From: Edaphobacter sp.
GTDB lineage: Bacteria > Acidobacteriota > Terriglobia > Terriglobales > Acidobacteriaceae
Length of the DNA: 64,000 nucleotides
Direction: 5' to 3'
Assembly: GCF_028283685.1 (NCBI RefSeq)
Contig: NZ_JAPWKF010000001.1
Location: 744,001-808,000 of the forward strand
Shown: one piece after another, positions 1 through 64,000 of the stretch
How positions within the stretch are numbered: position 1 is the stretch's first letter
Layout: each line of letters starts with the position of its first letter
Notes under the pieces: generated by a model
The model's input: the letters and a program-made list of their open reading frames with translations, nothing else
Told to the model about the DNA's origin: nothing
Databases searched by the model: none
Program-made: the position numbers and the translations under genes

Positions 1-451
1 CTACCGAATACGTGAACCTAATCGTATTTTCTTCGAGCAGGATGCCCCGCCGAAAAAGAAGCGGCAACGACCATCCCTTCGCCTCGAGCGTCACTTCATT
101 TCCGGTCTGCATGAAGGCAAATGGAATCCGCCAGAAGTCGCCATGGTCAGGCACCGAGACCACACCATTTGGTGTGACAGCATGGCATGCGGAGACGCTC
201 GGCAGGCACTCATCGATGCCGCTTGCATCTGAGTCTTCAAAGTTCATGTCACATGTGCGTAAGTCATAAGGCTTCAAGGGCTGCTGAAGCAACTCCCAGC
301 CCTCAGGCATCACACACACAGATGCGATCTTGCCGCCCAGCCCCGGCATGATCTTCAGTCTAAGTTTGTCATTCTCGATTATCACGCAATGGAGTGGGTC
401 TGCGGCATTCGACAACTCCATTGCATTTCGCGGTTCCAAGTCGCTGCTCAT
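1..451 (-). CDS. aldose 1-epimerase-like (galactose mutarotase superfamily) protein, partial
   Basis: The first 150 codons are visible; the frame stays open to the window edge, so the C-terminus is missing. The translated start contains IMPGLGGKIASV followed by LLQQPL, VPDHGDFWRIPF and TIRFTYSV, a pattern typical of the beta-sandwich of aldose 1-epimerase-like proteins, which interconvert sugar anomers. The ATG at 451 lies 31 bp after the stop of the dehydratase on the same strand, so the two are probably co-transcribed. The ribosome site before it is weak. There is no signal peptide, so a cytoplasmic role on free sugar is likely. The superfamily call is fairly safe; the substrate is unknown. 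Confidence 0.7.
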   Translation of the reverse strand, partial: MSSDLEPRNAMELSNAADPLHCVIIENDKLRLKIMPGLGGKIASVCVMPEGWELLQQPLKPYDLRTCDMNFEDSDASGIDECLPSVSACHAVTPNGVVSVPDHGDFWRIPFAFMQTGNEVTLEAKGWSLPLLFRRGILLEENTIRFTYSV

Positions 452-482
452 CTTATCCAATCCGGAGATCGAGAATCAATCG

Positions 483-1601
483 TCACGATACTCGATACCT
501 TTGCACCGCATCCTCGTCCAGCTCCACTCCCAAACCAGGCTCATCAGGTATTTGAAGATATCCGTCCTTCGCCGTGAATTGCTGATGAGTTAGCATGTTC
601 CGCAAGTTGGTTCCGTCCTGTGCCACGAATTCGCAGATCAACGAATTGGGTACAGCGTTGAGCCAGTGAAGGGCTGCGGCAACATTGATGTAGGTCGTGA
701 AACCGTGATTTGCCACCGGTAGACCACGATCCCAAGCAAGGCTGGCAATTTTCATCGCTTCGGTGAAACCGCCGCAGCGAGCCAAATCTACTTGCACTAC
801 GTCGATCTTCCCGACATCCATCAGGTCAACGTAGCTGAGTCGAGAACTTTCCTCTTCGCCTGCTGCGATCCTTATTTCCGTTGCCTCGCTCAAGCGGCGG
901 TAGCCCTGGTAATCATCAGGACTTAACGGCTCTTCCAGCCAGAAGAGATTGAAATCGGAAAATGCTTTAGCGCGGCGAATCGCCGTTTTGGCGTCCCAAA
1001 CCAGACCTGCGTCGATCATGAGGTCAGCTGAATCGCCGAGCCCCTTTCGTGCCTCACGCACCAGCGCGATGTCGCTTTGCTCACTTTGCCCCATCGGATC
1101 CCAGCCAAACTTCACTGCGGTGAAGCCCATGTCACGGTAGCGCCTCGCGATATCTCCGGTCAGCTGAGGAGTCGCTCCAAACAACGAACTCGCATAGCAA
1201 CGAATTGTCTTGTGAAATCCTCCCCCCAGGAGCTTCCACACTGGAAGCCCCAAAGCCTTCCCCTTGATATCCCATAGAGCCATGTCAATGCCGCTCATGG
1301 CATGAATAGCTATGCCGCGTCGGCCCGAGTATATGTTGGACCGATACATTTTGTACCATATCTTCTCGGTCTCCATGGGATCTTCTCCCACTACCAGATG
1401 ACCAAGTCCCGACGTGATGGTATGCGAGAATGGACCCTCGATCACGCCCTTCACAGCCATAGGATTGGAGTCCACTTCGCCGATACCCGTGATGCCAGCG
1501 TCGGTCTCCACACGTACGATAATCACATCTTGCCCGCTATCGCATTGCTCTTTCACCTGCGGTAGCCGAACATAAATCGCTTCAACCCGAGTTATTTTCA
1601 C
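483..1601 (-). CDS. mandelate racemase/muconate lactonizing enzyme family sugar-acid dehydratase
   Basis: A 372-residue enolase-superfamily enzyme of normal length. Visible active-site pattern: a lysine in AVKFGWDP, metal ligands in LMIDAG, FWLEEPL and AAGEE, and a histidine in VANHGF near the C-terminus. This Lys/His arrangement is that of acid-sugar dehydratases such as galactonate or rhamnonate dehydratases, which remove water from an aldonate to give a 2-keto-3-deoxy acid. Translation appears to begin at GTG (1599-1601), about 10 bases after AAGGA. It shares a strand with the downstream mutarotase-like gene. With the lactonase and dehydrogenase across the TonB receptor it fits an oxidative sugar route. 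The exact substrate cannot be read from sequence. Confidence 0.85.
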   Translation of the reverse strand: MKITRVEAIYVRLPQVKEQCDSGQDVIIVRVETDAGITGIGEVDSNPMAVKGVIEGPFSHTITSGLGHLVVGEDPMETEKIWYKMYRSNIYSGRRGIAIHAMSGIDMALWDIKGKALGLPVWKLLGGGFHKTIRCYASSLFGATPQLTGDIARRYRDMGFTAVKFGWDPMGQSEQSDIALVREARKGLGDSADLMIDAGLVWDAKTAIRRAKAFSDFNLFWLEEPLSPDDYQGYRRLSEATEIRIAAGEEESSRLSYVDLMDVGKIDVVQVDLARCGGFTEAMKIASLAWDRGLPVANHGFTTYINVAAALHWLNAVPNSLICEFVAQDGTNLRNMLTHQQFTAKDGYLQIPDEPGLGVELDEDAVQRYRVS

Positions 1602-1757
1602 TTTGACCCAATCCTTTCCTACTTGGACTTCGCATTATGTTCAATCGACAATGCGCATAATTTAGACTCTCAGCCCACTGACTGAAGAAGCTGGTACGCA
1701 CTGACGGACGGAAGTTCGCGATTTTCATAAGAACTTCGCAGCCGCATTGATAGCTAC

Positions 1758-4700
1758 TCAGAACAGAAATTTCATCGCCACCTGTCCGATTCGTGGGTCA
1801 CGCGCCGATGTGACAAATCCGAACGCTCCGTTGTTGATATTTCCAGAAGGCGTTAGGAACTGTGCGTGGTTGAGCACATTGAAGAACTCGACACGAAGCT
1901 CAAGACGTTTGCCCTCGGTCAGCCGCGTGTCTTTCATCAACGCTGCGTCGAGATTGTTGATACCGGGTCCGCTGAAGAACCTGGGCATGGAGTTGCCGAT
2001 GACACCCTCTGTCTCCTGGGAAAAGAGACTCGTATTGAAATATGGTTTGCAGCTAGGATTCTTCACACAGGCACGAGGATCGGCTCCGCGCTGAAGGGAA
2101 CCTGGCTTATAGTTGGGCACATCGTTAGTACCGCCACCACCGCCACCGCCTGTTCCCGTCAGAGACTGGTCGTCTGTTTCAACCATAGTCACAGGCTGCC
2201 CCGAAGCGAAGCGGACTATTCCTGATAACGTCCATCCCTTAGTCAGTCGGTTAGACCTTGTAAGCGTATCGAACGGCAACTCATAGTGATAACTGGCTAC
2301 CAGGTTTTGAGATACGTTGAATGCTGAAAGCCCTCGGCTTTGACGATGGTTAAAGGGATTGATCAGGTCGCTATAGCCGGAGGAGTTATCGATCGACTTA
2401 CTCCACGTATAACCCACCAGGAACTCTATTGGGCCCGTTCGGTATTTCCAAGTACCTTGAAGCGAATTGTAATTAGAATTTCCGATCGTGATCTCATAGT
2501 TGTCGCTGCCAAAATTCGGGCCCAGAGTAGTACGCGTGCCATTTATCACCGTGCCGCGGTTGGTCGTGTACACGCCACTCTCCCCCCCGGGGCCGCAAGT
2601 GGCGCTTCCTGGCGCCACCTGACTGGCCTGGCTCACACTCAGGCACAATGCCGCGTCGCCTGGATTGGCTTGCATGTTGCTCAGCAACGCATGGCCCTGT
2701 GTACCAACGTAGGACACCATGAACAGGCTGTTGGGGCCGAGCTGACGCTGGATAGATAGGCTATAGTCTTCGGCGTAAGGAACTCGATTTTTATACCAAA
2801 ACCCGGGCGAACCTGAAATGGGAAGAAACTGAGCCCAATTCAAAGTTGTATTCGGGTTATTGATAGAGGGCGCCGTTGGAATGTCAACTGGGAAACGCTG
2901 ACCGTTGTCAAACCCGGTCTGCCGATTTACGAACGGTGTGGCGAATAGCGGCGGCGCGGGGCTTGCCCAAAAATTGCCGTACGGTGCATCTCCGGCCTCA
3001 TTCTGACCTCCTACGTTTTCAAAGGAAGTGTAGAAAATTCCAAACGAAGCTCGGATACTTGTATTGCCGGGAGTTCCAATCAATCGCGACAGCAGTCCGC
3101 TCGTCGCCTTCGGAGCATAAGCCAAGCCAACGCGAGGAGCTAGGTTCTTATAGCGCGTGGGTGCCAGGGTCTTCGGGATTCCAGGGTCTCCGGGGAAGAC
3201 CCAGCCTTTTGGGGCTCCAGGAAATATTTGTGACTGCAATCCTGGCACGATGGTTTCGATCCGCCCCTGTGCTTCCGACCATGGCGTTGGTATATCTTCG
3301 CGCAAACCGTAGTTCAACGTAAGTTGAGAATTCAGCCGCCATGTATCCTGGACATAGAGACCAATATACTTAGCTTGCGCATACATGGGCGCCTGAACGC
3401 CCTGATCGAACCCGGACGGGGCTCCCAGCAGAAAATCTACGAAGTCGCTGCCGGTCTCCGCCCCGCTAAAGGCAAACAAACCGTTGTTATCGGCTGTTAA
3501 GTGCAGTGATATTTTGGCATAATTCGCCATGCCCCCGAACTTGATGTCATGCCTTCCCTTTGAAATCGAGAAGTTATCCATGATCTCGTACGTGTTATGA
3601 ACCCACTTAGGCGCGAAATAAGTATCCACACCAAAGGTATAGTTGTTGAGCGTAATGGACGGAACACCTTCGACAGCGGGATTCTGCGGAACGATTCCGG
3701 TTGCATCCGATGGAAAGCCGAGGGAAGCAAGGCTCACACCAACACCGCCGGAAGGAATGGTGCTTGGCGAAAACCGAAAGTATTGGATCCGGAACTCGTT
3801 GAGCATGGATGAATTAATCGTTGTCGTGTCGGAGACATTCAGCATAATGGAGCGATTAGAGACGGTATCGCTGAATCCGGGAAGCGTGGAGGAAAGATAG
3901 GGCTCCGTACTCTCTGCCTGATCCTTATAAAAGTAGCCTGAAATCGCATTCGATTTAGCCGTCCAATCGATATGGACAGCCCCCTCGTTATCATTATTTA
4001 GCTTGTTGTAGCTAGAAGTCGTGAAATAATTTCCCGAATTTCTCTGAGGAATGTACGCCAAAAGGTTCGTGCTTATCGGACTAATCGCATTGCTTGGAAT
4101 GACTGCATTGGGAAAGACACAACTTGCGGTAGACGTACAACCCGACGAATAATAAGGCTCGCCGGCAGCAACCTTATACCTAAGTTTCTGCGACAGCAGA
4201 CTTGCCCAGTAGTCTCCTTTGACTGTGCCGGACAATTGACTACTTAGATCTGATACATCCCCTAGGCGATTGCTTGCCGACGGTACAGGAATGAGGCCAG
4301 TATTTTGCCCGATGTCCTGACGGGTTCCCTGATAATCGACAAAGAAGAAAAGCCGCTTGGGAAGGATCGGTCCACCAAAAGTAGCCCCAAACTGGCTCTG
4401 AATATATTTAGCTCGGTCGAGAGCATAAAAATTGCGGCTATCGAGCAGAGTATTGCGGAGAAACTCGAACACGCTACCGTGATAGCTATTGGTTCCGGAC
4501 TTAGTAATGACATTGACCTGTGAGCCACTGAATTCGCCATACTCTGCGTCAAAGTTATTTGTCAGAATTCGGAACTCCGCTATCGAGTCGAGATTGGGAA
4601 CGATACCCGCACTATTCTGATTTCCTTCTTCTACCAGCCCACCGTTGATCATGAATGCATTGGCAGACTCGCGCCCCCCGTTGACCGAGAGCGTCCCCCC

Positions 4701-5276
4701 GCCAGAGAACTCTCCTGATGAGGTTGGCGAAACACCCGGTTGTAATGCCAGCAGATCCAGATAGCTTCGCCCATTCAGCGGCACAGTCGTCATCTTCTGC
4801 TCCGAGATCACTTCACCCATCTGTGTACTAGTTGTATCTACCTGCACGGAGCCTGCGTTGACGCTGACCGTCTCTGTATCAGCACCGACCTCGAGTGTCA
4901 CTGGCGTGTCGACCACCGCATTCACATCTACTGTGAGGCCTTGCTTCTTCAGGCCGCGAAACCCTTCCTTCTTTAACTCCAGATCGTAGCGGCCGACGGG
5001 CAGATCCCGAAAGGAGTAGAGACCGAGTGCATCCGACTTTCCGTGCCGCACTACGCCTGTCGCTGTATCAATAACCGAGATATCTACTCCAGGAATCACG
5101 GCTCCGGTCGAATCGCTGACGATACCGGAAATCTGCCCCCCCACCGCACCCCACCCCGTCACACACGTAAAAAAAAAAAAGAAAAAGAAAACTAACGACA
5201 CCTTCCCGACGGTGGACATACAGTTCATTTCGCAATCCACACGCCTCCTGGCTTTTCCCTCGACACGACCTGGCAT
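1758..5276 (-). CDS. Oar-like TonB-dependent outer-membrane receptor with carboxypeptidase-regulatory domain
   Basis: An 1172-residue outer-membrane transporter of the large acidobacterial type. In order: a hydrophobic leader, a carboxypeptidase-regulatory-like Ig fold (about residues 46-125, ISGIVSDSTGAVIPGV), a TonB plug (about 130-250, with VPLNGRSYLDLLALQPGV), and a long beta-barrel ending in the terminal phenylalanine expected of outer-membrane proteins. ATG 5276 has AAGGA 8 bases upstream; an internal ATG at 5228 would give a more conventional signal peptide. The leader has seven consecutive phenylalanines encoded by a poly-T tract. It sits between sugar-acid genes, so it probably imports the glycoside or oligosaccharide used by this locus; the ligand is inferred from context only. 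Confidence 0.9.
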   Translation of the reverse strand: MPGRVEGKARRRVDCEMNCMSTVGKVSLVFFFFFFFTCVTGWGAVGGQISGIVSDSTGAVIPGVDISVIDTATGVVRHGKSDALGLYSFRDLPVGRYDLELKKEGFRGLKKQGLTVDVNAVVDTPVTLEVGADTETVSVNAGSVQVDTTSTQMGEVISEQKMTTVPLNGRSYLDLLALQPGVSPTSSGEFSGGGTLSVNGGRESANAFMINGGLVEEGNQNSAGIVPNLDSIAEFRILTNNFDAEYGEFSGSQVNVITKSGTNSYHGSVFEFLRNTLLDSRNFYALDRAKYIQSQFGATFGGPILPKRLFFFVDYQGTRQDIGQNTGLIPVPSASNRLGDVSDLSSQLSGTVKGDYWASLLSQKLRYKVAAGEPYYSSGCTSTASCVFPNAVIPSNAISPISTNLLAYIPQRNSGNYFTTSSYNKLNNDNEGAVHIDWTAKSNAISGYFYKDQAESTEPYLSSTLPGFSDTVSNRSIMLNVSDTTTINSSMLNEFRIQYFRFSPSTIPSGGVGVSLASLGFPSDATGIVPQNPAVEGVPSITLNNYTFGVDTYFAPKWVHNTYEIMDNFSISKGRHDIKFGGMANYAKISLHLTADNNGLFAFSGAETGSDFVDFLLGAPSGFDQGVQAPMYAQAKYIGLYVQDTWRLNSQLTLNYGLREDIPTPWSEAQGRIETIVPGLQSQIFPGAPKGWVFPGDPGIPKTLAPTRYKNLAPRVGLAYAPKATSGLLSRLIGTPGNTSIRASFGIFYTSFENVGGQNEAGDAPYGNFWASPAPPLFATPFVNRQTGFDNGQRFPVDIPTAPSINNPNTTLNWAQFLPISGSPGFWYKNRVPYAEDYSLSIQRQLGPNSLFMVSYVGTQGHALLSNMQANPGDAALCLSVSQASQVAPGSATCGPGGESGVYTTNRGTVINGTRTTLGPNFGSDNYEITIGNSNYNSLQGTWKYRTGPIEFLVGYTWSKSIDNSSGYSDLINPFNHRQSRGLSAFNVSQNLVASYHYELPFDTLTRSNRLTKGWTLSGIVRFASGQPVTMVETDDQSLTGTGGGGGGGTNDVPNYKPGSLQRGADPRACVKNPSCKPYFNTSLFSQETEGVIGNSMPRFFSGPGINNLDAALMKDTRLTEGKRLELRVEFFNVLNHAQFLTPSGNINNGAFGFVTSARDPRIGQVAMKFLF
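5169..5180. repeat. 12-base poly-A tract inside the TonB receptor signal-peptide codons
   Basis: Twelve consecutive A on the plus strand (T on the coding strand), followed by GAAAAAGAAA, encode the FFFFFFF stretch of the receptor leader. Tracts of this length are prone to slipped-strand changes. Loss or gain of one base would put the receptor out of frame near residue 33. It may be a simple consequence of Phe codons, or a phase-variable switch. Confidence 0.6.
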
Positions 5277-5498
5277 ATGTATTTTCCTTAGTCATCGGTG
5301 AAGTTGATTTCTTGAATGATTGAATCATCCGGATAGTTATGCCTTATGTCAAGAACATTAATAAAATCATTGGCAAATGTTTATGGATAACGCTTTATTA
5401 ATCCCGTCTTTTATGTTTTATTTTAGTTAAGTCCAGAGGTAAGGCGGCTTGCAAGCCTAGCGGGCCAGCCCCCTTACCGGACGCCTTTGGAGTGTGCC

Positions 5499-6401
5499 AT
5501 GACCGCTGTTCAGATCGTTGCAAGGATGGGAGATCTCTGCGGAGAATGCCCCCTATGGGAACCCAGCAGCATGTCTCTCTACTGGGCAGACATTGCTGGA
5601 CGCAAAGTTTTTCACCTCGACTGGCCATCAGGTTCCCACTCGATTGTTCTGGAGGATGTTGAGGTCAGCGGACTTGCTCTACATGAAGGAGGCGGTTTGG
5701 TCGTCGTCAATAGCAATGGACTATGGCGATGGAAACAAGGAGGGTACTTTCACCTCATCGCATCCGAAGTGGACGGCCAAAAATGCGCGCTCAACGATTG
5801 CATTGCAGACCCCGAAGGACGTCTTTTTTCAGGGTCCTGTTTTTTTAATCCACACGGGGATTATCCCCTTGGGAAGCTGTTTCGCTTCGACCCAGACGGG
5901 TCCGCACATATTGTTGACGAAGGCATTCATCTCGCAAACGGGCTCGGCTTTTCCCCCGACCGCTCAACGATCTATTTCACAGACTCCGCACAGCGAATCA
6001 TCTATGCCTATGACTACCGAGCAGTGGACGGGCAGATCCGTAACCGTCGGAACTTCATAAAGGTTCCAGCGGACCAAGGTATTCCAGATGGACTTACTGT
6101 GGATGCAGAAGGCTTCGTTTGGTCCGCCCAGTGGTTTGGCGGCTGCATCGTCCGCTACGATCCCGACGGCGTCGAGGTACAGAGAATTTCAGTGCCAGCC
6201 ACTCAAACCTCCTCACTTACATTTGGAGGTTCTGATCTGACCGATATATTCATCACCTCGGCCAGCATGAGCGACGCACTATCGCTTGCTCCCGCATGCT
6301 ATGCAACTGGCGGAAAAAATATTGGTGGGCAACTCTTTCACCTGAACCTTGGCATTCAAGGGGTGCGGGAGTACAAAGTGAGGCTTCCTGATCACACATA
6401 A
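5499..6401 (+). CDS. SMP-30/gluconolactonase family sugar lactonase
   Basis: A 300-residue six-bladed propeller enzyme of the SMP-30/gluconolaconase/LRE family, which hydrolyses sugar lactones to aldonates. Expected metal ligands are visible: Glu16 in GECPLW, Asn in ALNDCIADPEGRL, Asn in ANGLGFSPD, and Asp in IPDGLTVDAEG. ATG 5499 is chosen because GGAG lies 6 bases upstream; a TTG four codons earlier lacks that spacing. No signal peptide, so it is cytoplasmic. It is the first plus-strand gene, divergent from the TonB receptor, and precedes a zinc dehydrogenase. Its product would feed the acid-sugar dehydratase at the left of the window. Confidence 0.88.
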   Translation: MTAVQIVARMGDLCGECPLWEPSSMSLYWADIAGRKVFHLDWPSGSHSIVLEDVEVSGLALHEGGGLVVVNSNGLWRWKQGGYFHLIASEVDGQKCALNDCIADPEGRLFSGSCFFNPHGDYPLGKLFRFDPDGSAHIVDEGIHLANGLGFSPDRSTIYFTDSAQRIIYAYDYRAVDGQIRNRRNFIKVPADQGIPDGLTVDAEGFVWSAQWFGGCIVRYDPDGVEVQRISVPATQTSSLTFGGSDLTDIFITSASMSDALSLAPACYATGGKNIGGQLFHLNLGIQGVREYKVRLPDHT

Positions 6402-6670
6402 GCCGCAGCTTCAATGGACAGGAAAGTTGTTCCTTTCGGTTTAACTGCACACATAAACAGCGCGATTTGAAACAGCTCCATAAACCTTTAATCAACGTTT
6501 TGCGGCGGTTACAGGTGGAGGTATTTCGCCTACTTCAACGCACCATTGGCAATCGATAGATGTATCGACTTTTCGCTCTTTTGAGGGACTCTATTGGGTC
6601 CGTTCCCGTGCATATACGGGATGCGTTCGGTGAATCATCAGAGAGCAAGTTCGGATTGGAGAGAGAGTGT

Positions 6671-7681
6671 ATGAGACAACTTATTTGGCATGGCAATGAA
6701 GACGTAAGATTGCAAAAAAATCCATCCGGTCCGAACCAACCTGGAGAAGGTGAGGTTCTTATTGGAATCAAAGCAGTTGGCATTTGTGGCACGGATATAC
6801 ACATAATGAAGGGCGCGCTTCCAGGTGCATACCCACCAATGGTGCTTGGACATGAAATCGCGGGGCAAATCGCCACGGTGGGTAAGAATGTTAATCGCGT
6901 CCAAGTTGGAGATCGGGTCACCGTGGACTCAGTAGTTGGCTGCGGTAAGTGCGAGCTTTGCAAACAAAGTCGCTCGCAGTTTTGCCCCAATGGATATGAA
7001 TTAGGAATTAATCGCGACGGTGCCTGCCAAGACTACCTGATCGTACCTGAGCGCAACGTTTATCGAATTCCTGACTCCATCTCATTTGAAGAAGCCGCCG
7101 TCTTGGACATTGAAGTATGGAACTCCGTTCGTAAATGCGGTATCCAGCCCAAAGACCGCGTGCTTATTCTGGGTGCCGGACCAATTGGAATGATCGCCAG
7201 TCAACTGACGCGCATCCTTGGTGCCGGGCATATTACCCTTAGCGATTCAATACAGGACCGGCTTCGCATCGCGAGGGATCTGAAGCTGGCAGACGCCTAT
7301 GAATCAGCTCCGTTGAACGATGCTTCCACCGATTACTCCAGCGTTCCGTATGACGTAATCTTGGACTGCGCCGGTACGTCAGCTAGTACGCAATATGCTT
7401 TACGAGCAGTACGGCCGTGCGGGAGGGTTTTGTTATACGGCGTCCACGAAGAGGCTATCGACAGTCTCGACATTAATCAGATCGTGCTGAAAGATCTGGT
7501 TGTGTATGGTGCGCTCTGCGATCGAAACGGCTGGGAGGATGTGGTTGAACTGGCCGCATCAGGGGCGCTCGACCTCAAGAGTCTAATCACCCACCGCTTC
7601 CCCATTGAGAATGGAGCGCAGGCCTACGATGCAGTCCGCAATCGTTCCCAAGGCCTCATCAAGGCAGTTCTATTACTGTAG
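6671..7681 (+). CDS. zinc-dependent medium-chain dehydrogenase (sorbitol/threonine dehydrogenase-like)
   Basis: About 336 residues from ATG 6671, which has GGAG just upstream; an extension to 6560 has no family similarity and was discarded. Catalytic zinc motifs GICGTDIH and LGHEIAG, the four-cysteine structural zinc lobe (CGKCELCKQSRSQFC), and the nucleotide-binding GAGPIG are all present. The family oxidises secondary alcohols or sugars with NAD(P)+. Placed between a lactonase and a glycosidase, it is the likely sugar or polyol oxidising step. It lies 269 bp after the lactonase and 96 bp before the glycosidase, so co-transcription is plausible. Substrate unknown. Confidence 0.88.
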   Translation: MRQLIWHGNEDVRLQKNPSGPNQPGEGEVLIGIKAVGICGTDIHIMKGALPGAYPPMVLGHEIAGQIATVGKNVNRVQVGDRVTVDSVVGCGKCELCKQSRSQFCPNGYELGINRDGACQDYLIVPERNVYRIPDSISFEEAAVLDIEVWNSVRKCGIQPKDRVLILGAGPIGMIASQLTRILGAGHITLSDSIQDRLRIARDLKLADAYESAPLNDASTDYSSVPYDVILDCAGTSASTQYALRAVRPCGRVLLYGVHEEAIDSLDINQIVLKDLVVYGALCDRNGWEDVVELAASGALDLKSLITHRFPIENGAQAYDAVRNRSQGLIKAVLLL

Positions 7682-7777
7682 ATCGCTCGGTACGACGAGT
7701 GCAGCCGCACGCGTTGCTAAAGCCGCGTTCTCAAGCTCCGCGAGGTAGACCTCATGAAAAGGAAAGAAGGAATAATT

Positions 7778-10063
7778 ATGCAGGATATGCTTTATCTGTT
7801 CAAAAGAAAGCGTAGACAACGCGGAATCTTACTGACAGCTGTTGCGCTCTCAATCTTAGCTCTGTCGGCCAATACCCTTGCCGCCACTCCGCAACAGATT
7901 GTCCTGAGCAGCGCCGAAACAGCAATCACGGTGGAAGCAGGCTCAGACGCTCCTAAACTTGTAGAGGTTCGCTTACAGAATCAGAATAGCGACCGCTGGC
8001 GAAATCAGATTTCGGAGGCGCTCATCGACCACGTCGACATCGGCGGGGTTATGTATCCGCTGCGATGGCACCTGCAGACGTCTAAAGTTACGGCCTCCGC
8101 CGATACAGTTAGCTTGATTTATGAGACGGTCGCTGCACCACATCTGCGACTCACGTGGCAATGGCGCGTCCGTGCCGACAAAGGGCCTATCGAGCACACC
8201 ATCTTTATTCAAAACCTCGGCCAGAGCGAAGTTTGGCTTCCCCTACAGCCGAGTTTTCGTTTTGACTGGAAAGTCGATCCGAAGCAGTCCCTACAACGGT
8301 TATGGGTAGAAAAAGGCAGCGGCACACCCTCGAGCGTTGGCACCCATCTCGATGATCTTCACCCGGGCGACTCCTGGACTGGTACTTCTACCAGCTATGC
8401 AAATCCTGTGAGCTACCAGTCGCGCGAGATGATTCCCTACGCGTTGGTGAGCAATTCCAGAGGAGACCGCTCAGGCTGGTATATAGGCATGGAGTTTAGC
8501 GGTCGCACTCGCATTACTTTGGGTCGCGACCGGGGTTCAGTACGGGGCGAAGTCGGTCTAAACCCAGATCCTGGCCCCTTTCAAACTCGCCTGCTAGCCG
8601 GCGAGTCATTTGAAACCCCCACGGTCTTTCTGGGTACCTTCAGTGGCGGACCTGACGGGGCCGCAAACATTCTCAGGCGCTGGGTGCGGCAAGTACTTAA
8701 CAATCCGCTCACCGTACAAAATCTATCCTATCCCCTGATGACCAGCAACACGTGGGGAGAGGGCTTGGAAATCAATGAGACCCAAGCCTACAGAATGATT
8801 GACCAAGCAGCACAACTTGGGCTTGAGATGCTCCATATTGATGCTGGTTGGTTTAAGGGAGTTGGCGATTGGTATCCATCCCCCAGCAAATTTCCGCATG
8901 GACTGGCTCCAATCGCTGACGAAGCTCATAGGCGAGGCTTGAAGTTTGGCATGTGGGTGAATTGGGCACAGGCCGGAATTGGCACAGAACCTGGCTCCCT
9001 CAACGTCAATGATCCCAAAGTTAAAGACTGGCTTATTGCAGATACACCTCCGGACTGGAAACCGGATTCGTTCGTCGGTAGAACGATGGATATCGGAGTA
9101 CCTGCCGTCAAGGATTACACGCTACATGAGATAGAGCGGATTGTGCGCGATAACCACCTCGACATGCTTGAGCATGATGGTTACCTCGTTGCGAATAGCT
9201 GCTCCCGCCTCGATCATCCTCACGCGGCTTCTAATTTGCCGCCAACATCTACGGCGGTGGAAGGAAACGGTCTTGCCATGCCTGAATCCTCCAATTCAAC
9301 AGACGTGAGCTATCACGCAGTGCGATCGTACTATGAAATCTATTCGCATCTACGCGAACAACACCCTGCTTTGATGTTTGAAATCTGTAATGACGGTGGC
9401 CGAATGGTGGACTTTGGAAGCGCAGCTCATGGCGACTACATATCCATTACCGATACGTACGACCCACTCTCGAATCGGCGGGCTTTCTTTGACGCCAGCT
9501 ATGTGTTTCCTCCTGCGATGCTCGAAACTTACGTGGATAGATGGCCGACCCCCCGCATTGAAAATTTCCGCTACATGTTGCGAAGCGGCATGATGGGATG
9601 GTTCTCACTCATGTTTGATCCAACATTGGCAGGCAACCCAAATACGCTCGACATCAGCAGACTCGTTACCATTCCAAAGTGGACCGCAGACGATTACGCA
9701 GCCGCGCGCGAGGAGTTCGCGCTATACAAAGACAAGCTCCGCCCGCTCATCCGCAATGCGGATCTGTATCACGTATCGGAGCGCCCTGATGGTATTCATT
9801 GGGACGGCATGGAATATTTTGATCCGAAATCCCGCCGTGGCGTTCTCTTTGCGTTTCATGGTTCGACAACAACTGAAAGCGTGCACCACTTCCAGTTGCA
9901 GGGTATCAATCCGAAGAGGTCCTACCGTCTCACCTTCCATGACCGCGGCTCCAGCAGCGACGTTGTGGTCTCCGGCCTGGCGCTCATGCAGGCGGGCGTG
10001 GACGTCTCGCTGCCCGTTCCAATCTCGTCTGACCTCGTCTTCTTCCAGGAAGAGTCGCAGTAA
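7778..10063 (+). CDS. exported GH36/melibiase-superfamily glycoside hydrolase
   Basis: A 761-residue enzyme with an N-terminal beta-sandwich and a (beta/alpha)8 barrel. ATG 7778 is preferred because GAAGGA lies 6-7 bases upstream; it gives a basic n-region (FKRKRRQR), a hydrophobic core and an ANTLAA cleavage site. Barrel motifs match alpha-galactosidase-like enzymes: HIDAGWF, GDWYPSPSKFPHGL, LKFGMWV. The presumed nucleophile is Asp in LEHDGY and the acid is Asp in SITDTYD, at the positions of KWDMN and SDNTD in classical GH36 members. These motifs diverge from the classical ones, so the substrate may not be alpha-galactoside. It is probably periplasmic and works with the TonB receptor and downstream oxidative enzymes. 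Confidence 0.82.
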   Translation: MQDMLYLFKRKRRQRGILLTAVALSILALSANTLAATPQQIVLSSAETAITVEAGSDAPKLVEVRLQNQNSDRWRNQISEALIDHVDIGGVMYPLRWHLQTSKVTASADTVSLIYETVAAPHLRLTWQWRVRADKGPIEHTIFIQNLGQSEVWLPLQPSFRFDWKVDPKQSLQRLWVEKGSGTPSSVGTHLDDLHPGDSWTGTSTSYANPVSYQSREMIPYALVSNSRGDRSGWYIGMEFSGRTRITLGRDRGSVRGEVGLNPDPGPFQTRLLAGESFETPTVFLGTFSGGPDGAANILRRWVRQVLNNPLTVQNLSYPLMTSNTWGEGLEINETQAYRMIDQAAQLGLEMLHIDAGWFKGVGDWYPSPSKFPHGLAPIADEAHRRGLKFGMWVNWAQAGIGTEPGSLNVNDPKVKDWLIADTPPDWKPDSFVGRTMDIGVPAVKDYTLHEIERIVRDNHLDMLEHDGYLVANSCSRLDHPHAASNLPPTSTAVEGNGLAMPESSNSTDVSYHAVRSYYEIYSHLREQHPALMFEICNDGGRMVDFGSAAHGDYISITDTYDPLSNRRAFFDASYVFPPAMLETYVDRWPTPRIENFRYMLRSGMMGWFSLMFDPTLAGNPNTLDISRLVTIPKWTADDYAAAREEFALYKDKLRPLIRNADLYHVSERPDGIHWDGMEYFDPKSRRGVLFAFHGSTTTESVHHFQLQGINPKRSYRLTFHDRGSSSDVVVSGLALMQAGVDVSLPVPISSDLVFFQEESQ

Positions 10064-10144
10064 TTCGCATTGATATTACCGCGCCTTCTCACAGGGAGCA
10101 CTCTCAATCCAACCGCAGGAACATTTCCTCTTTAAGGTTTTCCT

Positions 10145-10648
10145 ATGGAGCCTATGTCTCAGAGTCCGGTCCCCAATTCATACCTTTCCGCTCCAGCATC
10201 TTCGAATACCCGGCGTGCTTTCTTCCTTGGCTTGCCTGCCTGGCTCTTTTATTCGCTTCTGACCATTCTTGTATGGGGAGCGTGGGGCGCAACATCCAAA
10301 GTGGCTTCCGATGGCATTGATGCCAATACGAACCAGATTTTCTTTACTCTGGGTCTTCTTCCGCTGATGTTCTTTGTGCTGCGTTCACCGCGTATCCGGG
10401 GTGGCCATCAGCGACGCAGTGGCATAGCATGGGCGTTCTTCACCGGCTTACTTGGCGGCGTGGGCAACATTGCATTTTTTCGTGCCCTTGAAATTGGCGG
10501 TAAAGCCTCAATCGTAGTGCCGACGACTGCGCTTTTTCCGCTGGTGACCGTCGTCCTTGCAGTCATCGTACTGCACGAGAGGATCAGCACTGAGCAGTGG
10601 TTCGGGCTTGCGCTTGCGTTCATCGCTATCTATTTACTAAGTGCCTAG
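10145..10648 (+). CDS. half-size EamA/DMT membrane transporter, first of a pair
   Basis: A 167-residue protein with a short polar N-terminus and five predicted membrane segments, i.e. one EamA domain instead of the usual two. It contains the motif ALEIGGKASIVVP followed by LFPLVTVVLAV and a final segment WFGLALAFIAIYLLS. AAGG lies 7 bases before the ATG. The next gene encodes another single-domain EamA protein starting 11 bp later, so the two probably assemble as a heterodimer resembling a standard ten-helix drug/metabolite transporter. Given the locus, sugar or sugar-acid transport is possible but not shown. Confidence 0.8.
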   Translation: MEPMSQSPVPNSYLSAPASSNTRRAFFLGLPAWLFYSLLTILVWGAWGATSKVASDGIDANTNQIFFTLGLLPLMFFVLRSPRIRGGHQRRSGIAWAFFTGLLGGVGNIAFFRALEIGGKASIVVPTTALFPLVTVVLAVIVLHERISTEQWFGLALAFIAIYLLSA

Positions 10649-10659
10649 GAGGTTCATTC

Positions 10660-11115
10660 ATGCCAGCTGCCGCGTTATTTTTTGTATTCGTTTCTCTGCT
10701 GCTCTGGGGTATAAGTGGCGTTACGCAGAAGCTATCGACCAATCGGATCTCCAGCGAACTCTCTTTCCTATGGTTTACATGTGCGATGGTCCTCATCTCT
10801 GCAGCTCTGATTCTGTTCGAACCTATGCACTGGCACGTCTCTCGATTAACGTTCTGGCTCGCCGTCTCTGGCGGAACGCTCAATGGCCTGGGGGCTCTCA
10901 CTAGTTTCTTGGCCCTCGAATCCGGCGGCAAAGCCTCGATTGTTATCTCACTCATCTCGCTCTTTCCGCTACCCACGGTGGCGTTTGCCATCGTGGTTCT
11001 ACATGAGCATTTGACTGTTGCGCAGGCTATAGGTATTGCACTTGCGATCGCTGCCGCTATTCTGCTCTCACAGGAGAAGACAGAGACTCTACCGGAGCAA
11101 GTGCCCGATCGGTGA
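10660..11115 (+). CDS. half-size EamA/DMT membrane transporter, second of a pair
   Basis: 151 residues, five membrane segments, a second single EamA domain. It shares with its neighbour the conserved stretch ALESGGKASIVIS then LFPLPTVAFAIVVLHE. ATG 10660 has a perfect TAGGAGG ribosome site 7 bases upstream, just after the preceding stop, showing it is a separately translated protein and not a frameshifted half of one gene. It has the minimal form, starting almost directly in the first membrane helix. Likely partner subunit of the preceding protein. Confidence 0.8.
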   Translation: MPAAALFFVFVSLLLWGISGVTQKLSTNRISSELSFLWFTCAMVLISAALILFEPMHWHVSRLTFWLAVSGGTLNGLGALTSFLALESGGKASIVISLISLFPLPTVAFAIVVLHEHLTVAQAIGIALAIAAAILLSQEKTETLPEQVPDR

Positions 11116-11420
11116 TCGGCACATCTTCCATTACGAGATGCGTGGAATTCTTCGCACACATAAACCTTTTCGAGTTTTGGAATCTTAAACCAGGCAAAGA
11201 TTGTCGCCACGAATATCCCGGGATTTCTTCGTAAGCTTTGGACGGCCGTCTATTCGCATCATCCAGACCCCGTACGTAAATGAATTGTGGCGAACGCATA
11301 GATATATTTAAAGGGCCATCGACCTCGCAACAAACGGCAGCACCAGAATTGTTCCGATCGCTGCCAATCCAATTTCGCAAAAATGCACATCAGACCGTCT
11401 AAGCTGTGGTGGAGTTTTAC
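11116..11420. other. gap without recognisable gene
   Basis: About 300 bases after the EamA pair. I see no convincing coding frame, RNA gene or strong hairpin. It ends in a GGAG ribosome site for the small exported protein that follows, so a promoter is presumably inside it. Confidence 0.4.
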
Positions 11421-11681
11421 ATGAAGCTTTGCGTGTTGTCGGCGTTGTGCGCGTTCTATTCACCGATGGCTCTTGCACAACAGACGATTCATCCCTGGGC
11501 GACCTCAAGAATGTCGTCGACGGGGCTGACGCCGATCAGGGGAAGTTTCCCAGGCGACGACCGGATTGTGGATTTGGAAAACGCGCCCGACCGGGCGGAG
11601 GCTGAAGCAGCTGTGTCTGAGGGCGCAAGCACACAACGCTCGGATCAAGTCGAATTTTCGTCTATATGGAAACTCGGCTGA
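11421..11681 (+). CDS. small secreted protein of unknown function, possibly a remnant
   Basis: ATG 11421 follows GGAG by 6 bases and opens a clean signal peptide (MKLCVLSALCAF, cleavage near ALAQQ). The remaining 65 or so residues are polar, with DDRIVDLENAPDRAEAEAAVSE, and match no family I recognise. Only the leader looks authentic; the mature part could be frame debris after a signal peptide. It stands alone between the EamA pair and the TetR gene. Confidence 0.35.
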   Translation: MKLCVLSALCAFYSPMALAQQTIHPWATSRMSSTGLTPIRGSFPGDDRIVDLENAPDRAEAEAAVSEGASTQRSDQVEFSSIWKLG

Positions 11682-11789
11682 ACCAGCTCTGGTCGCGAGC
11701 AGACTTGGCGAGGCTATGCCGGTTCGCCAACTTTTATAGGCTAACTTGAGCAAGCCTTCGTTATTCCGTAGGGTCAATCCGTCACACGG

Positions 11790-11830
11790 CTCTTAAAATG
11801 GGAGCAGGTCCTCCTGAGGATTGTTCCCAT
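11790..11830 (-). terminator. probable terminator of the TetR gene
   Basis: On the minus strand, 31 bp after the TetR stop, an imperfect hairpin (outer arms ATGGGA/TCCCAT, inner arms TCCTC/GAGGA) is followed by TTTTAAGA. Arrangement and position fit an intrinsic terminator. Confidence 0.5.
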
Positions 11831-11860
11831 TGATCACGGCTAATCGGCTATCGCATCAAG

Positions 11861-12496
11861 TCACGCTGCTCCGTAGATTTTCAGGAAGGCCTCCACAGCA
11901 GATTGCGCTCTTGCCTCCATCGCCTTCTGTGACCGAGGAACGTCAAGTCTCAGCAAGGCTTGATGGATCAGGTCCCCTACCAGCAACCCCGCAAATTGCT
12001 GGGCGGCCAGTTGCGAGTCGGAAATAGACAGCGTTCCTCGCCTTGCCTGCTCCTTCAGGTGGGCCGCAATCTTCGCGATGCCGCGATCTGGACCACGCTC
12101 TGTCATGAACTCGGCAGCCTGCGGAAATTGCGGCGCTTGCGCGTACACCAGACGTATGAGCGCCGTGTGCTCGTCGCTCAGTAGGGATCGAAGGAGTTCC
12201 CTGGCTACATCGAGCAGCAGCGGCCGGATGGGTCGCTCCTCCTGGAAGAGCTCGGTGACGCGGTCCGCAATCTTCGATGTGCGATGGTCGATGACAGCCA
12301 GGAACAACTCCTCTTTACTGCTGAAGCGAGAGTAGAGGGCACGCTTCGATGAGTGGGCACGAGCCGCGATTTCAGCGGTACTCGCCGCTTCGTATCCCAC
12401 TTCGAAAAAAACTTCCGCCGCAATATCGAGCAGTTGCGTCAGGCGCAGCTGCTCTTCTACTGCCTTCGGGAGTCCACTGGATTTCGGTCTTGCCAT
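11861..12496 (-). CDS. TetR/AcrR family transcriptional regulator
   Basis: 211 residues, normal for the family. The N-terminal helix-turn-helix is clear (DIAAEVFFEVGYEAASTAEI then SSKRALYSRFSSKEELFLAV, residues about 25-70). The C-terminal part resembles AefR-like ligand domains. It is divergent from a two-gene membrane-protein operon, with a perfect inverted repeat in the 130-bp gap, so it probably represses itself and that operon until it binds a small hydrophobic ligand. Ligand unknown. Confidence 0.9.
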   Translation of the reverse strand: MARPKSSGLPKAVEEQLRLTQLLDIAAEVFFEVGYEAASTAEIAARAHSSKRALYSRFSSKEELFLAVIDHRTSKIADRVTELFQEERPIRPLLLDVARELLRSLLSDEHTALIRLVYAQAPQFPQAAEFMTERGPDRGIAKIAAHLKEQARRGTLSISDSQLAAQQFAGLLVGDLIHQALLRLDVPRSQKAMEARAQSAVEAFLKIYGAA

Positions 12497-12537
12497 CAGT
12501 TTCTATTTTGCATCGTTCTTCACCAAGCTTCATCTGT

Positions 12538-12563
12538 TTAATGGTACTAATTGGTACCATTAA
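12538..12563. promoter_or_regulatory. candidate TetR operator palindrome
   Basis: Perfect 10-bp arms TTAATGGTAC and GTACCATTAA separated by TAATTG, in the gap between the divergent TetR gene and the DUF6640-like/DoxX operon. Size and position are those of a TetR-family operator controlling both directions. Confidence 0.7.
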
Positions 12564-12626
12564 TGGAAAGGCCGATCACTGCCCTTCCATTTGGGTTTTG
12601 AACGTTTCCGTCCAGGAGAGACATCG

Positions 12627-13061
12627 ATGCGCATGCCGATTGTCAGTCGTATCCTATTTTGTTTCGTAAGCCTCTATCTCGTCGTCGGCGCTCACATCGC
12701 CGACTATAGCCGCACACACCTGCTCGATCCTCTCTGGCCGCCCCACGCAAAATTTCATGATGGTCAGACCCTCATGTTCTCCATCTTTCTCGCGGCGCTT
12801 ACTATCTTTTTCGCCCTAAGCAAAACACAGGACAGAAGTGTCACGCTGATCGCAACCACCTCGTTTGCCGCCCTGTACTGGGTTACGCAGGCATTGGCAA
12901 TCGTGTATCCCGGCACCGCTTTCGTTGATCCCGAGTTCAATACTCCGAGCGCTTATCTCCTGGGTTTGCCCGCACAGGTAGTCATTGATGTCATAGCTCT
13001 GTGCCTTATCTCTGTGGCCTCATATCTGGCTGGGCGCAGAACATCCCGCTGGATGGAGTGA
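12627..13061 (+). CDS. small four-helix membrane protein (DUF6640-like)
   Basis: 144 residues with about four membrane segments. The N-terminus has VGAHIADYSRTHL and PLWPPHAKFHDGQ, a conserved pattern I associate with the DUF6640 group of small membrane proteins; the name is from memory and moderately sure. ATG 12627 follows AGGAGAG by 6 bases. First gene of the operon facing TetR; a DoxX-like gene starts 41 bp after it. No biochemical role is known to me. Confidence 0.65.
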   Translation: MRMPIVSRILFCFVSLYLVVGAHIADYSRTHLLDPLWPPHAKFHDGQTLMFSIFLAALTIFFALSKTQDRSVTLIATTSFAALYWVTQALAIVYPGTAFVDPEFNTPSAYLLGLPAQVVIDVIALCLISVASYLAGRRTSRWME

Positions 13062-13101
13062 CGCAAATGGACTCGTACAACCGCATGAAATGGAGGTCAC
13101 A

Positions 13102-13506
13102 ATGAACACACAGAAACCAAGTCGAATTTTGTACTGGATATTGACGTTGCTCGTGCTTCTGCCCACCGCAGGCTCCGCGTTCCCCGAACTTTTTGCGGGA
13201 GGTGCGAAGGCTACCGTCCAGTCTTACCAATTGCTTGGATATCCGCTCTACCTGATGAAGATCCTCGGCTTTTCGAAGATCCTGGGAGCGATCGTCATCC
13301 TGATCGATCGAAACCGCCCATGGACGGAATGGGCCTACGCAGGCTTCGGCATCCTGTTTCTGGGTGCTACGGCTTCGCACCTGCTAAGCCGGGACTTCGT
13401 TCATGCACCGATACCATTCGTGTTCTTCCTCCTCCTCGCAGGGTCATATGCATTTTGGAGCAGAAACAAAGCCAGGCCCCTAAGCGCGCTTGCGATGAAC
13501 GAATGA
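13102..13506 (+). CDS. DoxX-like family membrane protein
   Basis: 134 residues, four membrane helices, with the DoxX-like layout: YWILTLLVLLPTAGSAFPEL, a second helix around YPLYLMKILGFSKILGAIVIL, then WTEWAYAGFGILFLGA and a last helix. ATG 13102 follows GGAGG by 5 bases; an ATG-like start four codons earlier lacks this. Second gene of the TetR-facing operon. DoxX-like proteins often occur in stress- or redox-related operons; here the specific role is unknown. Confidence 0.8.
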   Translation: MNTQKPSRILYWILTLLVLLPTAGSAFPELFAGGAKATVQSYQLLGYPLYLMKILGFSKILGAIVILIDRNRPWTEWAYAGFGILFLGATASHLLSRDFVHAPIPFVFFLLLAGSYAFWSRNKARPLSALAMNE

Positions 13507-14008
13507 TCCAGTGTTTGATGCGGTAGTTTTCACCTGCTCAGACTGGATCCCCAACAACTCCCAGGCTACGCGTTGTGCCTTCTTTTTGTCATTGCAATGG
13601 AGATAGCCCTACGGTTTGGCGGGTAAATCTTGGAAATGACGAGGAATAGAAGGGGAACACCCCGGAGAGGGTTAGAGGACCAATTCTGGCTGAAGGGGTT
13701 ACCATAATCACATCAGCGATGACCTGAAGCGGCAATTGGGAATGCCTCTAAAAGACTGCCCTGATAACACCAAATGAGACTTTGCGGTACTGGGGATCGG
13801 TGAACATAAATCTTCGAGTCGCCTTCTTTGCAGATCCTTTGAGTAATCTCATCGAAGTGATTCGAGCGATGAAGGATTAATGACGGACAACGCGCTTCCC
13901 GGCTCGAAAATCGCTAATGCGCTCATCGAGCGAACGCGAATGAGTGCGTTGGCCTGTTCTCGCCAGATGAGATCGTGTGCCGAAGAGCCCCGCGCCGTTT
14001 GAAATCTC
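13507..14008. other. 500-bp gap, no convincing gene
   Basis: Between the DoxX-like gene and the MFS gene, which converge on it. Only a 40-codon open frame beginning near 13880 can be seen; it has no ribosome site and no similarity. I see no strong hairpin with a U-tract. Probably decayed DNA. Confidence 0.4.
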
Positions 14009-15232
14009 TCACCTCTGAGACACGCGTGTAGTCAAAGCCCAGATTCCCAGAGCTGCCATGCTGAAAGAGGCTCCCAGCGCACACACACCAGCCCAGTGAA
14101 AAGCTGCATATGTTCTGGTAGCGGCGAGAGCGCCGACGCCGCTACCAACGGAATAAAACACCATGTATGCAGCCACCAGGCGGCTCTTTGCCTCAGGCCG
14201 TGCAGCGAAGATCATACTTTGGTTCGTTACATGCACCGCCTGTACGGCGAAATCGAGAAGAATAATTCCAATGACCAGCGCCAGAAGTGATCGGTGCAGA
14301 CATGCAATGCATATCCACGAGATGAGCAGAATCCCCAGGCCAATACCGGTCGTCCACTGTCCCCACCCCTGATCAACCAGTTGTCCTGCTCTTCCGGCGG
14401 CAACTGCGCCTGCCACGCCTGCTAACCCAAATAAGCCAATCGCCGTATGCGAGAGTGGATGCGGCGGCTCGCTTAGAGGCAACACCAAAGAGGTCCACAG
14501 CGTGCTGAATGCAGCAAACAGCAGCAGTGCAATTGCTGCCCGGACACGCAGGACAGGAGTTGTGACGTAAAGCGCAAAGGTTGAGCGAAGAAGCTGCGCG
14601 TACGAACTTCGCATTTCGGACCCGGAATCCGGAATGATTCGAGACAACGTGCCGGCCAAGACCAGAGTTAGCAGCGCCGACGTAAGGTAGACGGCCCGCC
14701 AGCCTCCTATATCGCTCAAAGCTCCTGCGACTACACGAGCCAGCAGGATGCCCAGCACGACACCGCTGGTTACCGTACCGACCGCGCGACCGCGTTTCTC
14801 GGGAGGGACAAGGCTTGCGGCAAATGCCACCAATACCTGGACCACCACGGCCAGGAGCCCAACGAAGAACAGGCCGATGAGCAACAGCCATTCCGAAGGA
14901 GCCAGACCCACAAGAGCAAGCACAATTGCGGACAACGAGAGTTGAGTTAAGACGAGCCGCCGGCGGTTCAAGAGGTCGCCGAGAGGTACGACGAAGAGAA
15001 GTCCCACAGCATAGCCAATCTGGGTCACCAGGATGACCGAGCCGGCCGACGACCGGCTGAAGCCGAACTCCTGCGCCATCGAGTCAAGAAGCGGCTGGGC
15101 ACAATAAATATTCGCGACGCTGATCCCGGCAGCTATGGCAAACAGCAACAGAGTAACTTTTGTAAGCTGCCCGGTGTGGCTTGCTTCAATCTCAATCCGC
15201 GAACAGGCTGCCGGCGGTTTTGCGCACAACAT
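14009..15232 (-). CDS. MFS transporter, drug/metabolite efflux type
   Basis: 407 residues with twelve predicted helices. Helix 1 reads LLLFAIAAGISVANIYCAQPLL and the loop 2-3 signature is GDLLNRRRLVLTQ, with the family hallmark RGRAVG in the central loop. It resembles the MFS group that often sits next to HxlR or TetR regulators. ATG 15232 has TTGGAG upstream. An HxlR regulator diverges from it across a palindrome, so it is probably induced with that regulator's ligand. Likely proton-driven efflux; substrate unknown. Confidence 0.85.
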   Translation of the reverse strand: MLCAKPPAACSRIEIEASHTGQLTKVTLLLFAIAAGISVANIYCAQPLLDSMAQEFGFSRSSAGSVILVTQIGYAVGLLFVVPLGDLLNRRRLVLTQLSLSAIVLALVGLAPSEWLLLIGLFFVGLLAVVVQVLVAFAASLVPPEKRGRAVGTVTSGVVLGILLARVVAGALSDIGGWRAVYLTSALLTLVLAGTLSRIIPDSGSEMRSSYAQLLRSTFALYVTTPVLRVRAAIALLLFAAFSTLWTSLVLPLSEPPHPLSHTAIGLFGLAGVAGAVAAGRAGQLVDQGWGQWTTGIGLGILLISWICIACLHRSLLALVIGIILLDFAVQAVHVTNQSMIFAARPEAKSRLVAAYMVFYSVGSGVGALAATRTYAAFHWAGVCALGASFSMAALGIWALTTRVSQR

Positions 15233-15241
15233 GATTCACTC

Positions 15242-15268
15242 CAAGTGGTTCTAAATCAGAACCACTTG
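15242..15268. promoter_or_regulatory. candidate HxlR operator palindrome
   Basis: Perfect 11-bp arms CAAGTGGTTCT and AGAACCACTTG around a 5-bp spacer, within the 83-bp gap between the MFS and HxlR genes. HxlR proteins bind such dyads as dimers. In addition ATTCACTCCAA (15234-15244) and TTGGAGTGAAT (15303-15313) form an outer inverted repeat that contains the two ribosome sites. Confidence 0.65.
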
Positions 15269-15315
15269 AATCATACAGAATCCGGTTCGATAATCAAACC
15301 AATTGGAGTGAATGC

Positions 15316-15771
15316 TTGAAGCCTCAAATGAAGCCAACAAAAGAAACATGTCCGGTCGCGCGGTCGCTTGAGATCATTGGAGATCGCTGGTCGCTGCTGA
15401 TACTTCGTAACGCATTTGATGGAATGCGCCGCTTCGGCGAATTTCAAAGGGATCTCGGACTTTCCAAAAGTGTGCTGGCTGGCCGCCTTCAGGTGCTCGT
15501 ATCGAATGGCGTTCTTCATGTGGTGCCTGGAGAGGATGGCAGTGCTTATCAGCAATACGAGCTGACTAAAAAGGGGCGCGGTCTGTTTCATGTGATCGTG
15601 GGGCTCAGGCAATGGGGAGAAGCTTTTCTGTTTGCTCCGCGGGAAGAGCGTTCGGCCCTAGTCGAGCGGGCATCCGGCAAGCCGATTGGGCCACTCGCGC
15701 TGCGTTCTCGTACAGGAAAATCGCTTACCCCGGATGACGTCGTGGTTCGAAAGATCCAGACGTCAAGATAG
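15316..15771 (+). CDS. HxlR family winged-helix regulator
   Basis: About 151 residues. The family core is plain: CPVARSLEIIGDRWSLLILR, then FGEFQRDLGLSKSVLAGRL (recognition helix) and YELTKKGRGL (wing). GGAG at 15305-15308 is 7 bases before a TTG at 15316, while the in-frame ATG at 15328 lacks a ribosome site, so TTG is the more probable start. Divergent from the MFS pump with a palindrome between, hence probable controller of the pump and of itself. The C-terminal 40 residues are a longer tail than usual. Confidence 0.88.
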   Translation: MKPQMKPTKETCPVARSLEIIGDRWSLLILRNAFDGMRRFGEFQRDLGLSKSVLAGRLQVLVSNGVLHVVPGEDGSAYQQYELTKKGRGLFHVIVGLRQWGEAFLFAPREERSALVERASGKPIGPLALRSRTGKSLTPDDVVVRKIQTSR

Positions 15772-15989
15772 GAGATGTCAGGAGCTTTTGAAGGGGCCGC
15801 GCAGGTAAAAAATCTGCATGTCTGTCTCGATAAGCACATCATCGCCAACTCACTCAATGATCGAATGTAGATGAGTGCCAAGCCTCGTTGGAAAACGTTG
15901 ACGATTCGTGATGGGAACATTTGCGACTCGAACGAAGCCTCAGCACATGTCCACACTGGACCCTGCCAGTAGGCTTTTGATATGAACCG

Positions 15990-16307
15990 ATGGCGGATGT
16001 CGTACCAAGCATACGAGGACTACGTTATCGTCGCTCTGCAATGCTGCCCAACAGAAACTCTTCGATGCCCGACTGCTGCGAAATACGCATAGCGGACCAC
16101 GGCCCAGGGTTTCCCGAAGAAGCGCTACCATACCTGTTCGATGCCTTCTACCGAGTCTCCGAATCGCGCAATCAGGAAGACGGTGAGAGCGGTCTTGGCT
16201 TTTCCATCTCGCGGAGAATTGCGGAGCTTCACCACGGCGACATCTTCGCCAAAAATCGCAAAGACACTTCAGGTCTGATCGTCCGCGTTCTGCTGCCGAT
16301 TGCATAA
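15990..16307 (+). pseudogene. histidine kinase C-terminal fragment
   Basis: From about residue 31 of this frame the sequence is a histidine kinase ATPase end: IRIADHGPGFPEEALPYLFDAFYRV (G1/F box, shown in the frame from 16080), then ESGLGFSISRRIAEL (G2 box, with GLGF for the usual GLGL). No dimerisation domain, H-box or N-box is found upstream, and the first 30 residues have no similarity. It therefore cannot be an active kinase and is read as a truncated remnant. Confidence 0.7.
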
Positions 16308-16423
16308 ATTGCTTTCTACACTTCCTTACACTTCTCAGCGCAACAGGTCACGCTTTCCGGGTTCCAAATGAGTAAGTCGGCGCAGGCATGCACTGGCCAA
16401 AATTTTAATCTCAGGAGAGTTTA

Positions 16424-16828
16424 ATGAAACACAAAGTGTCTTCTCTCGTTGCAGTCTCTGTGCTGTGTGCTTCGGCTGCGTTCGCACAGGTAAGCACCTC
16501 CACCACGGCCACAGGTCCCAACGGCAACACTGCGATGCGCACTGCCACTCGGCAGGATGGCCAGACAAACGTGACCGCGACCGGCCCGAATGGCAATACC
16601 GCAAGCCGCACTGTGAGCGGACGTGGCACGGGCGATGTCAACGCCACCACAACTGGCCCCAATGGCAACACTGCCTCTCGCTCAACTTCTCGTTATGCCG
16701 GGGGCAGCTCGAGCACCATGACTGGCCCCAATGGACAAACCGCGACCCGCAATGTCTCAGGGCGCGGCACTGGCACGGCAACAGTGAGTCGCAGCGGGCC
16801 ACGCGGCAGCGCCGTTCGCACTCGTTAG
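16424..16828 (+). CDS. secreted TGPNGNTA-repeat protein of unknown function
   Basis: 134 residues: a signal peptide (MKHKVSSLVAVSVLCASAAFAQ) here given only as its pattern of Lys-rich start and AFAQ cleavage, then 4.5 imperfect repeats of 23-24 residues, each opening TGPNGNTA or a close variant and often ending SGRGTG. The mature part is almost all Gly, Thr, Ser, Asn, Arg with no Cys and no hydrophobic core, so it is probably extended or beta-solenoid-like in the periplasm or outside. AGGAGAG lies 4 bases before the ATG. It precedes the bufferin operon by 272 bp but has no matching sigma promoter. No family recognised. Confidence 0.7.
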   Translation: MKHKVSSLVAVSVLCASAAFAQVSTSTTATGPNGNTAMRTATRQDGQTNVTATGPNGNTASRTVSGRGTGDVNATTTGPNGNTASRSTSRYAGGSSSTMTGPNGQTATRNVSGRGTGTATVSRSGPRGSAVRTR

Positions 16829-16993
16829 AGATATTGTCTTCTTCTATTACGTGCGGCAGAAACCGCAGACCGGCTCTGCCGCACCTGGCTTTCAGCTCAG
16901 AACTTATCGAGAACCTCACGGGCAGTTCCAAGCTTAGCGAGACGCCTCTCTCGGCCCATATCCAAACTCCACAATTATTTTCTCGGTCCGTAG

Positions 16994-17019
16994 GTAACTT
17001 TTTCCGCCTCTGGATCGAA
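16994..17019 (+). promoter_or_regulatory. SigF-like ECF promoter of the bufferin operon
   Basis: GTAACT at 16994-16999, exactly 16 bases, then CGAA at 17016-17019, 81 bp before the precursor ATG. As I recall, the Caulobacter SigF promoter is GTAACC-N16-CGAA, and that sigma factor with anti-sigma NrsF drives the bufferin (gig) genes. Since this operon ends in an ECF sigma and an NrsF-like gene, the site is probably recognised by its own sigma. A second GTAACC at 17047 lacks a matching -10. Confidence 0.65.
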
Positions 17020-17100
17020 CCTTGCTAGTGAGTGGGTAGGCAGAATGTAACCGACGTGCCCACATCATTTTTGTAAAGCACTCACTAGGAGATTGAATTT

Positions 17101-17430
17101 ATGACCAACCGTGTCCTGTCCACCCTTATTCTTGGCGCATTCGCAACCGTGCTCAATCCTGCGCTCGTCGCGCACGCCCAGGATGCTCCAAGTCCTGAGG
17201 CGCAGAAGATCCGAGAGCACAACACCAAGCTGGTTAAGTCCGGCAAGGTTGAGCCCTGCTTTGGCGTTGCCCTCAAAGGGAAGAACGACTGCTTTGCCGG
17301 CGCAGGAACAACGTGCGCAGGGACGAGCACCGCGGACTATCAAGGCAATGCATTCAGGCTGGTTCCCAAGGGAACATGCACCGCGATCCAGACGCCCAAG
17401 GGCAACGGCACTCTTAGCCCTAAGGCATAA
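17101..17430 (+). CDS. bufA: bufferin precursor (DUF2282 / BufA1-like)
   Basis: 109 residues with a signal peptide (hydrophobic residues 6-20, cleavage near VAHAQ). The mature part has the DUF2282 layout with four cysteines at 53, 64, 72 and 93, in [21 protein letters not shown] and VPKGTC. Members are RiPP precursors; in characterised bufferins an MNIO enzyme converts cysteines to thiooxazoles and the product binds copper in the periplasm. Strong AGGAG ribosome site 9 bases before the ATG. First gene of an operon with the modifying enzyme, its partner, a DoxX protein and a sigma/anti-sigma pair, which makes the assignment firm. Metal specificity here is inferred. Confidence 0.88.
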
Positions 17431-17451
17431 CAGGTTACAGAATTCTTCTGC

Positions 17452-17485
17452 AGCGCAGCGGCCGGCAAGCGTTAGCCGCTGCGCT
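17452..17485 (+). promoter_or_regulatory. intra-operon hairpin between bufA and bufB
   Basis: Perfect 11-bp stem (AGCGCAGCGGC and GCCGCTGCGCT) with a 12-base loop, 22 bp after the precursor stop. No U-tract follows, so it is more likely a partial terminator or an mRNA-stabilising end that lets the precursor be made in excess over its enzymes, as is common in RiPP operons. Confidence 0.6.
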
Positions 17486-17531
17486 CTACCTATATCGACC
17501 ACTCCAATATTAATGCTAAGGCAAAGGCGTC

Positions 17532-18422
17532 ATGCACTCTTCGAAGCAAAATTCGTTCACAAAGAGAATGCCCTATGGAGCGGGCGTTGGATTGAAGGCT
17601 GAGCATTACGCTCGCATCCTGGAAGAACGTCCGATGATGGGCTTCTTCGAGGTGCACGCTGAAAACTACATGGGACCTGGTGGACCTCCACACCGATATC
17701 TATCAGAGATTTGCAGATACTACCCTCTGTCGATTCATGGTGTAGGCTTGTCGATTGGCGCCGATAGCCCGCTTGATTTACAGCATCTGAAGCGACTGAA
17801 AGCCCTGGTTGACCGCTACCAGCCTGCACTCTTTTCTGAGCATCTGGCATGGTCCTCTCACAACGCAGGCTTCTTCAACGATCTTCTTCCCGTCCCATAC
17901 ACGAACGAGACGCTCTCCCGAGTCGTCGAGCATATCGATGAAGTGCAGGAGGCGCTGGGGCGGCGGATGCTTCTCGAAAATCCTTCCACATATCTTGCCT
18001 TCGAAGAAAGCACTTATGCGGAGACAGACTTTATAGCTGAAGTGGCAAAGCGATCAGGGTGTGGGCTGTTGCTGGACATCAACAATGTCTTTGTTGCCTG
18101 CACCAATCAACAATGGAACACGGCGAAGTACCTCAAAGAATATCCGCTGCATTCGGTGGAGGAGATTCACCTTGCTGGTCATGCCGATGAGCTGGATGAG
18201 TTCGGCCGTCCGCTTCTAATCGATTCGCATGATCGTCCTGTCGACGAAACTGTCTGGCAGTTATACGAATTAGCCGTTGCAAAGATCGGCCACGTGCCCA
18301 CGTTGATCGAGTGGGACACGGAACTTCCGGATTGGCCCGTCCTACAGCGCGAAGCCAGACGCGCCGAAGAGATCCTGTTTTCACATGCGGCCGAAGGAGC
18401 GTTTTGTGACCTCATTGCATGA
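17532..18422 (+). CDS. bufB: bufferin maturase, DUF692 multinuclear non-heme iron oxidase (MNIO)
   Basis: 296 residues, a TIM-barrel MNIO of the MbnB/BufB type. Conserved metal-site motifs are all seen: EVHAENYM, SIHGVGLSIG, FSEHLAWS, LLENPS, LLLDINNVFV, EIHLAGH and LIEWDTELP. The family uses two or three irons to oxidise cysteine residues of a precursor peptide into heterocycles. No signal peptide, so modification occurs in the cytoplasm before the precursor is exported. ATG 17532 with AAAGG close upstream. BufC overlaps its end, indicating coupled translation. Confidence 0.93.
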   Translation: MHSSKQNSFTKRMPYGAGVGLKAEHYARILEERPMMGFFEVHAENYMGPGGPPHRYLSEICRYYPLSIHGVGLSIGADSPLDLQHLKRLKALVDRYQPALFSEHLAWSSHNAGFFNDLLPVPYTNETLSRVVEHIDEVQEALGRRMLLENPSTYLAFEESTYAETDFIAEVAKRSGCGLLLDINNVFVACTNQQWNTAKYLKEYPLHSVEEIHLAGHADELDEFGRPLLIDSHDRPVDETVWQLYELAVAKIGHVPTLIEWDTELPDWPVLQREARRAEEILFSHAAEGAFCDLIA

Positions 18423-19215
18423 ACGTCAATATGAGTTCGCGGCGGCCCTCCTCGACCCCACCGCGAGTATTCCTTCTGGACTGGTCGGCCCGGATGGCAG
18501 ACCAAGTGTGCGGCGTTTTGGCGTGTATCGTAACAACGTAATTGTCGGCCTTGTAGATGCTTTGCGCGGCACCTATCCTGCAGTCTGCCGCCTTGTTGGA
18601 GAAGAATTTTTTCTCGCCATGGCCAGAATGTATGCCACACAGCATCCGCCGGAGAGCCCCGTCCTGATCTCGTATGGCGCCTCCTTTGCAGGCTTTCTCG
18701 AGCGCTTCGAGCCAGTGAAGGATCTACCGTATCTTCCCGATGTTGCAAGGATGGAGTATGCATGGGTTGAGTCGTATCACGCAGAGGAGTCCGAGCCTCT
18801 TGCTGTCAGTACGCTCGAGACCATAGCGCCAGAGGACCTGCCTGGGCTGCGATTTCACTTTCATCCCTCTACTCGTCTGGTCTCTTCGAAATATCCTGCG
18901 CTGACGATATGGCGTATGAATCTGGGAGATATCGAACCCGCAGAGATTGCCCTTGCGGACAGCGAGGCAGAAGAAGTTCTGATCGTGCGTCCGCGGTCGC
19001 ACGTAGAGGTGCGAGGTCTGCTCCATAGCCATGCACTCTGGATCCAACAGCTAATACGCGGTGAGACTGTTCTTTCTGCGACAGCGAGCGTGCTTGAGTG
19101 CATCTCCGACTTCGATCCTGCCGCCGCACTTGTGCTTCTCATGGAGTCAAACGCAGTCAAAGGCCTTCAACTCGATCCGACAAACCACCTTGGGAGACAG
19201 AATGATGCACGCTGA
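18406..19215 (+). CDS. bufC: DUF2063 bufferin partner protein (BufC/HvfC-like)
   Basis: About 269 residues. The N-terminal DUF2063 domain is plain (HERQYEFAAALLDP, then RRFGVYRNNVIVGLVDALRGTYPAVCRLVGEEFF in two conserved helices, listed here as RRFGVYRNN and TYPAVCRLVGEEFF) with a C-terminal beta-rich domain. Partner of MNIO enzymes, thought to present the precursor peptide. GTG 18406 is preferred: AAGGAG sits 6 bases upstream and the product then begins like family members; the ATG at 18385 has no ribosome site. It overlaps bufB by 17 bases. Confidence 0.9.
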   Translation: MTSLHERQYEFAAALLDPTASIPSGLVGPDGRPSVRRFGVYRNNVIVGLVDALRGTYPAVCRLVGEEFFLAMARMYATQHPPESPVLISYGASFAGFLERFEPVKDLPYLPDVARMEYAWVESYHAEESEPLAVSTLETIAPEDLPGLRFHFHPSTRLVSSKYPALTIWRMNLGDIEPAEIALADSEAEEVLIVRPRSHVEVRGLLHSHALWIQQLIRGETVLSATASVLECISDFDPAAALVLLMESNAVKGLQLDPTNHLGRQNDAR

Positions 19216-19756
19216 GATGAAAGACGGATCGTCGAAGCCGCTAGCTCTTCTCTGTGCAATAGAGGGCAGCTTGCGTTCCCTGGGACATACGCTGGCGCCT
19301 CCTGTCCTGCGAGTTGCACTTGCGCTCCCGTTTTTTCGTTCGGGCAAAACCCGATGGGATGGATTCCCTCATCTTGCATTTGCTACCCCCTTTCTCTTCG
19401 AAGATGTCTTCAAGTTGCACCTGTTGGGTCATGCATTCAGCCTTCCCTCACCTGTGGTGACAGCCTATGTTGTTGCCGTCGCCGAGATTGTTTTGCCGAC
19501 GCTGCTTGTCCTCGGACTGGCCACTCGCCAAGCCGCTCTCGGACTACTGATCATGACGGGCGTGATTCAACTGGTCGCACCCGATGGCTGGGCCAATTTC
19601 CACCTCTACTGGGCCGCCATCGCACTGGCGATTCTGGCCCTGGGCCCTGGCAAGCTTTCTTTAGACTTTGCAATGCAAGTCGCGGCACGAAATCGCAGGC
19701 AATTATCTATTACAGAGAAAGACCAACCCGTGGTTTCATGGAAACAGCAGCAGTGA
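19202..19756 (+). CDS. DoxX family membrane protein of the bufferin operon
   Basis: 184 residues, four membrane segments after a 35-residue cytoplasmic start. The DoxX pattern is visible: LRVALALPFFRSGKTRWDGF, a helix around VVTAYVVAVAEIVLPTLLVLG, then ALGLLIMTGVIQL and LYWAAIALAILALGPG. ATG 19202 overlaps the bufC stop and has GGGAG 5 bases upstream. DoxX proteins are regular members of bufferin operons (gigD in Caulobacter as I recall); they may serve redox steps at the membrane. Exact role unknown. Confidence 0.85.
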   Translation: MMHAEMKDGSSKPLALLCAIEGSLRSLGHTLAPPVLRVALALPFFRSGKTRWDGFPHLAFATPFLFEDVFKLHLLGHAFSLPSPVVTAYVVAVAEIVLPTLLVLGLATRQAALGLLIMTGVIQLVAPDGWANFHLYWAAIALAILALGPGKLSLDFAMQVAARNRRQLSITEKDQPVVSWKQQQ

Positions 19757-19766
19757 GCGCGTGCGA

Positions 19767-20399
19767 ATGACCTCTCCTAAATCAGATCGGATGCAGATTG
19801 TGCCGCGACTGGAGTCCTCTTCCGGAAGCGCAGAGAATGCCGCCTACCCGGAGGCACGCGATCTGGACTGGAGCATTCTGATGGCACGCGCTCAGGATGG
19901 TGACACCGAAGCATATCGCCGCCTGCTTGAGCAGATCACGCCCTATCTTCGCCACCTCGCATCCAAACGGCACCGCGACCCTCGCGACATAGAAGACTCT
20001 GTTCAAGACATTCTGTTGACCGTCCACGTAATCCGGCAAACGTACGACCCTTCTCGCCCCTTTGGTCCCTGGCTGGTGGCGATTGCCAACCGCCGCATCT
20101 TTGATCGCCTTCGCCGAAGGATCCGCGAGATTCATCGGGAGGAGGCATTTGAGCCAGATCAGCACATCCACTCCAAGGGTCCATCCGAGATCAATGCACT
20201 GGCAGACCGCAAACTCCTGGAGGATGCTATCCAGAATCTACCTCCGACACAGCAGACGGCGGTCCGAATGCTTAAGCTGGAGGAGATGTCCCTGAAAGAA
20301 GCCTCAGCGCGGAGCGGCCTCTCCACAACCTCGCTTAAAGTTGCGACACATCGTGCGATGAAGGGTTTACGTAAAATTCTTGGCGGAGGGGGAGAGTGA
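19767..20399 (+). CDS. sigF: ECF sigma factor, SigF-like
   Basis: 210 residues. Region 2 runs from DWSILMARAQDGDTEAYRRLL to RPFGPWLVAIANRRIFDRLRR (DIEDSVQDILLTVH being the core-binding part) and region 4 from LPPTQQTAVRMLKLEEMSL to TTSLKVATHRAMKGLR. Starts only 10 bases after the DoxX stop; ATG 19767 is chosen, with GTG 19761 possible and the ribosome site weak. The next gene encodes its presumed membrane anti-sigma. It probably recognises the GTAACT-N16-CGAA site before the precursor gene, making the whole operon autoregulated. The symbol reflects resemblance to Caulobacter SigF. Confidence 0.85.
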   Translation: MTSPKSDRMQIVPRLESSSGSAENAAYPEARDLDWSILMARAQDGDTEAYRRLLEQITPYLRHLASKRHRDPRDIEDSVQDILLTVHVIRQTYDPSRPFGPWLVAIANRRIFDRLRRRIREIHREEAFEPDQHIHSKGPSEINALADRKLLEDAIQNLPPTQQTAVRMLKLEEMSLKEASARSGLSTTSLKVATHRAMKGLRKILGGGGE

Positions 20400-20401
20400 C
20401 G

Positions 20402-21043
20402 ATGCGGACCTCTGACCTGATTTCCTCTTTGACAAATAATGTGACGCCCGTGAAGCGTCTGCGCTCGCCCTGGGTGCGTGCCAGCCGTTGGCTCTTGCTG
20501 GCCTCGGTCGTCTTGGGCCTCTTGACTGTCATGCAGGGTGTTCGTCCAAACTTTATGGAGAAGATGCAGCAGCCCTCCTTCTTCATTGGAATGCTTGCAT
20601 CGTTACTGACCGGAGTATTCGCTACCATTGCGACGTTCATGGTCAGCCTTCCTGACCGCTCCAGGCGTTGGCTGCTGCTCCCACTCCCGACGCTTCTGCT
20701 CTGGGTCGCAAATATCGGCTACCAATGCCTGGAAGGGTGGGTTCCCGTCCGTCATGGCGACGTTTCGCTTGGCATTGCTACCAGTTGCCTGGCCACGTTA
20801 GTTCTTACCAGCCTGCCGCTATCGCTCGCAATGTTTGCGATGCTCCGCTACTCGGCCGCTTTCCGGCCGATGCCGGTCATCCTGATGGCAAGCCTTGCGG
20901 TCTCTGCGCTCACTGCGAACGCACTCTCGATGTTTCATCCTATGGATGCGACCGTCATGATCCTGGGATGGAATCTCGGAGTCGCTCTGATCTTTGCTCT
21001 CCTGGCAATGCTCTTTGGTCGAAGAGCCATTCAGCTGGAGTGA
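20402..21043 (+). CDS. nrsF: NrsF/DUF1109 membrane anti-sigma factor
   Basis: 213 residues with six predicted membrane helices after a short cytoplasmic start (MRTSDLISSLTNNVTPVKRL), the layout of DUF1109/NrsF proteins that hold SigF-type sigma factors inactive at the membrane. Two cysteines (in NIGYQCLEG and SCLATL) lie where NrsF proteins are thought to sense metals or redox stress. ATG 20402 with GGAG 7 bases upstream, 3 bp after the sigma stop. Last gene of the bufferin operon. Confidence 0.88.
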   Translation: MRTSDLISSLTNNVTPVKRLRSPWVRASRWLLLASVVLGLLTVMQGVRPNFMEKMQQPSFFIGMLASLLTGVFATIATFMVSLPDRSRRWLLLPLPTLLLWVANIGYQCLEGWVPVRHGDVSLGIATSCLATLVLTSLPLSLAMFAMLRYSAAFRPMPVILMASLAVSALTANALSMFHPMDATVMILGWNLGVALIFALLAMLFGRRAIQLE

Positions 21044-21183
21044 TCGCGCCAGGCGCAGCCCAATAATATTTCCTTCGTAAGCCAACAGCGAATTGCGTGT
21101 CCGCACGCGCTGATTGCTTTCGTGCGCTCAAAATCTGAGGCGGCAGCGGACACCGCACTCCGTACCTCCCAAAGGAGTACAAA

Positions 21184-21495
21184 ATGTCGATCGTTGCAGG
21201 TGTCATTTCTTTCAAAGCAAAGCCAAATCGCGGCTCCGAACTCGCTAACCTAATCGCCGCTGCCCTGCCTCACGTGCAGGAAGAGCCGGGTACGCCGCTT
21301 TGGCTGGTACTTCGCTCCAATGCTGATCCGGAAACTGTCTTTCTGGTTGATCTATTTCAAAACGCGGAGAGCCGTTCGGCACATATGACTGGAGATGCGG
21401 CAAAGCTCATCTTTGCTACAGCTCCCGAACTTCTTGCTGAAGAGCCTGTCATGCATCCTTCCGACCTGATTGCGGCCAAGGGATTCATGTCGTAG
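21184..21495 (+). CDS. antibiotic biosynthesis monooxygenase (ABM) domain protein
   Basis: 103 residues, one ferredoxin-like ABM domain: IVAGVISFKAKPNRGSELANLI, VQEEPGTPLWLVLRSNADPETVFLVDLFQN. Such small proteins act as quinol monooxygenases or polyketide oxygenases, often without cofactor, but many are uncharacterised. AAAGGAG lies 6 bases before the ATG. It follows the anti-sigma gene by 140 bp and precedes an SDR by 169 bp; hairpins downstream suggest it can end its own transcript. Confidence 0.8.
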   Translation: MSIVAGVISFKAKPNRGSELANLIAAALPHVQEEPGTPLWLVLRSNADPETVFLVDLFQNAESRSAHMTGDAAKLIFATAPELLAEEPVMHPSDLIAAKGFMS

Positions 21496-21520
21496 CCATA
21501 CGAACGTCATGCGGACCGAA

Positions 21521-21629
21521 TAGGAGGACGAAAATCCACCCCTCTCCTCCTAGAAACCGCCTCGCCTAGGCTCGCAACTTTCAACCATGCACTTGTCTCA
21601 CACAACAGGCCTGCCAGCCTGGTAGGCCT
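21521..21629 (+). terminator. two hairpins after the ABM gene
   Basis: TAGGAGGA (21521-21528) pairs with TCCTCCTA (21545-21552), and AGGCCTGCCA (21607-21616) pairs with TGGTAGGCCT (21620-21629) with one G-U. Neither has a long U-tract, so they may terminate weakly or shape the leader of the next gene. Confidence 0.35.
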
Positions 21630-21664
21630 CGCACGTCCCAAAATGCTACGGAGGAATTGAGCTC

Positions 21665-22393
21665 ATGGGTCTATTAGAAGGAAAAGTCGCAATCGTTACT
21701 GGTGCCGGACGAGGCATTGGCGCCGCTGAAGCCCGTCTATTTTCGGAGGAAGGTGCCCTTGTACTCGCAACCGATATTCAGTTTCGTTCGAACCTGCAGG
21801 AGATCGATACTGCAAGCAGCTTGCTGATGATGCATCACGACGTGTCCGAGTCCGAGTCGTGGAAGATCGTCGTCGACATCGCCTGTTCTCACTTCGGAAA
21901 GATCGACATCCTGGTCAACAATGCGGCGATCGCCCGATACGGCACACTCTTCGACCAGTCGCAGCAGGATTTGGAAAACCACTTCCGTGTCAATCAGCTT
22001 GGCACTTTTCTCGGCATGAAAGCGGTGGTTCCCAGTCTTGCAAAGACCAAGGGATGTATCGTCAACACCTCCTCCATCGCAGCGCTTCGAGCGACCCCCG
22101 GTGTGTTTGGCTATGCCGGCAGCAAATGGGCCGTTCGCGGAATGAGCAAGAACGCTGCGGTGGAACTTGCACCATTGGGTATTCGCGTGAACACCGTTCT
22201 GCCGGGCATGATCGATACGCAGATGATGCGCGATGCCGGTGAGGAGGCCGCCGCGCAATACGAACAGCTTGTTCCCTGTGGTCGTATCGGCACTCCAGAA
22301 GAGGTCGCTCGCGTCGTCGCCTTTCTTGTCAGCGACCGGGCCAGCTACATCACAGGAGCCGAGTTCAAGATCGACGGCGGCCTGTACACCTGA
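21665..22393 (+). CDS. short-chain dehydrogenase/reductase (SDR)
   Basis: 242 residues, classical SDR length. Nucleotide motif TGAGRGIG at residues 12-19, NNAAIA, catalytic Ser in NTSSIAALRA and the YAGSKWAV Tyr-Lys pair, then LPGMIDTQMM and the C-terminal ITGAEFKIDGG. It resembles 3-alpha(or 20-beta)-hydroxysteroid dehydrogenase and glucose dehydrogenase-like members. GGAGG is 10 bases before ATG 21665. With the neighbouring ABM and alpha/beta hydrolase it may form a small detoxification or ketone-reducing set; the substrate is unknown. Confidence 0.88.
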   Translation: MGLLEGKVAIVTGAGRGIGAAEARLFSEEGALVLATDIQFRSNLQEIDTASSLLMMHHDVSESESWKIVVDIACSHFGKIDILVNNAAIARYGTLFDQSQQDLENHFRVNQLGTFLGMKAVVPSLAKTKGCIVNTSSIAALRATPGVFGYAGSKWAVRGMSKNAAVELAPLGIRVNTVLPGMIDTQMMRDAGEEAAAQYEQLVPCGRIGTPEEVARVVAFLVSDRASYITGAEFKIDGGLYT

Positions 22394-22520
22394 ACCGGCT
22401 TGCAACAGGCGCTCCCTCTCATAACTTTGCCGGACATGTTTGCCGCGTCCGGCAGCACAGCCGCCGCTGACATGCATCGACACGCGTGCCCTCAGCCACC
22501 CCCTCAACAAGGAGATGTTT

Positions 22521-23354
22521 ATGTCGTTTGCCTCATCCATGAAGAAGAGATGGCCCTTGCTCACAGCCATCGCACTCTGCCTGCTCACGTTTGCAGCCAT
22601 GCCTGCACGATCCGCGGCTCAGCTTTCCGCGTCACAAATGGAGACGAAGGGTGCAGCCAGGCGCGCGAAGGCGCGAAACATATTATTGGTACACGGCGCA
22701 TGGTCAGACGGATCCAGCTTTGAAAAGGTGATTCCACTGCTTCAGGACGAGGGGTTCCACGTGGTCTCCGTCCAGATCCCATTGACGTCGTTCTCCGACG
22801 ATGTAGCCACAACGCGAAGGGCCCTGGCCCTGGAAGATGGCCCAGTACTGCTGGTCGGACACTCCTATGGCGGTGCGGTCATTACCGAAGTCGGTAACGA
22901 TCCTAAGGTCGTTGGTTTAGTGTATCTAGCCGCGCTTGCGCCAGAGGTTGGCGAATCGACCTCCTCGCTCCTTAATTCTGTTTCTGCAACGCCACTCTTC
23001 TCCGAGCTCTCGCAAGACGCGCATGGATTCCTGAAGGTATCTGAAAAGGGATACCTCGCAGACTTTGTCGAGGGAATACCTGAGAAGGAGCAGAGGATCC
23101 TGGCCGCAACGCAAGAGCCGACGAACGCAGCATCGCTAGGAGGCACCGTAACGGTAGCGTCGTGGAAAGAAAAGCCTTCCTGGTATATCGTCACCGAAAC
23201 CGATCGCGCAGTCGCTACAGAGCTGCAGCGCTTCATGTCCAAGAGAATCTCAGCCTCCACGATTAGCGTCCGCTCGTGCCATGTGGTGATGTTCTCTCAC
23301 CCGGAGGTAGTGGCATCTGTTGTCACGCTCGCCGCACTCGGATTTCATTGGTAG
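22521..23354 (+). CDS. exported alpha/beta hydrolase
   Basis: 277 residues. ATG 22521 has AAGGAG 6 bases upstream and opens a signal peptide (SSMKKRWPLLTAIALCL, cleavage near RSAAQ). The fold is that of small alpha/beta hydrolases of the EstC/salicylate-esterase type: LLVHGAWSDGSSFEKV, nucleophile Ser in LVGHSYGGAVI, and His in RSCHVVMFSHPEVV near the end. Periplasmic esterase activity is probable. It follows the SDR by 127 bp on the same strand. Confidence 0.85.
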   Translation: MSFASSMKKRWPLLTAIALCLLTFAAMPARSAAQLSASQMETKGAARRAKARNILLVHGAWSDGSSFEKVIPLLQDEGFHVVSVQIPLTSFSDDVATTRRALALEDGPVLLVGHSYGGAVITEVGNDPKVVGLVYLAALAPEVGESTSSLLNSVSATPLFSELSQDAHGFLKVSEKGYLADFVEGIPEKEQRILAATQEPTNAASLGGTVTVASWKEKPSWYIVTETDRAVATELQRFMSKRISASTISVRSCHVVMFSHPEVVASVVTLAALGFHW

Positions 23355-23436
23355 ATGAAAGCGGGATTCTGACGAACCTGAGACTGGTTGGAAGCTACTC
23401 AGAGCACTAGCCCGTCGTATGCAGTCGACTCATTGA

Positions 23437-23483
23437 AAGTTGCGGGAGAGGAAAACCGGAACGACCTCCCTCTCCCGCAACTT
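23437..23483 (+). repeat. perfect 15-bp inverted repeat
   Basis: AAGTTGCGGGAGAGG (23437-23451) and CCTCTCCCGCAACTT (23469-23483) with a 17-base loop, 83 bp after the alpha/beta hydrolase. No U-tract follows. It may be a transcript end or the remains of a mobile element in this decayed stretch. Confidence 0.5.
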
Positions 23484-23669
23484 CTATGGGGAGGGCTTCA
23501 TTTCTTTGCCCAGTCCAATGTCTGTCCGCAGCATTCTGAATTTCAGCCGATTCTCTGAATGAATCCAACCGCGAGAATCCTGTAGATGCCCATACAAGAT
23601 GCTCTCCAGCCATGCAGGCTGCACGAAATAGCGATGCACTCACGACGAGTGCACCGCCTATGCTATCTG

Positions 23670-24199
23670 TCAGAACGTGACCCGGCCACCGAGTTGGATC
23701 AGTCTCGGGAAGCCGAGCGTTCCTGTGACCTGTCCAGCACCGGAGTTGTAAACAGCTGAATTGGTCGAGGTGCTCCAGCTGCCCACGGTGAGGTTGGGCG
23801 TGCTGAACTGCGGTGTGTTGAAGGCATTCAGAGCTTCGGCGCGAAACTCCGCTCGAATGCGTTCCTTGATATGGAACTGCTTGTTAAGCGAGAGGTCGAA
23901 GTTGGCATAACCCGGCCCCTGGCAGCCTACAGCGCGCGGAGCTGTTCCGAACGGCAGGCTGCCGCCCACCGTCGGAGGAGGCGTAATGCTGAAGGCCTTC
24001 GGGTTGAAGTATTGCGATAGCCGATCCTGCGGCCTTCCGCTCCTGCAGGGATTCATCCCAGCAATCAGGGATGGCCGCTGTGTACTGTTGCCGTAGGAGG
24101 TAATGTTGTTCGTCTGTACGATCGCGAGAGGGCTCCCGTTTTGAATGATCGTGACGTCGTTGAAGTTCCACCCGCCAACCAGAAGGTCGAGCCAGTGGT
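23670..24199 (-). pseudogene. TonB-dependent receptor C-terminal fragment
   Basis: The frame reads as the last 170 residues of an Oar-like receptor barrel: LDLLVGGWNFNDVTIIQNGSP in two halves, YFNPKAFS, PGYANFDLSLNKQFHI, RAEFRAEALNAFNTPQF, and a terminal Phe in LGGRVTF. The signal peptide, plug and most of the barrel are absent. It stops abruptly near 24195, where it meets a DUF1624 gene fragment in the opposite orientation. Remnant of a much larger gene. Confidence 0.85.
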
Positions 24200-25204
24200 T
24201 CTTACTCGCTGGATGAAGCATCTTTGCGCACCAACCTTCATTCTTCTTGCAGGCACATCGGCATGGCTTCAGCATGATCGGGGCAAGTCCACACCAGGCC
24301 TCTCTCTCTTTCTACTGACTCGCGGCCTCTGGCTGATCTTTCTCGAGGCCACGGTCATCAGCTTTGGATGGACGTTCTCCATTCCCTATCTGATCTTCTT
24401 CCAGGTGATGTGGGCCATCGGCTGCGCGATGATTGCCTTTGCTGCTCTTGTGTGGCTCCCGCGCGTCGCCGTGCTGGTCATGGGGTTGGCCATCGTCGTG
24501 GGACACAACCTTCTTGACCGCGTTCCGCCTGGCATCTTCGGCCATCTCCCCACGCTATGGGCCGTGTTGCATATGGGCGGACAGTAGCCGCAGAGTAACT
24601 CGCCCGTGCTGCTGACGACCGGGCAGGCGTGATGGCTCTCGGTTACGGCATGGGCCCGCTCTTTGTCTCTCGCGAGCGCAGCCGACTCTTCCTCGTGATC
24701 GGTGCGTCTCTTTTGGCGTTGTTCTTTGCGCTCCGATCTCTGAATGTCTACGGCGACCCGCACCCCTGGGCGATGGGTGCGACGCCAGGGCAGACGGTCA
24801 TGCACTTCTTCAACGTGCAGAAATACCCGCCCTCCCTGCTCTACCTCACTGTCACCCTCGGCATCGCCTGTCTGCTCGCCACGCTGTTCGATCGCTGGCG
24901 CGGTCGTCTCACCGACGTTCTTCGCGTATTCGGCTCCGTTCCGCTCTTTGCCTACGTCTTGCATATCTATCTTCTCCATGCGGCGAATGTAGCGCTGCTC
25001 GTGCTTACCCACCGCCCGACTCTCGGTACCTTCGACCAGACGCGCACCGCCTTTCTCGAACCGGAAAAGCTCGCTGGTTCGGGTTTTCCGTTGCCGGTCA
25101 TCTTTGCGGTGTGGTTAGGCGTTCTGCTCCTGCTCTATCCGCTATGCCGTTGGAGGGCATCTCTCAAATCCAGGAACCACTCCTGGTGGCTGTCCTATCT
25201 CTGA
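24200..25204 (+). pseudogene. broken DUF1624 (heparan-alpha-glucosaminide N-acetyltransferase-like) membrane protein
   Basis: Two consecutive frames carry pieces of one DUF1624 protein. 24200-24587 has LTRWMKHLCAPTFILLAGTSA and LLTRGLWLIFLEATVIS; 24629-25204 has VMALGYGMGPLF, HFFNVQKYPPSLLYLT and PLFAYVLHIYLLHAANV. The N-terminal helix with the usual DxxRG motif is missing, cut at the TonB receptor junction, and stops in all relevant frames at 24585-24600 separate the halves with about 25 residues lost. Not functional as it stands. Confidence 0.8.
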
Positions 25205-25880
25205 GCGTCTGTATGGAGGGATTCTTATCCCACATGGAAGCGAATCACTTTACTCGGCGGATTTTGCGGTCACACAGGAGGAGATGGAAGTGATCGAAGG
25301 TCCTTCGATCTGTATGGGAGTTCTCTCTGAAAGGAAGCCCGATCATCTGCAATGAGAGCGTTGTCGATTCGGTTGACAGCTTCAAGGGACAGCGGCGATC
25401 TCAACATCTTTAGCCGCCGCAGCAACTTTGATTGTTCGCAGCCTTCCATTCCGCTGTCGCAGTGCCAACCAGAATGAGTTCCATGGAAACGATGCACAAG
25501 AGCATCCTGAATAGACGAGAATCGAACATGCACATTCCTCCTTGATCGCGAAACAAATCGAGTGACAAGAACAATCAATTGCGTGCGGAATGTCAGTCGT
25601 GCAAAGTCATTGAATGCTTACAAACGGCGTATTGGCGATTTATTTGCATGCTCCCGGAATAGTTCTTAGCGACATGCATGTACCTCGCGGAGATCAGTTG
25701 CAACTCCTCTCTAAAAAGAAGCTGCGTCCGAACTGACCGGCCACACAGAAGCAACCAGCCGTTTTTAGCGGTAGGTCCATCTCCACGCGTATTGCACTTG
25801 CGACATCCTGCGGTAGCTACGAATCAGCGCCGGGACGTGACAACAGGGCGAGGTAACGGAGGCGAAGATCTCTAGCACCA
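25205..25880. other. 680-bp gap, decayed DNA
   Basis: No convincing gene. A minus-strand open frame at 25270-25578 has no ribosome site, no similarity and an odd composition. It lies between the broken DUF1624 gene and a recombinase fragment, consistent with a degraded island end. Confidence 0.4.
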
Positions 25881-25883
25881 AAC

Positions 25884-26141
25884 CTTTGGCAGCACGATGC
25901 AAAGCATGGCTCCATGAAGGACGTGCAGGCACACTTGCGTCACGCCAGCATCACGACCACGGGGAATATCTACGTGCAGGAGATTCCGGAGACAGTTCGG
26001 GCTGCCGTCAACGCCACAACGAACGAGATTCTAGGACTGGAGAATGAACGGAAAAGACAGGAATCTCAAAAGCACAGAAACAAAATATCCCGCATTGTTC
26101 CTCAATTGAGACTACCAATGCCGCCTAAATTGTTGGTTTGA
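25884..26141 (+). pseudogene. tyrosine recombinase (phage-type integrase) C-terminal fragment
   Basis: The frame reads HDAKHGSMKDVQAHLRHA and then SITTTGNIYVQEIPETVRAAV in the next part: the last catalytic block of tyrosine recombinases, with the HLRHAS histidine and the nucleophile Tyr in NIYVQ. All upstream catalytic residues and the DNA-binding domains are missing. It ends one base before the 3' end of tRNA-Asn, the classic place for an island integrase. Confidence 0.8.
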
Positions 26142-26142
26142 T

Positions 26143-26217
<75 letters not shown>

Positions 26218-26554
26218 ATGCCGTGCCACACGTCTCAGCAACGTGCTGCGCTGTAATTATTTATAGCAAAGGATGGCCTCTGGGTCAAAATCCTGACATG
26301 CGGGTCATGCTGGCAGGCGAGCTGGTGAAGCGTGACTGCCGGATGGCTTTCACTTCAACAACATACAACCCGCTTTAGAGAGGAAGGACTCATAATAGAG
26401 GGGAGCATTCGCCCACTAACTGGAACGCTTCATGAGTCTTGCGATCTGATGCATCTCTCATCGCTGTAAATGCTGGATTGTGATCCAGTCTGATGTTTAT
26501 CCGTAAGTGTCCCGCGGCCATCGAGAGATGCCCTGGACAAGGAGCTACTCACCG
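26218..26554. other. gap between tRNA-Asn and the GH95 gene
   Basis: About 340 bases with no gene. It must hold the tRNA promoter on the minus strand and the GH95 promoter on the plus strand; I cannot pick out either with confidence. Confidence 0.4.
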
Positions 26555-29101
26555 ATGCATTCCCCGACAACCCGCCGCAAATTCCTGGCGAACTCCGCCG
26601 CCGCGGCAGCAGCCTCACAGGTGGGGCCATTGGGATGGGCAATGCAAGCGACGCCGTCCGGCGCAGCAGCGGACGACGAACAGACTCCCTATAAGCTCTT
26701 CTTCGAGCAGCCTGCAAACGCCTGGCCCGATTCCCTGCCCGTCGGTAATGGCCGGCTGGGCGCGTGCATCTTCGGGCAGCCTTCGCGTGAACGCATTCAA
26801 CTGAACGAAGAGTCCATCTGGGATGGTGAGGTTCGAGACCGCAACAACCCTCAGGCCAGCACAGCGGTGGAGACGATGCGCCAGCTACTCTTCGCCGGAA
26901 AGGTCGCCGAAGCTGAAGCCCTGGTTCCCAGTGAATTTCTTGCGATTCCTCAGCGGCTTCCCTGCTACCAGACGCTTGGAGATCTGCACTTGGACTTTGG
27001 CCAGATGGAGGGCATCACCAACTACCGGCTGGAGCTGAATCTCGACACCGCCATTGCGACGACCACGTTCACTCACCAGGGCGTCGACTACCGCCGCGAG
27101 GTCTTATCCTCCTCTCCGGATCAGGCCATCGTGATTCGCCTGACGGCAAGCCGGCCGGGCAAGATTAATCTTCGCGCCACGCTCGATCGCCCCGCCAATT
27201 TCACAACTGCCGCTATCGCACAAAATCGGCTCACACTCTTTGGCACGGCGCTGCCAGTGAACGATAATCCCGGGTTGCAGGACAAGGAGCGCCAGGTCGG
27301 CATCAAGTATTACGCCGAGCTGCTGGCGGTCTCGACGGACGGCACAACCAACACGCAGGAAGCTCTCCTGACGATCGCCAATGCCACGGCCGTCACCCTC
27401 TTTCTGGATTGTGCCACCAGCTTTCGCTACCCCGCAGGCGAGTCAGCGATGCGTCAGGCCGTGGTCAATAACCTGCTTCGCGCCGCGGCTCGCCCGTATG
27501 AAGAACTGCGCCTGAGGCATATAACCGATCACCGCCGTCTCTTTCGCCGCGCGGGAATCACCCTGGTCAAAGGCGACGATCCCAACGCAAGTATGGCGAC
27601 GGACAAGAGACTTGCGCGCCTGAAGGCCGGTGCTGACGATCCCGGTTTACTGGGGATTTACTTTCAGTTCGGGCGGTACCTGCTGATCGGAAGCTCACGC
27701 AACGGCACCATGGCTGCGAATCTGCAGGGTATCTGGAATGAATCGGTCGATCCTCCATGGGGTTCCAAGTACACCATCAACATCAATATTCAGATGATCT
27801 ACTGGCTCGCCGAGCGGGCGAACCTCTCCGAGCTGCATAACCCGCTCTTCGATCTGATCGATCGGAGCCGCAATCCCGGCCACCTCACCGCAGAGCGCTA
27901 CTACAACGCACGCGGCATCGTGGCGCACCACAACACCGACATCTGGGGTGATGCCGTCCCCGTCGATGGCCTCGGTGGTGGCGTCTGGCCCATGGGAGCA
28001 GCCTGGCTATCACTCCATTTGTGGGACCACTACGACTACACCGGCAACATCAACTTCCTGCGAGACCGTTGCTATCCACGCCTGAAAGACAATGCGCTGT
28101 TCCTGCTCGACTATCTGGTGACCGATCCGGCGACGGAGAAGTTCGTTACCGGTCCTTCCTGCTCGCCGGAGAACTCCTACCTGCTGCCGGACGGCACGAA
28201 GCACCATCTCTGCATGGCCCCGACCATGGACATCGAGATCGTCCGCGCAGTACTGACCCGGCTGCTGCAGGCTGCGGCCGTGCTGGCTGCATCCCCCGAG
28301 TGGGACGCGACCACCGACGCAGAGATTCACAATCGTGCTCGTCTTGCGCTCATCAAGCTGCCCTCATTCGAGATCGGCAAGTCTGGCAACCTTCAGGAGT
28401 GGCAAGTCGATTACGCCGAGCCCGAGCCCGGACACCGCCATATCTCTCATCTCTTTGCGCTTTTTCCCGACGATCAGATCACGCCTCACCGCACACCGGA
28501 GTTGGCCAAGGCTGCTCGCGTCACCCTCGATCGCCGCCTCGCTGCGGGTGGCGGAAGCACGGGCTGGTCGCGCGCATGGATCGTCTGCTGCATGGCGCGG
28601 CTGGGTGACGGAGACGCAGCCTACAGCAGCCTGATGAAGCTTCTATCTGACTCCACCCGCAGCAATCTCTTTGACGTCTGCGGCACCAAGGCAAACTCGC
28701 CGTTCCAGCTGGACGGAAACATTGGCGGACCAACCGGCATGGTTGAGATGCTGCTGCAATCGCACGCCGGAGGCACCGGAGAACCACGGCAGCGCGGCGT
28801 AGAGGCAGCAGCGAATATCATCCGCCTGCTGCCAGCTCTGCCGCAGAACTGGGCTGCCGGCTCGTTTCATGGCCTTCGCGCTCGCGGTGGACTGGAGATC
28901 GACCTGGAGTGGGAGGGTGGAAAGGCGACAACCGCAGTTCTGCGGTCTCACCTTGAGTTGACCCACCACATCATCGCTCCTGCCGGTCAGCGCATCGCCT
29001 CGGTCACACCGGCATTAGAGCAGTCGATCCCCACCGATAACCCGGGAGAGCTACTGCTTCCGGTGCAGGCGGGAGATACCTACACCATCCATTTCTCCTG
29101 A
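26555..29101 (+). CDS. Tat-exported GH95 alpha-L-fucosidase/alpha-L-galactosidase
   Basis: 848 residues. ATG 26555 starts a twin-arginine leader (RRKFL at residues 7-11, then an Ala-rich core); GGAG is 10 bases upstream. GH95 domains follow: N-terminal beta-domain from LFFEQPANAWPDSLPVGNG, then the (alpha/alpha)6 barrel with NLQGIWNES and HHNTDIWGDA, the presumed acid Glu in CSPENSY and the Asp in FQLDGNIGG. These correspond to the known GH95 catalytic Glu, Asn pair and Asp. It removes terminal fucose (or L-galactose) from plant or host glycans in the periplasm. It stands alone and converges on an alpha/beta hydrolase gene. Confidence 0.92.
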   Translation: MHSPTTRRKFLANSAAAAAASQVGPLGWAMQATPSGAAADDEQTPYKLFFEQPANAWPDSLPVGNGRLGACIFGQPSRERIQLNEESIWDGEVRDRNNPQASTAVETMRQLLFAGKVAEAEALVPSEFLAIPQRLPCYQTLGDLHLDFGQMEGITNYRLELNLDTAIATTTFTHQGVDYRREVLSSSPDQAIVIRLTASRPGKINLRATLDRPANFTTAAIAQNRLTLFGTALPVNDNPGLQDKERQVGIKYYAELLAVSTDGTTNTQEALLTIANATAVTLFLDCATSFRYPAGESAMRQAVVNNLLRAAARPYEELRLRHITDHRRLFRRAGITLVKGDDPNASMATDKRLARLKAGADDPGLLGIYFQFGRYLLIGSSRNGTMAANLQGIWNESVDPPWGSKYTININIQMIYWLAERANLSELHNPLFDLIDRSRNPGHLTAERYYNARGIVAHHNTDIWGDAVPVDGLGGGVWPMGAAWLSLHLWDHYDYTGNINFLRDRCYPRLKDNALFLLDYLVTDPATEKFVTGPSCSPENSYLLPDGTKHHLCMAPTMDIEIVRAVLTRLLQAAAVLAASPEWDATTDAEIHNRARLALIKLPSFEIGKSGNLQEWQVDYAEPEPGHRHISHLFALFPDDQITPHRTPELAKAARVTLDRRLAAGGGSTGWSRAWIVCCMARLGDGDAAYSSLMKLLSDSTRSNLFDVCGTKANSPFQLDGNIGGPTGMVEMLLQSHAGGTGEPRQRGVEAAANIIRLLPALPQNWAAGSFHGLRARGGLEIDLEWEGGKATTAVLRSHLELTHHIIAPAGQRIASVTPALEQSIPTDNPGELLLPVQAGDTYTIHFS

Positions 29102-29152
29102 GGCCTTCAGCGCCCGGTCTACTCCATTCGTTCAGGCCTGCTCGCTGCCTCA

Positions 29153-30112
29153 TCAACGTGGCTTCGCTCCGCTTCCGTCGATAAACGCCAGGAGATCGCG
29201 TGTGAACTCCTCTGGCCGCTCCCAGTGCAAAGCGTGTCCGGTCTCGGGATACGATTTCAGCGTGGCATGCGGAATCGTATCAAGGAGAGCCTGTTGATCC
29301 TCCCGATGAAAGATTGAGTCCTTCTCTCCCCAAAGCAATAAAGTAGGAACCTTGATTTTCTTCAAATCATCGATGGAGCTGCCCCCGGCTATCGTCTGCG
29401 CCAATCCGTGCCAGGTCGCCGCAGGCACACGCTGCGACTCACCAACCATCATTTCGAAGAACCATGCAGGAACGGGATGGTAGATCGTGCTTGCCTGAAA
29501 GTCACGGGCAAAGGTATATGGAATCGGATCCTTCAGCGAAGCAAATGGTCCGGAGATCTCATGCTCTGAAGAGCCTGCCTTGCTCACACCAGGACCCGAT
29601 CCGATCAGCACCAGCCTGCTCAAACGGCCTGCCTGGTCCTGCTCCGCGACTTTCTGCGCGACGAAGCTTCCCAGCGAGTGTCCAACCAAAGTGACGTGCT
29701 GGAGCTTCAGCTCGCCGAGAAGATCCAGGATGTCGGCGGCGAAGTCGTTCCGTGAATACCCCTCCTCAGGATGATCCGAAAGTCCATGGCCGCGCAGTGT
29801 CACCGCATAGACACGATACGTCTCCGGCAAAAGCGGAAGCACGCGCTGATACGAGTGCCAGGAGTCGCCAGCCCCATGAAGCAGGACAATCACCGGTCCA
29901 TTCGAATTGCCCTGAACGACATAGTTCAGCGTGATTCCGCTATGCAGTTTGATGTCATACGCCGTAACGCGATCGTCCTTCGGAGGCCCCTGTGCCACTA
30001 AAAATCCAGGAACAACAAGCAACAGAGCAAGCAACATCACCAGGCGATCAACACGATGAGCGAGAGAAGAGTAGCGCACACAGATCCTTTCTTTGTGAGG
30101 GGAAGGAAACAT
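29153..30112 (-). CDS. exported alpha/beta hydrolase
   Basis: 319 residues with an N-terminal hydrophobic leader (LVMLLALLLVVPGFLVAQ) after about 25 residues, so the real start may be an internal Met. Alpha/beta hydrolase motifs: VLLHGAGDSWHSYQRVLPLL (oxyanion region), nucleophile Ser in LVGHSLGSFV, Asp in LLWGEKDSIF and His in YPETGHALHWERPEEF, which completes the triad. Similar to epoxide-hydrolase/haloperoxidase-like members. Single gene, converging with GH95. Substrate unknown. Confidence 0.85.
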   Translation of the reverse strand: MFPSPHKERICVRYSSLAHRVDRLVMLLALLLVVPGFLVAQGPPKDDRVTAYDIKLHSGITLNYVVQGNSNGPVIVLLHGAGDSWHSYQRVLPLLPETYRVYAVTLRGHGLSDHPEEGYSRNDFAADILDLLGELKLQHVTLVGHSLGSFVAQKVAEQDQAGRLSRLVLIGSGPGVSKAGSSEHEISGPFASLKDPIPYTFARDFQASTIYHPVPAWFFEMMVGESQRVPAATWHGLAQTIAGGSSIDDLKKIKVPTLLLWGEKDSIFHREDQQALLDTIPHATLKSYPETGHALHWERPEEFTRDLLAFIDGSGAKPR

Positions 30113-30378
30113 CGCAACGCCGATTACAAATGGGAACTTCCTGCACGCAAAGCGATACGGAGCAAGGCATGATCGTGTGGCAAGGAAGAACGGACGCCGC
30201 CCGGGGGAGATGGCATCAACGACATCGACAGAACGTCAGAACCATCTTGCGATGACCTGCTTGGAAAGGTATATATGTCCGGACAGAGTTTTCCATTGCA
30301 CTCAGTGGCCACTTTACATCAACATGATCCAAATCGTGTAGAGTGACTGGCCGGACGCTGAGGAGGAAGGCTGGCAAC

Positions 30379-30558
30379 ATGAACCGCGGAACAGCGCGAA
30401 TCGTCTTTACGCTTCTGATGTACGGCGGCGTCCTTATCTTCCTGCTGCCCTATGTCCTGGAACGCTCCAGATTTGCGCCCTTCCTGATGCTGAGCGGCGC
30501 GATCATAGCCGTGGTCTGCGGCCTGTTGCGCTGCTATTTCACCGAGAACGACGAATAG
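30379..30558 (+). CDS. small two-helix membrane protein
   Basis: 59 residues: a basic start (MNRGTARIV), two membrane segments (FTLLMYGGVLIFLLPYVL and LMLSGAIIAVVCGLLR) and an acidic end. ATG 30379 has AAGG 8 bases upstream and AGGAGG somewhat further away. It converges on the VWA gene with only 4 bp between. No family recognised. Confidence 0.5.
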   Translation: MNRGTARIVFTLLMYGGVLIFLLPYVLERSRFAPFLMLSGAIIAVVCGLLRCYFTENDE

Positions 30559-30562
30559 CCGT

Positions 30563-31639
30563 TCAGGGCTGAGGAATCGCCTCCGATTCCGACGCACTTG
30601 CCGATGGAGGCTGCGCAGCGACAAACTGCGCCTGCTTCAGCACCCGATAGCCGTCGCGGGTACGAATCCGGTACTTCTGCGCCGCCTCGCCTACCAGCTT
30701 CACCGAGATCGTGCGCCATCCGCGATTCGCATTCGCCTGCGGATAGTAGCTGAGCGAATACAAGTGCGCCAGGTCTTCGCGAATGGAGGCGAAGGCATCC
30801 TTCTCATCCTTCCAGCTCTTGGAGAAGTACGCCTTGCCGCCGGTCGCCTTGCTCATACGCTCGAAGACCGCCGTCGAGATGGGCTCGGCCTGCGCGTCGC
30901 GCGTGCTGATCATGTAGATGATCGTGCCGGTCGATTGCGCCAGTTCTGCAACATCTTCGGGAGGCACAAGGCTCGCATTGTCGGGGCCATTGGAGAAGAC
31001 GACGATCGCCTTGCGCCCAGTGAGGCGGGCTGCATCCTTCACCGTGAGCAGAAGACTGTTGTAGAGTGCGGCATCGTCGCCTGCCACCGTGCTGCGTACG
31101 CCTCGCAGGACCGTCGGCCTGTCTGCCGTCAGCTGCACGGCTCGCGAAAGATCGCGGCTGTAGGAGTAGAAGGCGACACGTCCCGCTCCTTCCAGCGAAC
31201 GGATGAAGTCTGCGATCGAGTCCTGGGCAAACACGAAGCCGCGATACATATAGTTGCTCGTATCGAACAGAATGAAGACATTCGCTCCGATCACCCCGGA
31301 AGCTGCCGGTTTCACAACAGCGGTTCCCGCAGTAGAAGTGGTTTCTTCCACGGTCGACTGCGAGACCATCCTTCCGTCCGGTCCGATCACCAGACGGGTT
31401 GTCGGTTCATTGCCTTCTTCAAAGGTCGCAATCTTCTCCGGGATCTTGTCCTCTGTAACAACAAAGTCCTCCGGCTTCAGCCCGGTCACATAGTTCCCTT
31501 TGCGGTCCGTGACCGCGACGTTCAACTGCACCAGAACAACGTTGACGGTGATGCGTGAATCATCCTGGGCAGACGTTTTAGCTCCTCCATACAGCAAGAG
31601 GCATGACACGAGCAGCAGAGACCACAGGGACGTTTTCAC
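30563..31639 (-). CDS. VWFA-related domain protein of the acidobacterial type
   Basis: 358 residues with a signal peptide (residues 1-24, cleavage near KTSAQ). The sequence follows the acidobacterial VWFA-related family: VNVVLVQLNVAVTDRKGNYV, LKPEDFVVTED, then a von Willebrand A fold from NVFILFDTSNYM to SLSYYPQANANRGWRTI. The metal site is altered (DTSNYM, not DxSxS). Function unknown; exported, probably binds protein partners. Its ATG overlaps the stop of the preceding 1056-residue gene by 4 bases, so the two are translationally coupled. Confidence 0.85.
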   Translation of the reverse strand: MKTSLWSLLLVSCLLLYGGAKTSAQDDSRITVNVVLVQLNVAVTDRKGNYVTGLKPEDFVVTEDKIPEKIATFEEGNEPTTRLVIGPDGRMVSQSTVEETTSTAGTAVVKPAASGVIGANVFILFDTSNYMYRGFVFAQDSIADFIRSLEGAGRVAFYSYSRDLSRAVQLTADRPTVLRGVRSTVAGDDAALYNSLLLTVKDAARLTGRKAIVVFSNGPDNASLVPPEDVAELAQSTGTIIYMISTRDAQAEPISTAVFERMSKATGGKAYFSKSWKDEKDAFASIREDLAHLYSLSYYPQANANRGWRTISVKLVGEAAQKYRIRTRDGYRVLKQAQFVAAQPPSASASESEAIPQP

Positions 31640-34600
31640 CGGATTCCTCCCATCACAGATTCAGGCCGGACATCTTCGGTATTGCGTAACGACGTGTTCG
31701 TGGCGATCGGCAGTGGCCCCACCTTGCCCTGGCGCAGATCCTCTCCCGCCTCCCTCATGGCCCGATTGAGCGCCGGCCAGTCTTCAAGGTCGGTGGCAAA
31801 GATCTTCGCCGACATGCGGCGCGTCAGCTCGGGAACCAGATAGTTGAGGGTCGCAGGCGCGTATCCCTTCTCGTCCACCAGGCGCGCCCAGTAAAGATTG
31901 TTCGACTCCCACGACTCGCCAAAGAGGCGGCTCGACTCTCCACCGAAAGACGGAAAGGGCTTCACGTACAGCAACGCCGACGCATAACTGCGCGTCAGCA
32001 CAGGATGAGGAACGCCAAAGTCGTGCGCCAGCCGTAGTGCATTCGTCTCCGTCGGGTACTGAGCGCAGAGCGCCTCCAACTGCTGACTCGCCACCCCGTA
32101 AGCAGCTGACTTGCCGGGGTTCGTCGCTCGATACTCTGCTGCCAGGTAAAAGGTATCTGCCGGCATCACCTGCGTCAGCAGCGCCACAGCGTCCTCTCCG
32201 TTCGCCAGCGACGAATCAAGAACCTCCAGCCGCTGCGGCGCCAGTCTGTTGGAGAGAATCGCCACAACCTGGCCGCGCAGCTCCACGTTCGACACTGCAG
32301 CAACCAGGATCTCCTCTCCCGAACGCTGATACAGCGTCACCGCATGCAGCTCTGCCGGAGTAACGTTCCACCAGCGCGGCACCGTGGCGCTCACCATCAG
32401 ATCCGGTACCAGCTCCTTCCAGATAAGGGCCTGAACGTTCTCCGGCGCAATGAAGTCCTGCTCGGTCGAGGCCAGAGCATACGGCAGATCGGCCAGCGAT
32501 CCCATCAGGTACGCTCCGCCCCCGGCCGGAGCCCCCATCCCCATCAACTCGGGTGCCAGCCAGTAGCGTTCGGAGGCGACGACCGACATTCCCGAAAAAT
32601 CATGCGACCGCACAAATAACGAGTTATTGTGCAGCACCTGCGCTCCGGGTGGCTCGTAGTACGCATAGTTCAGCCCAACCAGCGTATCGCGCAGGAACGG
32701 TGTCAGCTGTCCGCGCGCAGTCTCAAGCTGCGCCTTGCTGCCGGAGTTCTTGATGATCTTCGTCAGGTCGGTCTTGATCTGCAGCTCAGCGTGATGCGTG
32801 CTGTAAACACCTGGAGCCCAGGTGATCTTCTCGTTATTGGTAAAGATCGGCCGCGGCATATCGAACTCGCGCAGCTCCCCGGCAAGTTGCAGCATGTTCT
32901 GCGCCGCTGGTGTTCCCTGCTCCATCGCGCTCAGACCATCGCCCAACGAGAAGAGCGTATCCAGAGGAACCAGCCGCTGATCGTCCAGTACGCTACGCAC
33001 GCGATTGGCGATCTCCTCATGCGTTCTCTGCGCGTCAACTGCCTGCTGCGGCGGCCCGGCCAGCAGCTCGACCAGCTTCTCCTGGGTCACGCTGCGACTG
33101 CCGGCCGCAGCGATCAGCATGTTACCCAGCGACGCCCGCACACCATCAAACAACTCCGGCGGCGAGGTGATCTTGTCGAATGGAGCGATGATGCCCATCC
33201 AGCTGCTGTTCAGCTCGGAGGGAGGAATCTCGCCCTGCCGTGCCATGATCTGCCAGAGCCCGATGTTCGCCTGGAAAGCTCCAACGGCATTGCCGCGCAG
33301 TGTCTGGTTCGAGATATCCCCAATGGCATCGGCGACGCTCATAAAGCGTGTAATCGACTCGTCCGTCAGATCGGGAAACTCGGAAAAGAGCATGTACCAG
33401 CTGCCAAATCTCTCGAACCGCTTCGCCAGAAGATGGACGGTCTCTGGAGAAAGCTTCATCTCTGGCGACCGGCCCGCATCGATAGCCAATAAGGTCATGT
33501 AACTCTGCAGCGGCCCGGTGTCCGAATCCAGTCGGGAGAGTGACGCCATCGCCTCCAGCAACTGATCGCTTGCCGTCCAGCTGCGGGAACGCTTTGCCCA
33601 CAGATGCACAAGCTTCGAGTCGCTCTTATCATTCAGAATCTCCTTCCACACCGGCAAGCCACCGGGAATATGCGGCTGCCCGTCGGCGTCCCAGTTCACC
33701 CGTGTAAACAACACCAGCAGGCCAGGCGCTTTGCGAAAGATGCTGGCCGTCGCTGCAGGTTCTGCATTCGGAGATCGAAACGCCTCGTACAGGTGCTTGA
33801 GCCTCGACGGCTCGGTAAGGTGTTCCTGCTGGCTCATACTGACGCGGCTCATCGCATCGAAGTAGGCCGCCAGCCATCCGTTGTCCTTCGACACCAGCTT
33901 CAGAACGAACTCTCCCGGCGTCGTTGGGCTTGCCCCGACCAGATCTCGCCATACCGGATCGGCGGCGGGACCGCCGGGGACATGCACGCGGCCCGACCGG
34001 ATCGAGATCTGGCTGCCATAAAAATCCATCACTGGGGCATAGATGGAAAGCTTCATCAGCCCGGGTGAGTGTTGCAATTCACGATTTGTCTCAGAATCGT
34101 TTCGCGCCATGGCCCAGTACAGCCGCGCGACCTCCGGCTCCTGCAGAAGCAAATCGACGACGTTGCTCGAGGTCCTCTTCCGGCTGATGGAAAGCCACTC
34201 CGCCGCGCGCAGCAACACCGGCACACGCGCCGAGGGATAGCTGTAATCAAAGGGAACGCCCTTCTGCAACGCCTCTTCCAGCCCCATCAGGGGGAAGCCG
34301 GAGTCGATGGTCAGGAAGGCCCGATCGGGATTCGAGGTTGCAAGTGTCAGATCCTTCTGCTGACAGTTGCCGACGATCCGGTAGCCCAGGATCTGGATCA
34401 GCGTCCCGGCGTCCTCACACCGGCTGACGTGGATGCTCTGCCCCGGGCCGGCAAGAATCTGCAGCTCCCTGGCCTGCTCCACGTAACGGTCAAGCAGCAC
34501 AAGGAACTCCGTCGGATGTCCCCGCATGTACCCCTGCATATAGACATTCCGCGACAGCAGCGGCAGAACATCATCTGCATTGATCTTCTGGCTGATGCCC

Positions 34601-34806
34601 GCCATTCGCAGAAATGAACGCAGCGGACCAGGAATATTGACCATCTCAGCGCTTCGAGGGCGCGCTTCGACCACGGGCATCGTGCGCGAAGCAGGACGTG
34701 GCGGCACTGTCGAGGAGAGCGGCACCTGACCATAGGTCCCCTGGACCAACAGCAGGCACGCTGTTTCCACGAAAAGGACTGCGAGACAACGAAGTCGGAA
34801 CTTCAT
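31636..34806 (-). CDS. large exported protein of unknown family, partner of the VWA protein
   Basis: 1056 residues from ATG 34806, which has GAGG 8 bases upstream; a GTG three codons earlier lacks a ribosome site. A signal peptide (RCLAVLFVETACLLLVQG) is followed by a mostly alpha-helical protein with repeated segments of similar type, e.g. LPLLSRNVYMQGY, VDLLLQEPEVARLYWAMAR, LVHLWAKRSRSW. No catalytic motif or known domain is recognised, and there are few cysteines and no membrane anchor beyond the leader. Its stop overlaps the VWA start, so both products are probably made together and act in the periplasm or at the outer membrane. Confidence 0.75.
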   Translation of the reverse strand: MKFRLRCLAVLFVETACLLLVQGTYGQVPLSSTVPPRPASRTMPVVEARPRSAEMVNIPGPLRSFLRMAGISQKINADDVLPLLSRNVYMQGYMRGHPTEFLVLLDRYVEQARELQILAGPGQSIHVSRCEDAGTLIQILGYRIVGNCQQKDLTLATSNPDRAFLTIDSGFPLMGLEEALQKGVPFDYSYPSARVPVLLRAAEWLSISRKRTSSNVVDLLLQEPEVARLYWAMARNDSETNRELQHSPGLMKLSIYAPVMDFYGSQISIRSGRVHVPGGPAADPVWRDLVGASPTTPGEFVLKLVSKDNGWLAAYFDAMSRVSMSQQEHLTEPSRLKHLYEAFRSPNAEPAATASIFRKAPGLLVLFTRVNWDADGQPHIPGGLPVWKEILNDKSDSKLVHLWAKRSRSWTASDQLLEAMASLSRLDSDTGPLQSYMTLLAIDAGRSPEMKLSPETVHLLAKRFERFGSWYMLFSEFPDLTDESITRFMSVADAIGDISNQTLRGNAVGAFQANIGLWQIMARQGEIPPSELNSSWMGIIAPFDKITSPPELFDGVRASLGNMLIAAAGSRSVTQEKLVELLAGPPQQAVDAQRTHEEIANRVRSVLDDQRLVPLDTLFSLGDGLSAMEQGTPAAQNMLQLAGELREFDMPRPIFTNNEKITWAPGVYSTHHAELQIKTDLTKIIKNSGSKAQLETARGQLTPFLRDTLVGLNYAYYEPPGAQVLHNNSLFVRSHDFSGMSVVASERYWLAPELMGMGAPAGGGAYLMGSLADLPYALASTEQDFIAPENVQALIWKELVPDLMVSATVPRWWNVTPAELHAVTLYQRSGEEILVAAVSNVELRGQVVAILSNRLAPQRLEVLDSSLANGEDAVALLTQVMPADTFYLAAEYRATNPGKSAAYGVASQQLEALCAQYPTETNALRLAHDFGVPHPVLTRSYASALLYVKPFPSFGGESSRLFGESWESNNLYWARLVDEKGYAPATLNYLVPELTRRMSAKIFATDLEDWPALNRAMREAGEDLRQGKVGPLPIATNTSLRNTEDVRPESVMGGIR

Positions 34807-35241
34807 CGTGTTCACCTCGTCAGCAACCTTGAGGCGACGTAACAGCTATGCCCGGCTGTGCATGCTCCTGCGCGATGGCCTTTGATCGGCAGCCAGAATC
34901 ATTAGGCCGCCGGAATCAATTAAGGAATCAGCCACCACTCATCCGCCAGAGCCATGCATCGTCATACCCCTCGGATAGTTTCCATTCGGACCGTTAAAAC
35001 GATGAGCCTGAGGATTGCACCAGCACCTCACGCCGTCAAGGGCCGATTGAAAGATCGCTCCGCTGAGTTGTATTTCCACGAACACTCCGTCCAGGCAGGT
35101 CGAGGCTATCTCGCTCATACGGCATGGCCTTTGGCCGCCTTTGCCATTTGTTTTAAGTCATTACAAAAGTCTTACACCATGCAGCCTTGAGCCCTGATAG
35201 TTTCGAAAATAGAAAGTCTCAAGGAAGCGAGAACAAGCACT
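34807..35241. other. divergent intergenic region
   Basis: About 430 bases between the large unknown gene and the desaturase, both reading outwards. No gene or tRNA seen. It should contain both promoters; I cannot assign -35/-10 boxes with confidence. Confidence 0.4.
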
Positions 35242-36234
35242 ATGAGCCCTATCACCTCTTCGGAAGAGATCGTACAGGCCCCGGCCAGCACCCACTCCAC
35301 ACCTGCCGTTCACGTCGCAGCCCAGGCGGCGCGTAAGGTCCGTGAGGACCTGCGCATGGGACGCGATCACCAGGAAGGCCGGATCAACTGGATCACGGCC
35401 ATTGCCATGGGCGTCTTCCACGTCGGAGCGATTGCGGCCCTGTTCTTCTTCTCCTGGAAGAACCTCGCCGTGGCTGCGGTCATGTACTTTCTCGCTATCA
35501 ATGTCGGCATCGGCATGTGCTATCACCGCCTGCTGACGCATCGCGGCTACAAGACCCCTCGCTTCATGGAGTACCTGCTGACCATCTGCGGCACCCTGGC
35601 GCTTGAGGGCGGACCGATCTTCTGGGTTGCCACCCACCGCGTTCATCATCAGAACTCCGACCACGAGGGCGACCCCCACACCCCGCACGACGGCACCTGG
35701 TGGGCTCACGCCGGATGGATCATCTCCGGCCGCGCCCTTCACTCCGAGACCGCGCTGCTCGGCCGCTACGCTCCCGACCTGACCCGCGATCCGGTCCATG
35801 TCTGGCTCTCGAAGTACCACTGGCTTCCGCTGACCATCGCCGGCTTCCTGCAGCTCGGCCTCGGCGCCGCTCTCGCCTCGCCCGGTCATCGCCTCGTCGG
35901 CGCCCTCGGCATGATGCTCTGGGGAACCTTCCTGCGGGTCACCCTCGGCCTCCACGCCACCTGGCTGGTCAACTCGGCCACCCATCTCTGGGGCAATCGC
36001 CGCTTCGAGACGCACGACGACTCGCGCAACAGCTGGTGGGTCGCTCTTCTCACCGGTGGCGAGGGCTGGCACAACAACCACCACGCGCACCCCGTCAGCG
36101 CCCGTCACGGTCTGGCCTGGTACGAGTTCGACGTCAACTACTACGGCATCTGGGCTCTGTCCAAGCTTGGCCTGGCCAAGAAGGTCCAGATTGCCAAGTT
36201 CGACCCGGCAGATCCCAAGCCGGCAGGCATGTAA
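35242..36234 (+). CDS. acyl-CoA/acyl-lipid delta-9-type fatty acid desaturase
   Basis: 330 residues. The three histidine boxes of membrane di-iron desaturases are intact: HRLLTHR, HRVHH and HNNHH, between hydrophobic hairpins (WITAIAMGVFHVGAIAALFFF in part, and LTIAGFLQLGLGAALA). Family members introduce a double bond at C9 of saturated acyl chains and so adjust membrane fluidity. Single gene with a clear downstream terminator; the ribosome site is only GGAAG some 13 bases upstream, so it may be moderately translated. Confidence 0.92.
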   Translation: MSPITSSEEIVQAPASTHSTPAVHVAAQAARKVREDLRMGRDHQEGRINWITAIAMGVFHVGAIAALFFFSWKNLAVAAVMYFLAINVGIGMCYHRLLTHRGYKTPRFMEYLLTICGTLALEGGPIFWVATHRVHHQNSDHEGDPHTPHDGTWWAHAGWIISGRALHSETALLGRYAPDLTRDPVHVWLSKYHWLPLTIAGFLQLGLGAALASPGHRLVGALGMMLWGTFLRVTLGLHATWLVNSATHLWGNRRFETHDDSRNSWWVALLTGGEGWHNNHHAHPVSARHGLAWYEFDVNYYGIWALSKLGLAKKVQIAKFDPADPKPAGM

Positions 36235-36254
36235 GCCGTCGGACAACAGACCCT

Positions 36255-36285
36255 CTCAGGGCGCGGATAACCTCCGCGCCCTGAG
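36255..36285 (+). terminator. terminator after the desaturase
   Basis: Perfect 13-bp stem CTCAGGGCGCGGA/TCCGCGCCCTGAG with a 5-base loop, 20 bp after the stop, followed by CTATTT. Confidence 0.8.
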
Positions 36286-36475
36286 CTATTTAACACAACG
36301 GAAAATATTTCCAGCTAAGATCGACAACATAGAGTTATCCCACCAGATGCAATCTGCATCCCATTCGACATCTGCTGGATGCGGGCGTATGGTGAATGAC
36401 CGCACAGCATAGATTTATTAGCCAGACTCCGAAGTATTGCTGAATTTACAGATCTCACTAACGAAAGAGGCTTGC

Positions 36476-37000
36476 ATGACCATCAACGCCCGCTTCCTGT
36501 CCTTCTCCGTCTTTCTCTTCCTGGCAATTGTTTTGGCTCGAGGCACGGTAGCCCATGCTCAGACCACCTATTGCGCCTCCGACGACGGCAGACGCCATTC
36601 CTGCGGCATGAATACCCGTGGCGGCGTACAGATGACCAGACAACGCAGTGGTTCCGCCTGCATCCAGGGACGGACCTGGGGCTATGACAACCGTAGCGTC
36701 TGGGTCGACCAAGGCTGCCGCGCGGAGTTTATCTCCGGCAGAGGAAACGGTTACGGCCCGGGTAATGGTCCTGGCAATGGCTCAGGTAATGGCTGGGCTG
36801 GAGGCGGTGGTGGTGGCCAGACCCTCTACTGCGCCTCAGACGACGGCAAGCGAAACTACTGCAGCGTCAACTCTCGCAACGGCGTCCGCATGGTGCGCCA
36901 GCGCAGTGGCTCCGCTTGTATCGAGGGACGGACCTGGGGCTATGACAGACGCGGTGTCTGGGTGGACAACGGTTGCCGGGCCGACTTCGTAACGCGCTAA
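36476..37000 (+). CDS. secreted DUF3011 protein with duplicated domain
   Basis: 174 residues. Signal peptide cleaved near VAHAQ, then two DUF3011 copies (about residues 29-80 and 114-172) joined by a Gly/Asn-rich linker. Each copy has YCASDDG, RQRSGSACI, GRTWGYD and VWVD.GCRA, with four cysteines likely forming disulfides. The copies are also very close at DNA level, including an identical 22-base stretch, so the duplication is recent. GAGG is 5 bases before ATG 36476. Extracytoplasmic; function unknown. Confidence 0.85.
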   Translation: MTINARFLSFSVFLFLAIVLARGTVAHAQTTYCASDDGRRHSCGMNTRGGVQMTRQRSGSACIQGRTWGYDNRSVWVDQGCRAEFISGRGNGYGPGNGPGNGSGNGWAGGGGGGQTLYCASDDGKRNYCSVNSRNGVRMVRQRSGSACIEGRTWGYDRRGVWVDNGCRADFVTR

Positions 37001-37022
37001 TCATCGCATCTCCTATGGCTAT

Positions 37023-37053
37023 GGCCGCGCTCTCCCTCGGAGCGCGGCCTTTT
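37023..37053 (+). terminator. terminator after the DUF3011 gene
   Basis: Stem GGCCGCGCTC/GAGCGCGGCC, 7-base loop, followed by TTTT. Lies 22 bp after the stop codon. Confidence 0.85.
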
Positions 37054-37153
37054 CGTGTCCGCAGAGGCACAACAGACGGAAAGCCCCTGCACACAATCCT
37101 TTACCGTGTAGAAGAGTCGCTATACTTTCTCTAGCGCACTTCAGCGGAAGCTC

Positions 37154-38104
37154 ATGAACTTTACCCGACGTCGCGGAGCCATCGCCTTCTTCATCACGCT
37201 CGGCGCCTTGCTGGTCGGCGTCGCCGTCACGCTCAATATCGGCTGGATCGTCCTCAATGAGCGCAAGGTTGCCCTTGCTGTCCTGGGCGTCATCCTCTTC
37301 GCATTGCTGATCGCCGGCCTCGTCCTGAACACCGTCTTTCTCGTCCGCGAGGTTCGCCGCAACGAACGCCAGGACTCCTTTCTCAACGCCGTCACCCACG
37401 AGCTGAAGACCCCGATCGCCAGCATTCGCCTCTACCTCGAGACCCTCCAGCGCCGTCCGCTCGAAGAGGACCAGCGCCAGCAGTTTTACGCCAGCATGCT
37501 GGCCGACTCCGACCGGCTGCTTGCTACCGTCGAACAGGTCCTGAAAGCCGGCCAGCTGGGCCAGCGCGACCGGCAGCAGAATCGCACCATCGTCGAAATG
37601 CAGCCGCTCGTCGAAGAGTGCATCGCCGTCGCCCTGCAGCGGCACCATCTCCCGCCTGATGCCATCCTCCTCGAACCCATACCTGGGGACGTCCGGCTCA
37701 ATGTGCGCGGCATCGCGGAAGACCTCCGCACCGCGATCCTCAACCTGCTCGACAACGCCGTGAAGTACTCCCCTGACGGCGTCGATGTCCACTGCACTCT
37801 CTCCATCACCAACTACACCAACGTTACCCTCCGCATCACCGACACCGGCGTCGGCCTGCCCGTCGATCAGCTGAAGCGCATCTTCCGGCGCTTCTACCGT
37901 GTCCCCGGCCGCAGCATGTCACGCATCAAGGGCACCGGCCTCGGGCTCTTTCTGGTCCGCAACATCGCCCGCCAGCACGGCGGCGATGTTCTCGCCTCCA
38001 GCCCGGGGCTGAACGAGGGCACCACCGTCACCCTGACGCTGCCGCTCGCCGGATCGCGACAACAGCTCACAGCGAAGAAGCCATCCCGGAGGGTGCATGA
38101 GTGA
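37154..38104 (+). CDS. membrane sensor histidine kinase
   Basis: 316 residues: two membrane helices (about residues 10-33 and 39-64) with almost no periplasmic loop, then H-box NAVTHELKTPIASI with phospho-accepting His82, N-box LLDNAVKYSPDG, and ATPase boxes ITDTGVGLP and GTGLGLFLVRNIA. The short loop implies sensing within the membrane or from the cytoplasm. Its end overlaps the response regulator by 8 bases, so the two form one system. Signal unknown. Confidence 0.92.
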   Translation: MNFTRRRGAIAFFITLGALLVGVAVTLNIGWIVLNERKVALAVLGVILFALLIAGLVLNTVFLVREVRRNERQDSFLNAVTHELKTPIASIRLYLETLQRRPLEEDQRQQFYASMLADSDRLLATVEQVLKAGQLGQRDRQQNRTIVEMQPLVEECIAVALQRHHLPPDAILLEPIPGDVRLNVRGIAEDLRTAILNLLDNAVKYSPDGVDVHCTLSITNYTNVTLRITDTGVGLPVDQLKRIFRRFYRVPGRSMSRIKGTGLGLFLVRNIARQHGGDVLASSPGLNEGTTVTLTLPLAGSRQQLTAKKPSRRVHE

Positions 38105-38837
38105 AATGCCTCTGATCGCCGTCATCGAAGACGAAGAACACCTCGCCCAGGGCCTGCTGTTCAACCTGCAGGCGGAGGGCTACCGCACCCACCACGAGGC
38201 CGACGGCGATACCGCCCTCGAATATCTCCTCAAAACCAACGACCGGGTCGACGTCGTCGTACTCGACGGCATGCTCCCCGGCACCGACGGCTTCAACATC
38301 GTCCGCGCCATGCGCAAGGCGGAGCAATACACCCCCGTTCTCATGCTCACCGCGCGCTCGCGTCCCGAAGAAGTCCTCGAAGGTCTCGACGCCGGTGCCG
38401 ACGACTACCTGCCCAAGCCCTTCGATCTGGGCATCCTGCTGGCACGCATCAAGTCCTTGCTGCGCCGCACCGCCTGGCATCGCAACGCCGCGCCGCCTGG
38501 CAGCGAGCTGGAGGTGCCCTCCGCCCAGCCCGTCGAATACTCCTTCAACCACCGCACCATCCGCTTCGATCTGCTGGAGCTCGTCGCTCCCAATCGCACC
38601 ACCCAGCTCACCGTGATGGAGGCCGATCTCCTGCGCTATCTCACCGAACGCGAAGGTCAGGTCGTCTCTCGCAAAGAGATCCTCGATCAGGTCTGGCGTG
38701 TGCACGAGGACACCGACACCCGCGCCATCGACAACTTCATCGTCCGACTCCGCCGATATATCGAGGATGATCCCGCCAACCCGCAGCACCTCGTCACCGT
38801 GCGCGGCATAGGCTACCGCTTCCTCGCTAATCCGTAG
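38097..38837 (+). CDS. OmpR-family response regulator
   Basis: 246 residues. Receiver domain with acidic pocket Glu11/Asp12, phosphorylation site Asp57 in VVLDGMLPG, Thr in MLTAR and Lys in YLPKPFD; C-terminal winged helix with LTVMEADLLRYLTEREG, DNFIVRLRRYIEDD and VRGIGYRFL. GGAGG is 4 bases before the ATG. Partner of the overlapping kinase. Its targets cannot be read from the window. Confidence 0.93.
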   Translation: MSEMPLIAVIEDEEHLAQGLLFNLQAEGYRTHHEADGDTALEYLLKTNDRVDVVVLDGMLPGTDGFNIVRAMRKAEQYTPVLMLTARSRPEEVLEGLDAGADDYLPKPFDLGILLARIKSLLRRTAWHRNAAPPGSELEVPSAQPVEYSFNHRTIRFDLLELVAPNRTTQLTVMEADLLRYLTEREGQVVSRKEILDQVWRVHEDTDTRAIDNFIVRLRRYIEDDPANPQHLVTVRGIGYRFLANP

Positions 38838-38882
38838 ACCCTGGCAATAAAATGGCGCCCTTCGTCACAAACTCCAAGACTC

Positions 38883-38933
38883 CTATTGCCATGCCATAGA
38901 TATGATGGCAATCTCGTATTGTCATCCAATAGG
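38883..38933. promoter_or_regulatory. dyad-rich region upstream of padR
   Basis: Two interleaved inverted repeats: ATTGCCAT (38885-38892) with ATGGCAAT (38905-38912), and CCTATTG (38883-38889) with CAATAGG (38927-38933). They lie in the 60 bp before the PadR gene, where PadR autorepression would act. Confidence 0.5.
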
Positions 38934-38941
38934 AGATTGCC

Positions 38942-39286
38942 ATGGGCGATAAGACTGATGTCTGGCAGGGCACCCTGGCCCTGATGATTCTCAAGACCCT
39001 TGAAGCCATGGGGTCGCTGCACGGATACGGCATCGCGCGGCGTATCGAACAGACCAGCGGCGACCTGATCGCCCTCAACTATGGCACCCTCTATCCTGCC
39101 CTGCTTCGTCTGGAGCAGGAAGGATCCATCGCAGCAGAGTGGGGTATCTCCGACAACAACCGCCGCGCCAAGTTTTATACGCTCACCCGCGTCGGCCGCC
39201 GTCAGATTCAGCACGAGACCCGCAGCTGGGAGCAGACCACCGCCATCCTCGCCCGCTTCCTGAATCCCACAGAGGAGGCGTCATGA
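38942..39286 (+). CDS. PadR family transcriptional regulator
   Basis: 114 residues. PadR winged helix: WQGTLALMILKTLEAMGSLHGYGIARRI in two parts, NYGTLYPALLRLEQEGSI (recognition helix and wing), then FYTLTRVGRRQI. AGGAG lies 6 bases before the ATG. Its stop overlaps the start of a large permease gene, the usual acidobacterial PadR-permease pair, so it most likely regulates that operon through the dyads upstream. Confidence 0.9.
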   Translation: MGDKTDVWQGTLALMILKTLEAMGSLHGYGIARRIEQTSGDLIALNYGTLYPALLRLEQEGSIAAEWGISDNNRRAKFYTLTRVGRRQIQHETRSWEQTTAILARFLNPTEEAS

Positions 39287-41931
39287 GACATCTGCGCGCA
39301 TGGCTGCGACGCATCGCGGGCATCATTCCCCGACAGCGACAGGAACAGGACTTCTCCGATGAGCTCGCCAGTCATCTGCAAATGCACGTCGACGATAACC
39401 TGCGCTCCGGCATGACGCCTGAGCAGGCGCGACGCGAAGCTCACCTCAAACTCGGAGGCCTGGAGCATACCCGGCAAGCTCACCGCGAACGCCGCACGAT
39501 TCCCTTCGCCGAGACGCTGCTGCAGGACATACGCTTCGCCCTGCGTCAGCTTCGCCGCAGTCCCGGCTTCACCATCACCGCAATCCTGATGCTCGCCCTC
39601 GGCATCGGGGCCTGCGTCGCCATCTTCGCCTTCGTCGACTCGGCCCTGCTCAAGCCGCTGCCCTACGCCGATCCCAATAGCCTCGTAGACGTCGCTGAGC
39701 GCGGCGCCATGCTTCCACGCTCTAACCTCTCTTACCTTGACTACGAGGACTGGAAACGCCTCAACACCGTGTTTTCTTCCCTCGATGCGTACTCGGGCTC
39801 CGGTTTTCTCTATCGAACCTCGTCCGGCGTGGAACCGGTCTTCGCAACGCGCGTCACCGCAGGCTTCTTCCGCACCCTGGGTGTGCGTCCCATTCTTGGT
39901 CGTGACTTCTACGCCGGTGAAGACGAAACCAACGCCGCTCCCACCGTATTGCTCGCTTACAGCACCTGGATGAATCGTTTCGGGGGCCGGGCCGGCGTGG
40001 TCGGGCAGACCATCTCGCTCGACAATACGCCGACCACCATCATTGGCGTACTCCCCAAGGACTTTCACTTCGCCCCTCGCGGCGGCGCTGAGTTCTGGGC
40101 GACAACACACGCGCGCACGCCATGCGAGAAGCGCCGCAGCTGCCACAATCTCTTCGGCGTAGGCCGCCTCAAAGACGGCGTCAGCATCAAGACCGCATTC
40201 GCTGAGATGGCCACCATCGCTAAGCAGCTTGAGGTCCAGTATCCCGGCTCCAACCAGGATCAGGGTGCCGCGCTGGCTCCACTCTCCGAACTCATCATCC
40301 GCGACATCCGGCCAATTCTTCTTGTCCTGCTTTGCGGCTCGGCACTGCTCATGATGATTGCCTGCCTCAATGTGGCCAGTCTCCTGCTGGTTCGCTCAGA
40401 AGGCCGCCGCCATGAGTTCGCCGTGCGTGGCGCTCTTGGCGCGACACCGCGAAGGCTCATCCGTCAATTCGCCACCGAAGCCGCATTGCTCGTGACCTGC
40501 GGTGCCATGTTCGGCCTGAGCGCAGCCTATGGCTGCATGCAGGCGATGCTGCACCTCATCCCGGCGAGACGCATCGCCAACATGCCCTATCTGCAATCGA
40601 TGGGAATCACGCCCCACGTCCTCGCGTTTGCGGCAGCCATCACGCTTCTCGCCATGGCCATCTTCTCCATCGCGCCCGTCCTTCGCCTTCCGATCACCGG
40701 TCTTCGCGAAGCATTAAATGATGGCGCACGAGGATCGGCCGGCACCGTGTGGCGGCGCTTCGGTTCCAGCCTCGTGGTCCTCGAACTCACCATCGCCGTC
40801 ATCCTGCTCGTAGCCGCCGGCCTCCTGGGCAAGAGCTTCTATCGCCTTCTCCATGTCGACCTCTCCTTCGAACCGTCGAAGCTCTCCACCCTCTACATCT
40901 CGATCCCATCCTCCACTTATAAAAAAGACGAGGATGTCATCATCGTCACCCGCAAAATCCTCGATCGCGTCTCCGCACTGCCAGGAGTGACATCGGTTGC
41001 CGTCACAAGCGTTTTGCCCACCAGCGGCAACGGAAACACCGATTGGATTCGTGTCATCGGGCATCCCTTTCACGGCGAGCACAACGAAGTCAACGAACGC
41101 GATGTCAGCGTCGACTACTTCAAGACCATCAAGGCGTCACTCGTGCGAGGCCGTATCTTCAACGAGCAGGAGGATCGCACCCGTCCTCGCGTTGCCATCA
41201 TCAACAAAGCCTTCGCCGACAAATACTTTCCCGGCGAAGACCCCATCGGAAAGAAGTACGGCAACGGCGATCTTGGTCCCGACTCCATCAAGGAGGTCAT
41301 AGGAATCGTCGACAACATCCGCGAGAGCGGACTCGATGAAGAGGTCTGGCCCGCTGAGTACAAACCCTACAACCAGGACTCGGACACCTTCTTTGCTCTT
41401 ATTGTGCGCACCTCCGGCGACGAAAAATCCCTACTTCCTGCGCTCAACACCGCAGTCCATCAGGTCGATCCCGGGATTGGGACAACCGACCCGCAGAGCA
41501 TGGAACAGCGCATCGGCAACTCCCAGACTGCCTACCTGCATCGCTCATCGGCATGGCTCGTCGGAGCCTTCGCAACCTTCGCCCTGCTACTCAGCGTCAT
41601 CGGCCTCTACGGCGTCGTTGCCTACTCGGTCAGCCAGCGCACCCGCGAGATCGGCGTCCGCATGGCCCTTGGTGCCGCACGCAGCTCCGTCTACCAGCTG
41701 ATCCTCAAGGAAGCCGGACGGCTTACCATCACCGGCATCCTCGGCGGGGTCATCTGCTCCGTCGCATCGGCCTCGCTGATCAAGAAGCTGCTCTTCGGCA
41801 CCCGCTCCTGGGATCCGGCTACCCTCGCCGCCGTCGTCTTCGTGCTCTCCCTGGCTGCTCTGCTGGCAAGCTATCTTCCAGCGCGCCGTGCCGCCTCCAT
41901 CAACCCCATCGAAGCCCTCCGCACCGAATAA
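39283..41931 (+). CDS. acidobacterial duplicated orphan permease (ADOP, MacB/FtsX-type)
   Basis: 882 residues. N-terminal cytoplasmic PadR-linked region (DFSDELASHLQMHVDDNLR), then two FtsX/MacB_PCD permease halves: the first from LLQDIRFALRQLRRSPGFT and the second from SSLVVLELTIAVILLVAAGLL, each with periplasmic domain and FtsX helices; it ends REIGVRMALGAARSSV ... ARRAASINPIEALRTE. ATG 39283 has GAGGAGG upstream and overlaps the PadR stop. These permeases lack an adjacent ATPase gene, as here. Role unknown, probably mechanotransmission or efflux. Confidence 0.93.
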   Translation: MRHLRAWLRRIAGIIPRQRQEQDFSDELASHLQMHVDDNLRSGMTPEQARREAHLKLGGLEHTRQAHRERRTIPFAETLLQDIRFALRQLRRSPGFTITAILMLALGIGACVAIFAFVDSALLKPLPYADPNSLVDVAERGAMLPRSNLSYLDYEDWKRLNTVFSSLDAYSGSGFLYRTSSGVEPVFATRVTAGFFRTLGVRPILGRDFYAGEDETNAAPTVLLAYSTWMNRFGGRAGVVGQTISLDNTPTTIIGVLPKDFHFAPRGGAEFWATTHARTPCEKRRSCHNLFGVGRLKDGVSIKTAFAEMATIAKQLEVQYPGSNQDQGAALAPLSELIIRDIRPILLVLLCGSALLMMIACLNVASLLLVRSEGRRHEFAVRGALGATPRRLIRQFATEAALLVTCGAMFGLSAAYGCMQAMLHLIPARRIANMPYLQSMGITPHVLAFAAAITLLAMAIFSIAPVLRLPITGLREALNDGARGSAGTVWRRFGSSLVVLELTIAVILLVAAGLLGKSFYRLLHVDLSFEPSKLSTLYISIPSSTYKKDEDVIIVTRKILDRVSALPGVTSVAVTSVLPTSGNGNTDWIRVIGHPFHGEHNEVNERDVSVDYFKTIKASLVRGRIFNEQEDRTRPRVAIINKAFADKYFPGEDPIGKKYGNGDLGPDSIKEVIGIVDNIRESGLDEEVWPAEYKPYNQDSDTFFALIVRTSGDEKSLLPALNTAVHQVDPGIGTTDPQSMEQRIGNSQTAYLHRSSAWLVGAFATFALLLSVIGLYGVVAYSVSQRTREIGVRMALGAARSSVYQLILKEAGRLTITGILGGVICSVASASLIKKLLFGTRSWDPATLAAVVFVLSLAALLASYLPARRAASINPIEALRTE

Positions 41932-41994
41932 CGCCGCTTTCGCCCATCCTTCGTGCCTCTGCTTTACACTTAAAGGCAGAGCACGAATCCCCGC

Positions 41995-44367
41995 ATGCGC
42001 ATCATTACACGCTACATCCTTCGCGAAGTTACCTCCCACGCTCTGCTCGGCGGCATTCTCTTCACGTTCGTGCTCTTCATGCGCGACCTCGGGCATATCC
42101 TCGAGCTGGTCGTCCGCAACTCTGCCTCGGTCAGCGATGTGCTGCGCATCCTTCTGTACATGCTGCCCAGCTTCCTGATCGTCACGATTCCCATGGCGGT
42201 CCTGGTTGGCATCCTGCTGGGCTTATCGCGGCTCGCGTCCGACTCCGAGATCACAGCCATGCGAGCCTCGGGCATGGGCGTGCTCGATTTCGTGCGCGTC
42301 GTCTCTATCCTCTCGTTCGCCGCGCTTCTGCTCGGGCTCTTCAACTCTCTGTATCTCGCTCCCAAATCAGCAGACGCCACGCTGAAGCTCGGGCAGGCGC
42401 TCGAAAGCTCGCAGGCCTCCTTCGAGATTCAGCCTCGCGTCTTCTACGAGGACTTCCGCAACTACGTCCTCTATATTCAGGATGTCCGCCCCGCGGCGGG
42501 GGCTTCTCTGTGGCACCATGTCTTTCTCGCCGATCTGACCCAGCCCGCCAACCCCAACATCACCACCGCCGACCAGGCCATCGTCGTCAACGGCGACCAG
42601 CAGACCCTTCGCCTCCATATGCTCAACGGAGGGCGCCACGAGATCTCGCCCAACGATCCCAATCAGTACAACATCTCCACCTTTGTCACTACCGATCTCC
42701 CCATCGAGACCGGCGCGCAGGAAGACCCGCACCTCGGCCGCTCCGACACCCCCATCCTTGCTCTGCCGTTTCGTGAGCTCTGGCGGCGCGCCAACGGCTC
42801 GGATAAAAACATCAGCGGTCCCGCCCAGCGCACCTATCTCATCGAGCTGAACAAGCGCTTCTCCTATCCCTTCGCCTGCCTCGTGCTCATGCTCGTCGGC
42901 GTGCCGCTCGGCATCTCCTCCAAGCGCGGCGGCAAATCGACAGGCTTCGTCCTCACGATCATGCTGGTCTTCATCTACTACTTCATGTCGTCGATCGGCA
43001 TCGCCTTCGCCAAAAACGGCAAGCTGACGCCCTTCCTTGGAGTATGGGGAGCCAACCTGGTCTTTGCCGCGGCCGGTGTTTTACTGCTGATGCAGATGTC
43101 GCGCGGCGGCATCGCCCTCAGCATCGTCTCCTCGGCCGGGGTCACGCTCAACAAGCTCATGACGCGGCTGTTTCGCCGGAATCAGAACACGCCGGACGCC
43201 CGCAGCTACGATATCGCCACCAGGCTGCGCCGCTTCCGCAGCACCTTCCGTCTCCAGTTCCCACTCCTGTTGGACGACTACGTCATGCGCGAGTACGCCA
43301 CCAACTTCGCCATGGTGCTCGTCTCCTTCGCCATGCTATTCCTGATCTTCACCTTCTTTGAGCTCATCGGCGACATCATCCGCAATCGCACCCCGCTGGT
43401 CACCGTCGGCGACTACCTGCTCAACCTGATTCCCTACATCATCTACAACGTCACCCCGCTCTGCTGCCTGGTGGCCGTGCTCGTCACCTTCGGCGCGCTC
43501 AGCCGCTCCTCCGAACTGACCGCCATGAAGGCCACGGGAATCAGCCTCTATCGCATCGTGGCGCCCGTGCTCGTCCTTACCTTGCTGATCGCCGCCGGAC
43601 TCTTCGCCTTCGACGAGCTCTATCTCCCTGCCGCGAATCGCCGCCAGGAGGCGCTGCGCTCCGTCATCAAGAATCGCCCTGCGCAGACCTTTCTGCGCCC
43701 CGATCGCAAGTGGATCTCCGGACAGACCACCTCCGAAGGCGCATCATCCCGTGTCTTCTACTACCAGTTCTTCGATCCCACCAAGAACGTCTTCGCCAAT
43801 CTCAACGTCTTCGAGTTCGATCCCACCGGCTACGTCCTCAAGCGCCGCATCTTTGCCGCATCCGCGCACTGGAACGAACACGTCAATCAGTGGGTCTTCG
43901 AAAACGGCTGGCAGCGCACGTTTCAGGGCGAGACCATCGAGTCCTACACTCCGTTTACCATCACGACCTTTCCCGAGATCCACGAACAGCCCGCTTACTT
44001 CGTAAAAGACGATCGCCCCTCGCAGGAGATGAGCTACAACGAGCTCTCCCGCTACATCGTCGATCTCAAGCAATCCGGATTCGATACCAAACGGCTCAGC
44101 GTCCAGCTCAATCGCAAGCTGGCCTATCCCATGATCACGCTCGTAATGGCCATGCTGGGCATCCCCTTTGCCCTCTCCATGGGCAAACGCGGCTCGCTCG
44201 CTGGCATCGGCACCGCCATCGGATTGGCCATCGCCTACTGGGTCGTCGACGGCATCTTCCAGGCCATGGGCAACATCAATACCCTGCCCGCCGTCCTCGC
44301 CGCCTGGACACCCGACCTCCTCTTTGGAATCGCCGGCACCTACCTGCTTCTTCGCACCCCGACCTAG
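41995..44367 (+). CDS. fused LptF-LptG lipopolysaccharide export permease
   Basis: 790 residues, about twice the usual length. The first half (to about residue 370) has an LptF/LptG fold: YILREVTSHALLGGILFT, a beta-jellyroll part, and LVLMLVGVPLGISSKRGGKS. The second half starts at DDYVMREYATNFAMVLVS and ends LVMAMLGIPFALSMGKRGSL. Each half has six helices and a periplasmic domain. In most bacteria LptF and LptG are separate and, with the LptB ATPase, extract lipopolysaccharide from the inner membrane. Fusion into one chain ensures a 1:1 ratio. Single reading frame, no sign of sequencing error. Confidence 0.9.
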   Translation: MRIITRYILREVTSHALLGGILFTFVLFMRDLGHILELVVRNSASVSDVLRILLYMLPSFLIVTIPMAVLVGILLGLSRLASDSEITAMRASGMGVLDFVRVVSILSFAALLLGLFNSLYLAPKSADATLKLGQALESSQASFEIQPRVFYEDFRNYVLYIQDVRPAAGASLWHHVFLADLTQPANPNITTADQAIVVNGDQQTLRLHMLNGGRHEISPNDPNQYNISTFVTTDLPIETGAQEDPHLGRSDTPILALPFRELWRRANGSDKNISGPAQRTYLIELNKRFSYPFACLVLMLVGVPLGISSKRGGKSTGFVLTIMLVFIYYFMSSIGIAFAKNGKLTPFLGVWGANLVFAAAGVLLLMQMSRGGIALSIVSSAGVTLNKLMTRLFRRNQNTPDARSYDIATRLRRFRSTFRLQFPLLLDDYVMREYATNFAMVLVSFAMLFLIFTFFELIGDIIRNRTPLVTVGDYLLNLIPYIIYNVTPLCCLVAVLVTFGALSRSSELTAMKATGISLYRIVAPVLVLTLLIAAGLFAFDELYLPAANRRQEALRSVIKNRPAQTFLRPDRKWISGQTTSEGASSRVFYYQFFDPTKNVFANLNVFEFDPTGYVLKRRIFAASAHWNEHVNQWVFENGWQRTFQGETIESYTPFTITTFPEIHEQPAYFVKDDRPSQEMSYNELSRYIVDLKQSGFDTKRLSVQLNRKLAYPMITLVMAMLGIPFALSMGKRGSLAGIGTAIGLAIAYWVVDGIFQAMGNINTLPAVLAAWTPDLLFGIAGTYLLLRTPT

Positions 44368-44405
44368 CGCACAAGTAGCCGCGACTGACCTACACTAGAG
44401 CGACG

Positions 44406-45101
44406 ATGACACGCCACCTCTCTATGACTCTGGCTCTGATCGCTGCCACCGCAGCGGCCCAGACCACGACGACGACTCCTTCCACTACGCACAAGACCAC
44501 CACCACGCATCACACAACATCGACTGCGGCCAAAGCAGCCGCGGCAAAGAAGGCAGCAGCAACTGCGCCGGAGCTCAACCCCGCAGACAATCCTCCCAAC
44601 GTCCCCAAGGTGGAGGGCACCCCCAAGCCCCTTTATTCGCTGCGTTACATCGATATCGAAGTCGGCACCGGCCCGCTCGCCGAGACCCGCAAGTTCTACA
44701 CCGTGCACTACACCGGATGGCTCACCGACGGCACCAAGTTCGACTCCTCGCACGACCATGACGGCGGCGAACCCATCGTCTTCCCCTACGGCGGCCACCG
44801 CGTCATCCCCGGATGGGACACCGGCTTCGAAGGCATGCACATCGGCGGCAAACGCCGTCTCTTCGTCCCCTATCAGCTGGCATACGGCGAAAGCGGACGT
44901 CCCCCTGTCATTCCGCCAAAGGCCGACCTGATCTTCGACGTCGAACTGGTATCCCAGTCGGACGCGCCACCAGAGCCCGCGCCCGCACCCCAGCCGGCAA
45001 CGAAACCGGCCGAGCCAGCGACACCTCCCACACCTCCTACACCCAGCGGAACACCCCAGCCGCAAGCACCTTCAACCACCGCAACGCCGCCAACCCGCTA
45101 G
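44406..45101 (+). CDS. exported FKBP-type peptidyl-prolyl isomerase
   Basis: 231 residues: a signal peptide cleaved near AAAQ, a Thr/His/Ala-rich linker, one FKBP domain (about residues 75-180: YTVHYTGWLTDGTKFDSS, VIPGWDTGFEGM, LAYGESGRPPVIPPKADLIFDVEL) and a Pro/Thr-rich tail. The aromatic residues of the FKBP pocket are present. Helps fold periplasmic or outer-membrane proteins. Starts 38 bp after the LptFG gene and may share its transcript; a strong hairpin follows. Confidence 0.9.
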   Translation: MTRHLSMTLALIAATAAAQTTTTTPSTTHKTTTTHHTTSTAAKAAAAKKAAATAPELNPADNPPNVPKVEGTPKPLYSLRYIDIEVGTGPLAETRKFYTVHYTGWLTDGTKFDSSHDHDGGEPIVFPYGGHRVIPGWDTGFEGMHIGGKRRLFVPYQLAYGESGRPPVIPPKADLIFDVELVSQSDAPPEPAPAPQPATKPAEPATPPTPPTPSGTPQPQAPSTTATPPTR

Positions 45102-45123
45102 GTTTCCGCGATTCCCGTCTTTC

Positions 45124-45160
45124 CATACGGGCCAGACAGTATCTCCGTCTGGCCCGTATG
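45124..45160 (+). terminator. hairpin after the FKBP gene
   Basis: Perfect 14-bp stem CATACGGGCCAGAC/GTCTGGCCCGTATG with a 9-base loop, 22 bp after the stop. No U-tract of note, so termination is probable but may be partial. Confidence 0.6.
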
Positions 45161-45197
45161 CATTTCCAGCAAGTCAGCAATTCAATAAACTGGTTCT

Positions 45198-47006
45198 ATG
45201 ATGAACCGGCTGAAACCGCTCAATCCATATCTCAAGCGATATTGGAAGTCGCTCGCCTGGGGCGGCGTTGCCGTCGTCTTTTATAACGTCATCAAGGTTC
45301 TGGTTCCCCTCGTCATCGGTCACGCCATCGATGACATGCGCCACGGCATCTCGCAGCAGAAGATCCTCTATCACGCGCTGCGGCTCCTGCTTGTCGCGGG
45401 CCTCTCCGCCATCTTCCTCTACATCACGCGGCAGGTCATCATCGGAGCCTCCCGCGAGATCGAGTACGACCTGCGCAACGATCTCTTCGCCAACCTCGAG
45501 CGCCAATCGCCCGGCTTTTATCACACCTACCGCACCGGCGACATTATGGCCCGGACCACAAATGATCTGAACGCCGTGCGCCAGCTCCTCGGCCCGGCCA
45601 TCATGTACAGCGCCAACACCTTGGTCTTCGCCTGCTCGGCGCTGCCCTTCATGTATCACATCAGCCCGCGGCTGACCTTCTTTGCTTTTGTTCCTCTGCC
45701 CGCAGCCTCGGTGCTCGTTCAGTACTTCGGCAATCGTATCCATCGACGCTTCGAGCGCATCCAGGCCATGTTCTCCGACATCTCCGCGAAGGCGCAGGAG
45801 AACTTTTCCGGTGCCCGGCTCATCCGAGCCTTCGCGCAGGAAGAAGCAGAGATCGCCTCCTTCGAAAAAGCCAATCAGGAGTACATCCGCCGCTCACTCC
45901 TCCTCGTGCGCCTCATGGCCATGCTCTGGCCCACACTGGAGTTCGTCCTGGGCCTCTCCATGGTCATCACGCTGCTGGTCGGTGGCCACCAGGTCGTCTC
46001 CCATCAGATCACTCTCGGTCAGTTCACCAGCTTCAACGTCTACATGGTCCAGCTGATCTGGCCCATCATCGCCATCGGATGGGTCGTCAATCTCTTTCAG
46101 CGCGGCACTGCTTCCGTCGTCCGTATCGACGAGCTGCTCCGCCAGCAGCCTCAAATTGCAGACGACCCGGCGCTCCTCCGGTGTCGCGACACCATCGGCC
46201 CCACGCTCTCTGAAATCCCCCAGTCAGACGCTGCCTCTCAGCCTCCTTGCGCTATCGCAGGCAGCATCGAGTTCCGCAATCTCAACTTCGCCTATCCCGG
46301 TGGGCCTCCGGTCCTTGAAGACATCAATCTGACCATCCCTGCCGGCTCCTCGCTCGCCATCGTCGGCCCAACAGGCTCGGGCAAATCGACGCTGATCTCC
46401 ATGATCCCCCGTCTCCTCGACGCCGATCCCGGCACGGTACTCATCGACGGCGCCCCGATCCGTTCCTTCCCTCTCGCCGAGCTTCGGACCAGCGTCGGCT
46501 TCGTTCCGCAAGAGACCTTCCTCTTCTCCGACACCATCCGTCACAACATCAGCTTCGGCCGCCCCGACGCCACCGATCTGCAGATCGAAGATGCCGCATC
46601 CGTCGCGCACATCCGCACCGAGATTCTGGAGTTTCCCCGCGGCTTCGATACCATCGTCGGCGAACGTGGCGTGACCCTCTCCGGTGGACAAAAACAGCGA
46701 ACCTCCATCGCCCGGGCCGTCGTCCGGGACCCGCGCGTCCTCATCCTCGACGATGCGCTCGCCTCCGTCGACACTTACACCGAAGAGCGCATCCTCACTG
46801 GCCTGGCCAACGTCATGCAGGGTCGCACCACCATCTTCATCTCACACCGCATCTCCACCGCCCGCAACGCCGACCAGATCGCCGTCCTCGTGCAGGGCCG
46901 CATCGCCGAGCTTGGCACGCATGACGAGCTGATCCTTCGTAACGGCTACTACACCAGCCTCTTCGAAAAACAGCAGCTGGAAGAAGAGATCTCCGTCACC
47001 GCCTGA
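45198..47006 (+). CDS. ABC exporter, heterodimer-type half with altered Walker B
   Basis: 602 residues: a six-helix exporter domain (to about residue 320) and an ATPase domain with Walker A GPTGSGKST, Q-loop VPQET, signature LSGGQ, Walker B VLILDDALASVD and H-loop ISHRIS. The catalytic Glu after Walker B is Asp, the state found in the degenerate half of heterodimeric exporters such as MdlA or YheI. No second half is encoded next to it; the next gene is fliS on the other strand. Exported substrate unknown: lipid, peptide or drug. Confidence 0.9.
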   Translation: MMNRLKPLNPYLKRYWKSLAWGGVAVVFYNVIKVLVPLVIGHAIDDMRHGISQQKILYHALRLLLVAGLSAIFLYITRQVIIGASREIEYDLRNDLFANLERQSPGFYHTYRTGDIMARTTNDLNAVRQLLGPAIMYSANTLVFACSALPFMYHISPRLTFFAFVPLPAASVLVQYFGNRIHRRFERIQAMFSDISAKAQENFSGARLIRAFAQEEAEIASFEKANQEYIRRSLLLVRLMAMLWPTLEFVLGLSMVITLLVGGHQVVSHQITLGQFTSFNVYMVQLIWPIIAIGWVVNLFQRGTASVVRIDELLRQQPQIADDPALLRCRDTIGPTLSEIPQSDAASQPPCAIAGSIEFRNLNFAYPGGPPVLEDINLTIPAGSSLAIVGPTGSGKSTLISMIPRLLDADPGTVLIDGAPIRSFPLAELRTSVGFVPQETFLFSDTIRHNISFGRPDATDLQIEDAASVAHIRTEILEFPRGFDTIVGERGVTLSGGQKQRTSIARAVVRDPRVLILDDALASVDTYTEERILTGLANVMQGRTTIFISHRISTARNADQIAVLVQGRIAELGTHDELILRNGYYTSLFEKQQLEEEISVTA

Positions 47007-47017
47007 TCTTCCGACGC

Positions 47018-47479
47018 TCAGGCTGACCATCCGGCAGAGGTCCGTTCGACGAACGGCTCCTCCGAGGACAGCAGCAGCGCCGACTCGCCACGTCGCAGGT
47101 CCTGCGGCAGCACGCGCCCCGCCTTCGGATCACGCGCCACAATCACCCAGGCTTCGCGAACGCCGCGCACGCACTGGATGACCTCATCCATCTTCTCCAG
47201 CGAAGCCGCTTGAGAGGCCTCGAGGATCAGCGTGAACGCGGCAACATAGAAGTCATTGAGAGCGACAGCCGTCTCTCCGCCCAGGTCCATCCGCAGGCGC
47301 GCCTGCAGATACATCACGATGTCCAGCGCCCGCTTGACCGACAACCTGCGACCGCGGACATCGCCTTCGACCACGCATGCTCGCGCATGAAGAAGAAAAC
47401 GTATCAGCCCGTTGTACAAAGCCAGGACGAGCTCTACTCCAGTCGCCCCCGTCAGAGACTGCTCCCGATAACCGCTCAT
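47018..47479 (-). CDS. fliS: flagellin export chaperone FliS
   Basis: 153 residues, all helical, with the FliS opening GATGVELVLALYNGLIRFLLHAR and the central ALDIVMYLQARLRMDLGGE. FliS binds the C-terminus of flagellin in the cytoplasm and keeps it unpolymerised until export. Starts 17 bp after fliD on the same strand. The C-terminal 30 residues (from DLRRGESALLLSS) are longer than in most FliS proteins. Confidence 0.88.
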   Translation of the reverse strand: MSGYREQSLTGATGVELVLALYNGLIRFLLHARACVVEGDVRGRRLSVKRALDIVMYLQARLRMDLGGETAVALNDFYVAAFTLILEASQAASLEKMDEVIQCVRGVREAWVIVARDPKAGRVLPQDLRRGESALLLSSEEPFVERTSAGWSA

Positions 47480-47496
47480 CGCTTCGCCTTCCTCGA

Positions 47497-48861
47497 TCAG
47501 GTGGTTGGGTTGTAACCGGTAATCGCGTTGTACAGCTGATTCACCTCGTTGAGCTGATCCGGCAGTCCCTGCAGAATCTGGTTCGCCGTGTTGAGCTCCG
47601 TGGTGAGATTCGCCTGATCGGTCGCAATCCGTGCATCTTCGTCCGCGATGCTATTCTTCAGCGACGTCTCTTCGGACGAGTTCTGCTGTAACGCCAGATA
47701 AATCGCGCCTGTGGTCAGTGAGCTGCTCAGACTGTTGAGCGACTGTGTCATCGTGTTGCCGAAGCTGTTGGTGTTCTGCAGATACCCCACGACATCGTCA
47801 AAGTCGCTGTCGAGAGAGGTCCCCAGGACACTTGAGTCCAGCGTAAGAGTTCCATCACGCTGCAAGGACAGCCCCAGCTGCCCGATATTCTTGATCGAAC
47901 CGCTGGCCACTCCTCCCAGCAGACCGCTCGACATCTGACTCTGAATCAGCGAGAGGGTCGGGTCGCCATACAACGGCTCAGCGTTACCACTCGTATCCTT
48001 ACCCTCCTGCGTCTGCAGATCGGCAACCACCGCGTTATATGCATTCACGAAGCTCTGCATCGCCGACTCGATCGTCGCATCATCGTTGGTGATCTGCACC
48101 TGAACCGGGTCCGAAGAGGTCGAGGTCGCAAGCAGCTGAAAGGTCACGCCAGGAATCACGTTCGAGACGGTGTTCGAAGATGTCGTCACGTTGAGCCCGT
48201 CCACATTGATGCTGGCATCCTGCCCCTGCTGACCCACCTGGAACGCGAGCGCCGTTCCGCTCGTCTCATCCGTCAGCGTCGAGGAGAGCGTAATCTGTCC
48301 TCCGGAACCACTCGTCGTACTGACCAGCGACAGCCTCGCACCGTTTGTGTCCTGGATGATCGCCGCACGCACGCCGATACCAGCTCCATTGATCGCGCTG
48401 ACCACATCGTTCAACGTACTGCCGCTGGCGATGGAGACGGTCTGAGCGCTTCCGCTGCCAATATTGATCGTCAGCGTCCCGTTCAGCGTATCCGTCGTCG
48501 CCATCGCGTTGGAGTAATTCGACGACGTCTGCGCCAGGGAGCTGACCGTAATCGTATGGCTGCCCGCCGAGGCCGTTGGAGAGGCCGAGGTAAGCGCGAG
48601 AACGTCAGTATTTGAGCTTGAACCCTGCTTCGAGGCAAAGACACCTGTAAAGTCCGTCAGTGCCTGAAGTGACGAGGACAGTGTCGCGAGATCCGTGCCC
48701 ATCTTGCTGAACGCGGTGTCCTGAGCCTGCAAGGAAGCCAGCTGCGTCTTCCACGGGTCTTCGATCTGCTGCTCTGTGGCCATGATCTGCGCGACCGTCG
48801 TGGCAACGTCAATTCCCTGGCCGCTGGAAATCGATCCATAGTTCAAGCCAACCGTACCCAT
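47497..48861 (-). CDS. fliD: flagellar filament cap protein FliD
   Basis: 454 residues from ATG 48861, where AGGGGG stands 4 bases upstream; an upstream extension of 45 codons has no family similarity. The N-terminal D0 helix (SSGQGIDVATTVAQIM) and C-terminal coiled coil (LNSLSSSLTTGAIYLALQQ ... LNEVNQLYNAI) of FliD are recognisable, with Ser/Thr-rich middle domains. FliD caps the filament tip and helps add flagellin. Downstream of fliC and followed by fliS. Confidence 0.9.
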   Translation of the reverse strand: MGTVGLNYGSISSGQGIDVATTVAQIMATEQQIEDPWKTQLASLQAQDTAFSKMGTDLATLSSSLQALTDFTGVFASKQGSSSNTDVLALTSASPTASAGSHTITVSSLAQTSSNYSNAMATTDTLNGTLTINIGSGSAQTVSIASGSTLNDVVSAINGAGIGVRAAIIQDTNGARLSLVSTTSGSGGQITLSSTLTDETSGTALAFQVGQQGQDASINVDGLNVTTSSNTVSNVIPGVTFQLLATSTSSDPVQVQITNDDATIESAMQSFVNAYNAVVADLQTQEGKDTSGNAEPLYGDPTLSLIQSQMSSGLLGGVASGSIKNIGQLGLSLQRDGTLTLDSSVLGTSLDSDFDDVVGYLQNTNSFGNTMTQSLNSLSSSLTTGAIYLALQQNSSEETSLKNSIADEDARIATDQANLTTELNTANQILQGLPDQLNEVNQLYNAITGYNPTT

Positions 48862-48970
48862 GCTGCCCCCTGAAAGACTCTGCGAACACTCACTGCACGC
48901 GCGTTGCCAAAATTGCAGACCGAAGGATGAGAGGCGTCTTAGATGAAAACAGGGCCTCCGCCAGCGAGAA

Positions 48971-48994
48971 GCTCCGGCTGCTTCCAGCCGGAGC
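48971..48994 (-). terminator. hairpin between fliC and fliD
   Basis: 10-bp stem GCTCCGGCTG/CAGCCGGAGC with loop CTTC, 18 bp after the flagellin stop. A weak TTCTC follows on the minus strand. Probably ends most flagellin transcripts while allowing some read-through. Confidence 0.55.
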
Positions 48995-49011
48995 ACTCGT
49001 CGCCTTTACGA

Positions 49012-49863
49012 CTACTGGAGCAGCTTCAGAACGTCCTGCTGTACCGAGTTGGCCTGCGAGAGAGCCGCGATTCCGGTCTCGCTCAGCACCTTGTACTTGG
49101 CCAGGTCGCTGGTCGCCGTTCCGTAGTTCGTCGCGCGGATGCTGTTCTCGGCATCGGCAAGGTTGACCGACTGTGTGCTGGCGACATTCGATGCAGCATT
49201 GAGCTGATTGATGTCCGCACCGATCGTGCCACGCTGATACGCGACATCCTGCACGGCAGCGGTCAGCGATGTCAGAATCGACGAAGCGGTCGTCGCATCG
49301 AGCGTTGCATTCGCCGTCAGGTCCTCACCGGCAGCGCCGCCCGTGGTCGTTCCCACGCTTGCCTTCGTCAGGACACCGATCGTATCGCTGAAGGTGCTTG
49401 CGCCGGAGGTTGTTCCATCGCTTACGAAGATCGAAACCGGCGTCGCGGAAAAAACGCCCATGCCGTTATAGTTCGTGGTCGAACCGATGTTGCCGATCTC
49501 GGTCAGAATGTTCTGGTACTCCTGGTCGGCCGAACCAACCTGGCTGGTGTTCAGCGTGCCGTTTGCGGCCTCGGTCGCAAGCGTAATGCCGCGGTTGAGC
49601 AGGTTGGTCACCTGCGCCAGAGCGCCGTCAGCGGTCTGCAGCATACCGACGCCGGAACTGGCGTTCTGCGCCGACTGCGTCAGCGCCGAGACGTTGGCCG
49701 AAAGACCATCCGCGAGAGCAAGGCCCGCGGCATCGTCGGCGCCGCTGTTGATGCGCGAACCCGAGGACAGCTGCTCAAGGGTGCCCTGCAGCTGGGTCTG
49801 GGTCTGGTTCAGATAGTTCTGCGCGTAAATGGCTGAGATATTGTTCAATACGCCCAAGGACAT
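49012..49863 (-). CDS. fliC: flagellin
   Basis: 283 residues, a short flagellin with only D0/D1 and a small middle. N-terminal domain: LNNISAIYAQNYLNQTQTQLQ ... LSSGSRINSGADDAAGLAL; C-terminal domain: LGADINQLNAASN-like stretch near residue 220 (here IGADINQLNAASN), AENSIRATNYGTA and a final helix SVQQDVLKLLQ. Exported and polymerised into the filament. AGGAG is 9-10 bases before the ATG. Divergent from flbD and the motor genes. Confidence 0.95.
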   Translation of the reverse strand: MSLGVLNNISAIYAQNYLNQTQTQLQGTLEQLSSGSRINSGADDAAGLALADGLSANVSALTQSAQNASSGVGMLQTADGALAQVTNLLNRGITLATEAANGTLNTSQVGSADQEYQNILTEIGNIGSTTNYNGMGVFSATPVSIFVSDGTTSGASTFSDTIGVLTKASVGTTTGGAAGEDLTANATLDATTASSILTSLTAAVQDVAYQRGTIGADINQLNAASNVASTQSVNLADAENSIRATNYGTATSDLAKYKVLSETGIAALSQANSVQQDVLKLLQ

Positions 49864-50095
49864 TGGGGAACGCTCCTGTTATCACTCGATTGAGTTACCC
49901 GCACCGCCATCTCCCTGGCCTGCCGGAATCTTGTCGTCCTCGATCCGGCAGTCCTAGCGAAAGGGCTTTGCGTTCACCCCCCTCATCGGCCCTGCCCCGG
50001 GCAACTTGAGCGATACCGCAGGCAACACGTTACCTTCGCGCAATCGCCTATTGCCCTTCTCCCCTCAGCCGATGAATAGATTGAAAGGGACGCTC

Positions 50096-50371
50096 ATGAT
50101 CGAACTTACGCGCCTGAATGGAAGCCGGCTCTGCATCAACTGCGATCTCATCAAGTACGCCGAGTCGGCGCCGGATACCGTACTCACCCTGATCACCGGC
50201 GAGAAGCTCGTCGTCCTCGAGCCTAGAACCGAGGTCCTGCGCCGCACGCTCGACTATCGCGCCTCCGTGCTCAAGGCCGCGTGGCCCGAAGCCGCATCGG
50301 CACTCGCTGCCTCCGGCGCACACTTTGCCTCTGCCGCTTCACCGCAGCCATCAGAAACTTCTGATCTATAG
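50096..50371 (+). CDS. flbD: FlbD family flagellar protein
   Basis: 91 residues; the first 60 follow the FlbD pattern: MIELTRLNGSRLCINCDLIKY, TLITGEKLVVLEPRTEVLRR. AAGGGA lies 5 bases before ATG 50096. FlbD proteins of this short type accompany motA/motB in many phyla; the function is poorly understood. Lies 60 bp before motA. Confidence 0.85.
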   Translation: MIELTRLNGSRLCINCDLIKYAESAPDTVLTLITGEKLVVLEPRTEVLRRTLDYRASVLKAAWPEAASALAASGAHFASAASPQPSETSDL

Positions 50372-50431
50372 CCGCCAATTTAAGTTGCCAATCGAATTGC
50401 CAATCGCCGCCTACCGGCAAAGGGAGATTTT

Positions 50432-51211
50432 ATGGACATCGCCAGCATCGGCGGCATCATCGTCGCCATCCTCGGCATCCTCACCGGCATGATGATCGAA
50501 GGTGGAAACCTCGCACAGATCACGCAGCCCACCGCTGCCCTGATCGTGCTCGGAGGAACCATCGGAGCCGTCATGCTCCAGTTCCCCTTCCATATCTTTC
50601 TGGCTGCACTGAAGAAGATCGCCAACATCTTCTTCAGCAACTCTGCGAGTGGAGAACGTATCCTCACGCAGCTCGTCCAGTTCGCCAACAAGGCACGCAA
50701 GAGCGGCATCGTCTCTCTCGATCAGGATCTCGCCACCATCAGCGATCCCTATCTCAAGCAGGCGCTGATGCTCGCCATCGACGGAACAGAGCCCAACGAA
50801 GTCCGCAAGATCATGCAGCTCGAGCTTGAGAACAAAACAGAGATGGAGGAAAAGATTCCGCAGGTCTTCGAAGCCGCAGGAGGCTATTCGCCGACGGTTG
50901 GTATTATCGGTGCCGTCCTCGGACTCATTCAAGTCATGCAGCACCTCGACAACATCACTGAGGTCGGCCGCGGTATCGCCGTCGCCTTTGTCGCCACCAT
51001 CTACGGCGTCGCGCTGGCCAACCTTATCTTTCTCCCCGCGGCCGGCAAGCTTAAGATCCGTCACCGCGAAGAGCAGATGGTCAAGGAGATGATGCTCGAA
51101 GGCGTCATCTCCATCCTTGAGGGCATGAACCCGCGCATGATGGAGACCAAGCTGCGCACCTACCTGCCCGAAGCCAAGCCCGGCGAGAACATCGCAGAGG
51201 CCACCGCATGA
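50432..51211 (+). CDS. motA: flagellar motor stator protein MotA
   Basis: 259 residues, four membrane helices: IGGIIVAILGILTGMMIEGG, LIVLGGTIGAVMLQFPF, GYSPTVGIIGAVLGLIQVM and IAVAFVATIYGVALANLIFLP. The proline in YSPTVGIIG and the charged cytoplasmic loop that contacts the rotor are present. Forms the proton channel of the stator with MotB. AAAGGGAG upstream. Stop overlaps motB by 4 bases. Confidence 0.95.
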   Translation: MDIASIGGIIVAILGILTGMMIEGGNLAQITQPTAALIVLGGTIGAVMLQFPFHIFLAALKKIANIFFSNSASGERILTQLVQFANKARKSGIVSLDQDLATISDPYLKQALMLAIDGTEPNEVRKIMQLELENKTEMEEKIPQVFEAAGGYSPTVGIIGAVLGLIQVMQHLDNITEVGRGIAVAFVATIYGVALANLIFLPAAGKLKIRHREEQMVKEMMLEGVISILEGMNPRMMETKLRTYLPEAKPGENIAEATA

Positions 51212-51963
51212 GCCGCAAGCGGAAGCACGAACACGTCAATCATGAACGCTGGCTGGTCTCGTACGCGGACTTCATCACGCTGCTCTTCGCGTTCTTCGTC
51301 GTCCTCTTCGCTTCGAGCCAGTCCGATAAGAAGAAGCAGAGCGAGGTGGCTGCGGCCATGCAGTCCGCCTTCAGGCCTCTCGGCAGCTTCGAGCAGCACA
51401 GCAGAACTCCGCCCATCGCAACGAACAGCTCGCCGGCGCAGGTCACCAGACCCGCCGCCATCGCCCTGCCGCTTCCTCCCGCAGGCAGGCTGCGGCTCGA
51501 CCTGACGGAACACCGCATCAACCAGCTGCTGCGCGCGCAGGTGGCAAAGGGAGGCATTCCGCCGGGAAGCGCCGCAGCCTATATGACGCCGAAAGGGCTG
51601 GTGATCTCGCTGCGGGAGATAGGCTTCTTCCCCTCTGGCACCGCCGAGATTCAACCGTCGGCGCTCGCCCTGCTCATCAATCTTGCAGCGACATTGCCCG
51701 ATGCCCCCTTACGGATCGAAGGCCACACCGACAACCTCCCCATCCATACCGCGCAGTATGCGACCAACTGGGAGCTCTCGACAGCCCGTGCCAGCGCCAT
51801 CGCGCGCCTCCTGCTCGAACACGGACGGCTCCAGCCCGCAAATCTCTCCGCCGCTGGCTACGCAGAGTTTCACCCGGTCGCATCCAACGAAACCGAAGAA
51901 GGACGCCGCAGAAACCGCCGCGTCGATATCATCCTTTTGCGAGACCAAGCACCTTCACAATAA
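51208..51963 (+). CDS. motB: flagellar motor stator protein MotB
   Basis: 251 residues. One membrane helix starting [18 protein letters not shown] with the proton-carrying Asp21, then a linker of about 100 residues and an OmpA-like peptidoglycan-binding domain ([36 protein letters not shown]). Anchors the MotA/B stator to the wall. Translationally coupled to motA. The last 35 bases overlap the end of the convergent yjbQ gene. Confidence 0.95.
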
Positions 51964-52360
51964 CCCGCTTCGATCGCTGGCCGTCGAACTCGGCATAGAA
52001 GATCCGCTGCCATGTTCCCAGGTCGAGTCGCCCCTTCGTCACCGGAAGCGTCGTCTCGTGGTGCAGCAGCAACGCCTTCAGGTGAGCATCCGCATTGTCC
52101 TCGCCCGTGCGATGGTGCTTGTATCCGGGCCAGCTCGGTGCCAGCTTCTCCAGCCACACACTGATGTCTTCGATCAATCCATCCTCATGATCGTTCACGT
52201 AGATCGCGGCGGTAATGTGCATCGGCGAAACAAAGCAGAGACCGTCGTCGATCCCGCTGCGCCGCACAATCTCTTCCACTTCGCCTGTGATATGCACCAT
52301 CTCATACCGTTCTTTCGTGCGGAACGTCAAATACTCTGTATGGGCTTTCATCTCTGCCAT
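51929..52360 (-). CDS. YjbQ family protein (UPF0047)
   Basis: 143 residues from ATG 52360, which has AAGGAG 5 bases upstream. Core motifs: [25 protein letters not shown] in two parts, [21 protein letters not shown] and [21 protein letters not shown], as in YjbQ/YugU proteins, small beta-barrel trimers with thiamine-phosphate-synthase side activity reported. Cytoplasmic; true role unsettled. Its 3' end overlaps that of motB by 35 bp. Confidence 0.9.
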
Positions 52361-52436
52361 CGTCACTCCTTCGACATCTATCGTCGTTCGTCTTTCTATG
52401 TATAGCCGATACGAGGAGTAAACTATCTCCAGCACG

Positions 52437-52811
52437 ATGAAGCGCATCCTCTCCACCGCCGTCGCCACGCTCTGCCTGCTGATTCTCTTCGTCAGCTCGG
52501 CGGCTTGTGTTGCGTTGCCGATGTCTCAGGCATCGATGACGGCGGACTCCACGATGCCCTCCACCACGCTTACCGCCCCAGCACACGAGTGCTGCCCATC
52601 GCACTCTCCCATGCAGCACAGCAGCATCTCCTGCTGCATCGTGCATCACCAGCCCGCTGTAGCCTCCAGCGATGATGCGTCCAGCGCCTCGCTCGCGATC
52701 GCTTCAGCACATCTGACCGGAGTCCTGCTGAACAGTGCAACGGTCGTTCCTCCGGCGAGCAAGAAGACTGGCCCACCGCCACGTCGCCCCGCGCATAACC
52801 TTCGTATCTGA
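52437..52811 (+). CDS. small exported Cys/His-rich protein
   Basis: 124 residues: signal peptide (residues 1-25), then a Ser/Thr-rich stretch and a dense cluster [18 protein letters not shown] followed by IVHH, i.e. four Cys, several His and a Met within 30 residues. This looks like a metal-binding module, most likely for copper. It is followed by a Met/His-rich outer-membrane-like protein. No family recognised. Starts 76 bp from the divergent yjbQ gene. Confidence 0.65.
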
Positions 52812-52903
52812 TCTCTCCTCTGCTCTGAAGAATTCGCCGATGCGTGGCCTCGTCCATCTGCGTCGGTGCTGTCCTTTTTCTCAGACATTCCGGAGAGTTC
52901 CAC

Positions 52904-54316
52904 GTGCTATCTCGTAGTCACATTCTTTGCGCGGCAGTGTCCGCCGTTGTTTTATCTCTTGGCACGATCGCATCGGCCCAGCAGCAGCCCCATGATGATC
53001 ACAACGACATGCCAGGCATGGACATGTCCACTCCCTCTGCGCCCCAGCAGCCCATGAACATGCCCGGCATGCTCATGATGCGTCAGCCCACCAATCTCAT
53101 CGAGTCACAGCTGAATCACCTCTCCTCCGGCACCAGCTCCGAGCCCGCGTCAACGCCGATGTACATGATGATGGGCCACCACGGGGCATGGATGTGGATG
53201 CTCCACGGCGAAGCCTTCGTCACCGACATCCAGCAGAAGGCGGCCTCCACGCCTCAGGGCGAGCGCGGCGGCGACAAGCTCTTTTCGGCCAACTGGATCA
53301 TGCCGATGGCGATGCGCAGACTCGGCCCAGGACAGCTGACCGTGCGCGCCATGTTCTCACTCGAACCCGCAACAATCTCCGGCAGGCAGTACCCTCTGCT
53401 CTTCCAGCAGGGGGAGACGGCCTTCGGCACTCCTATCGTCGACGGCCAGCATCCGCACGACTTCTTCATGGAGGTTGCCGCGCTCTACGACATTCGCCTC
53501 AGCGAGCACACGCTGCTCAGCTTCTACGCCGCCCCCATCGGCGATCCGGCGCTTGGCCCCACCTCCTATCCGCATCGCATGTCCGCGTCTGAGAACCCCA
53601 TCGCCGCACTCGGTCATCACCAGGAGGACTCCACCCACATCGCCTTCAACGTGCTCACCACCGGCTTCACCTGGCGCTGGCTTCGGGCAGAGGTCTCCGG
53701 CTTCCACGGCGGCGAACCCGGAGAAGGCCGCTGGCAGTTTCAACCATCGCCCAACGGACTCGCCGTCGATAGCTACTCCACACGGCTGACCTTCGCCCCC
53801 AACGCCAACTGGAGCGCGCAGTACTCCATCGGTCACATCACCAGTCCGGAGGCGCTCTATCCTCACGAGGATCAGCAGCGGCAGACGGCCTCCATCATGT
53901 ACAACCGCCCCTTCGGCTCGCGCGACGCCAACGGTCTTTCGGCGGGAAACTGGTCGAATACGCTCCTCTGGGGGCGCACCAGCTCGCATGGCGTCATGAA
54001 CAGCTACCTCGCCGAATCCCTGCTGAAGTTCTCCGGACGTAATTATGTCTGGACACGAATTGAAAACGCCGCTCGATCGAGCGAACTGCTCATCCAACCG
54101 GGTTCGCCGTTACCGGCCAACTTCGAGGAGGAGTCGATCGGCCACGTCCAGGGCTACAGCTTCGGCTACGATCGCGACTTTCGGATCAGCCGCCACATCA
54201 TTGCGGCTCCTGGAGCGCAGTTCACCAGCTACACCACACCGGACACGCTCAAATCCGTCTACGGCGATCACCCCTGGGGAGTCGCAGCCTTCGTACGCGT
54301 TCGCATCGCGCGATAG
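52904..54316 (+). CDS. Met/His-rich exported protein, probable outer-membrane beta-barrel
   Basis: 470 residues. GTG 52904 with GGAG 8 bases upstream starts a signal peptide (IASAQ cleavage). The mature N-terminus has HDDHNDMPGMDMSTP and NMPGMLMM, motifs typical of copper-binding segments in CopB/PcoB-like proteins. The rest is rich in alternating aromatic/polar strands (FTWRWLRAEVSGFHGG, WSAQYSIGHI) as in a barrel, though the chain ends VRVRIAR and not in Phe. Together with the preceding Cys/His-rich gene it suggests copper handling. Function inferred. Confidence 0.65.
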   Translation: MLSRSHILCAAVSAVVLSLGTIASAQQQPHDDHNDMPGMDMSTPSAPQQPMNMPGMLMMRQPTNLIESQLNHLSSGTSSEPASTPMYMMMGHHGAWMWMLHGEAFVTDIQQKAASTPQGERGGDKLFSANWIMPMAMRRLGPGQLTVRAMFSLEPATISGRQYPLLFQQGETAFGTPIVDGQHPHDFFMEVAALYDIRLSEHTLLSFYAAPIGDPALGPTSYPHRMSASENPIAALGHHQEDSTHIAFNVLTTGFTWRWLRAEVSGFHGGEPGEGRWQFQPSPNGLAVDSYSTRLTFAPNANWSAQYSIGHITSPEALYPHEDQQRQTASIMYNRPFGSRDANGLSAGNWSNTLLWGRTSSHGVMNSYLAESLLKFSGRNYVWTRIENAARSSELLIQPGSPLPANFEEESIGHVQGYSFGYDRDFRISRHIIAAPGAQFTSYTTPDTLKSVYGDHPWGVAAFVRVRIAR

Positions 54317-54351
54317 TCTCGGAACGCTCCCGGAGATGATTGAATGAAGAG

Positions 54352-54966
54352 ATGATCATCTACGTGGCTACGACGAACCAGGGTAAGCTGCGCGACTTCG
54401 CCGCTGCAGCGGCGACGCGCAACCGCGAGCCCATCCAACTCGCTCCTCTGCCCGGCCTGAAAGAGATTCCGGCCCCGGCAGAGGACGAGTCAACCTTTGC
54501 CGGAAATGCTCGCATCAAGGCCATCTATTATTCAAAGCTCTCCCCGGGCAACATCGTCATTGCTGACGACTCCGGCCTTCAGGTCGACGCACTCAACGGC
54601 GCGCCCGGTGTCCGATCCGCACGGTATGCAGAGGATGAAGGATTCCCAACAGGAGAGACCCTCGACGAGCGCAACAACCTATGCCTGCTTGCCGCCCTGG
54701 CAGAGATCCCGGCGACACAGCGCGCCGCCCGCTATCGCTGCGTGCTCTCGGCAGCGCGTGACGGCGCTGTGGTGGCAGAAGGGGACGGAGCGGTAGAAGG
54801 CGAGATCCTGGATGCTCCACGCGGAACGCTGGGGTTTGGCTACGACCCTCTCTTTTACCTTCCCTCGCTCGGCAAGACCATGGCAGAGATCGACGCCGCG
54901 ACCAGGCTGTCTCTCAGTCATCGCGGAGAGGCCTTCCGCCATCTGCTCCGAAACCTCGAAATATAG
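54352..54966 (+). CDS. rdgB: RdgB/HAM1 family XTP/dITP diphosphatase
   Basis: 204 residues. Family motifs: VATTNQGKLRDF (nucleotide contact), STFAGNARIKA, IADDSGLQVDALNGAPGV (metal-binding Asp pair) and GTLGFGYDPLF, ending LSHRGEAFRHL. It hydrolyses deaminated purine triphosphates such as dITP and XTP to keep them out of DNA. ATG 54352 is chosen to start at the family beginning; the ribosome site is poor. Starts 35 bp after the barrel gene. Confidence 0.92.
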   Translation: MIIYVATTNQGKLRDFAAAAATRNREPIQLAPLPGLKEIPAPAEDESTFAGNARIKAIYYSKLSPGNIVIADDSGLQVDALNGAPGVRSARYAEDEGFPTGETLDERNNLCLLAALAEIPATQRAARYRCVLSAARDGAVVAEGDGAVEGEILDAPRGTLGFGYDPLFYLPSLGKTMAEIDAATRLSLSHRGEAFRHLLRNLEI

Positions 54967-55043
54967 GCCTAAATTGGTCGCAAATCGCAAAGCGGGAAAA
55001 TCGCACAAGTAAAGCGATAACCGCACGAAACCCCTTTGATTTC

Positions 55044-55073
55044 TTGACGCTGGTATCAGCACAGCGGAATAAT
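55044..55073 (+). promoter_or_regulatory. possible sigma-70 promoter of the sdh operon
   Basis: TTGACG (55044-55049), 18 bases, AATAAT (55068-55073), 70 bp before the sdhC ATG. A fair match to -35/-10 boxes; spacing is one base above optimum. Confidence 0.4.
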
Positions 55074-55143
55074 CAGCCTGCTGCGGAAATCCCGCAAAGT
55101 TTCGCACTCCCACTGATCCATCAGACTTTCAAGGAGTTCCATC

Positions 55144-55935
55144 ATGGCAACCGCCGCAACGCCAGCCACACCGCCGCTTCGTGGAGTGCAACCTCTCCGC
55201 GCAGGTCAGGGCAACTCCTTCTTCTGGCGCAAGCTGCATTCGCTGACCGGAATTGTGCCGATTGGTGCGTTTTTGATCGAGCACATCGTCTCGAACTTCG
55301 AGGCCCTGAACGGCCCGCTCGCCTACGCCCAGCAGGTCAAGTTCCTCAACTCCCTGCCCCTCGTGCGCGTGCTCGAGTGGGGACTCATCTTCATCCCGCT
55401 GGCCTATCACGCCCTCTACGGCGTCTTCATCGCCATCCGCGGCCGCTCCAACGTCAACGTCTATCCGTGGGCGGGCAACTGGATGTACCTGTCGCAGCGT
55501 GTCACCGGTATCATCGCGCTCCTCTATATCGTCCAGCATCTCTGGCGCCAGCGCTTCACCGGCGTCATGTTGCCCGAGCATCCCGGCGCCGCCTTCCACA
55601 AGGTCCAGATGGAGCTCTCCAACCCGTGGATGCTCGCCATCTACGTCGTCGCGATGATCGCCACCACCTGGCATTTCAGCTACGGCATCTGGCTCTTCGC
55701 CGCGAAGTGGGGCATCACCCCGGGTGAGAAAGCTCGTAAGACCTTCGGCTACGTCTGTGCCGTCTTCGGCATCGCGCTCTGCCTCATGGGACTCGCCAGC
55801 ATGTACGCCTTCGTCGGCATGGATAAATACAAGAACGCGCCCGAGGATGTCATGCCTGAGACGACGATGTCAGCTCCTGCAGCCTCTGCGACTGCCCCGT
55901 TACCGGCAGTCGCCACAGTCGCATCTTCGAAATAG
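55144..55935 (+). CDS. sdhC: succinate dehydrogenase cytochrome b558 subunit
   Basis: 263 residues with five membrane helices in the one-subunit, di-heme b558 arrangement (type B): HSLTGIVPIGAFLIEHIVSN, LIFIPLAYHALYGVF, RVTGIIALLYIVQHLW, ATTWHFSYGIWLF. Histidines in these helices are the expected haem ligands. It anchors SdhA/SdhB and passes electrons to menaquinone or ubiquinone. AAGGAG is 8 bases before the ATG. An Ala/Pro-rich tail of 40 residues follows the last helix. Confidence 0.93.
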   Translation: MATAATPATPPLRGVQPLRAGQGNSFFWRKLHSLTGIVPIGAFLIEHIVSNFEALNGPLAYAQQVKFLNSLPLVRVLEWGLIFIPLAYHALYGVFIAIRGRSNVNVYPWAGNWMYLSQRVTGIIALLYIVQHLWRQRFTGVMLPEHPGAAFHKVQMELSNPWMLAIYVVAMIATTWHFSYGIWLFAAKWGITPGEKARKTFGYVCAVFGIALCLMGLASMYAFVGMDKYKNAPEDVMPETTMSAPAASATAPLPAVATVASSK

Positions 55936-55943
55936 TTGTGTTA

Positions 55944-56003
55944 AGGGTACGGCTTCAGCCGTGCCGCAACGCCTGAGATAAAAAGGGGCCTTAGCCCCTG
56001 AGG
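55944..56003 (+). repeat. REP-like double hairpin between sdhC and sdhA
   Basis: Two short dyads: GGTACGGC-TTCA-GCCGTGCC (55946-55965, one G-U pair) and AGGGGC-CTTA-GCCCCT (55984-55999), separated by CGCAACGCCTGAGATAAAA. I recall similar double-hairpin intergenic elements as multicopy repeats in Terriglobales genomes. GAGGGA right after the second hairpin is the sdhA ribosome site. Confidence 0.5.
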
Positions 56004-56010
56004 GACAAAA

Positions 56011-57786
56011 ATGGCAGCAGCAACTCCCAGAATCATCGTCGTAGGCGGAGGCCTTGCAGGCCTCTCCGCCGTCATCAAGATCGCCGAGGCTGGCGGCAAG
56101 GTCGACCTCTTCTCCATCGTCCCGGTCAAGCGCTCGCACTCCGTCTGCGCCCAGGGCGGCATCAACGCCGCCAAAGACCTCAAGGGCGAGGGTGACACCG
56201 TCCTTAAGCACTTCGACGACACCGTCTACGGCGGCGACTTCCTTGCGAACCAGACCCCAGTCAAGAACATGACGGCGCAGGGACCGGCGATCATCGACCT
56301 GCTCGACCGCATGGGCGTCCCCTTCAACCGCACCCCCGAAGGCCTGCTGGACTTCCGCCGCTTCGGTGGAACGCTCTATCAGCGCACCGCCTTCGCCGGG
56401 GCGACCACCGGCCAGCAGCTGCTCTACGCGCTCGATGAGCAGGTACGCCGCTTCGAGGCCGACGGCAAGGTCACCAAGTACGAAGGCTGGGAGTTCCTCT
56501 CCGCCGTCCTCGGCTCCAAGGGAGAATGCCGCGGCATTACCGCGATGGATCTCCGCACCATGGAGCTGCGCACCTTCCCAGCCGACGCCATCATCGTCTG
56601 CACCGGCGGCAATGGAGCCATCTTCGGCAAATCCACGAATTCCGTGGTGTGCACCGGCTCCGCTCAGTCGGCGCTCTATCAGCAGGGCGCGTACTACGCC
56701 AACGGCGAGTTCATCCAGGTTCACCCCACCGCCATCCCCGGCGAAGACAAGCTGCGTCTCATGTCCGAGTCCGCCCGCGGCGAAGGCGGCCGCGTCTGGG
56801 TGCCCAAGGACAAGAACGACAAGCGCGCACCGCAGTCCATCCCTGACTCGGACCGCTGGTACTTCCTCGAGGAGTGGTACCCCAAGTACGGCAACCTGGT
56901 TCCCCGCGACGTCGCCACCCGCGCCATCTTCAAGGTGGTCTACGAGCACGACATGGGCATCGACGGCCAGCCGCAGGTTTACCTCGACGTCTCACACCTG
57001 CCGCCGTCCAGCCAGCACAAGCTCGAAGGCATCCTCGAGATCTACGAGAAGTTTGTCGGCGACGATCCGCGCAAGGTCCCGATGAAGATCTTCCCCGGCA
57101 TGCACTACACCATGGGCGGCCTCTGGGTGGACTTCAACCAGCAGACCAACATCCCCGGTGTCTTCGCCGCGGGCGAGGCCGACTACTCCATCCACGGAGC
57201 CAACCGCCTCGGAGCTAACTCCCTGCTCTCCTGCATTTATGGCGGCTTCGTCGCCGGTCCGCAGGCCTTGCAGTATGCCAGGGCGCTGCCGGCTCAGGAA
57301 GGCGACGGCGGCCACGCTGCCGAGCTGCAGCGCCAGAAGGAGTACAACAACATCCTTCTCAACAACCCCGGCACCGAGAACCCCTTCCGCATCTGGCGCG
57401 AGCTGGGCGACACCATGACCAAGCACGCCACCATCATCCGCTATAACAGTGGACTCGATGAGGCCGACGCCAAGATCGTCGAACTGCAGGCGCGTTATCG
57501 CAACATCAATCTCTCCGATAAGAGCCAGTGGGCTAACACCAGCTTCGCCTTCGCCCGCCAGCTCTACAACATGCTGGAGCTGGCCCGCGTCATCGTGCAG
57601 GGCGCTCGCCTTCGCGACGAGAGCCGCGGAGCCCACTACAAACCGGACTTCCCGGAGCGTAACGACGAGCAGTTCCTGAAGACGACCAAGGCTGCATTCG
57701 TCGACGGTGCGCCCAAGTTCGAGCTTGAGGACGTCGACATCAGCCACATCAAACCGCGCCCGCGCCGCTACGACGCTACCGCCTAA
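56011..57786 (+). CDS. sdhA: succinate dehydrogenase/fumarate reductase flavoprotein subunit
   Basis: 591 residues. FAD site VVGGGLAGLSA, covalent FAD histidine in SHSVCAQGGINAA, substrate residues in QVHPTAIPG and SARGEGGRVW, HYTMGGLWVD and the FAD motif HGANRLGANSLLSC. Oxidises succinate to fumarate in the TCA cycle at the inner face of the membrane. GAGGGA 6-7 bases before the ATG. 75 bp after sdhC, so cotranscribed. The partner iron-sulfur gene is separated from it by two other genes. Confidence 0.96.
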   Translation: MAAATPRIIVVGGGLAGLSAVIKIAEAGGKVDLFSIVPVKRSHSVCAQGGINAAKDLKGEGDTVLKHFDDTVYGGDFLANQTPVKNMTAQGPAIIDLLDRMGVPFNRTPEGLLDFRRFGGTLYQRTAFAGATTGQQLLYALDEQVRRFEADGKVTKYEGWEFLSAVLGSKGECRGITAMDLRTMELRTFPADAIIVCTGGNGAIFGKSTNSVVCTGSAQSALYQQGAYYANGEFIQVHPTAIPGEDKLRLMSESARGEGGRVWVPKDKNDKRAPQSIPDSDRWYFLEEWYPKYGNLVPRDVATRAIFKVVYEHDMGIDGQPQVYLDVSHLPPSSQHKLEGILEIYEKFVGDDPRKVPMKIFPGMHYTMGGLWVDFNQQTNIPGVFAAGEADYSIHGANRLGANSLLSCIYGGFVAGPQALQYARALPAQEGDGGHAAELQRQKEYNNILLNNPGTENPFRIWRELGDTMTKHATIIRYNSGLDEADAKIVELQARYRNINLSDKSQWANTSFAFARQLYNMLELARVIVQGARLRDESRGAHYKPDFPERNDEQFLKTTKAAFVDGAPKFELEDVDISHIKPRPRRYDATA

Positions 57787-57875
57787 TACGCTGAAAAGAG
57801 AGATCTAGAGAGACACGGCACACGATTCGCAGATGACAGGTATCCCTCCAACTCGTCTTCACCATCTAACCGGTT

Positions 57876-58079
57876 ATGACGGAACTGGAATCGAACATCT
57901 TCGTCTTCATCGTGCTGCCGTTGATCTTTCTATCAGTCTGGACCTACGCCTTCCTGTACAACAGGCGTCTTCGTCTAAGAATGCACGAGATGGAAGGTCC
58001 CAACGGTCACCTCGACAGCGTGGAAGCCGGAATCCTTGCAGCGATGCAACGGCCGGCAAAGCCAGCGCATACGAGGTAG
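57876..58079 (+). CDS. small single-helix membrane protein between sdhA and the acyltransferase
   Basis: 67 residues: ELESN start, one membrane helix (IFVFIVLPLIFLSVWTYAFL), then a basic stretch NRRLRLRMHEMEG and a polar tail. No strong ribosome site, but the composition looks like a real protein. Cbb3-oxidase-like small subunits share this layout, but no family could be assigned. It lies inside the sdh cluster. Confidence 0.5.
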   Translation: MTELESNIFVFIVLPLIFLSVWTYAFLYNRRLRLRMHEMEGPNGHLDSVEAGILAAMQRPAKPAHTR

Positions 58080-58182
58080 CACGCGTCCAGGGACTCTCGC
58101 CTGAGAGTCTGCGGGAAATGCCTGCGGTAAAGTCAGCCGCGCCCTCCATCCCTGTAACTCCTTCAAGATCGAGGTGTTCTCA

Positions 58183-59178
58183 GTGAGGCGCGAGAACAAC
58201 TTCGATATCATTCGTCTTCTCCTCGCAATTGTCGTCGTGCTCTTTCACGTCGGATACATCTGCGGTGCGCCTGTCTTCGCCTCCCTGCCCCACTACTTCA
58301 GCGGTCACCTTGCCGTCGAAGGCTTCTTCGCGATCTCCGGCTTCCTGATCTTTGCCAGCTGGGAGCGCTGCTCCGGCATCCGCGACTACACCATCAAGCG
58401 CGCCGCCCGCATCCTTCCCGGATACTGGCTGGCTACGCTCTTCTGCCTCGCCATCGCCTTCAGCTACGGCAGTTATCACGTCGGGCGCTTCCTCTTCGCG
58501 AATCTCATCTTTGCCAACTTCCTGGCAGGGTCGATTCCCGGGGTCTTTGTCGCAAATCCTGAGCACGGCATGAATGGCGCTCTCTGGACCATCAAGATCG
58601 AGGTGATGTTCTACATCGCCGTCCCGATCATCGTCTGGCTCTGCCGCCGTCTCCACCGCGACGCCGTGCTGTGGACGATCTTTGCGCTCTCCATCATCTA
58701 TCGCGTCGCCATGGCAGAGCACAACACGCTGGCCCTCCAGCTTCCCGGCCAGCTCTCCTTCTTCATGATCGGCGCCCTCATCCACTACCACCTCGACTGG
58801 TTCGAGAAGCACGGTAAGTGGATTACCCTCGTCGCGATCCTTTCCTACGTCATCAGCGTCAAATCCGGTTGGTTCGCCTTCCGGCCGGCTGCCGTAGCCA
58901 CCCTCACGCTCAGCGCCGCCCTGTTGCTGCCTGTCGTCAAAGGCCCCACGCGCTGGGGCGACTTCTCCTACGGCGCCTACGTGCTGCACTGGCCGATCAT
59001 CCAGATCATCGTCGCCACCGGACTCTTCGCGGTCCGGCCGTGGCTTGCGTTGATTGTCACCTTCATAGCAGTCGCTGTCGGCGCCACCCTCTCGTGGTTC
59101 GTTGTCGAAAAGCCATCTCTTGCACTTGCACATTCACGGCGGATCAAGACACCCTATCCCGCCGTCACCCCAAGCTAA
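58183..59178 (+). CDS. acyltransferase 3 family membrane protein
   Basis: 331 residues with about ten helices. Acyltransferase-3 motifs: FDIIRLLLAIVVVLFHVGYI (with the catalytic-type His), HLAVEGFFAISGFLIF, RAARILPGYWLA, and GALWTIKIEVMFY. Such proteins transfer acetyl or succinyl groups onto sugars of exopolysaccharide or lipopolysaccharide. GTG 58183 with GAGG 8 bases upstream is the likely start. It sits between sdhA and sdhB and ends 13 bp before sdhB, so it shares the sdh transcript. Confidence 0.88.
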   Translation: MRRENNFDIIRLLLAIVVVLFHVGYICGAPVFASLPHYFSGHLAVEGFFAISGFLIFASWERCSGIRDYTIKRAARILPGYWLATLFCLAIAFSYGSYHVGRFLFANLIFANFLAGSIPGVFVANPEHGMNGALWTIKIEVMFYIAVPIIVWLCRRLHRDAVLWTIFALSIIYRVAMAEHNTLALQLPGQLSFFMIGALIHYHLDWFEKHGKWITLVAILSYVISVKSGWFAFRPAAVATLTLSAALLLPVVKGPTRWGDFSYGAYVLHWPIIQIIVATGLFAVRPWLALIVTFIAVAVGATLSWFVVEKPSLALAHSRRIKTPYPAVTPS

Positions 59179-59191
59179 GGAAAAACGACTC

Positions 59192-59953
59192 ATGCCAAGC
59201 ACAATTAAAGTCGAGATCAAGCGTCAGTCCAACCCCGGCACCACACCGACCACCGAGAAGTTCGAGATTCCCTATCGCCCGGGTATGAACATCACCTCGC
59301 TGCTCGGCGAGATCGCGCTCAACCCGGTCGATGTTGCAGGCAAACAGACGACGCCAATCACCTACGACTCGAACTGCCTCGAAGAGATCTGCGGCTCCTG
59401 CGCCATGCTCATCAACGGCAAGGCGCGCATGGCCTGCTCCGCGCTGGTCGACAAGCTGATGGGCTCCGACATGGCGCAGCCCATCACGCTGGCCCCGCTC
59501 TCCAAGTTCCCCGTCGTGCGCGACCTCGCGGTCGATCGCTCCGTGCTCTTCGAGAACCTGAAGAAGGTCAAGGCCTGGGTACCGATCGACGGCACCTACG
59601 ACCTTGGCTCGGGCCCCAAGCAGTTTCCCCAGGTACAGGAGCAGCGCTATCCGCTCTCCAACTGCATCTCCTGCTGCTGCTGCATGGAGGTCTGCCCCCA
59701 GTTCAACGACGTCACCAACTTCGTCGGCGCCGCCACCATCGCGCAGGCCAAGCTCTTCAATATGGACCCCTCCGGTGCCGTGCTCAAGGAAGATCGCCTC
59801 CGCGCTCTCTCCGGCGACGGCGGCGTGCAGGAGTGCGGCTTCGCTCAGAACTGCGTCGCAGCCTGCCCCAAGGAGCTGCCCCTCACCGAGGCCATTAGCG
59901 ACATGGGCCGCGACGTCTTCGTGCAGAAGGTCAAGGACATCTTCACGCGATAG
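59192..59953 (+). CDS. sdhB: succinate dehydrogenase iron-sulfur subunit
   Basis: 253 residues. [2Fe-2S] ligands in NCLEEICGSCAM and MACS, [4Fe-4S] in CISCCCCMEVCP and [3Fe-4S] in CGFAQNCVAACP. The middle motif has Cys in place of the usual Gly after the second ligand. ATG 59192 after AAGGA. Passes electrons from SdhA to the cytochrome. Last gene of the cluster, followed by a strong terminator. Confidence 0.95.
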   Translation: MPSTIKVEIKRQSNPGTTPTTEKFEIPYRPGMNITSLLGEIALNPVDVAGKQTTPITYDSNCLEEICGSCAMLINGKARMACSALVDKLMGSDMAQPITLAPLSKFPVVRDLAVDRSVLFENLKKVKAWVPIDGTYDLGSGPKQFPQVQEQRYPLSNCISCCCCMEVCPQFNDVTNFVGAATIAQAKLFNMDPSGAVLKEDRLRALSGDGGVQECGFAQNCVAACPKELPLTEAISDMGRDVFVQKVKDIFTR

Positions 59954-60034
59954 CGCCTGTCAGCCGAATACCCGAAGACGATTTTCATCTTCCGTATTCA
60001 ACGGCGACGAGATCAATCGCTGGCATCAACAAAG

Positions 60035-60062
60035 AAAGAGCCCACCATATGGTGGGCTCTTT
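60035..60062. terminator. bidirectional terminator after sdhB
   Basis: A perfect 28-bp palindrome (arms AAAGAGCCCACCAT and ATGGTGGGCTCTTT) with A-run on one side and T-run on the other, serving both sdhB and the convergent small gene. Confidence 0.9.
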
Positions 60063-60082
60063 CATGTAACTCGTCTTATCAC

Positions 60083-60283
60083 TTACTTCGTGAACAGAGT
60101 GTTGCCAGGTGTCTTCTGCTCATTGTCGTGGATACGGTTCTCCGCGCGCTTCGCGCTCTGCATCGCAGCATGTTCTACCTTCTGCTGCCCGCTCTTTCCT
60201 ACCATCGTTGCATCGGCATTTGATTCAACCGCCTCATGAGCAGGACGTGCGCCGGTCTTCGATGAGTTCACTCCGATAGCCAT
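60083..60283 (-). CDS. small hydrophilic protein of unknown function
   Basis: 66 residues from ATG 60283, where AGAGG is 8 bases upstream. Polar, no Cys, no membrane helix: MAIGVNSSKTGARPAHEAVE then SGQQKVEHAAMQSAKRAENR. Its look (Gln/Ala/Lys-rich, soluble) is that of small stress-type proteins, but no family is recognised. Ends at the bidirectional terminator. Confidence 0.55.
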   Translation of the reverse strand: MAIGVNSSKTGARPAHEAVESNADATMVGKSGQQKVEHAAMQSAKRAENRIHDNEQKTPGNTLFTK

Positions 60284-60471
60284 AATCATCACCTCTTACA
60301 ACAACAGATGAAGGCCTCGCGCCATCAGGTTGCCCTTCTCATTCGTTGCTACAATCGCTTTATTGTTCATGCGCGAGACAACCCTTCACCTCGTCATTCA
60401 ACCGCATTTCTCCTCAGGCACATACCGTGCCTGCGCCTTGCATGCGACCGCAAAGAAGCAGGAAATCCATC

Positions 60472-61602
60472 ATGGCTGACCCCGCAAAGGTTCACGCAGA
60501 AGCCATTGTCATCGATGGACACGCCGACACGCCGCAGCGCTTTCTCGATGAGAGCTGGAACTTCACCGATGCGCTTCATGGCGGCATGCTTAGCTACGAT
60601 TCCGCTATCGAAGGCAGTCTCAACGCGCAGTTCTTCGCCATCTGGGTCGATCCTCATCATCATCCAGCCGAACACAGCGCACGTCGCACCCTTGAGCTTC
60701 TCGACGCCACCCTCGAACAGGTCCAGCGCGCACCAGACAAGCTCGCGCTCTGCCTCAGTGCCGACGACATCCTCGCCGCGCATCGCCAAGGAAAGTTCGC
60801 CGTTCTGCTAGGCATCGAAGGCGGTCACTCCATCGAGAACTCGTTGGGACTGTTGCGCAACTACTACCGACTCGGCGTACGCTACATGACCCTCACCTGG
60901 TCCAATAGCAATGACTGGGCCGACTCCTCAGGCGACAAGCCGCGCCACAACGGCCTCACCAGCTTCGGCCGCGACGTCATTCGCGAGATGAACCGGCTCG
61001 GCATGATGATCGACGTCTCGCACGCCTCCGACAAGACCTTCTGGGATGTCCTCGAGACCACCAGCGTGCCGATCATCGCCTCGCACTCCTCCGCGCGCTC
61101 CATCACCGCTGCTCCACGCAACCTGACCGACGAGATGATCCGCGCCGTCGCTAAAAACAACGGCATCGTCATGGTCAACTTCTATCCCGCCTTCATCGAC
61201 GAGCAGTGGCGAGCCGCCTGGAACGCCTCACGCGCCGAGCGGCAACGCGAGCACGATGCTCTCCAGGCCGAATACAAGGCCCAGGGACAGCCCGTTCCAT
61301 TCTTCGCCTCGAATCGCATCGACAAAAAATATGCCGAACGCATCGGCCGCGCCCCGTTCGAGGCCCTCATTCAGCACTTCCATCACATCATCCAAATCGC
61401 GGGCATCGAACACGTCGGCATCGGCACCGACTTTGACGGCATCCCTCAGGCGCCCGACGGCATCGACTCAGCCGCGGATCTGCCGAAGATTACCGCGGCG
61501 CTGATGCAACGCGGCTACACCGCCGCCGACATGCACAGGATTCTCGGACAGAATCTGCTTCGCGTCCTCCGCGAAGTTGAGCAGTCAAAGTCGAAGGCAT
61601 AA
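60472..61602 (+). CDS. membrane-dipeptidase family (peptidase M19) enzyme
   Basis: 376 residues from ATG 60472, with AGGA 8 bases upstream. The di-zinc site is visible: His17 and Asp19 in VIDGHADTPQRF, Glu in LGIEGGHS, His in MIDVSHAS and ASHSSARS, Asp in IGTDFDGI. Hydrolyses dipeptides, also reported on D-amino-acid dipeptides and beta-lactams. No signal peptide, so cytoplasmic. Single gene. Confidence 0.93.
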   Translation: MADPAKVHAEAIVIDGHADTPQRFLDESWNFTDALHGGMLSYDSAIEGSLNAQFFAIWVDPHHHPAEHSARRTLELLDATLEQVQRAPDKLALCLSADDILAAHRQGKFAVLLGIEGGHSIENSLGLLRNYYRLGVRYMTLTWSNSNDWADSSGDKPRHNGLTSFGRDVIREMNRLGMMIDVSHASDKTFWDVLETTSVPIIASHSSARSITAAPRNLTDEMIRAVAKNNGIVMVNFYPAFIDEQWRAAWNASRAERQREHDALQAEYKAQGQPVPFFASNRIDKKYAERIGRAPFEALIQHFHHIIQIAGIEHVGIGTDFDGIPQAPDGIDSAADLPKITAALMQRGYTAADMHRILGQNLLRVLREVEQSKSKA

Positions 61603-61630
61603 GCCGCCGCATCGCCAGGCTCTGCCATCT

Positions 61631-61924
61631 CTATTTCGTGGCCACCAGCTTGATCTTGTGAATCTGCACAGGCTCGTCAAGCAGCTCCTCGGCCTTCGCC
61701 ATCAGCGCCTTGGCAATCGGCCCATTGAGATGGGCATCGCGACCGGCCTCGTCCTCGAAGGTGTCGAAGATGCTGTAGCGGCCATCGTCCTCATCCAGCG
61801 CATACCACGTTACGGTTCCCGCCTCCTGGGCTGCCATCCCGGCTCCCTGTTTCAAGAAAGCCTCCAGCTCCTTCTCTTTTCCCGGCTTGGGTTTCAGCGG
61901 AACGTACAGCGCAAATTTTGGCAT
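61631..61924 (-). CDS. antibiotic biosynthesis monooxygenase (ABM) domain protein
   Basis: 97 residues from ATG 61924, with AAGGAG 6 bases upstream. One ABM domain: YVPLKPKPGKEKELEAFLKQG, TVTWYALDEDDGRYSIFDTF, LNGPIAKALMAKAEELL. Typical of small quinol monooxygenase-like proteins. It converges on the dipeptidase gene. Function not established for this branch. Confidence 0.85.
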   Translation of the reverse strand: MPKFALYVPLKPKPGKEKELEAFLKQGAGMAAQEAGTVTWYALDEDDGRYSIFDTFEDEAGRDAHLNGPIAKALMAKAEELLDEPVQIHKIKLVATK

Positions 61925-62130
61925 CGCATTCTCCTTGTCTGCATTGGATGCCGAATTGGAACACCACAGTTTCCCCCCTCGTTTGATAAAACGCATCACA
62001 CCTCGTGATGCAAAAATCGGACGTCACACCGCTCAACACGAGGCGACCTACATGCTCAAACGGCTGCTGTAACCCCTTACGACAAAAGCTGCGCGATTGC
62101 CCCATCCCGGCCTCTGCGTTAGCCTGATAG

Positions 62131-62901
62131 ATGGAGTACCGCTTACGCATGATGCTTCGTCACTTTGCACTGGCTCTTGTTCTCAGCACAACCGCTTTGG
62201 CCCAGACCACGACCACCCAGACGCCGCAGGCTCCGGCTACCCCGCCGCCATCGTCGGCAGATGCGCTGCCTGATGCCCCTTCGACCACCACGCAGGCCAA
62301 GCCTCCCGTCATCCCTACCGGCCCCACGGTCCTCATCGACACCACCATGGGCCGCCTGACGTGCAAGCTCTACGACAAGCAGGCGCCCGCCACCGTCGCC
62401 AACTTCATTGGTCTCGCCGAGGGTACCAAGGACTGGACAGATTCCAAGACACTCAAGAAGGTGCACGGTGAACCCTTCTACAACGGCACCACCTTCCATC
62501 GTGTCATTCCCGGCTTCATGATCCAGGGCGGCGACCGCGTCGGCAACGGCACCGGCGACCCCGGCTACTACTTCCAGGACGAGTTCGATCCCACGCTCAC
62601 CTTCAATGAGCCGGGCCGCCTCGCCATGGCCAACTCCGGGCCCAACACCAATGGATCGCAGTTCTTTATCACCGAAGACCCTGTCGAGCAGTTGAATGGC
62701 AAGCACACCATCTTCGGTCAGTGCGACTCGCATACCGTCCTGCTCGTCGCCTCCATCGCTCGCGTAGCGCGCAACGCGGAGGACAAGCCCGACACCCCCG
62801 TCGTCATCAACAAGATCACCATCGTGCGAGACGGTCAGCCGATCCCGCCCGAGCCCTCTCTTCCCGCAGCCGCCACACCAGCGGCTGCGCCAACCAATTA
62901 G
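62131..62901 (+). CDS. exported cyclophilin-type peptidyl-prolyl isomerase
   Basis: 256 residues: a signal peptide ([19 protein letters not shown] region), a Thr/Pro-rich linker and one cyclophilin domain (about residues 65-235): [38 protein letters not shown]. The catalytic Arg, Phe and Gln positions are kept. Start may be ATG 62131 or 62149. Periplasmic chaperone. Followed 58 bp later by a second, leaderless cyclophilin. Confidence 0.92.
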
Positions 62902-62959
62902 CTCCCAGCCTCTCGCATCTCAAGAGAGTGCTCCAACCTTCACATCACAAGGAGAAAAA

Positions 62960-63481
62960 ATGGCACGCAAGCCAGGAACCTACGCAACCTTTAAGACTTC
63001 CGAAGGCACCATCGTCACCGAGCTCTTCGAGCAGGACGCTCCCGAGACTGTCAAAAATTTCATCAGTCTCGCCGAAGGCACCAAGGACTGGAACAGCCCC
63101 AGCAAGAAGGACTCCAAGCTCTACAACGGCACCGTCTTCCATCGCGTCATCCCCGAGTTCATGATCCAGGGCGGCGACCCCGAAGGCAACGGCATGGGCG
63201 GCCCCGGCTACCGCTTCGCCGACGAAACCCGCGGCTCCAAGCACGGCTTCCAGGAGCCCGGCAAGCTGGCCATGGCCAACGCCGGCCCCAACACCAACGG
63301 CTCGCAGTTCTTCATCACCGTCGCCGCCACCTCGTGGCTCACCGGCAAGCACACCATCTTCGGCGAAGTCGTCGAGGGCTACGACATCGTCGAGAAGATC
63401 TCCAAGGTCTCCCGCGATGGCATGGACCGGCCCAAGACCCCAGTCGTTCTCGAATCCGTCACCATCGAGCGCGTCGCCTAG
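62960..63481 (+). CDS. cytoplasmic cyclophilin-type peptidyl-prolyl isomerase
   Basis: 173 residues, a minimal cyclophilin without a leader: [51 protein letters not shown]. Close relative of the preceding exported enzyme; the pair probably arose by duplication with one copy gaining a signal peptide and linker. AAGGAG 7-8 bases before the ATG. Followed by a strong terminator. Confidence 0.94.
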   Translation: MARKPGTYATFKTSEGTIVTELFEQDAPETVKNFISLAEGTKDWNSPSKKDSKLYNGTVFHRVIPEFMIQGGDPEGNGMGGPGYRFADETRGSKHGFQEPGKLAMANAGPNTNGSQFFITVAATSWLTGKHTIFGEVVEGYDIVEKISKVSRDGMDRPKTPVVLESVTIERVA

Positions 63482-63497
63482 TCATCCTCCGCAACAG

Positions 63498-63534
63498 AAG
63501 AGAGCCTGCCATCCGTGGCAGGCTCTCTTTCTTT
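63498..63534 (+). terminator. terminator after the cyclophilin pair
   Basis: Stem AAGAGAGCCTGCCA/TGGCAGGCTCTCTT, loop TCCG, followed by TCTTT. Seventeen bases after the stop codon. Confidence 0.92.
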
Positions 63535-63557
63535 AAAGCCATCAATCCTTACGCGCC

Positions 63558-64000
63558 TCAGCCAAGCTTCAGTGCTGCATTCGAGCGCGCCGTGATCTCT
63601 TCCAGCAGCGCAGTCTCTTCGACCAGCTTCCGTCCCGCAGAAGGCACAATCGCGCGCAGCATCTCGGCCACATCCTTGCGCCCCTGCAGAACATTGATGC
63701 CCTTCGCAATCATGCCCAGCATGATGCTCACCGCGGTCGAGGCTCCCGGCGAAGCGCCCAGCAGAGCCGCAATGCTGCCATCCGGCTCGCGAATCACCTC
63801 GGTGCCAAACTCGAGCACGCCACCCTTCTCATGGTTCGGCTTGATGATCTGCACGCGTTGACCCGCGATCTCCAGCTTCCAGTCCTCCATCCGCGCCGTC
63901 GGCATAAACGTCTGCAGAGACTTCAGCCTGTCCTCCGGCGACTGCATCACCTCGCCGATCAGGTACTTCGTCAACGGAACGTTGTCGATGCCGACCTTGA
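63558..64000 (-). CDS. mqo: malate:quinone oxidoreductase, C-terminal part
   Basis: The last 146 residues; the frame is open to the window edge, so the N-terminus with the FAD domain lies outside. Recognisable stretches: NVPLTKYLIGEVMQSPEDRL, QTFMPTARMEDWKLEIAGQRVQII (in two parts), KGGVLEFGTEVIREPDGSIAALLGASPGAS and MLGMIAKG. Membrane-associated FAD enzyme that oxidises malate to oxaloacetate and reduces quinone, complementing the TCA cycle. Converges with the cyclophilins. Confidence 0.92.
   Translation of the reverse strand, partial: KVGIDNVPLTKYLIGEVMQSPEDRLKSLQTFMPTARMEDWKLEIAGQRVQIIKPNHEKGGVLEFGTEVIREPDGSIAALLGASPGASTAVSIMLGMIAKGINVLQGRKDVAEMLRAIVPSAGRKLVEETALLEEITARSNAALKLG

Follow-up and report, generated by a model that had tools for sequence, protein, structure and literature searches.

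Gene content and layout

The window, i.e., the whole 64-kb stretch of DNA analyzed here, carries six genes of the bufferin-1 (Buf1) set at 17101–21043, all on the plus strand (Table 1). An earlier note, made from the letters alone, had proposed a plus-strand operon of these families, and Pfam and NCBIfam profiles recovered all six in the order it had given; each of the four profiles it had suggested for a check (DUF2282, DUF692, DUF2063, and NrsF) was matched in Pfam. Its bufferin reading held as well, because the bufB product exceeds the cut-off of NF050167, the NCBIfam "MNIO family bufferin maturase", and the precursor is a DUF2282 protein.

Table 1. Positions of the genes and other features discussed in the text
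Feature	Position	Strand	Evidence or remark
Promoter motif, sigma-F/ECF16-type	16994–17019	+	pattern match; ends ~80 nt upstream of bufA
bufA, DUF2282 (Buf1) precursor	17101–17430	+	109 aa; PF10048, 77.5 bits (cut-off 22.4), E 7.7e-22
bufB, MNIO bufferin maturase	17532–18422	+	296 aa; NF050167, 388.4 bits (cut-off 310); PF05114, E 7.7e-106
bufC, DUF2063 partner protein	18385–19215	+	PF09836, E 1.7e-25; overlaps bufB
DoxX-family membrane protein gene	19202–19756	+	PF07681, E 6.8e-13; start codon picked by eye
ECF sigma factor gene, SigF/RpoE7-like	19767–20399	+	PF04542 and PF08281 (sigma-70 regions 2 and 4; 1.1e-11 and 8.4e-10)
nrsF (DUF1109), anti-sigma factor	20396–21043	+	PF06532, 98.4 bits, E 6.6e-28
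ABM (antibiotic biosynthesis monooxygenase) gene	21184–21495	+	PF03992
Remnant resembling a tyrosine-recombinase C-terminus	25914–26141	+	adjoins the tRNA; homologues at tRNA-Asn
tRNA-Asn(GTT)	26143–26217	-	ARAGORN; right boundary of the low-GC region
MFS gene	14009–15232	-	outside the operon
Truncated outer-membrane protein fragment	23670–24275		

The "tightly packed" operon noted earlier was borne out at three junctions, where bufB overlaps bufC, bufC overlaps doxX (with the latter's start chosen by eye) and the sigma factor gene overlaps nrsF; the exception is bufA and bufB, which lie 101 nt apart. The nrsF frame may start at a GTG overlapping the sigma stop or, equally possibly, at an ATG at 20402. 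All seven genes, including that for ABM, are open, and ribosome-site-like sequences precede some of them. No transporter gene was found among the Pfam assignments within the operon, so the "transport-side" gene attributed to this unit is unsupported. The MFS gene lies outside, on the opposite strand.

The bufA product contains four Cys residues, as had been noticed before, and all four were aligned in 7/7 sequences including the window's own. Its N-terminus, inspected by eye, has a basic start, a hydrophobic core and the string AHA-QD, and resembles a Sec signal peptide, the presumed route of BufA export. A PDB sequence search matched nothing for BufA up to E 1 and returned 3bww as the closest solved structure for BufB. 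Three products fell below the NCBIfam cut-offs of related families: BufC scored 41 bits against the HvfC equivalog (cut-off 142), the DoxX protein 43.3 bits against the HvfX family (cut-off 80), and the nrsF product, far below, 16.1 against the NrsF equivalog (cut-off 300). Judged by its gene families, the predicted operon is a complete Buf1 bufferin operon with its own sigma/anti-sigma pair.

Promoter, sigma factor and NrsF

The motif upstream of bufA is GTAAC-N17-CGAA (GTAACT-N16-CGAA), preceded by a G, and the operon start quoted in the earlier note coincides exactly with its first base. The consensus is GTAACC-N16-CGAA for SigF of Caulobacter (PMC3511200) and (T/C)GTAAC-N17-CGAA for ECF16 (PMC8315932); the target promoter expected of an ECF16/SigF–NrsF system is thus present. 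Taken alone, the motif is no rarer than chance, with 3 matches of at least 9/10 in the 64 kb and 3.4 expected from 20 single-base shuffles. Its footprint covers the 88 loci with a BufA match, L013, L022, L073, L110 and L129 having been dropped for want of one. Where sigma and NrsF genes were both detected, a motif of at least 9/10 occurs upstream of BufA in 16/22 loci, the window's included (reversed controls, 0/22), the remaining six falling short of 9/10; at loci without both genes detected, the figures are 12/66 and 1/66. This second class includes L010 and L011, at which the window's NrsF failed as a query, yet each adjoins a sigma gene and both carry a 10/10 motif.

Genome-wide, GTAACN15-17TCGAA gave 7 sites (27 for the reversed pattern) and GTAACYN16CGAA gave 7 (12 reversed), with no enrichment in either case; a regulon wider than the operon itself cannot be called. 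In the Buf2-like locus L013, a comparable regular expression had no match.

The ECF sigma factor adjoins a DUF1109/NrsF anti-sigma factor, as expected of ECF16/SigF–NrsF systems (Pfam; no ECF16 profile was used), and is 53–62% identical to sigma factors in four Rhizobium plasmid operons. By inference, it is an ECF16 protein. Numbered from the GTG, the window's NrsF has Cys111, Cys131 and His181, so that only the first of the two sensory residues of Caulobacter (131 and 181) is kept. We compared 37 ORFs taken after sigma genes, three of which (L064, L127 and L011) were in the wrong frame; the correct stretch of L064 has the window-type Cys pattern. In all 21 correctly extracted window-type frames (21/21, the window's included) the proposed signal-sensing Cys is absent and another Cys, Cys111, is present instead. 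The 22 window-type frames are those detected with the window's own NrsF as query, and their kinship is therefore one of selection. Cys stands at column 181 in twelve frames, among them L129 with its atypical tail, while L010 has Cys131 and an Arg at 181 and lacks Cys111. The equivalence of Cys181 and His181 depends on the alignment (FHCP vs FHP); the lack of a Cys there does not.

Because its sensing site differs from that of classical NrsF, we class the pair as NrsF-like, and as ECF16 by inference only. Family and context suggest that the protein would work like NrsF, with a different sensing site, and, the published sensing Cys being missing, the inducing signal may differ too. The window-type Cys pattern may be a new detail. 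More speculatively, and with more doubt than confidence, one can envisage a distinct NrsF subclass, with His in place of Cys181 and a Cys111–Cys131 pair spanning one periplasmic loop, which together would make a Cys-Cys-His site suited to direct Cu(I) sensing; this subclass would travel with Buf1 operons as a self-contained sensing-and-buffering cassette that crosses phyla with its own promoter, the host supplying only core RNA polymerase and Sec.

Relatives, distribution and genomic setting

The closest relatives found are operons of Pseudomonadota, with BufB identities up to 74%, and 17/86 close proteobacterial loci have the six genes in identical order and direction. Sigma and NrsF genes have already been described for Buf1 clusters (PMC12452194), and they control Buf1-type operons in Caulobacter (PMC3511200). 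The pairing is thus not new: the operon adds one more member to a system already described, and the earlier interpretation was right about the bufferin operon but overstated how special it is. An ABM homologue (60–66% identity) lies directly upstream of bufA in 6/86 proteobacterial loci, which suggests that the ABM gene is probably a travelling companion of the operon.

In the BufB tree, the window's sequence nests in a 36-row group that otherwise consists entirely of Pseudomonadota (support 99/89). Its end branch is long (0.42) and its sister grouping weak (88/41), so the putative donor is not narrowed to one lineage within the proteobacteria. The BufB of Paraburkholderia L052 groups with the other members of the window's phylum, a join flagged as a possible long-branch artefact.

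Within the genus, BufB matches in the other 61 genomes do not exceed 40% identity among the matches listed, several of the 62 genomes being incomplete. NrsF was found in 26/398 family genomes (19 over the cut-off), the source genome, with just one match, being the sole one of its genus; at most seven first-look candidates were scored per genome. DUF2282 occurs in 5/396 phylum genomes, the source genome included. Both sets were drawn from larger groups, and absences in them are non-exhaustive. A literature search for DUF2282 and Acidobacteria, outside most subscription papers, found nothing; one for bufferin, Acidobacteria and copper gave nothing related by title among the top-listed papers ("bufferin" also matches "buffering"). 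The DUF692 clusters described in PMC8692599 are gammaproteobacterial, and "Acidobacter" is absent from the main text of PMC12452194, its taxonomic figure aside.

The operon might instead be ancestral in the phylum and lost from nearly all relatives, with no import. Four other phylum genomes do have DUF2282 operons, with a sigma gene detected beside two and a perfect promoter motif in 3/4. Yet their BufB proteins are just 41–44% identical to the window's and form a separate group (support 100/100), and this, with the nesting among Pseudomonadota, the lack of any match above 40% among those listed in the other 61 genus genomes and the atypical GC of the region, makes ancestry very improbable. 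Horizontal import best explains the unusual host, given the Pseudomonadota relatives, the tree and the rarity in genus and phylum; the operon very probably came from a proteobacterium.

The "genomic island" of the earlier note found support. GC is 0.51–0.57 across ~30 kb holding the operon and 0.59–0.61 to the right; the left flank is mostly at 0.58–0.62, with two dips to 0.55 and 0.57. Adjoining the boundary tRNA-Asn is a recombinase-like remnant, 50–58% identical to sequences beside tRNA-Asn at six loci in five genus genomes (L154–L183 and L190–L217 searched). The remnant itself gave no Pfam integrase match up to E 0.1, and one homologue resembles PF00589 (E 4.4e-05, under the cut-off); the integrase case rests on that match and on the homologues beside the same tRNA. 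A 29-base tRNA-end pattern, allowing up to 3 mismatches, occurs once in the genome, i.e., without a direct attachment-site repeat of that length, although a shorter core is possible. Right of the tRNA, five genes are syntenic in 2/20 genus genomes (74–88% identity), whereas genes to its left are not. In these two genomes, the 60 kb (G036) and 34 kb (G195) to the left of tRNA-Asn had no meaningful synteny with the window's left side (the single match above 150 bp was 172 bp at 69%), and the island's left edge could not be fixed by comparison with them. Atypical composition beside a tRNA, an integrase trace (the remnant) and variable occupancy are all features of a tRNA-borne island.

A truncated outer-membrane protein fragment also lies in this region. 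Together with the integrase remnant, it could mark the imported cassette as a relic, silent or decaying, but this is rather improbable: all seven genes are open, some with ribosome-site-like sequences, BufA keeps its four Cys, BufB aligns with intact relatives along nearly its full length, and the promoter motif is kept. A misassembly, or contamination with proteobacterial DNA, might be argued from the proteobacterial nearest relatives and a genome 93.5% complete. We regard this as extremely improbable, because the operon sits inside a 945-kb contig of a genome with estimated contamination of 0.46%, the right flank is syntenic within the genus, and the left-flank MFS gene has 63–69% homologues in four genus genomes. 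The window's large TonB receptor also speaks against contamination, being acidobacterial-like with best matches to Granulicella and Acidisarcina plasmids, which indirectly supports the "acidobacterium" of the earlier note; and no near-identical relative was found in the scanned genomes, a scan that may omit the source genome's own and very near records.

Proposed working and comparison with known systems

We consider it likely that a complete Buf1 operon with an ECF16-type sigma/anti-sigma switch was imported as one cassette from a proteobacterial donor and now occupies an accessory region next to tRNA-Asn, and that it would buffer copper as follows. The analysis shows the gene families and their order, the motif and its conservation, the phylogenetic nesting, the lack of a detected close copy in the genus and the island-like setting; sigma release, modification chemistry, export and copper binding are modelled on relatives. 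Inner-membrane NrsF would hold the sigma factor until its periplasmic sensor residues respond to metal stress, with copper the likeliest metal. The freed sigma would read the promoter at 16994, driving bufA-bufB-bufC-doxX-sigma-nrsF and, because its own gene is included, amplifying itself. BufB and BufC would turn the two central Cys of BufA into thiooxazoles in the cytoplasm; BufA would then be exported by Sec, and the mature peptide would bind excess copper in the periplasm. In Caulobacter, Buf1 is reported to carry thiooxazoles on its two central Cys and to bind copper, and thiooxazoles chelate Cu (PMC12452194).

Alternatively, the operon might answer oxidative or chlorine stress, with sigma/NrsF as an oxidant sensor like other ECF16 systems. 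HOCl or reactive oxygen triggers those of Brucella and Bradyrhizobium, and a methionine sulfoxide reductase belongs to the Caulobacter SigF regulon (PMC8315932, PMC8224329); PMC12452194 connects DoxX with oxidative or sulphur stress, and the ABM gene may be counted here. Nevertheless, the Caulobacter SigF regulon was Cu-induced in every condition tested and the sigF mutant is Cu-sensitive (PMC8224329), and by Pfam the operon has no methionine sulfoxide reductase gene, so we hold this alternative unlikely. Two reports weigh against the proposed copper response: in S. meliloti, neither H2O2 nor Cd nor chromate induced the homologous operon (PMC6180224), and in Cupriavidus metallidurans it had no effect on Cu resistance, although further Cu determinants may hide one there (cited in PMC8224329).

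Bufferins have apparently been studied mainly in proteobacteria. An operon moved to another phylum with its own sigma, anti-sigma and promoter would be a clean case of a regulated metal-defence cassette that is portable over large distances, testable in a laboratory host, and the candidate NrsF subclass offers a direct route to asking what this anti-sigma family senses.

The same genome has a Buf2-like operon (L001, C1:711089) that shares with the window's a precursor, an MNIO, a DUF2063 protein and DoxX. Its precursor resembles BufA2 (below the cut-off), its MNIO is 38% identical to the window's BufB, and no window-like sigma or NrsF occurs within the surrounding 19 kb; unlike the window operon, it has widespread relatives in the genus. 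In Sinorhizobium (RpoE7/EcfR7 with SMb20530–20527), an ECF16 sigma likewise drives a DUF692/DUF2063 operon through a promoter of the form GTAAC...CGAA, but the sigma/anti-sigma genes there have their own promoter, and the NrsF Cys are reported to be conserved with Caulobacter (PMC6180224). The Caulobacter SigF/NrsF regulon (bufferin operons CC3254–CC3257 and CC2907–CC2905) has sigma, NrsF, DUF2282, DUF692, DUF2063 and DoxX in common with the window, whereas sigF-nrsF (CC3253–CC3252) forms a separate operon (PMC3511200) and NrsF uses Cys131 and Cys181, in place of the window's Cys111, Cys131 and His181.

Genes, order and strand are shared with alphaproteobacterial Buf1 operons with co-directional sigma/NrsF, e.g., those of Rhizobium sp. 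T136 plasmid pT136c (L047), Ancylobacter sonchi (L053) and Bradyrhizobium (L055 and L062), with BufB 68–74% and NrsF 56–65% identical to the window's in these four and the same NrsF Cys pattern. The Rhizobium and Ancylobacter operons have an extra ~329-aa gene between bufB and bufC that is absent from the window, the window's ABM gene is placed downstream of nrsF rather than upstream of bufA, and the host phylum differs.

Gene content of the operon

Seven consecutive genes, from bufA through a gene for an ABM-domain protein, lie on the plus strand of the window. The earlier note had read 16994-21043 as a bufferin operon with its own ECF sigma factor and NrsF-like anti-sigma factor, and profile searches bore this out: the DUF2282, DUF692/MNIO, DUF2063 and NrsF matches all exceeded the Pfam curated cut-offs, and the DUF692 protein fell inside the bufferin maturases, BufB being recognized in NCBIfam as "MNIO family bufferin maturase" (388.4, cut-off 310). 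BufC, DoxX and NrsF scored below the cut-offs of their NCBIfam equivalog models, NrsF far below (16.1, cut-off 300). BufA has four cysteines, aligned in 7/7 sequences, and an N-terminus that, judged by eye, resembles a Sec signal peptide.

Genes of the bufferin operon and the adjoining ABM-domain gene (window coordinates)
Gene	Position	Strand	Pfam match above curated cut-off	Remark
bufA	17101-17430	+	DUF2282	
bufB	17532-18422	+	MbnB_TglH_ChrH	
bufC	18385-19215	+	DUF2063	
doxX	19202-19756	+	DoxX	start picked by eye
ECF sigma	19767-20399	+	sigma-70 regions 2 and 4	start picked by eye
nrsF	20396-21043	+	NrsF	start picked by eye
ABM-domain gene	21184-21495	+	ABM	

Immediately upstream of the putative bufferin promoter, 16424-16828 (+) encodes a 134-aa protein with TGPNGNTA-type repeats, for which neither Pfam nor NCBIfam gave a match up to E 0.01.

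Relatives and apparent import

A scan of genome contigs for BufB, which may miss own or very near records, yielded 577 confirmed relatives; the best 80 of these are all Pseudomonadota by tree label, the top match among them being Ancylobacter sonchi (BufB 74%). Among plasmids, the best BufB matches were from Rhizobium (up to 70.5%). Together with six opened plasmid loci, these 80 make up the 86 loci compared. Six genes in identical order and direction were found in 17 of them, while the sigma gene is divergent in 15. In six loci a homologue of the window's ABM gene (60-66% identical) lies directly upstream of bufA, so the ABM gene is probably a member of the cassette, though relocated. A gene of ~329 aa, without any Pfam match and without a counterpart in the window, occurs in 16/86 proteobacterial Buf1 (bufferin-1) loci (6895-7881 of L047, the Rhizobium sp. 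T136 plasmid pT136c, and 15 further loci), in the bufB/bufC interval in 15 of the 16; it is possibly an undescribed Buf1 partner.

In a BufB tree of 99 rows, the window's enzyme sits within a 36-row group whose remaining rows are all proteobacterial (support 99/89). Four other Buf1 enzymes of the host phylum form a separate group (100/100), which a long Paraburkholderia branch joins at a point flagged by the tree tool as possibly false, and the other MNIO enzymes of the genus form another distinct group (100/100). The exact sister of the window's BufB is uncertain (88/41) and its end branch is long (0.42); therefore, either the donor is unsampled or the transfer was not recent. BufB was matched in 43/62 genomes of the genus, several of them incomplete, every listed match outside the window operon being at most 40% identical. 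DUF2282 is present in 5/396 phylum genomes, the window's own included, and NrsF was matched in 26/398 family genomes, in 19 of them above the cut-off; among these matches the genus is represented by the window's genome alone. A literature search, with subscription papers mostly outside its coverage, found no joint mention of DUF2282 and Acidobacteri; it is possible that acidobacterial Buf1 is already tallied in the taxonomic figures of PMC12452194.

The operon lies in a region of GC 0.51-0.57 (4-kb bins) that extends from ~4 kb beyond the window's left end to ~26 kb. To its right GC is 0.59-0.61, and to its left mostly 0.58-0.62, with two dips (0.55 and 0.57). The operon genes have a third-position GC of 0.51-0.67, below the values of two core genes in the window (0.84 and 0.87). 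The region terminates at a tRNA-Asn gene (26143-26217), and the open frame touching it resembles sequences adjoining tRNA-Asn in five other genomes of the genus (six loci, one of the sequences being integrase-like). When 20 genus genomes were compared at this tRNA, two shared five right-hand genes in order (74-88% identity), and left of the tRNA none of the window's genes was found within the 10 kb compared in these two. A search for an attachment repeat of the low-GC region found none, and comparison did not locate its left edge. These sequences suggest that integration at tRNA-Asn has happened repeatedly in the genus. Integrase-remnant-like sequences adjoin it at L204, L197/L167, L163, L161 and L170 (loci of five other genomes). 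An apparently decayed gene lies within the low-GC region at 23670-24275 (-): a lone C-terminal piece of a beta-barrel outer-membrane protein that covers just positions 687-838 of PF25183.

The same genome also holds a Buf2-like operon (L001 1072-3721; ~710.7-713.3 kb of C1) composed of a Cys-Lys precursor, MNIO, DUF2063 and DoxX, and MNIO genes like this one are found across the genus, as the BufB matches indicate. In all 20 loci read (L001, L135-L153), the MNIO gene is immediately preceded by a frame for a Cys-Lys-rich precursor, whose core has only four Cys in 15 and six in five, own genome included. Published Buf2 precursors have six or twelve (PMC12452194), and the own precursor scored 36 bits with the BufA2 profile (cut-off 60).

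Promoter motif and regulatory pair

The 26 bases at 16994-17019 read GTAACT-N16-CGAA; the literature gives GTAACC-N16-CGAA for the sigma-F promoter of Caulobacter (PMC3511200) and (T/C)GTAAC-N17-CGAA as the ECF16 consensus (PMC8315932). The motif alone is not rare, the 64-kb window having 3 matches of at least 9/10 vs 3.4 expected from single-base shuffles. Its position is conserved: in the ~420 nt that precede the BufA match, at least 9/10 was reached in 16/22 loci with both sigma and NrsF detected (window included) and in 0/22 of the same stretches reversed. In the other 66 loci the motif occurred at this level in 12, vs 1 reversed. Upstream of BufA in the separate Buf1 lineage of four other phylum genomes (L009-L012), 3/4 loci have a perfect GTAACC-N16-CGAA.

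Because sigma and nrsF are located within the operon, the circuit would amplify itself. On the favoured reading, copper or a related stress would release sigma from NrsF, and the freed sigma would transcribe the operon; BufBC would then install thiooxazoles on BufA, whose exported peptide may buffer copper. PMC12452194 reports both the thiooxazole chemistry and the binding of copper for Buf1 of Caulobacter, and for bufferins an absorbance close to 305 nm; PMC8224329 reports a copper phenotype for Caulobacter sigF. Counting against a copper reading, PMC6180224 describes the S. meliloti counterpart as uninduced by H2O2, Cd or chromate, and a Cupriavidus counterpart, as cited in PMC8224329, did not alter Cu resistance, where other determinants may have masked it.

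Of 37 frames taken downstream of sigma genes, 22 resemble the window's own NrsF (sigma 50-100% identical, window included), and all 21 correctly extracted frames of these 22 have Cys111, Cys131 and His181. By our own reading of the hydrophobic segments, made without a prediction tool, these residues may face the periplasm. Twelve other frames (sigma 33-40% identical) have Cys at column 181, so one of the two cysteines has relocated in the window-type group. In Brucella, C179, the counterpart of the second Cys, is a proposed signal detector (PMC8315932).

Buf1 clusters that include sigma and NrsF genes have already been described (PMC12452194). We judge the operon to be a new member of a described system, of interest for its import across phyla and for its variant NrsF. 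In Caulobacter NrsF, Cys131 and Cys181 are both important (PMC3511200), whereas window-type NrsF has Cys111 and Cys131, with His at 181.
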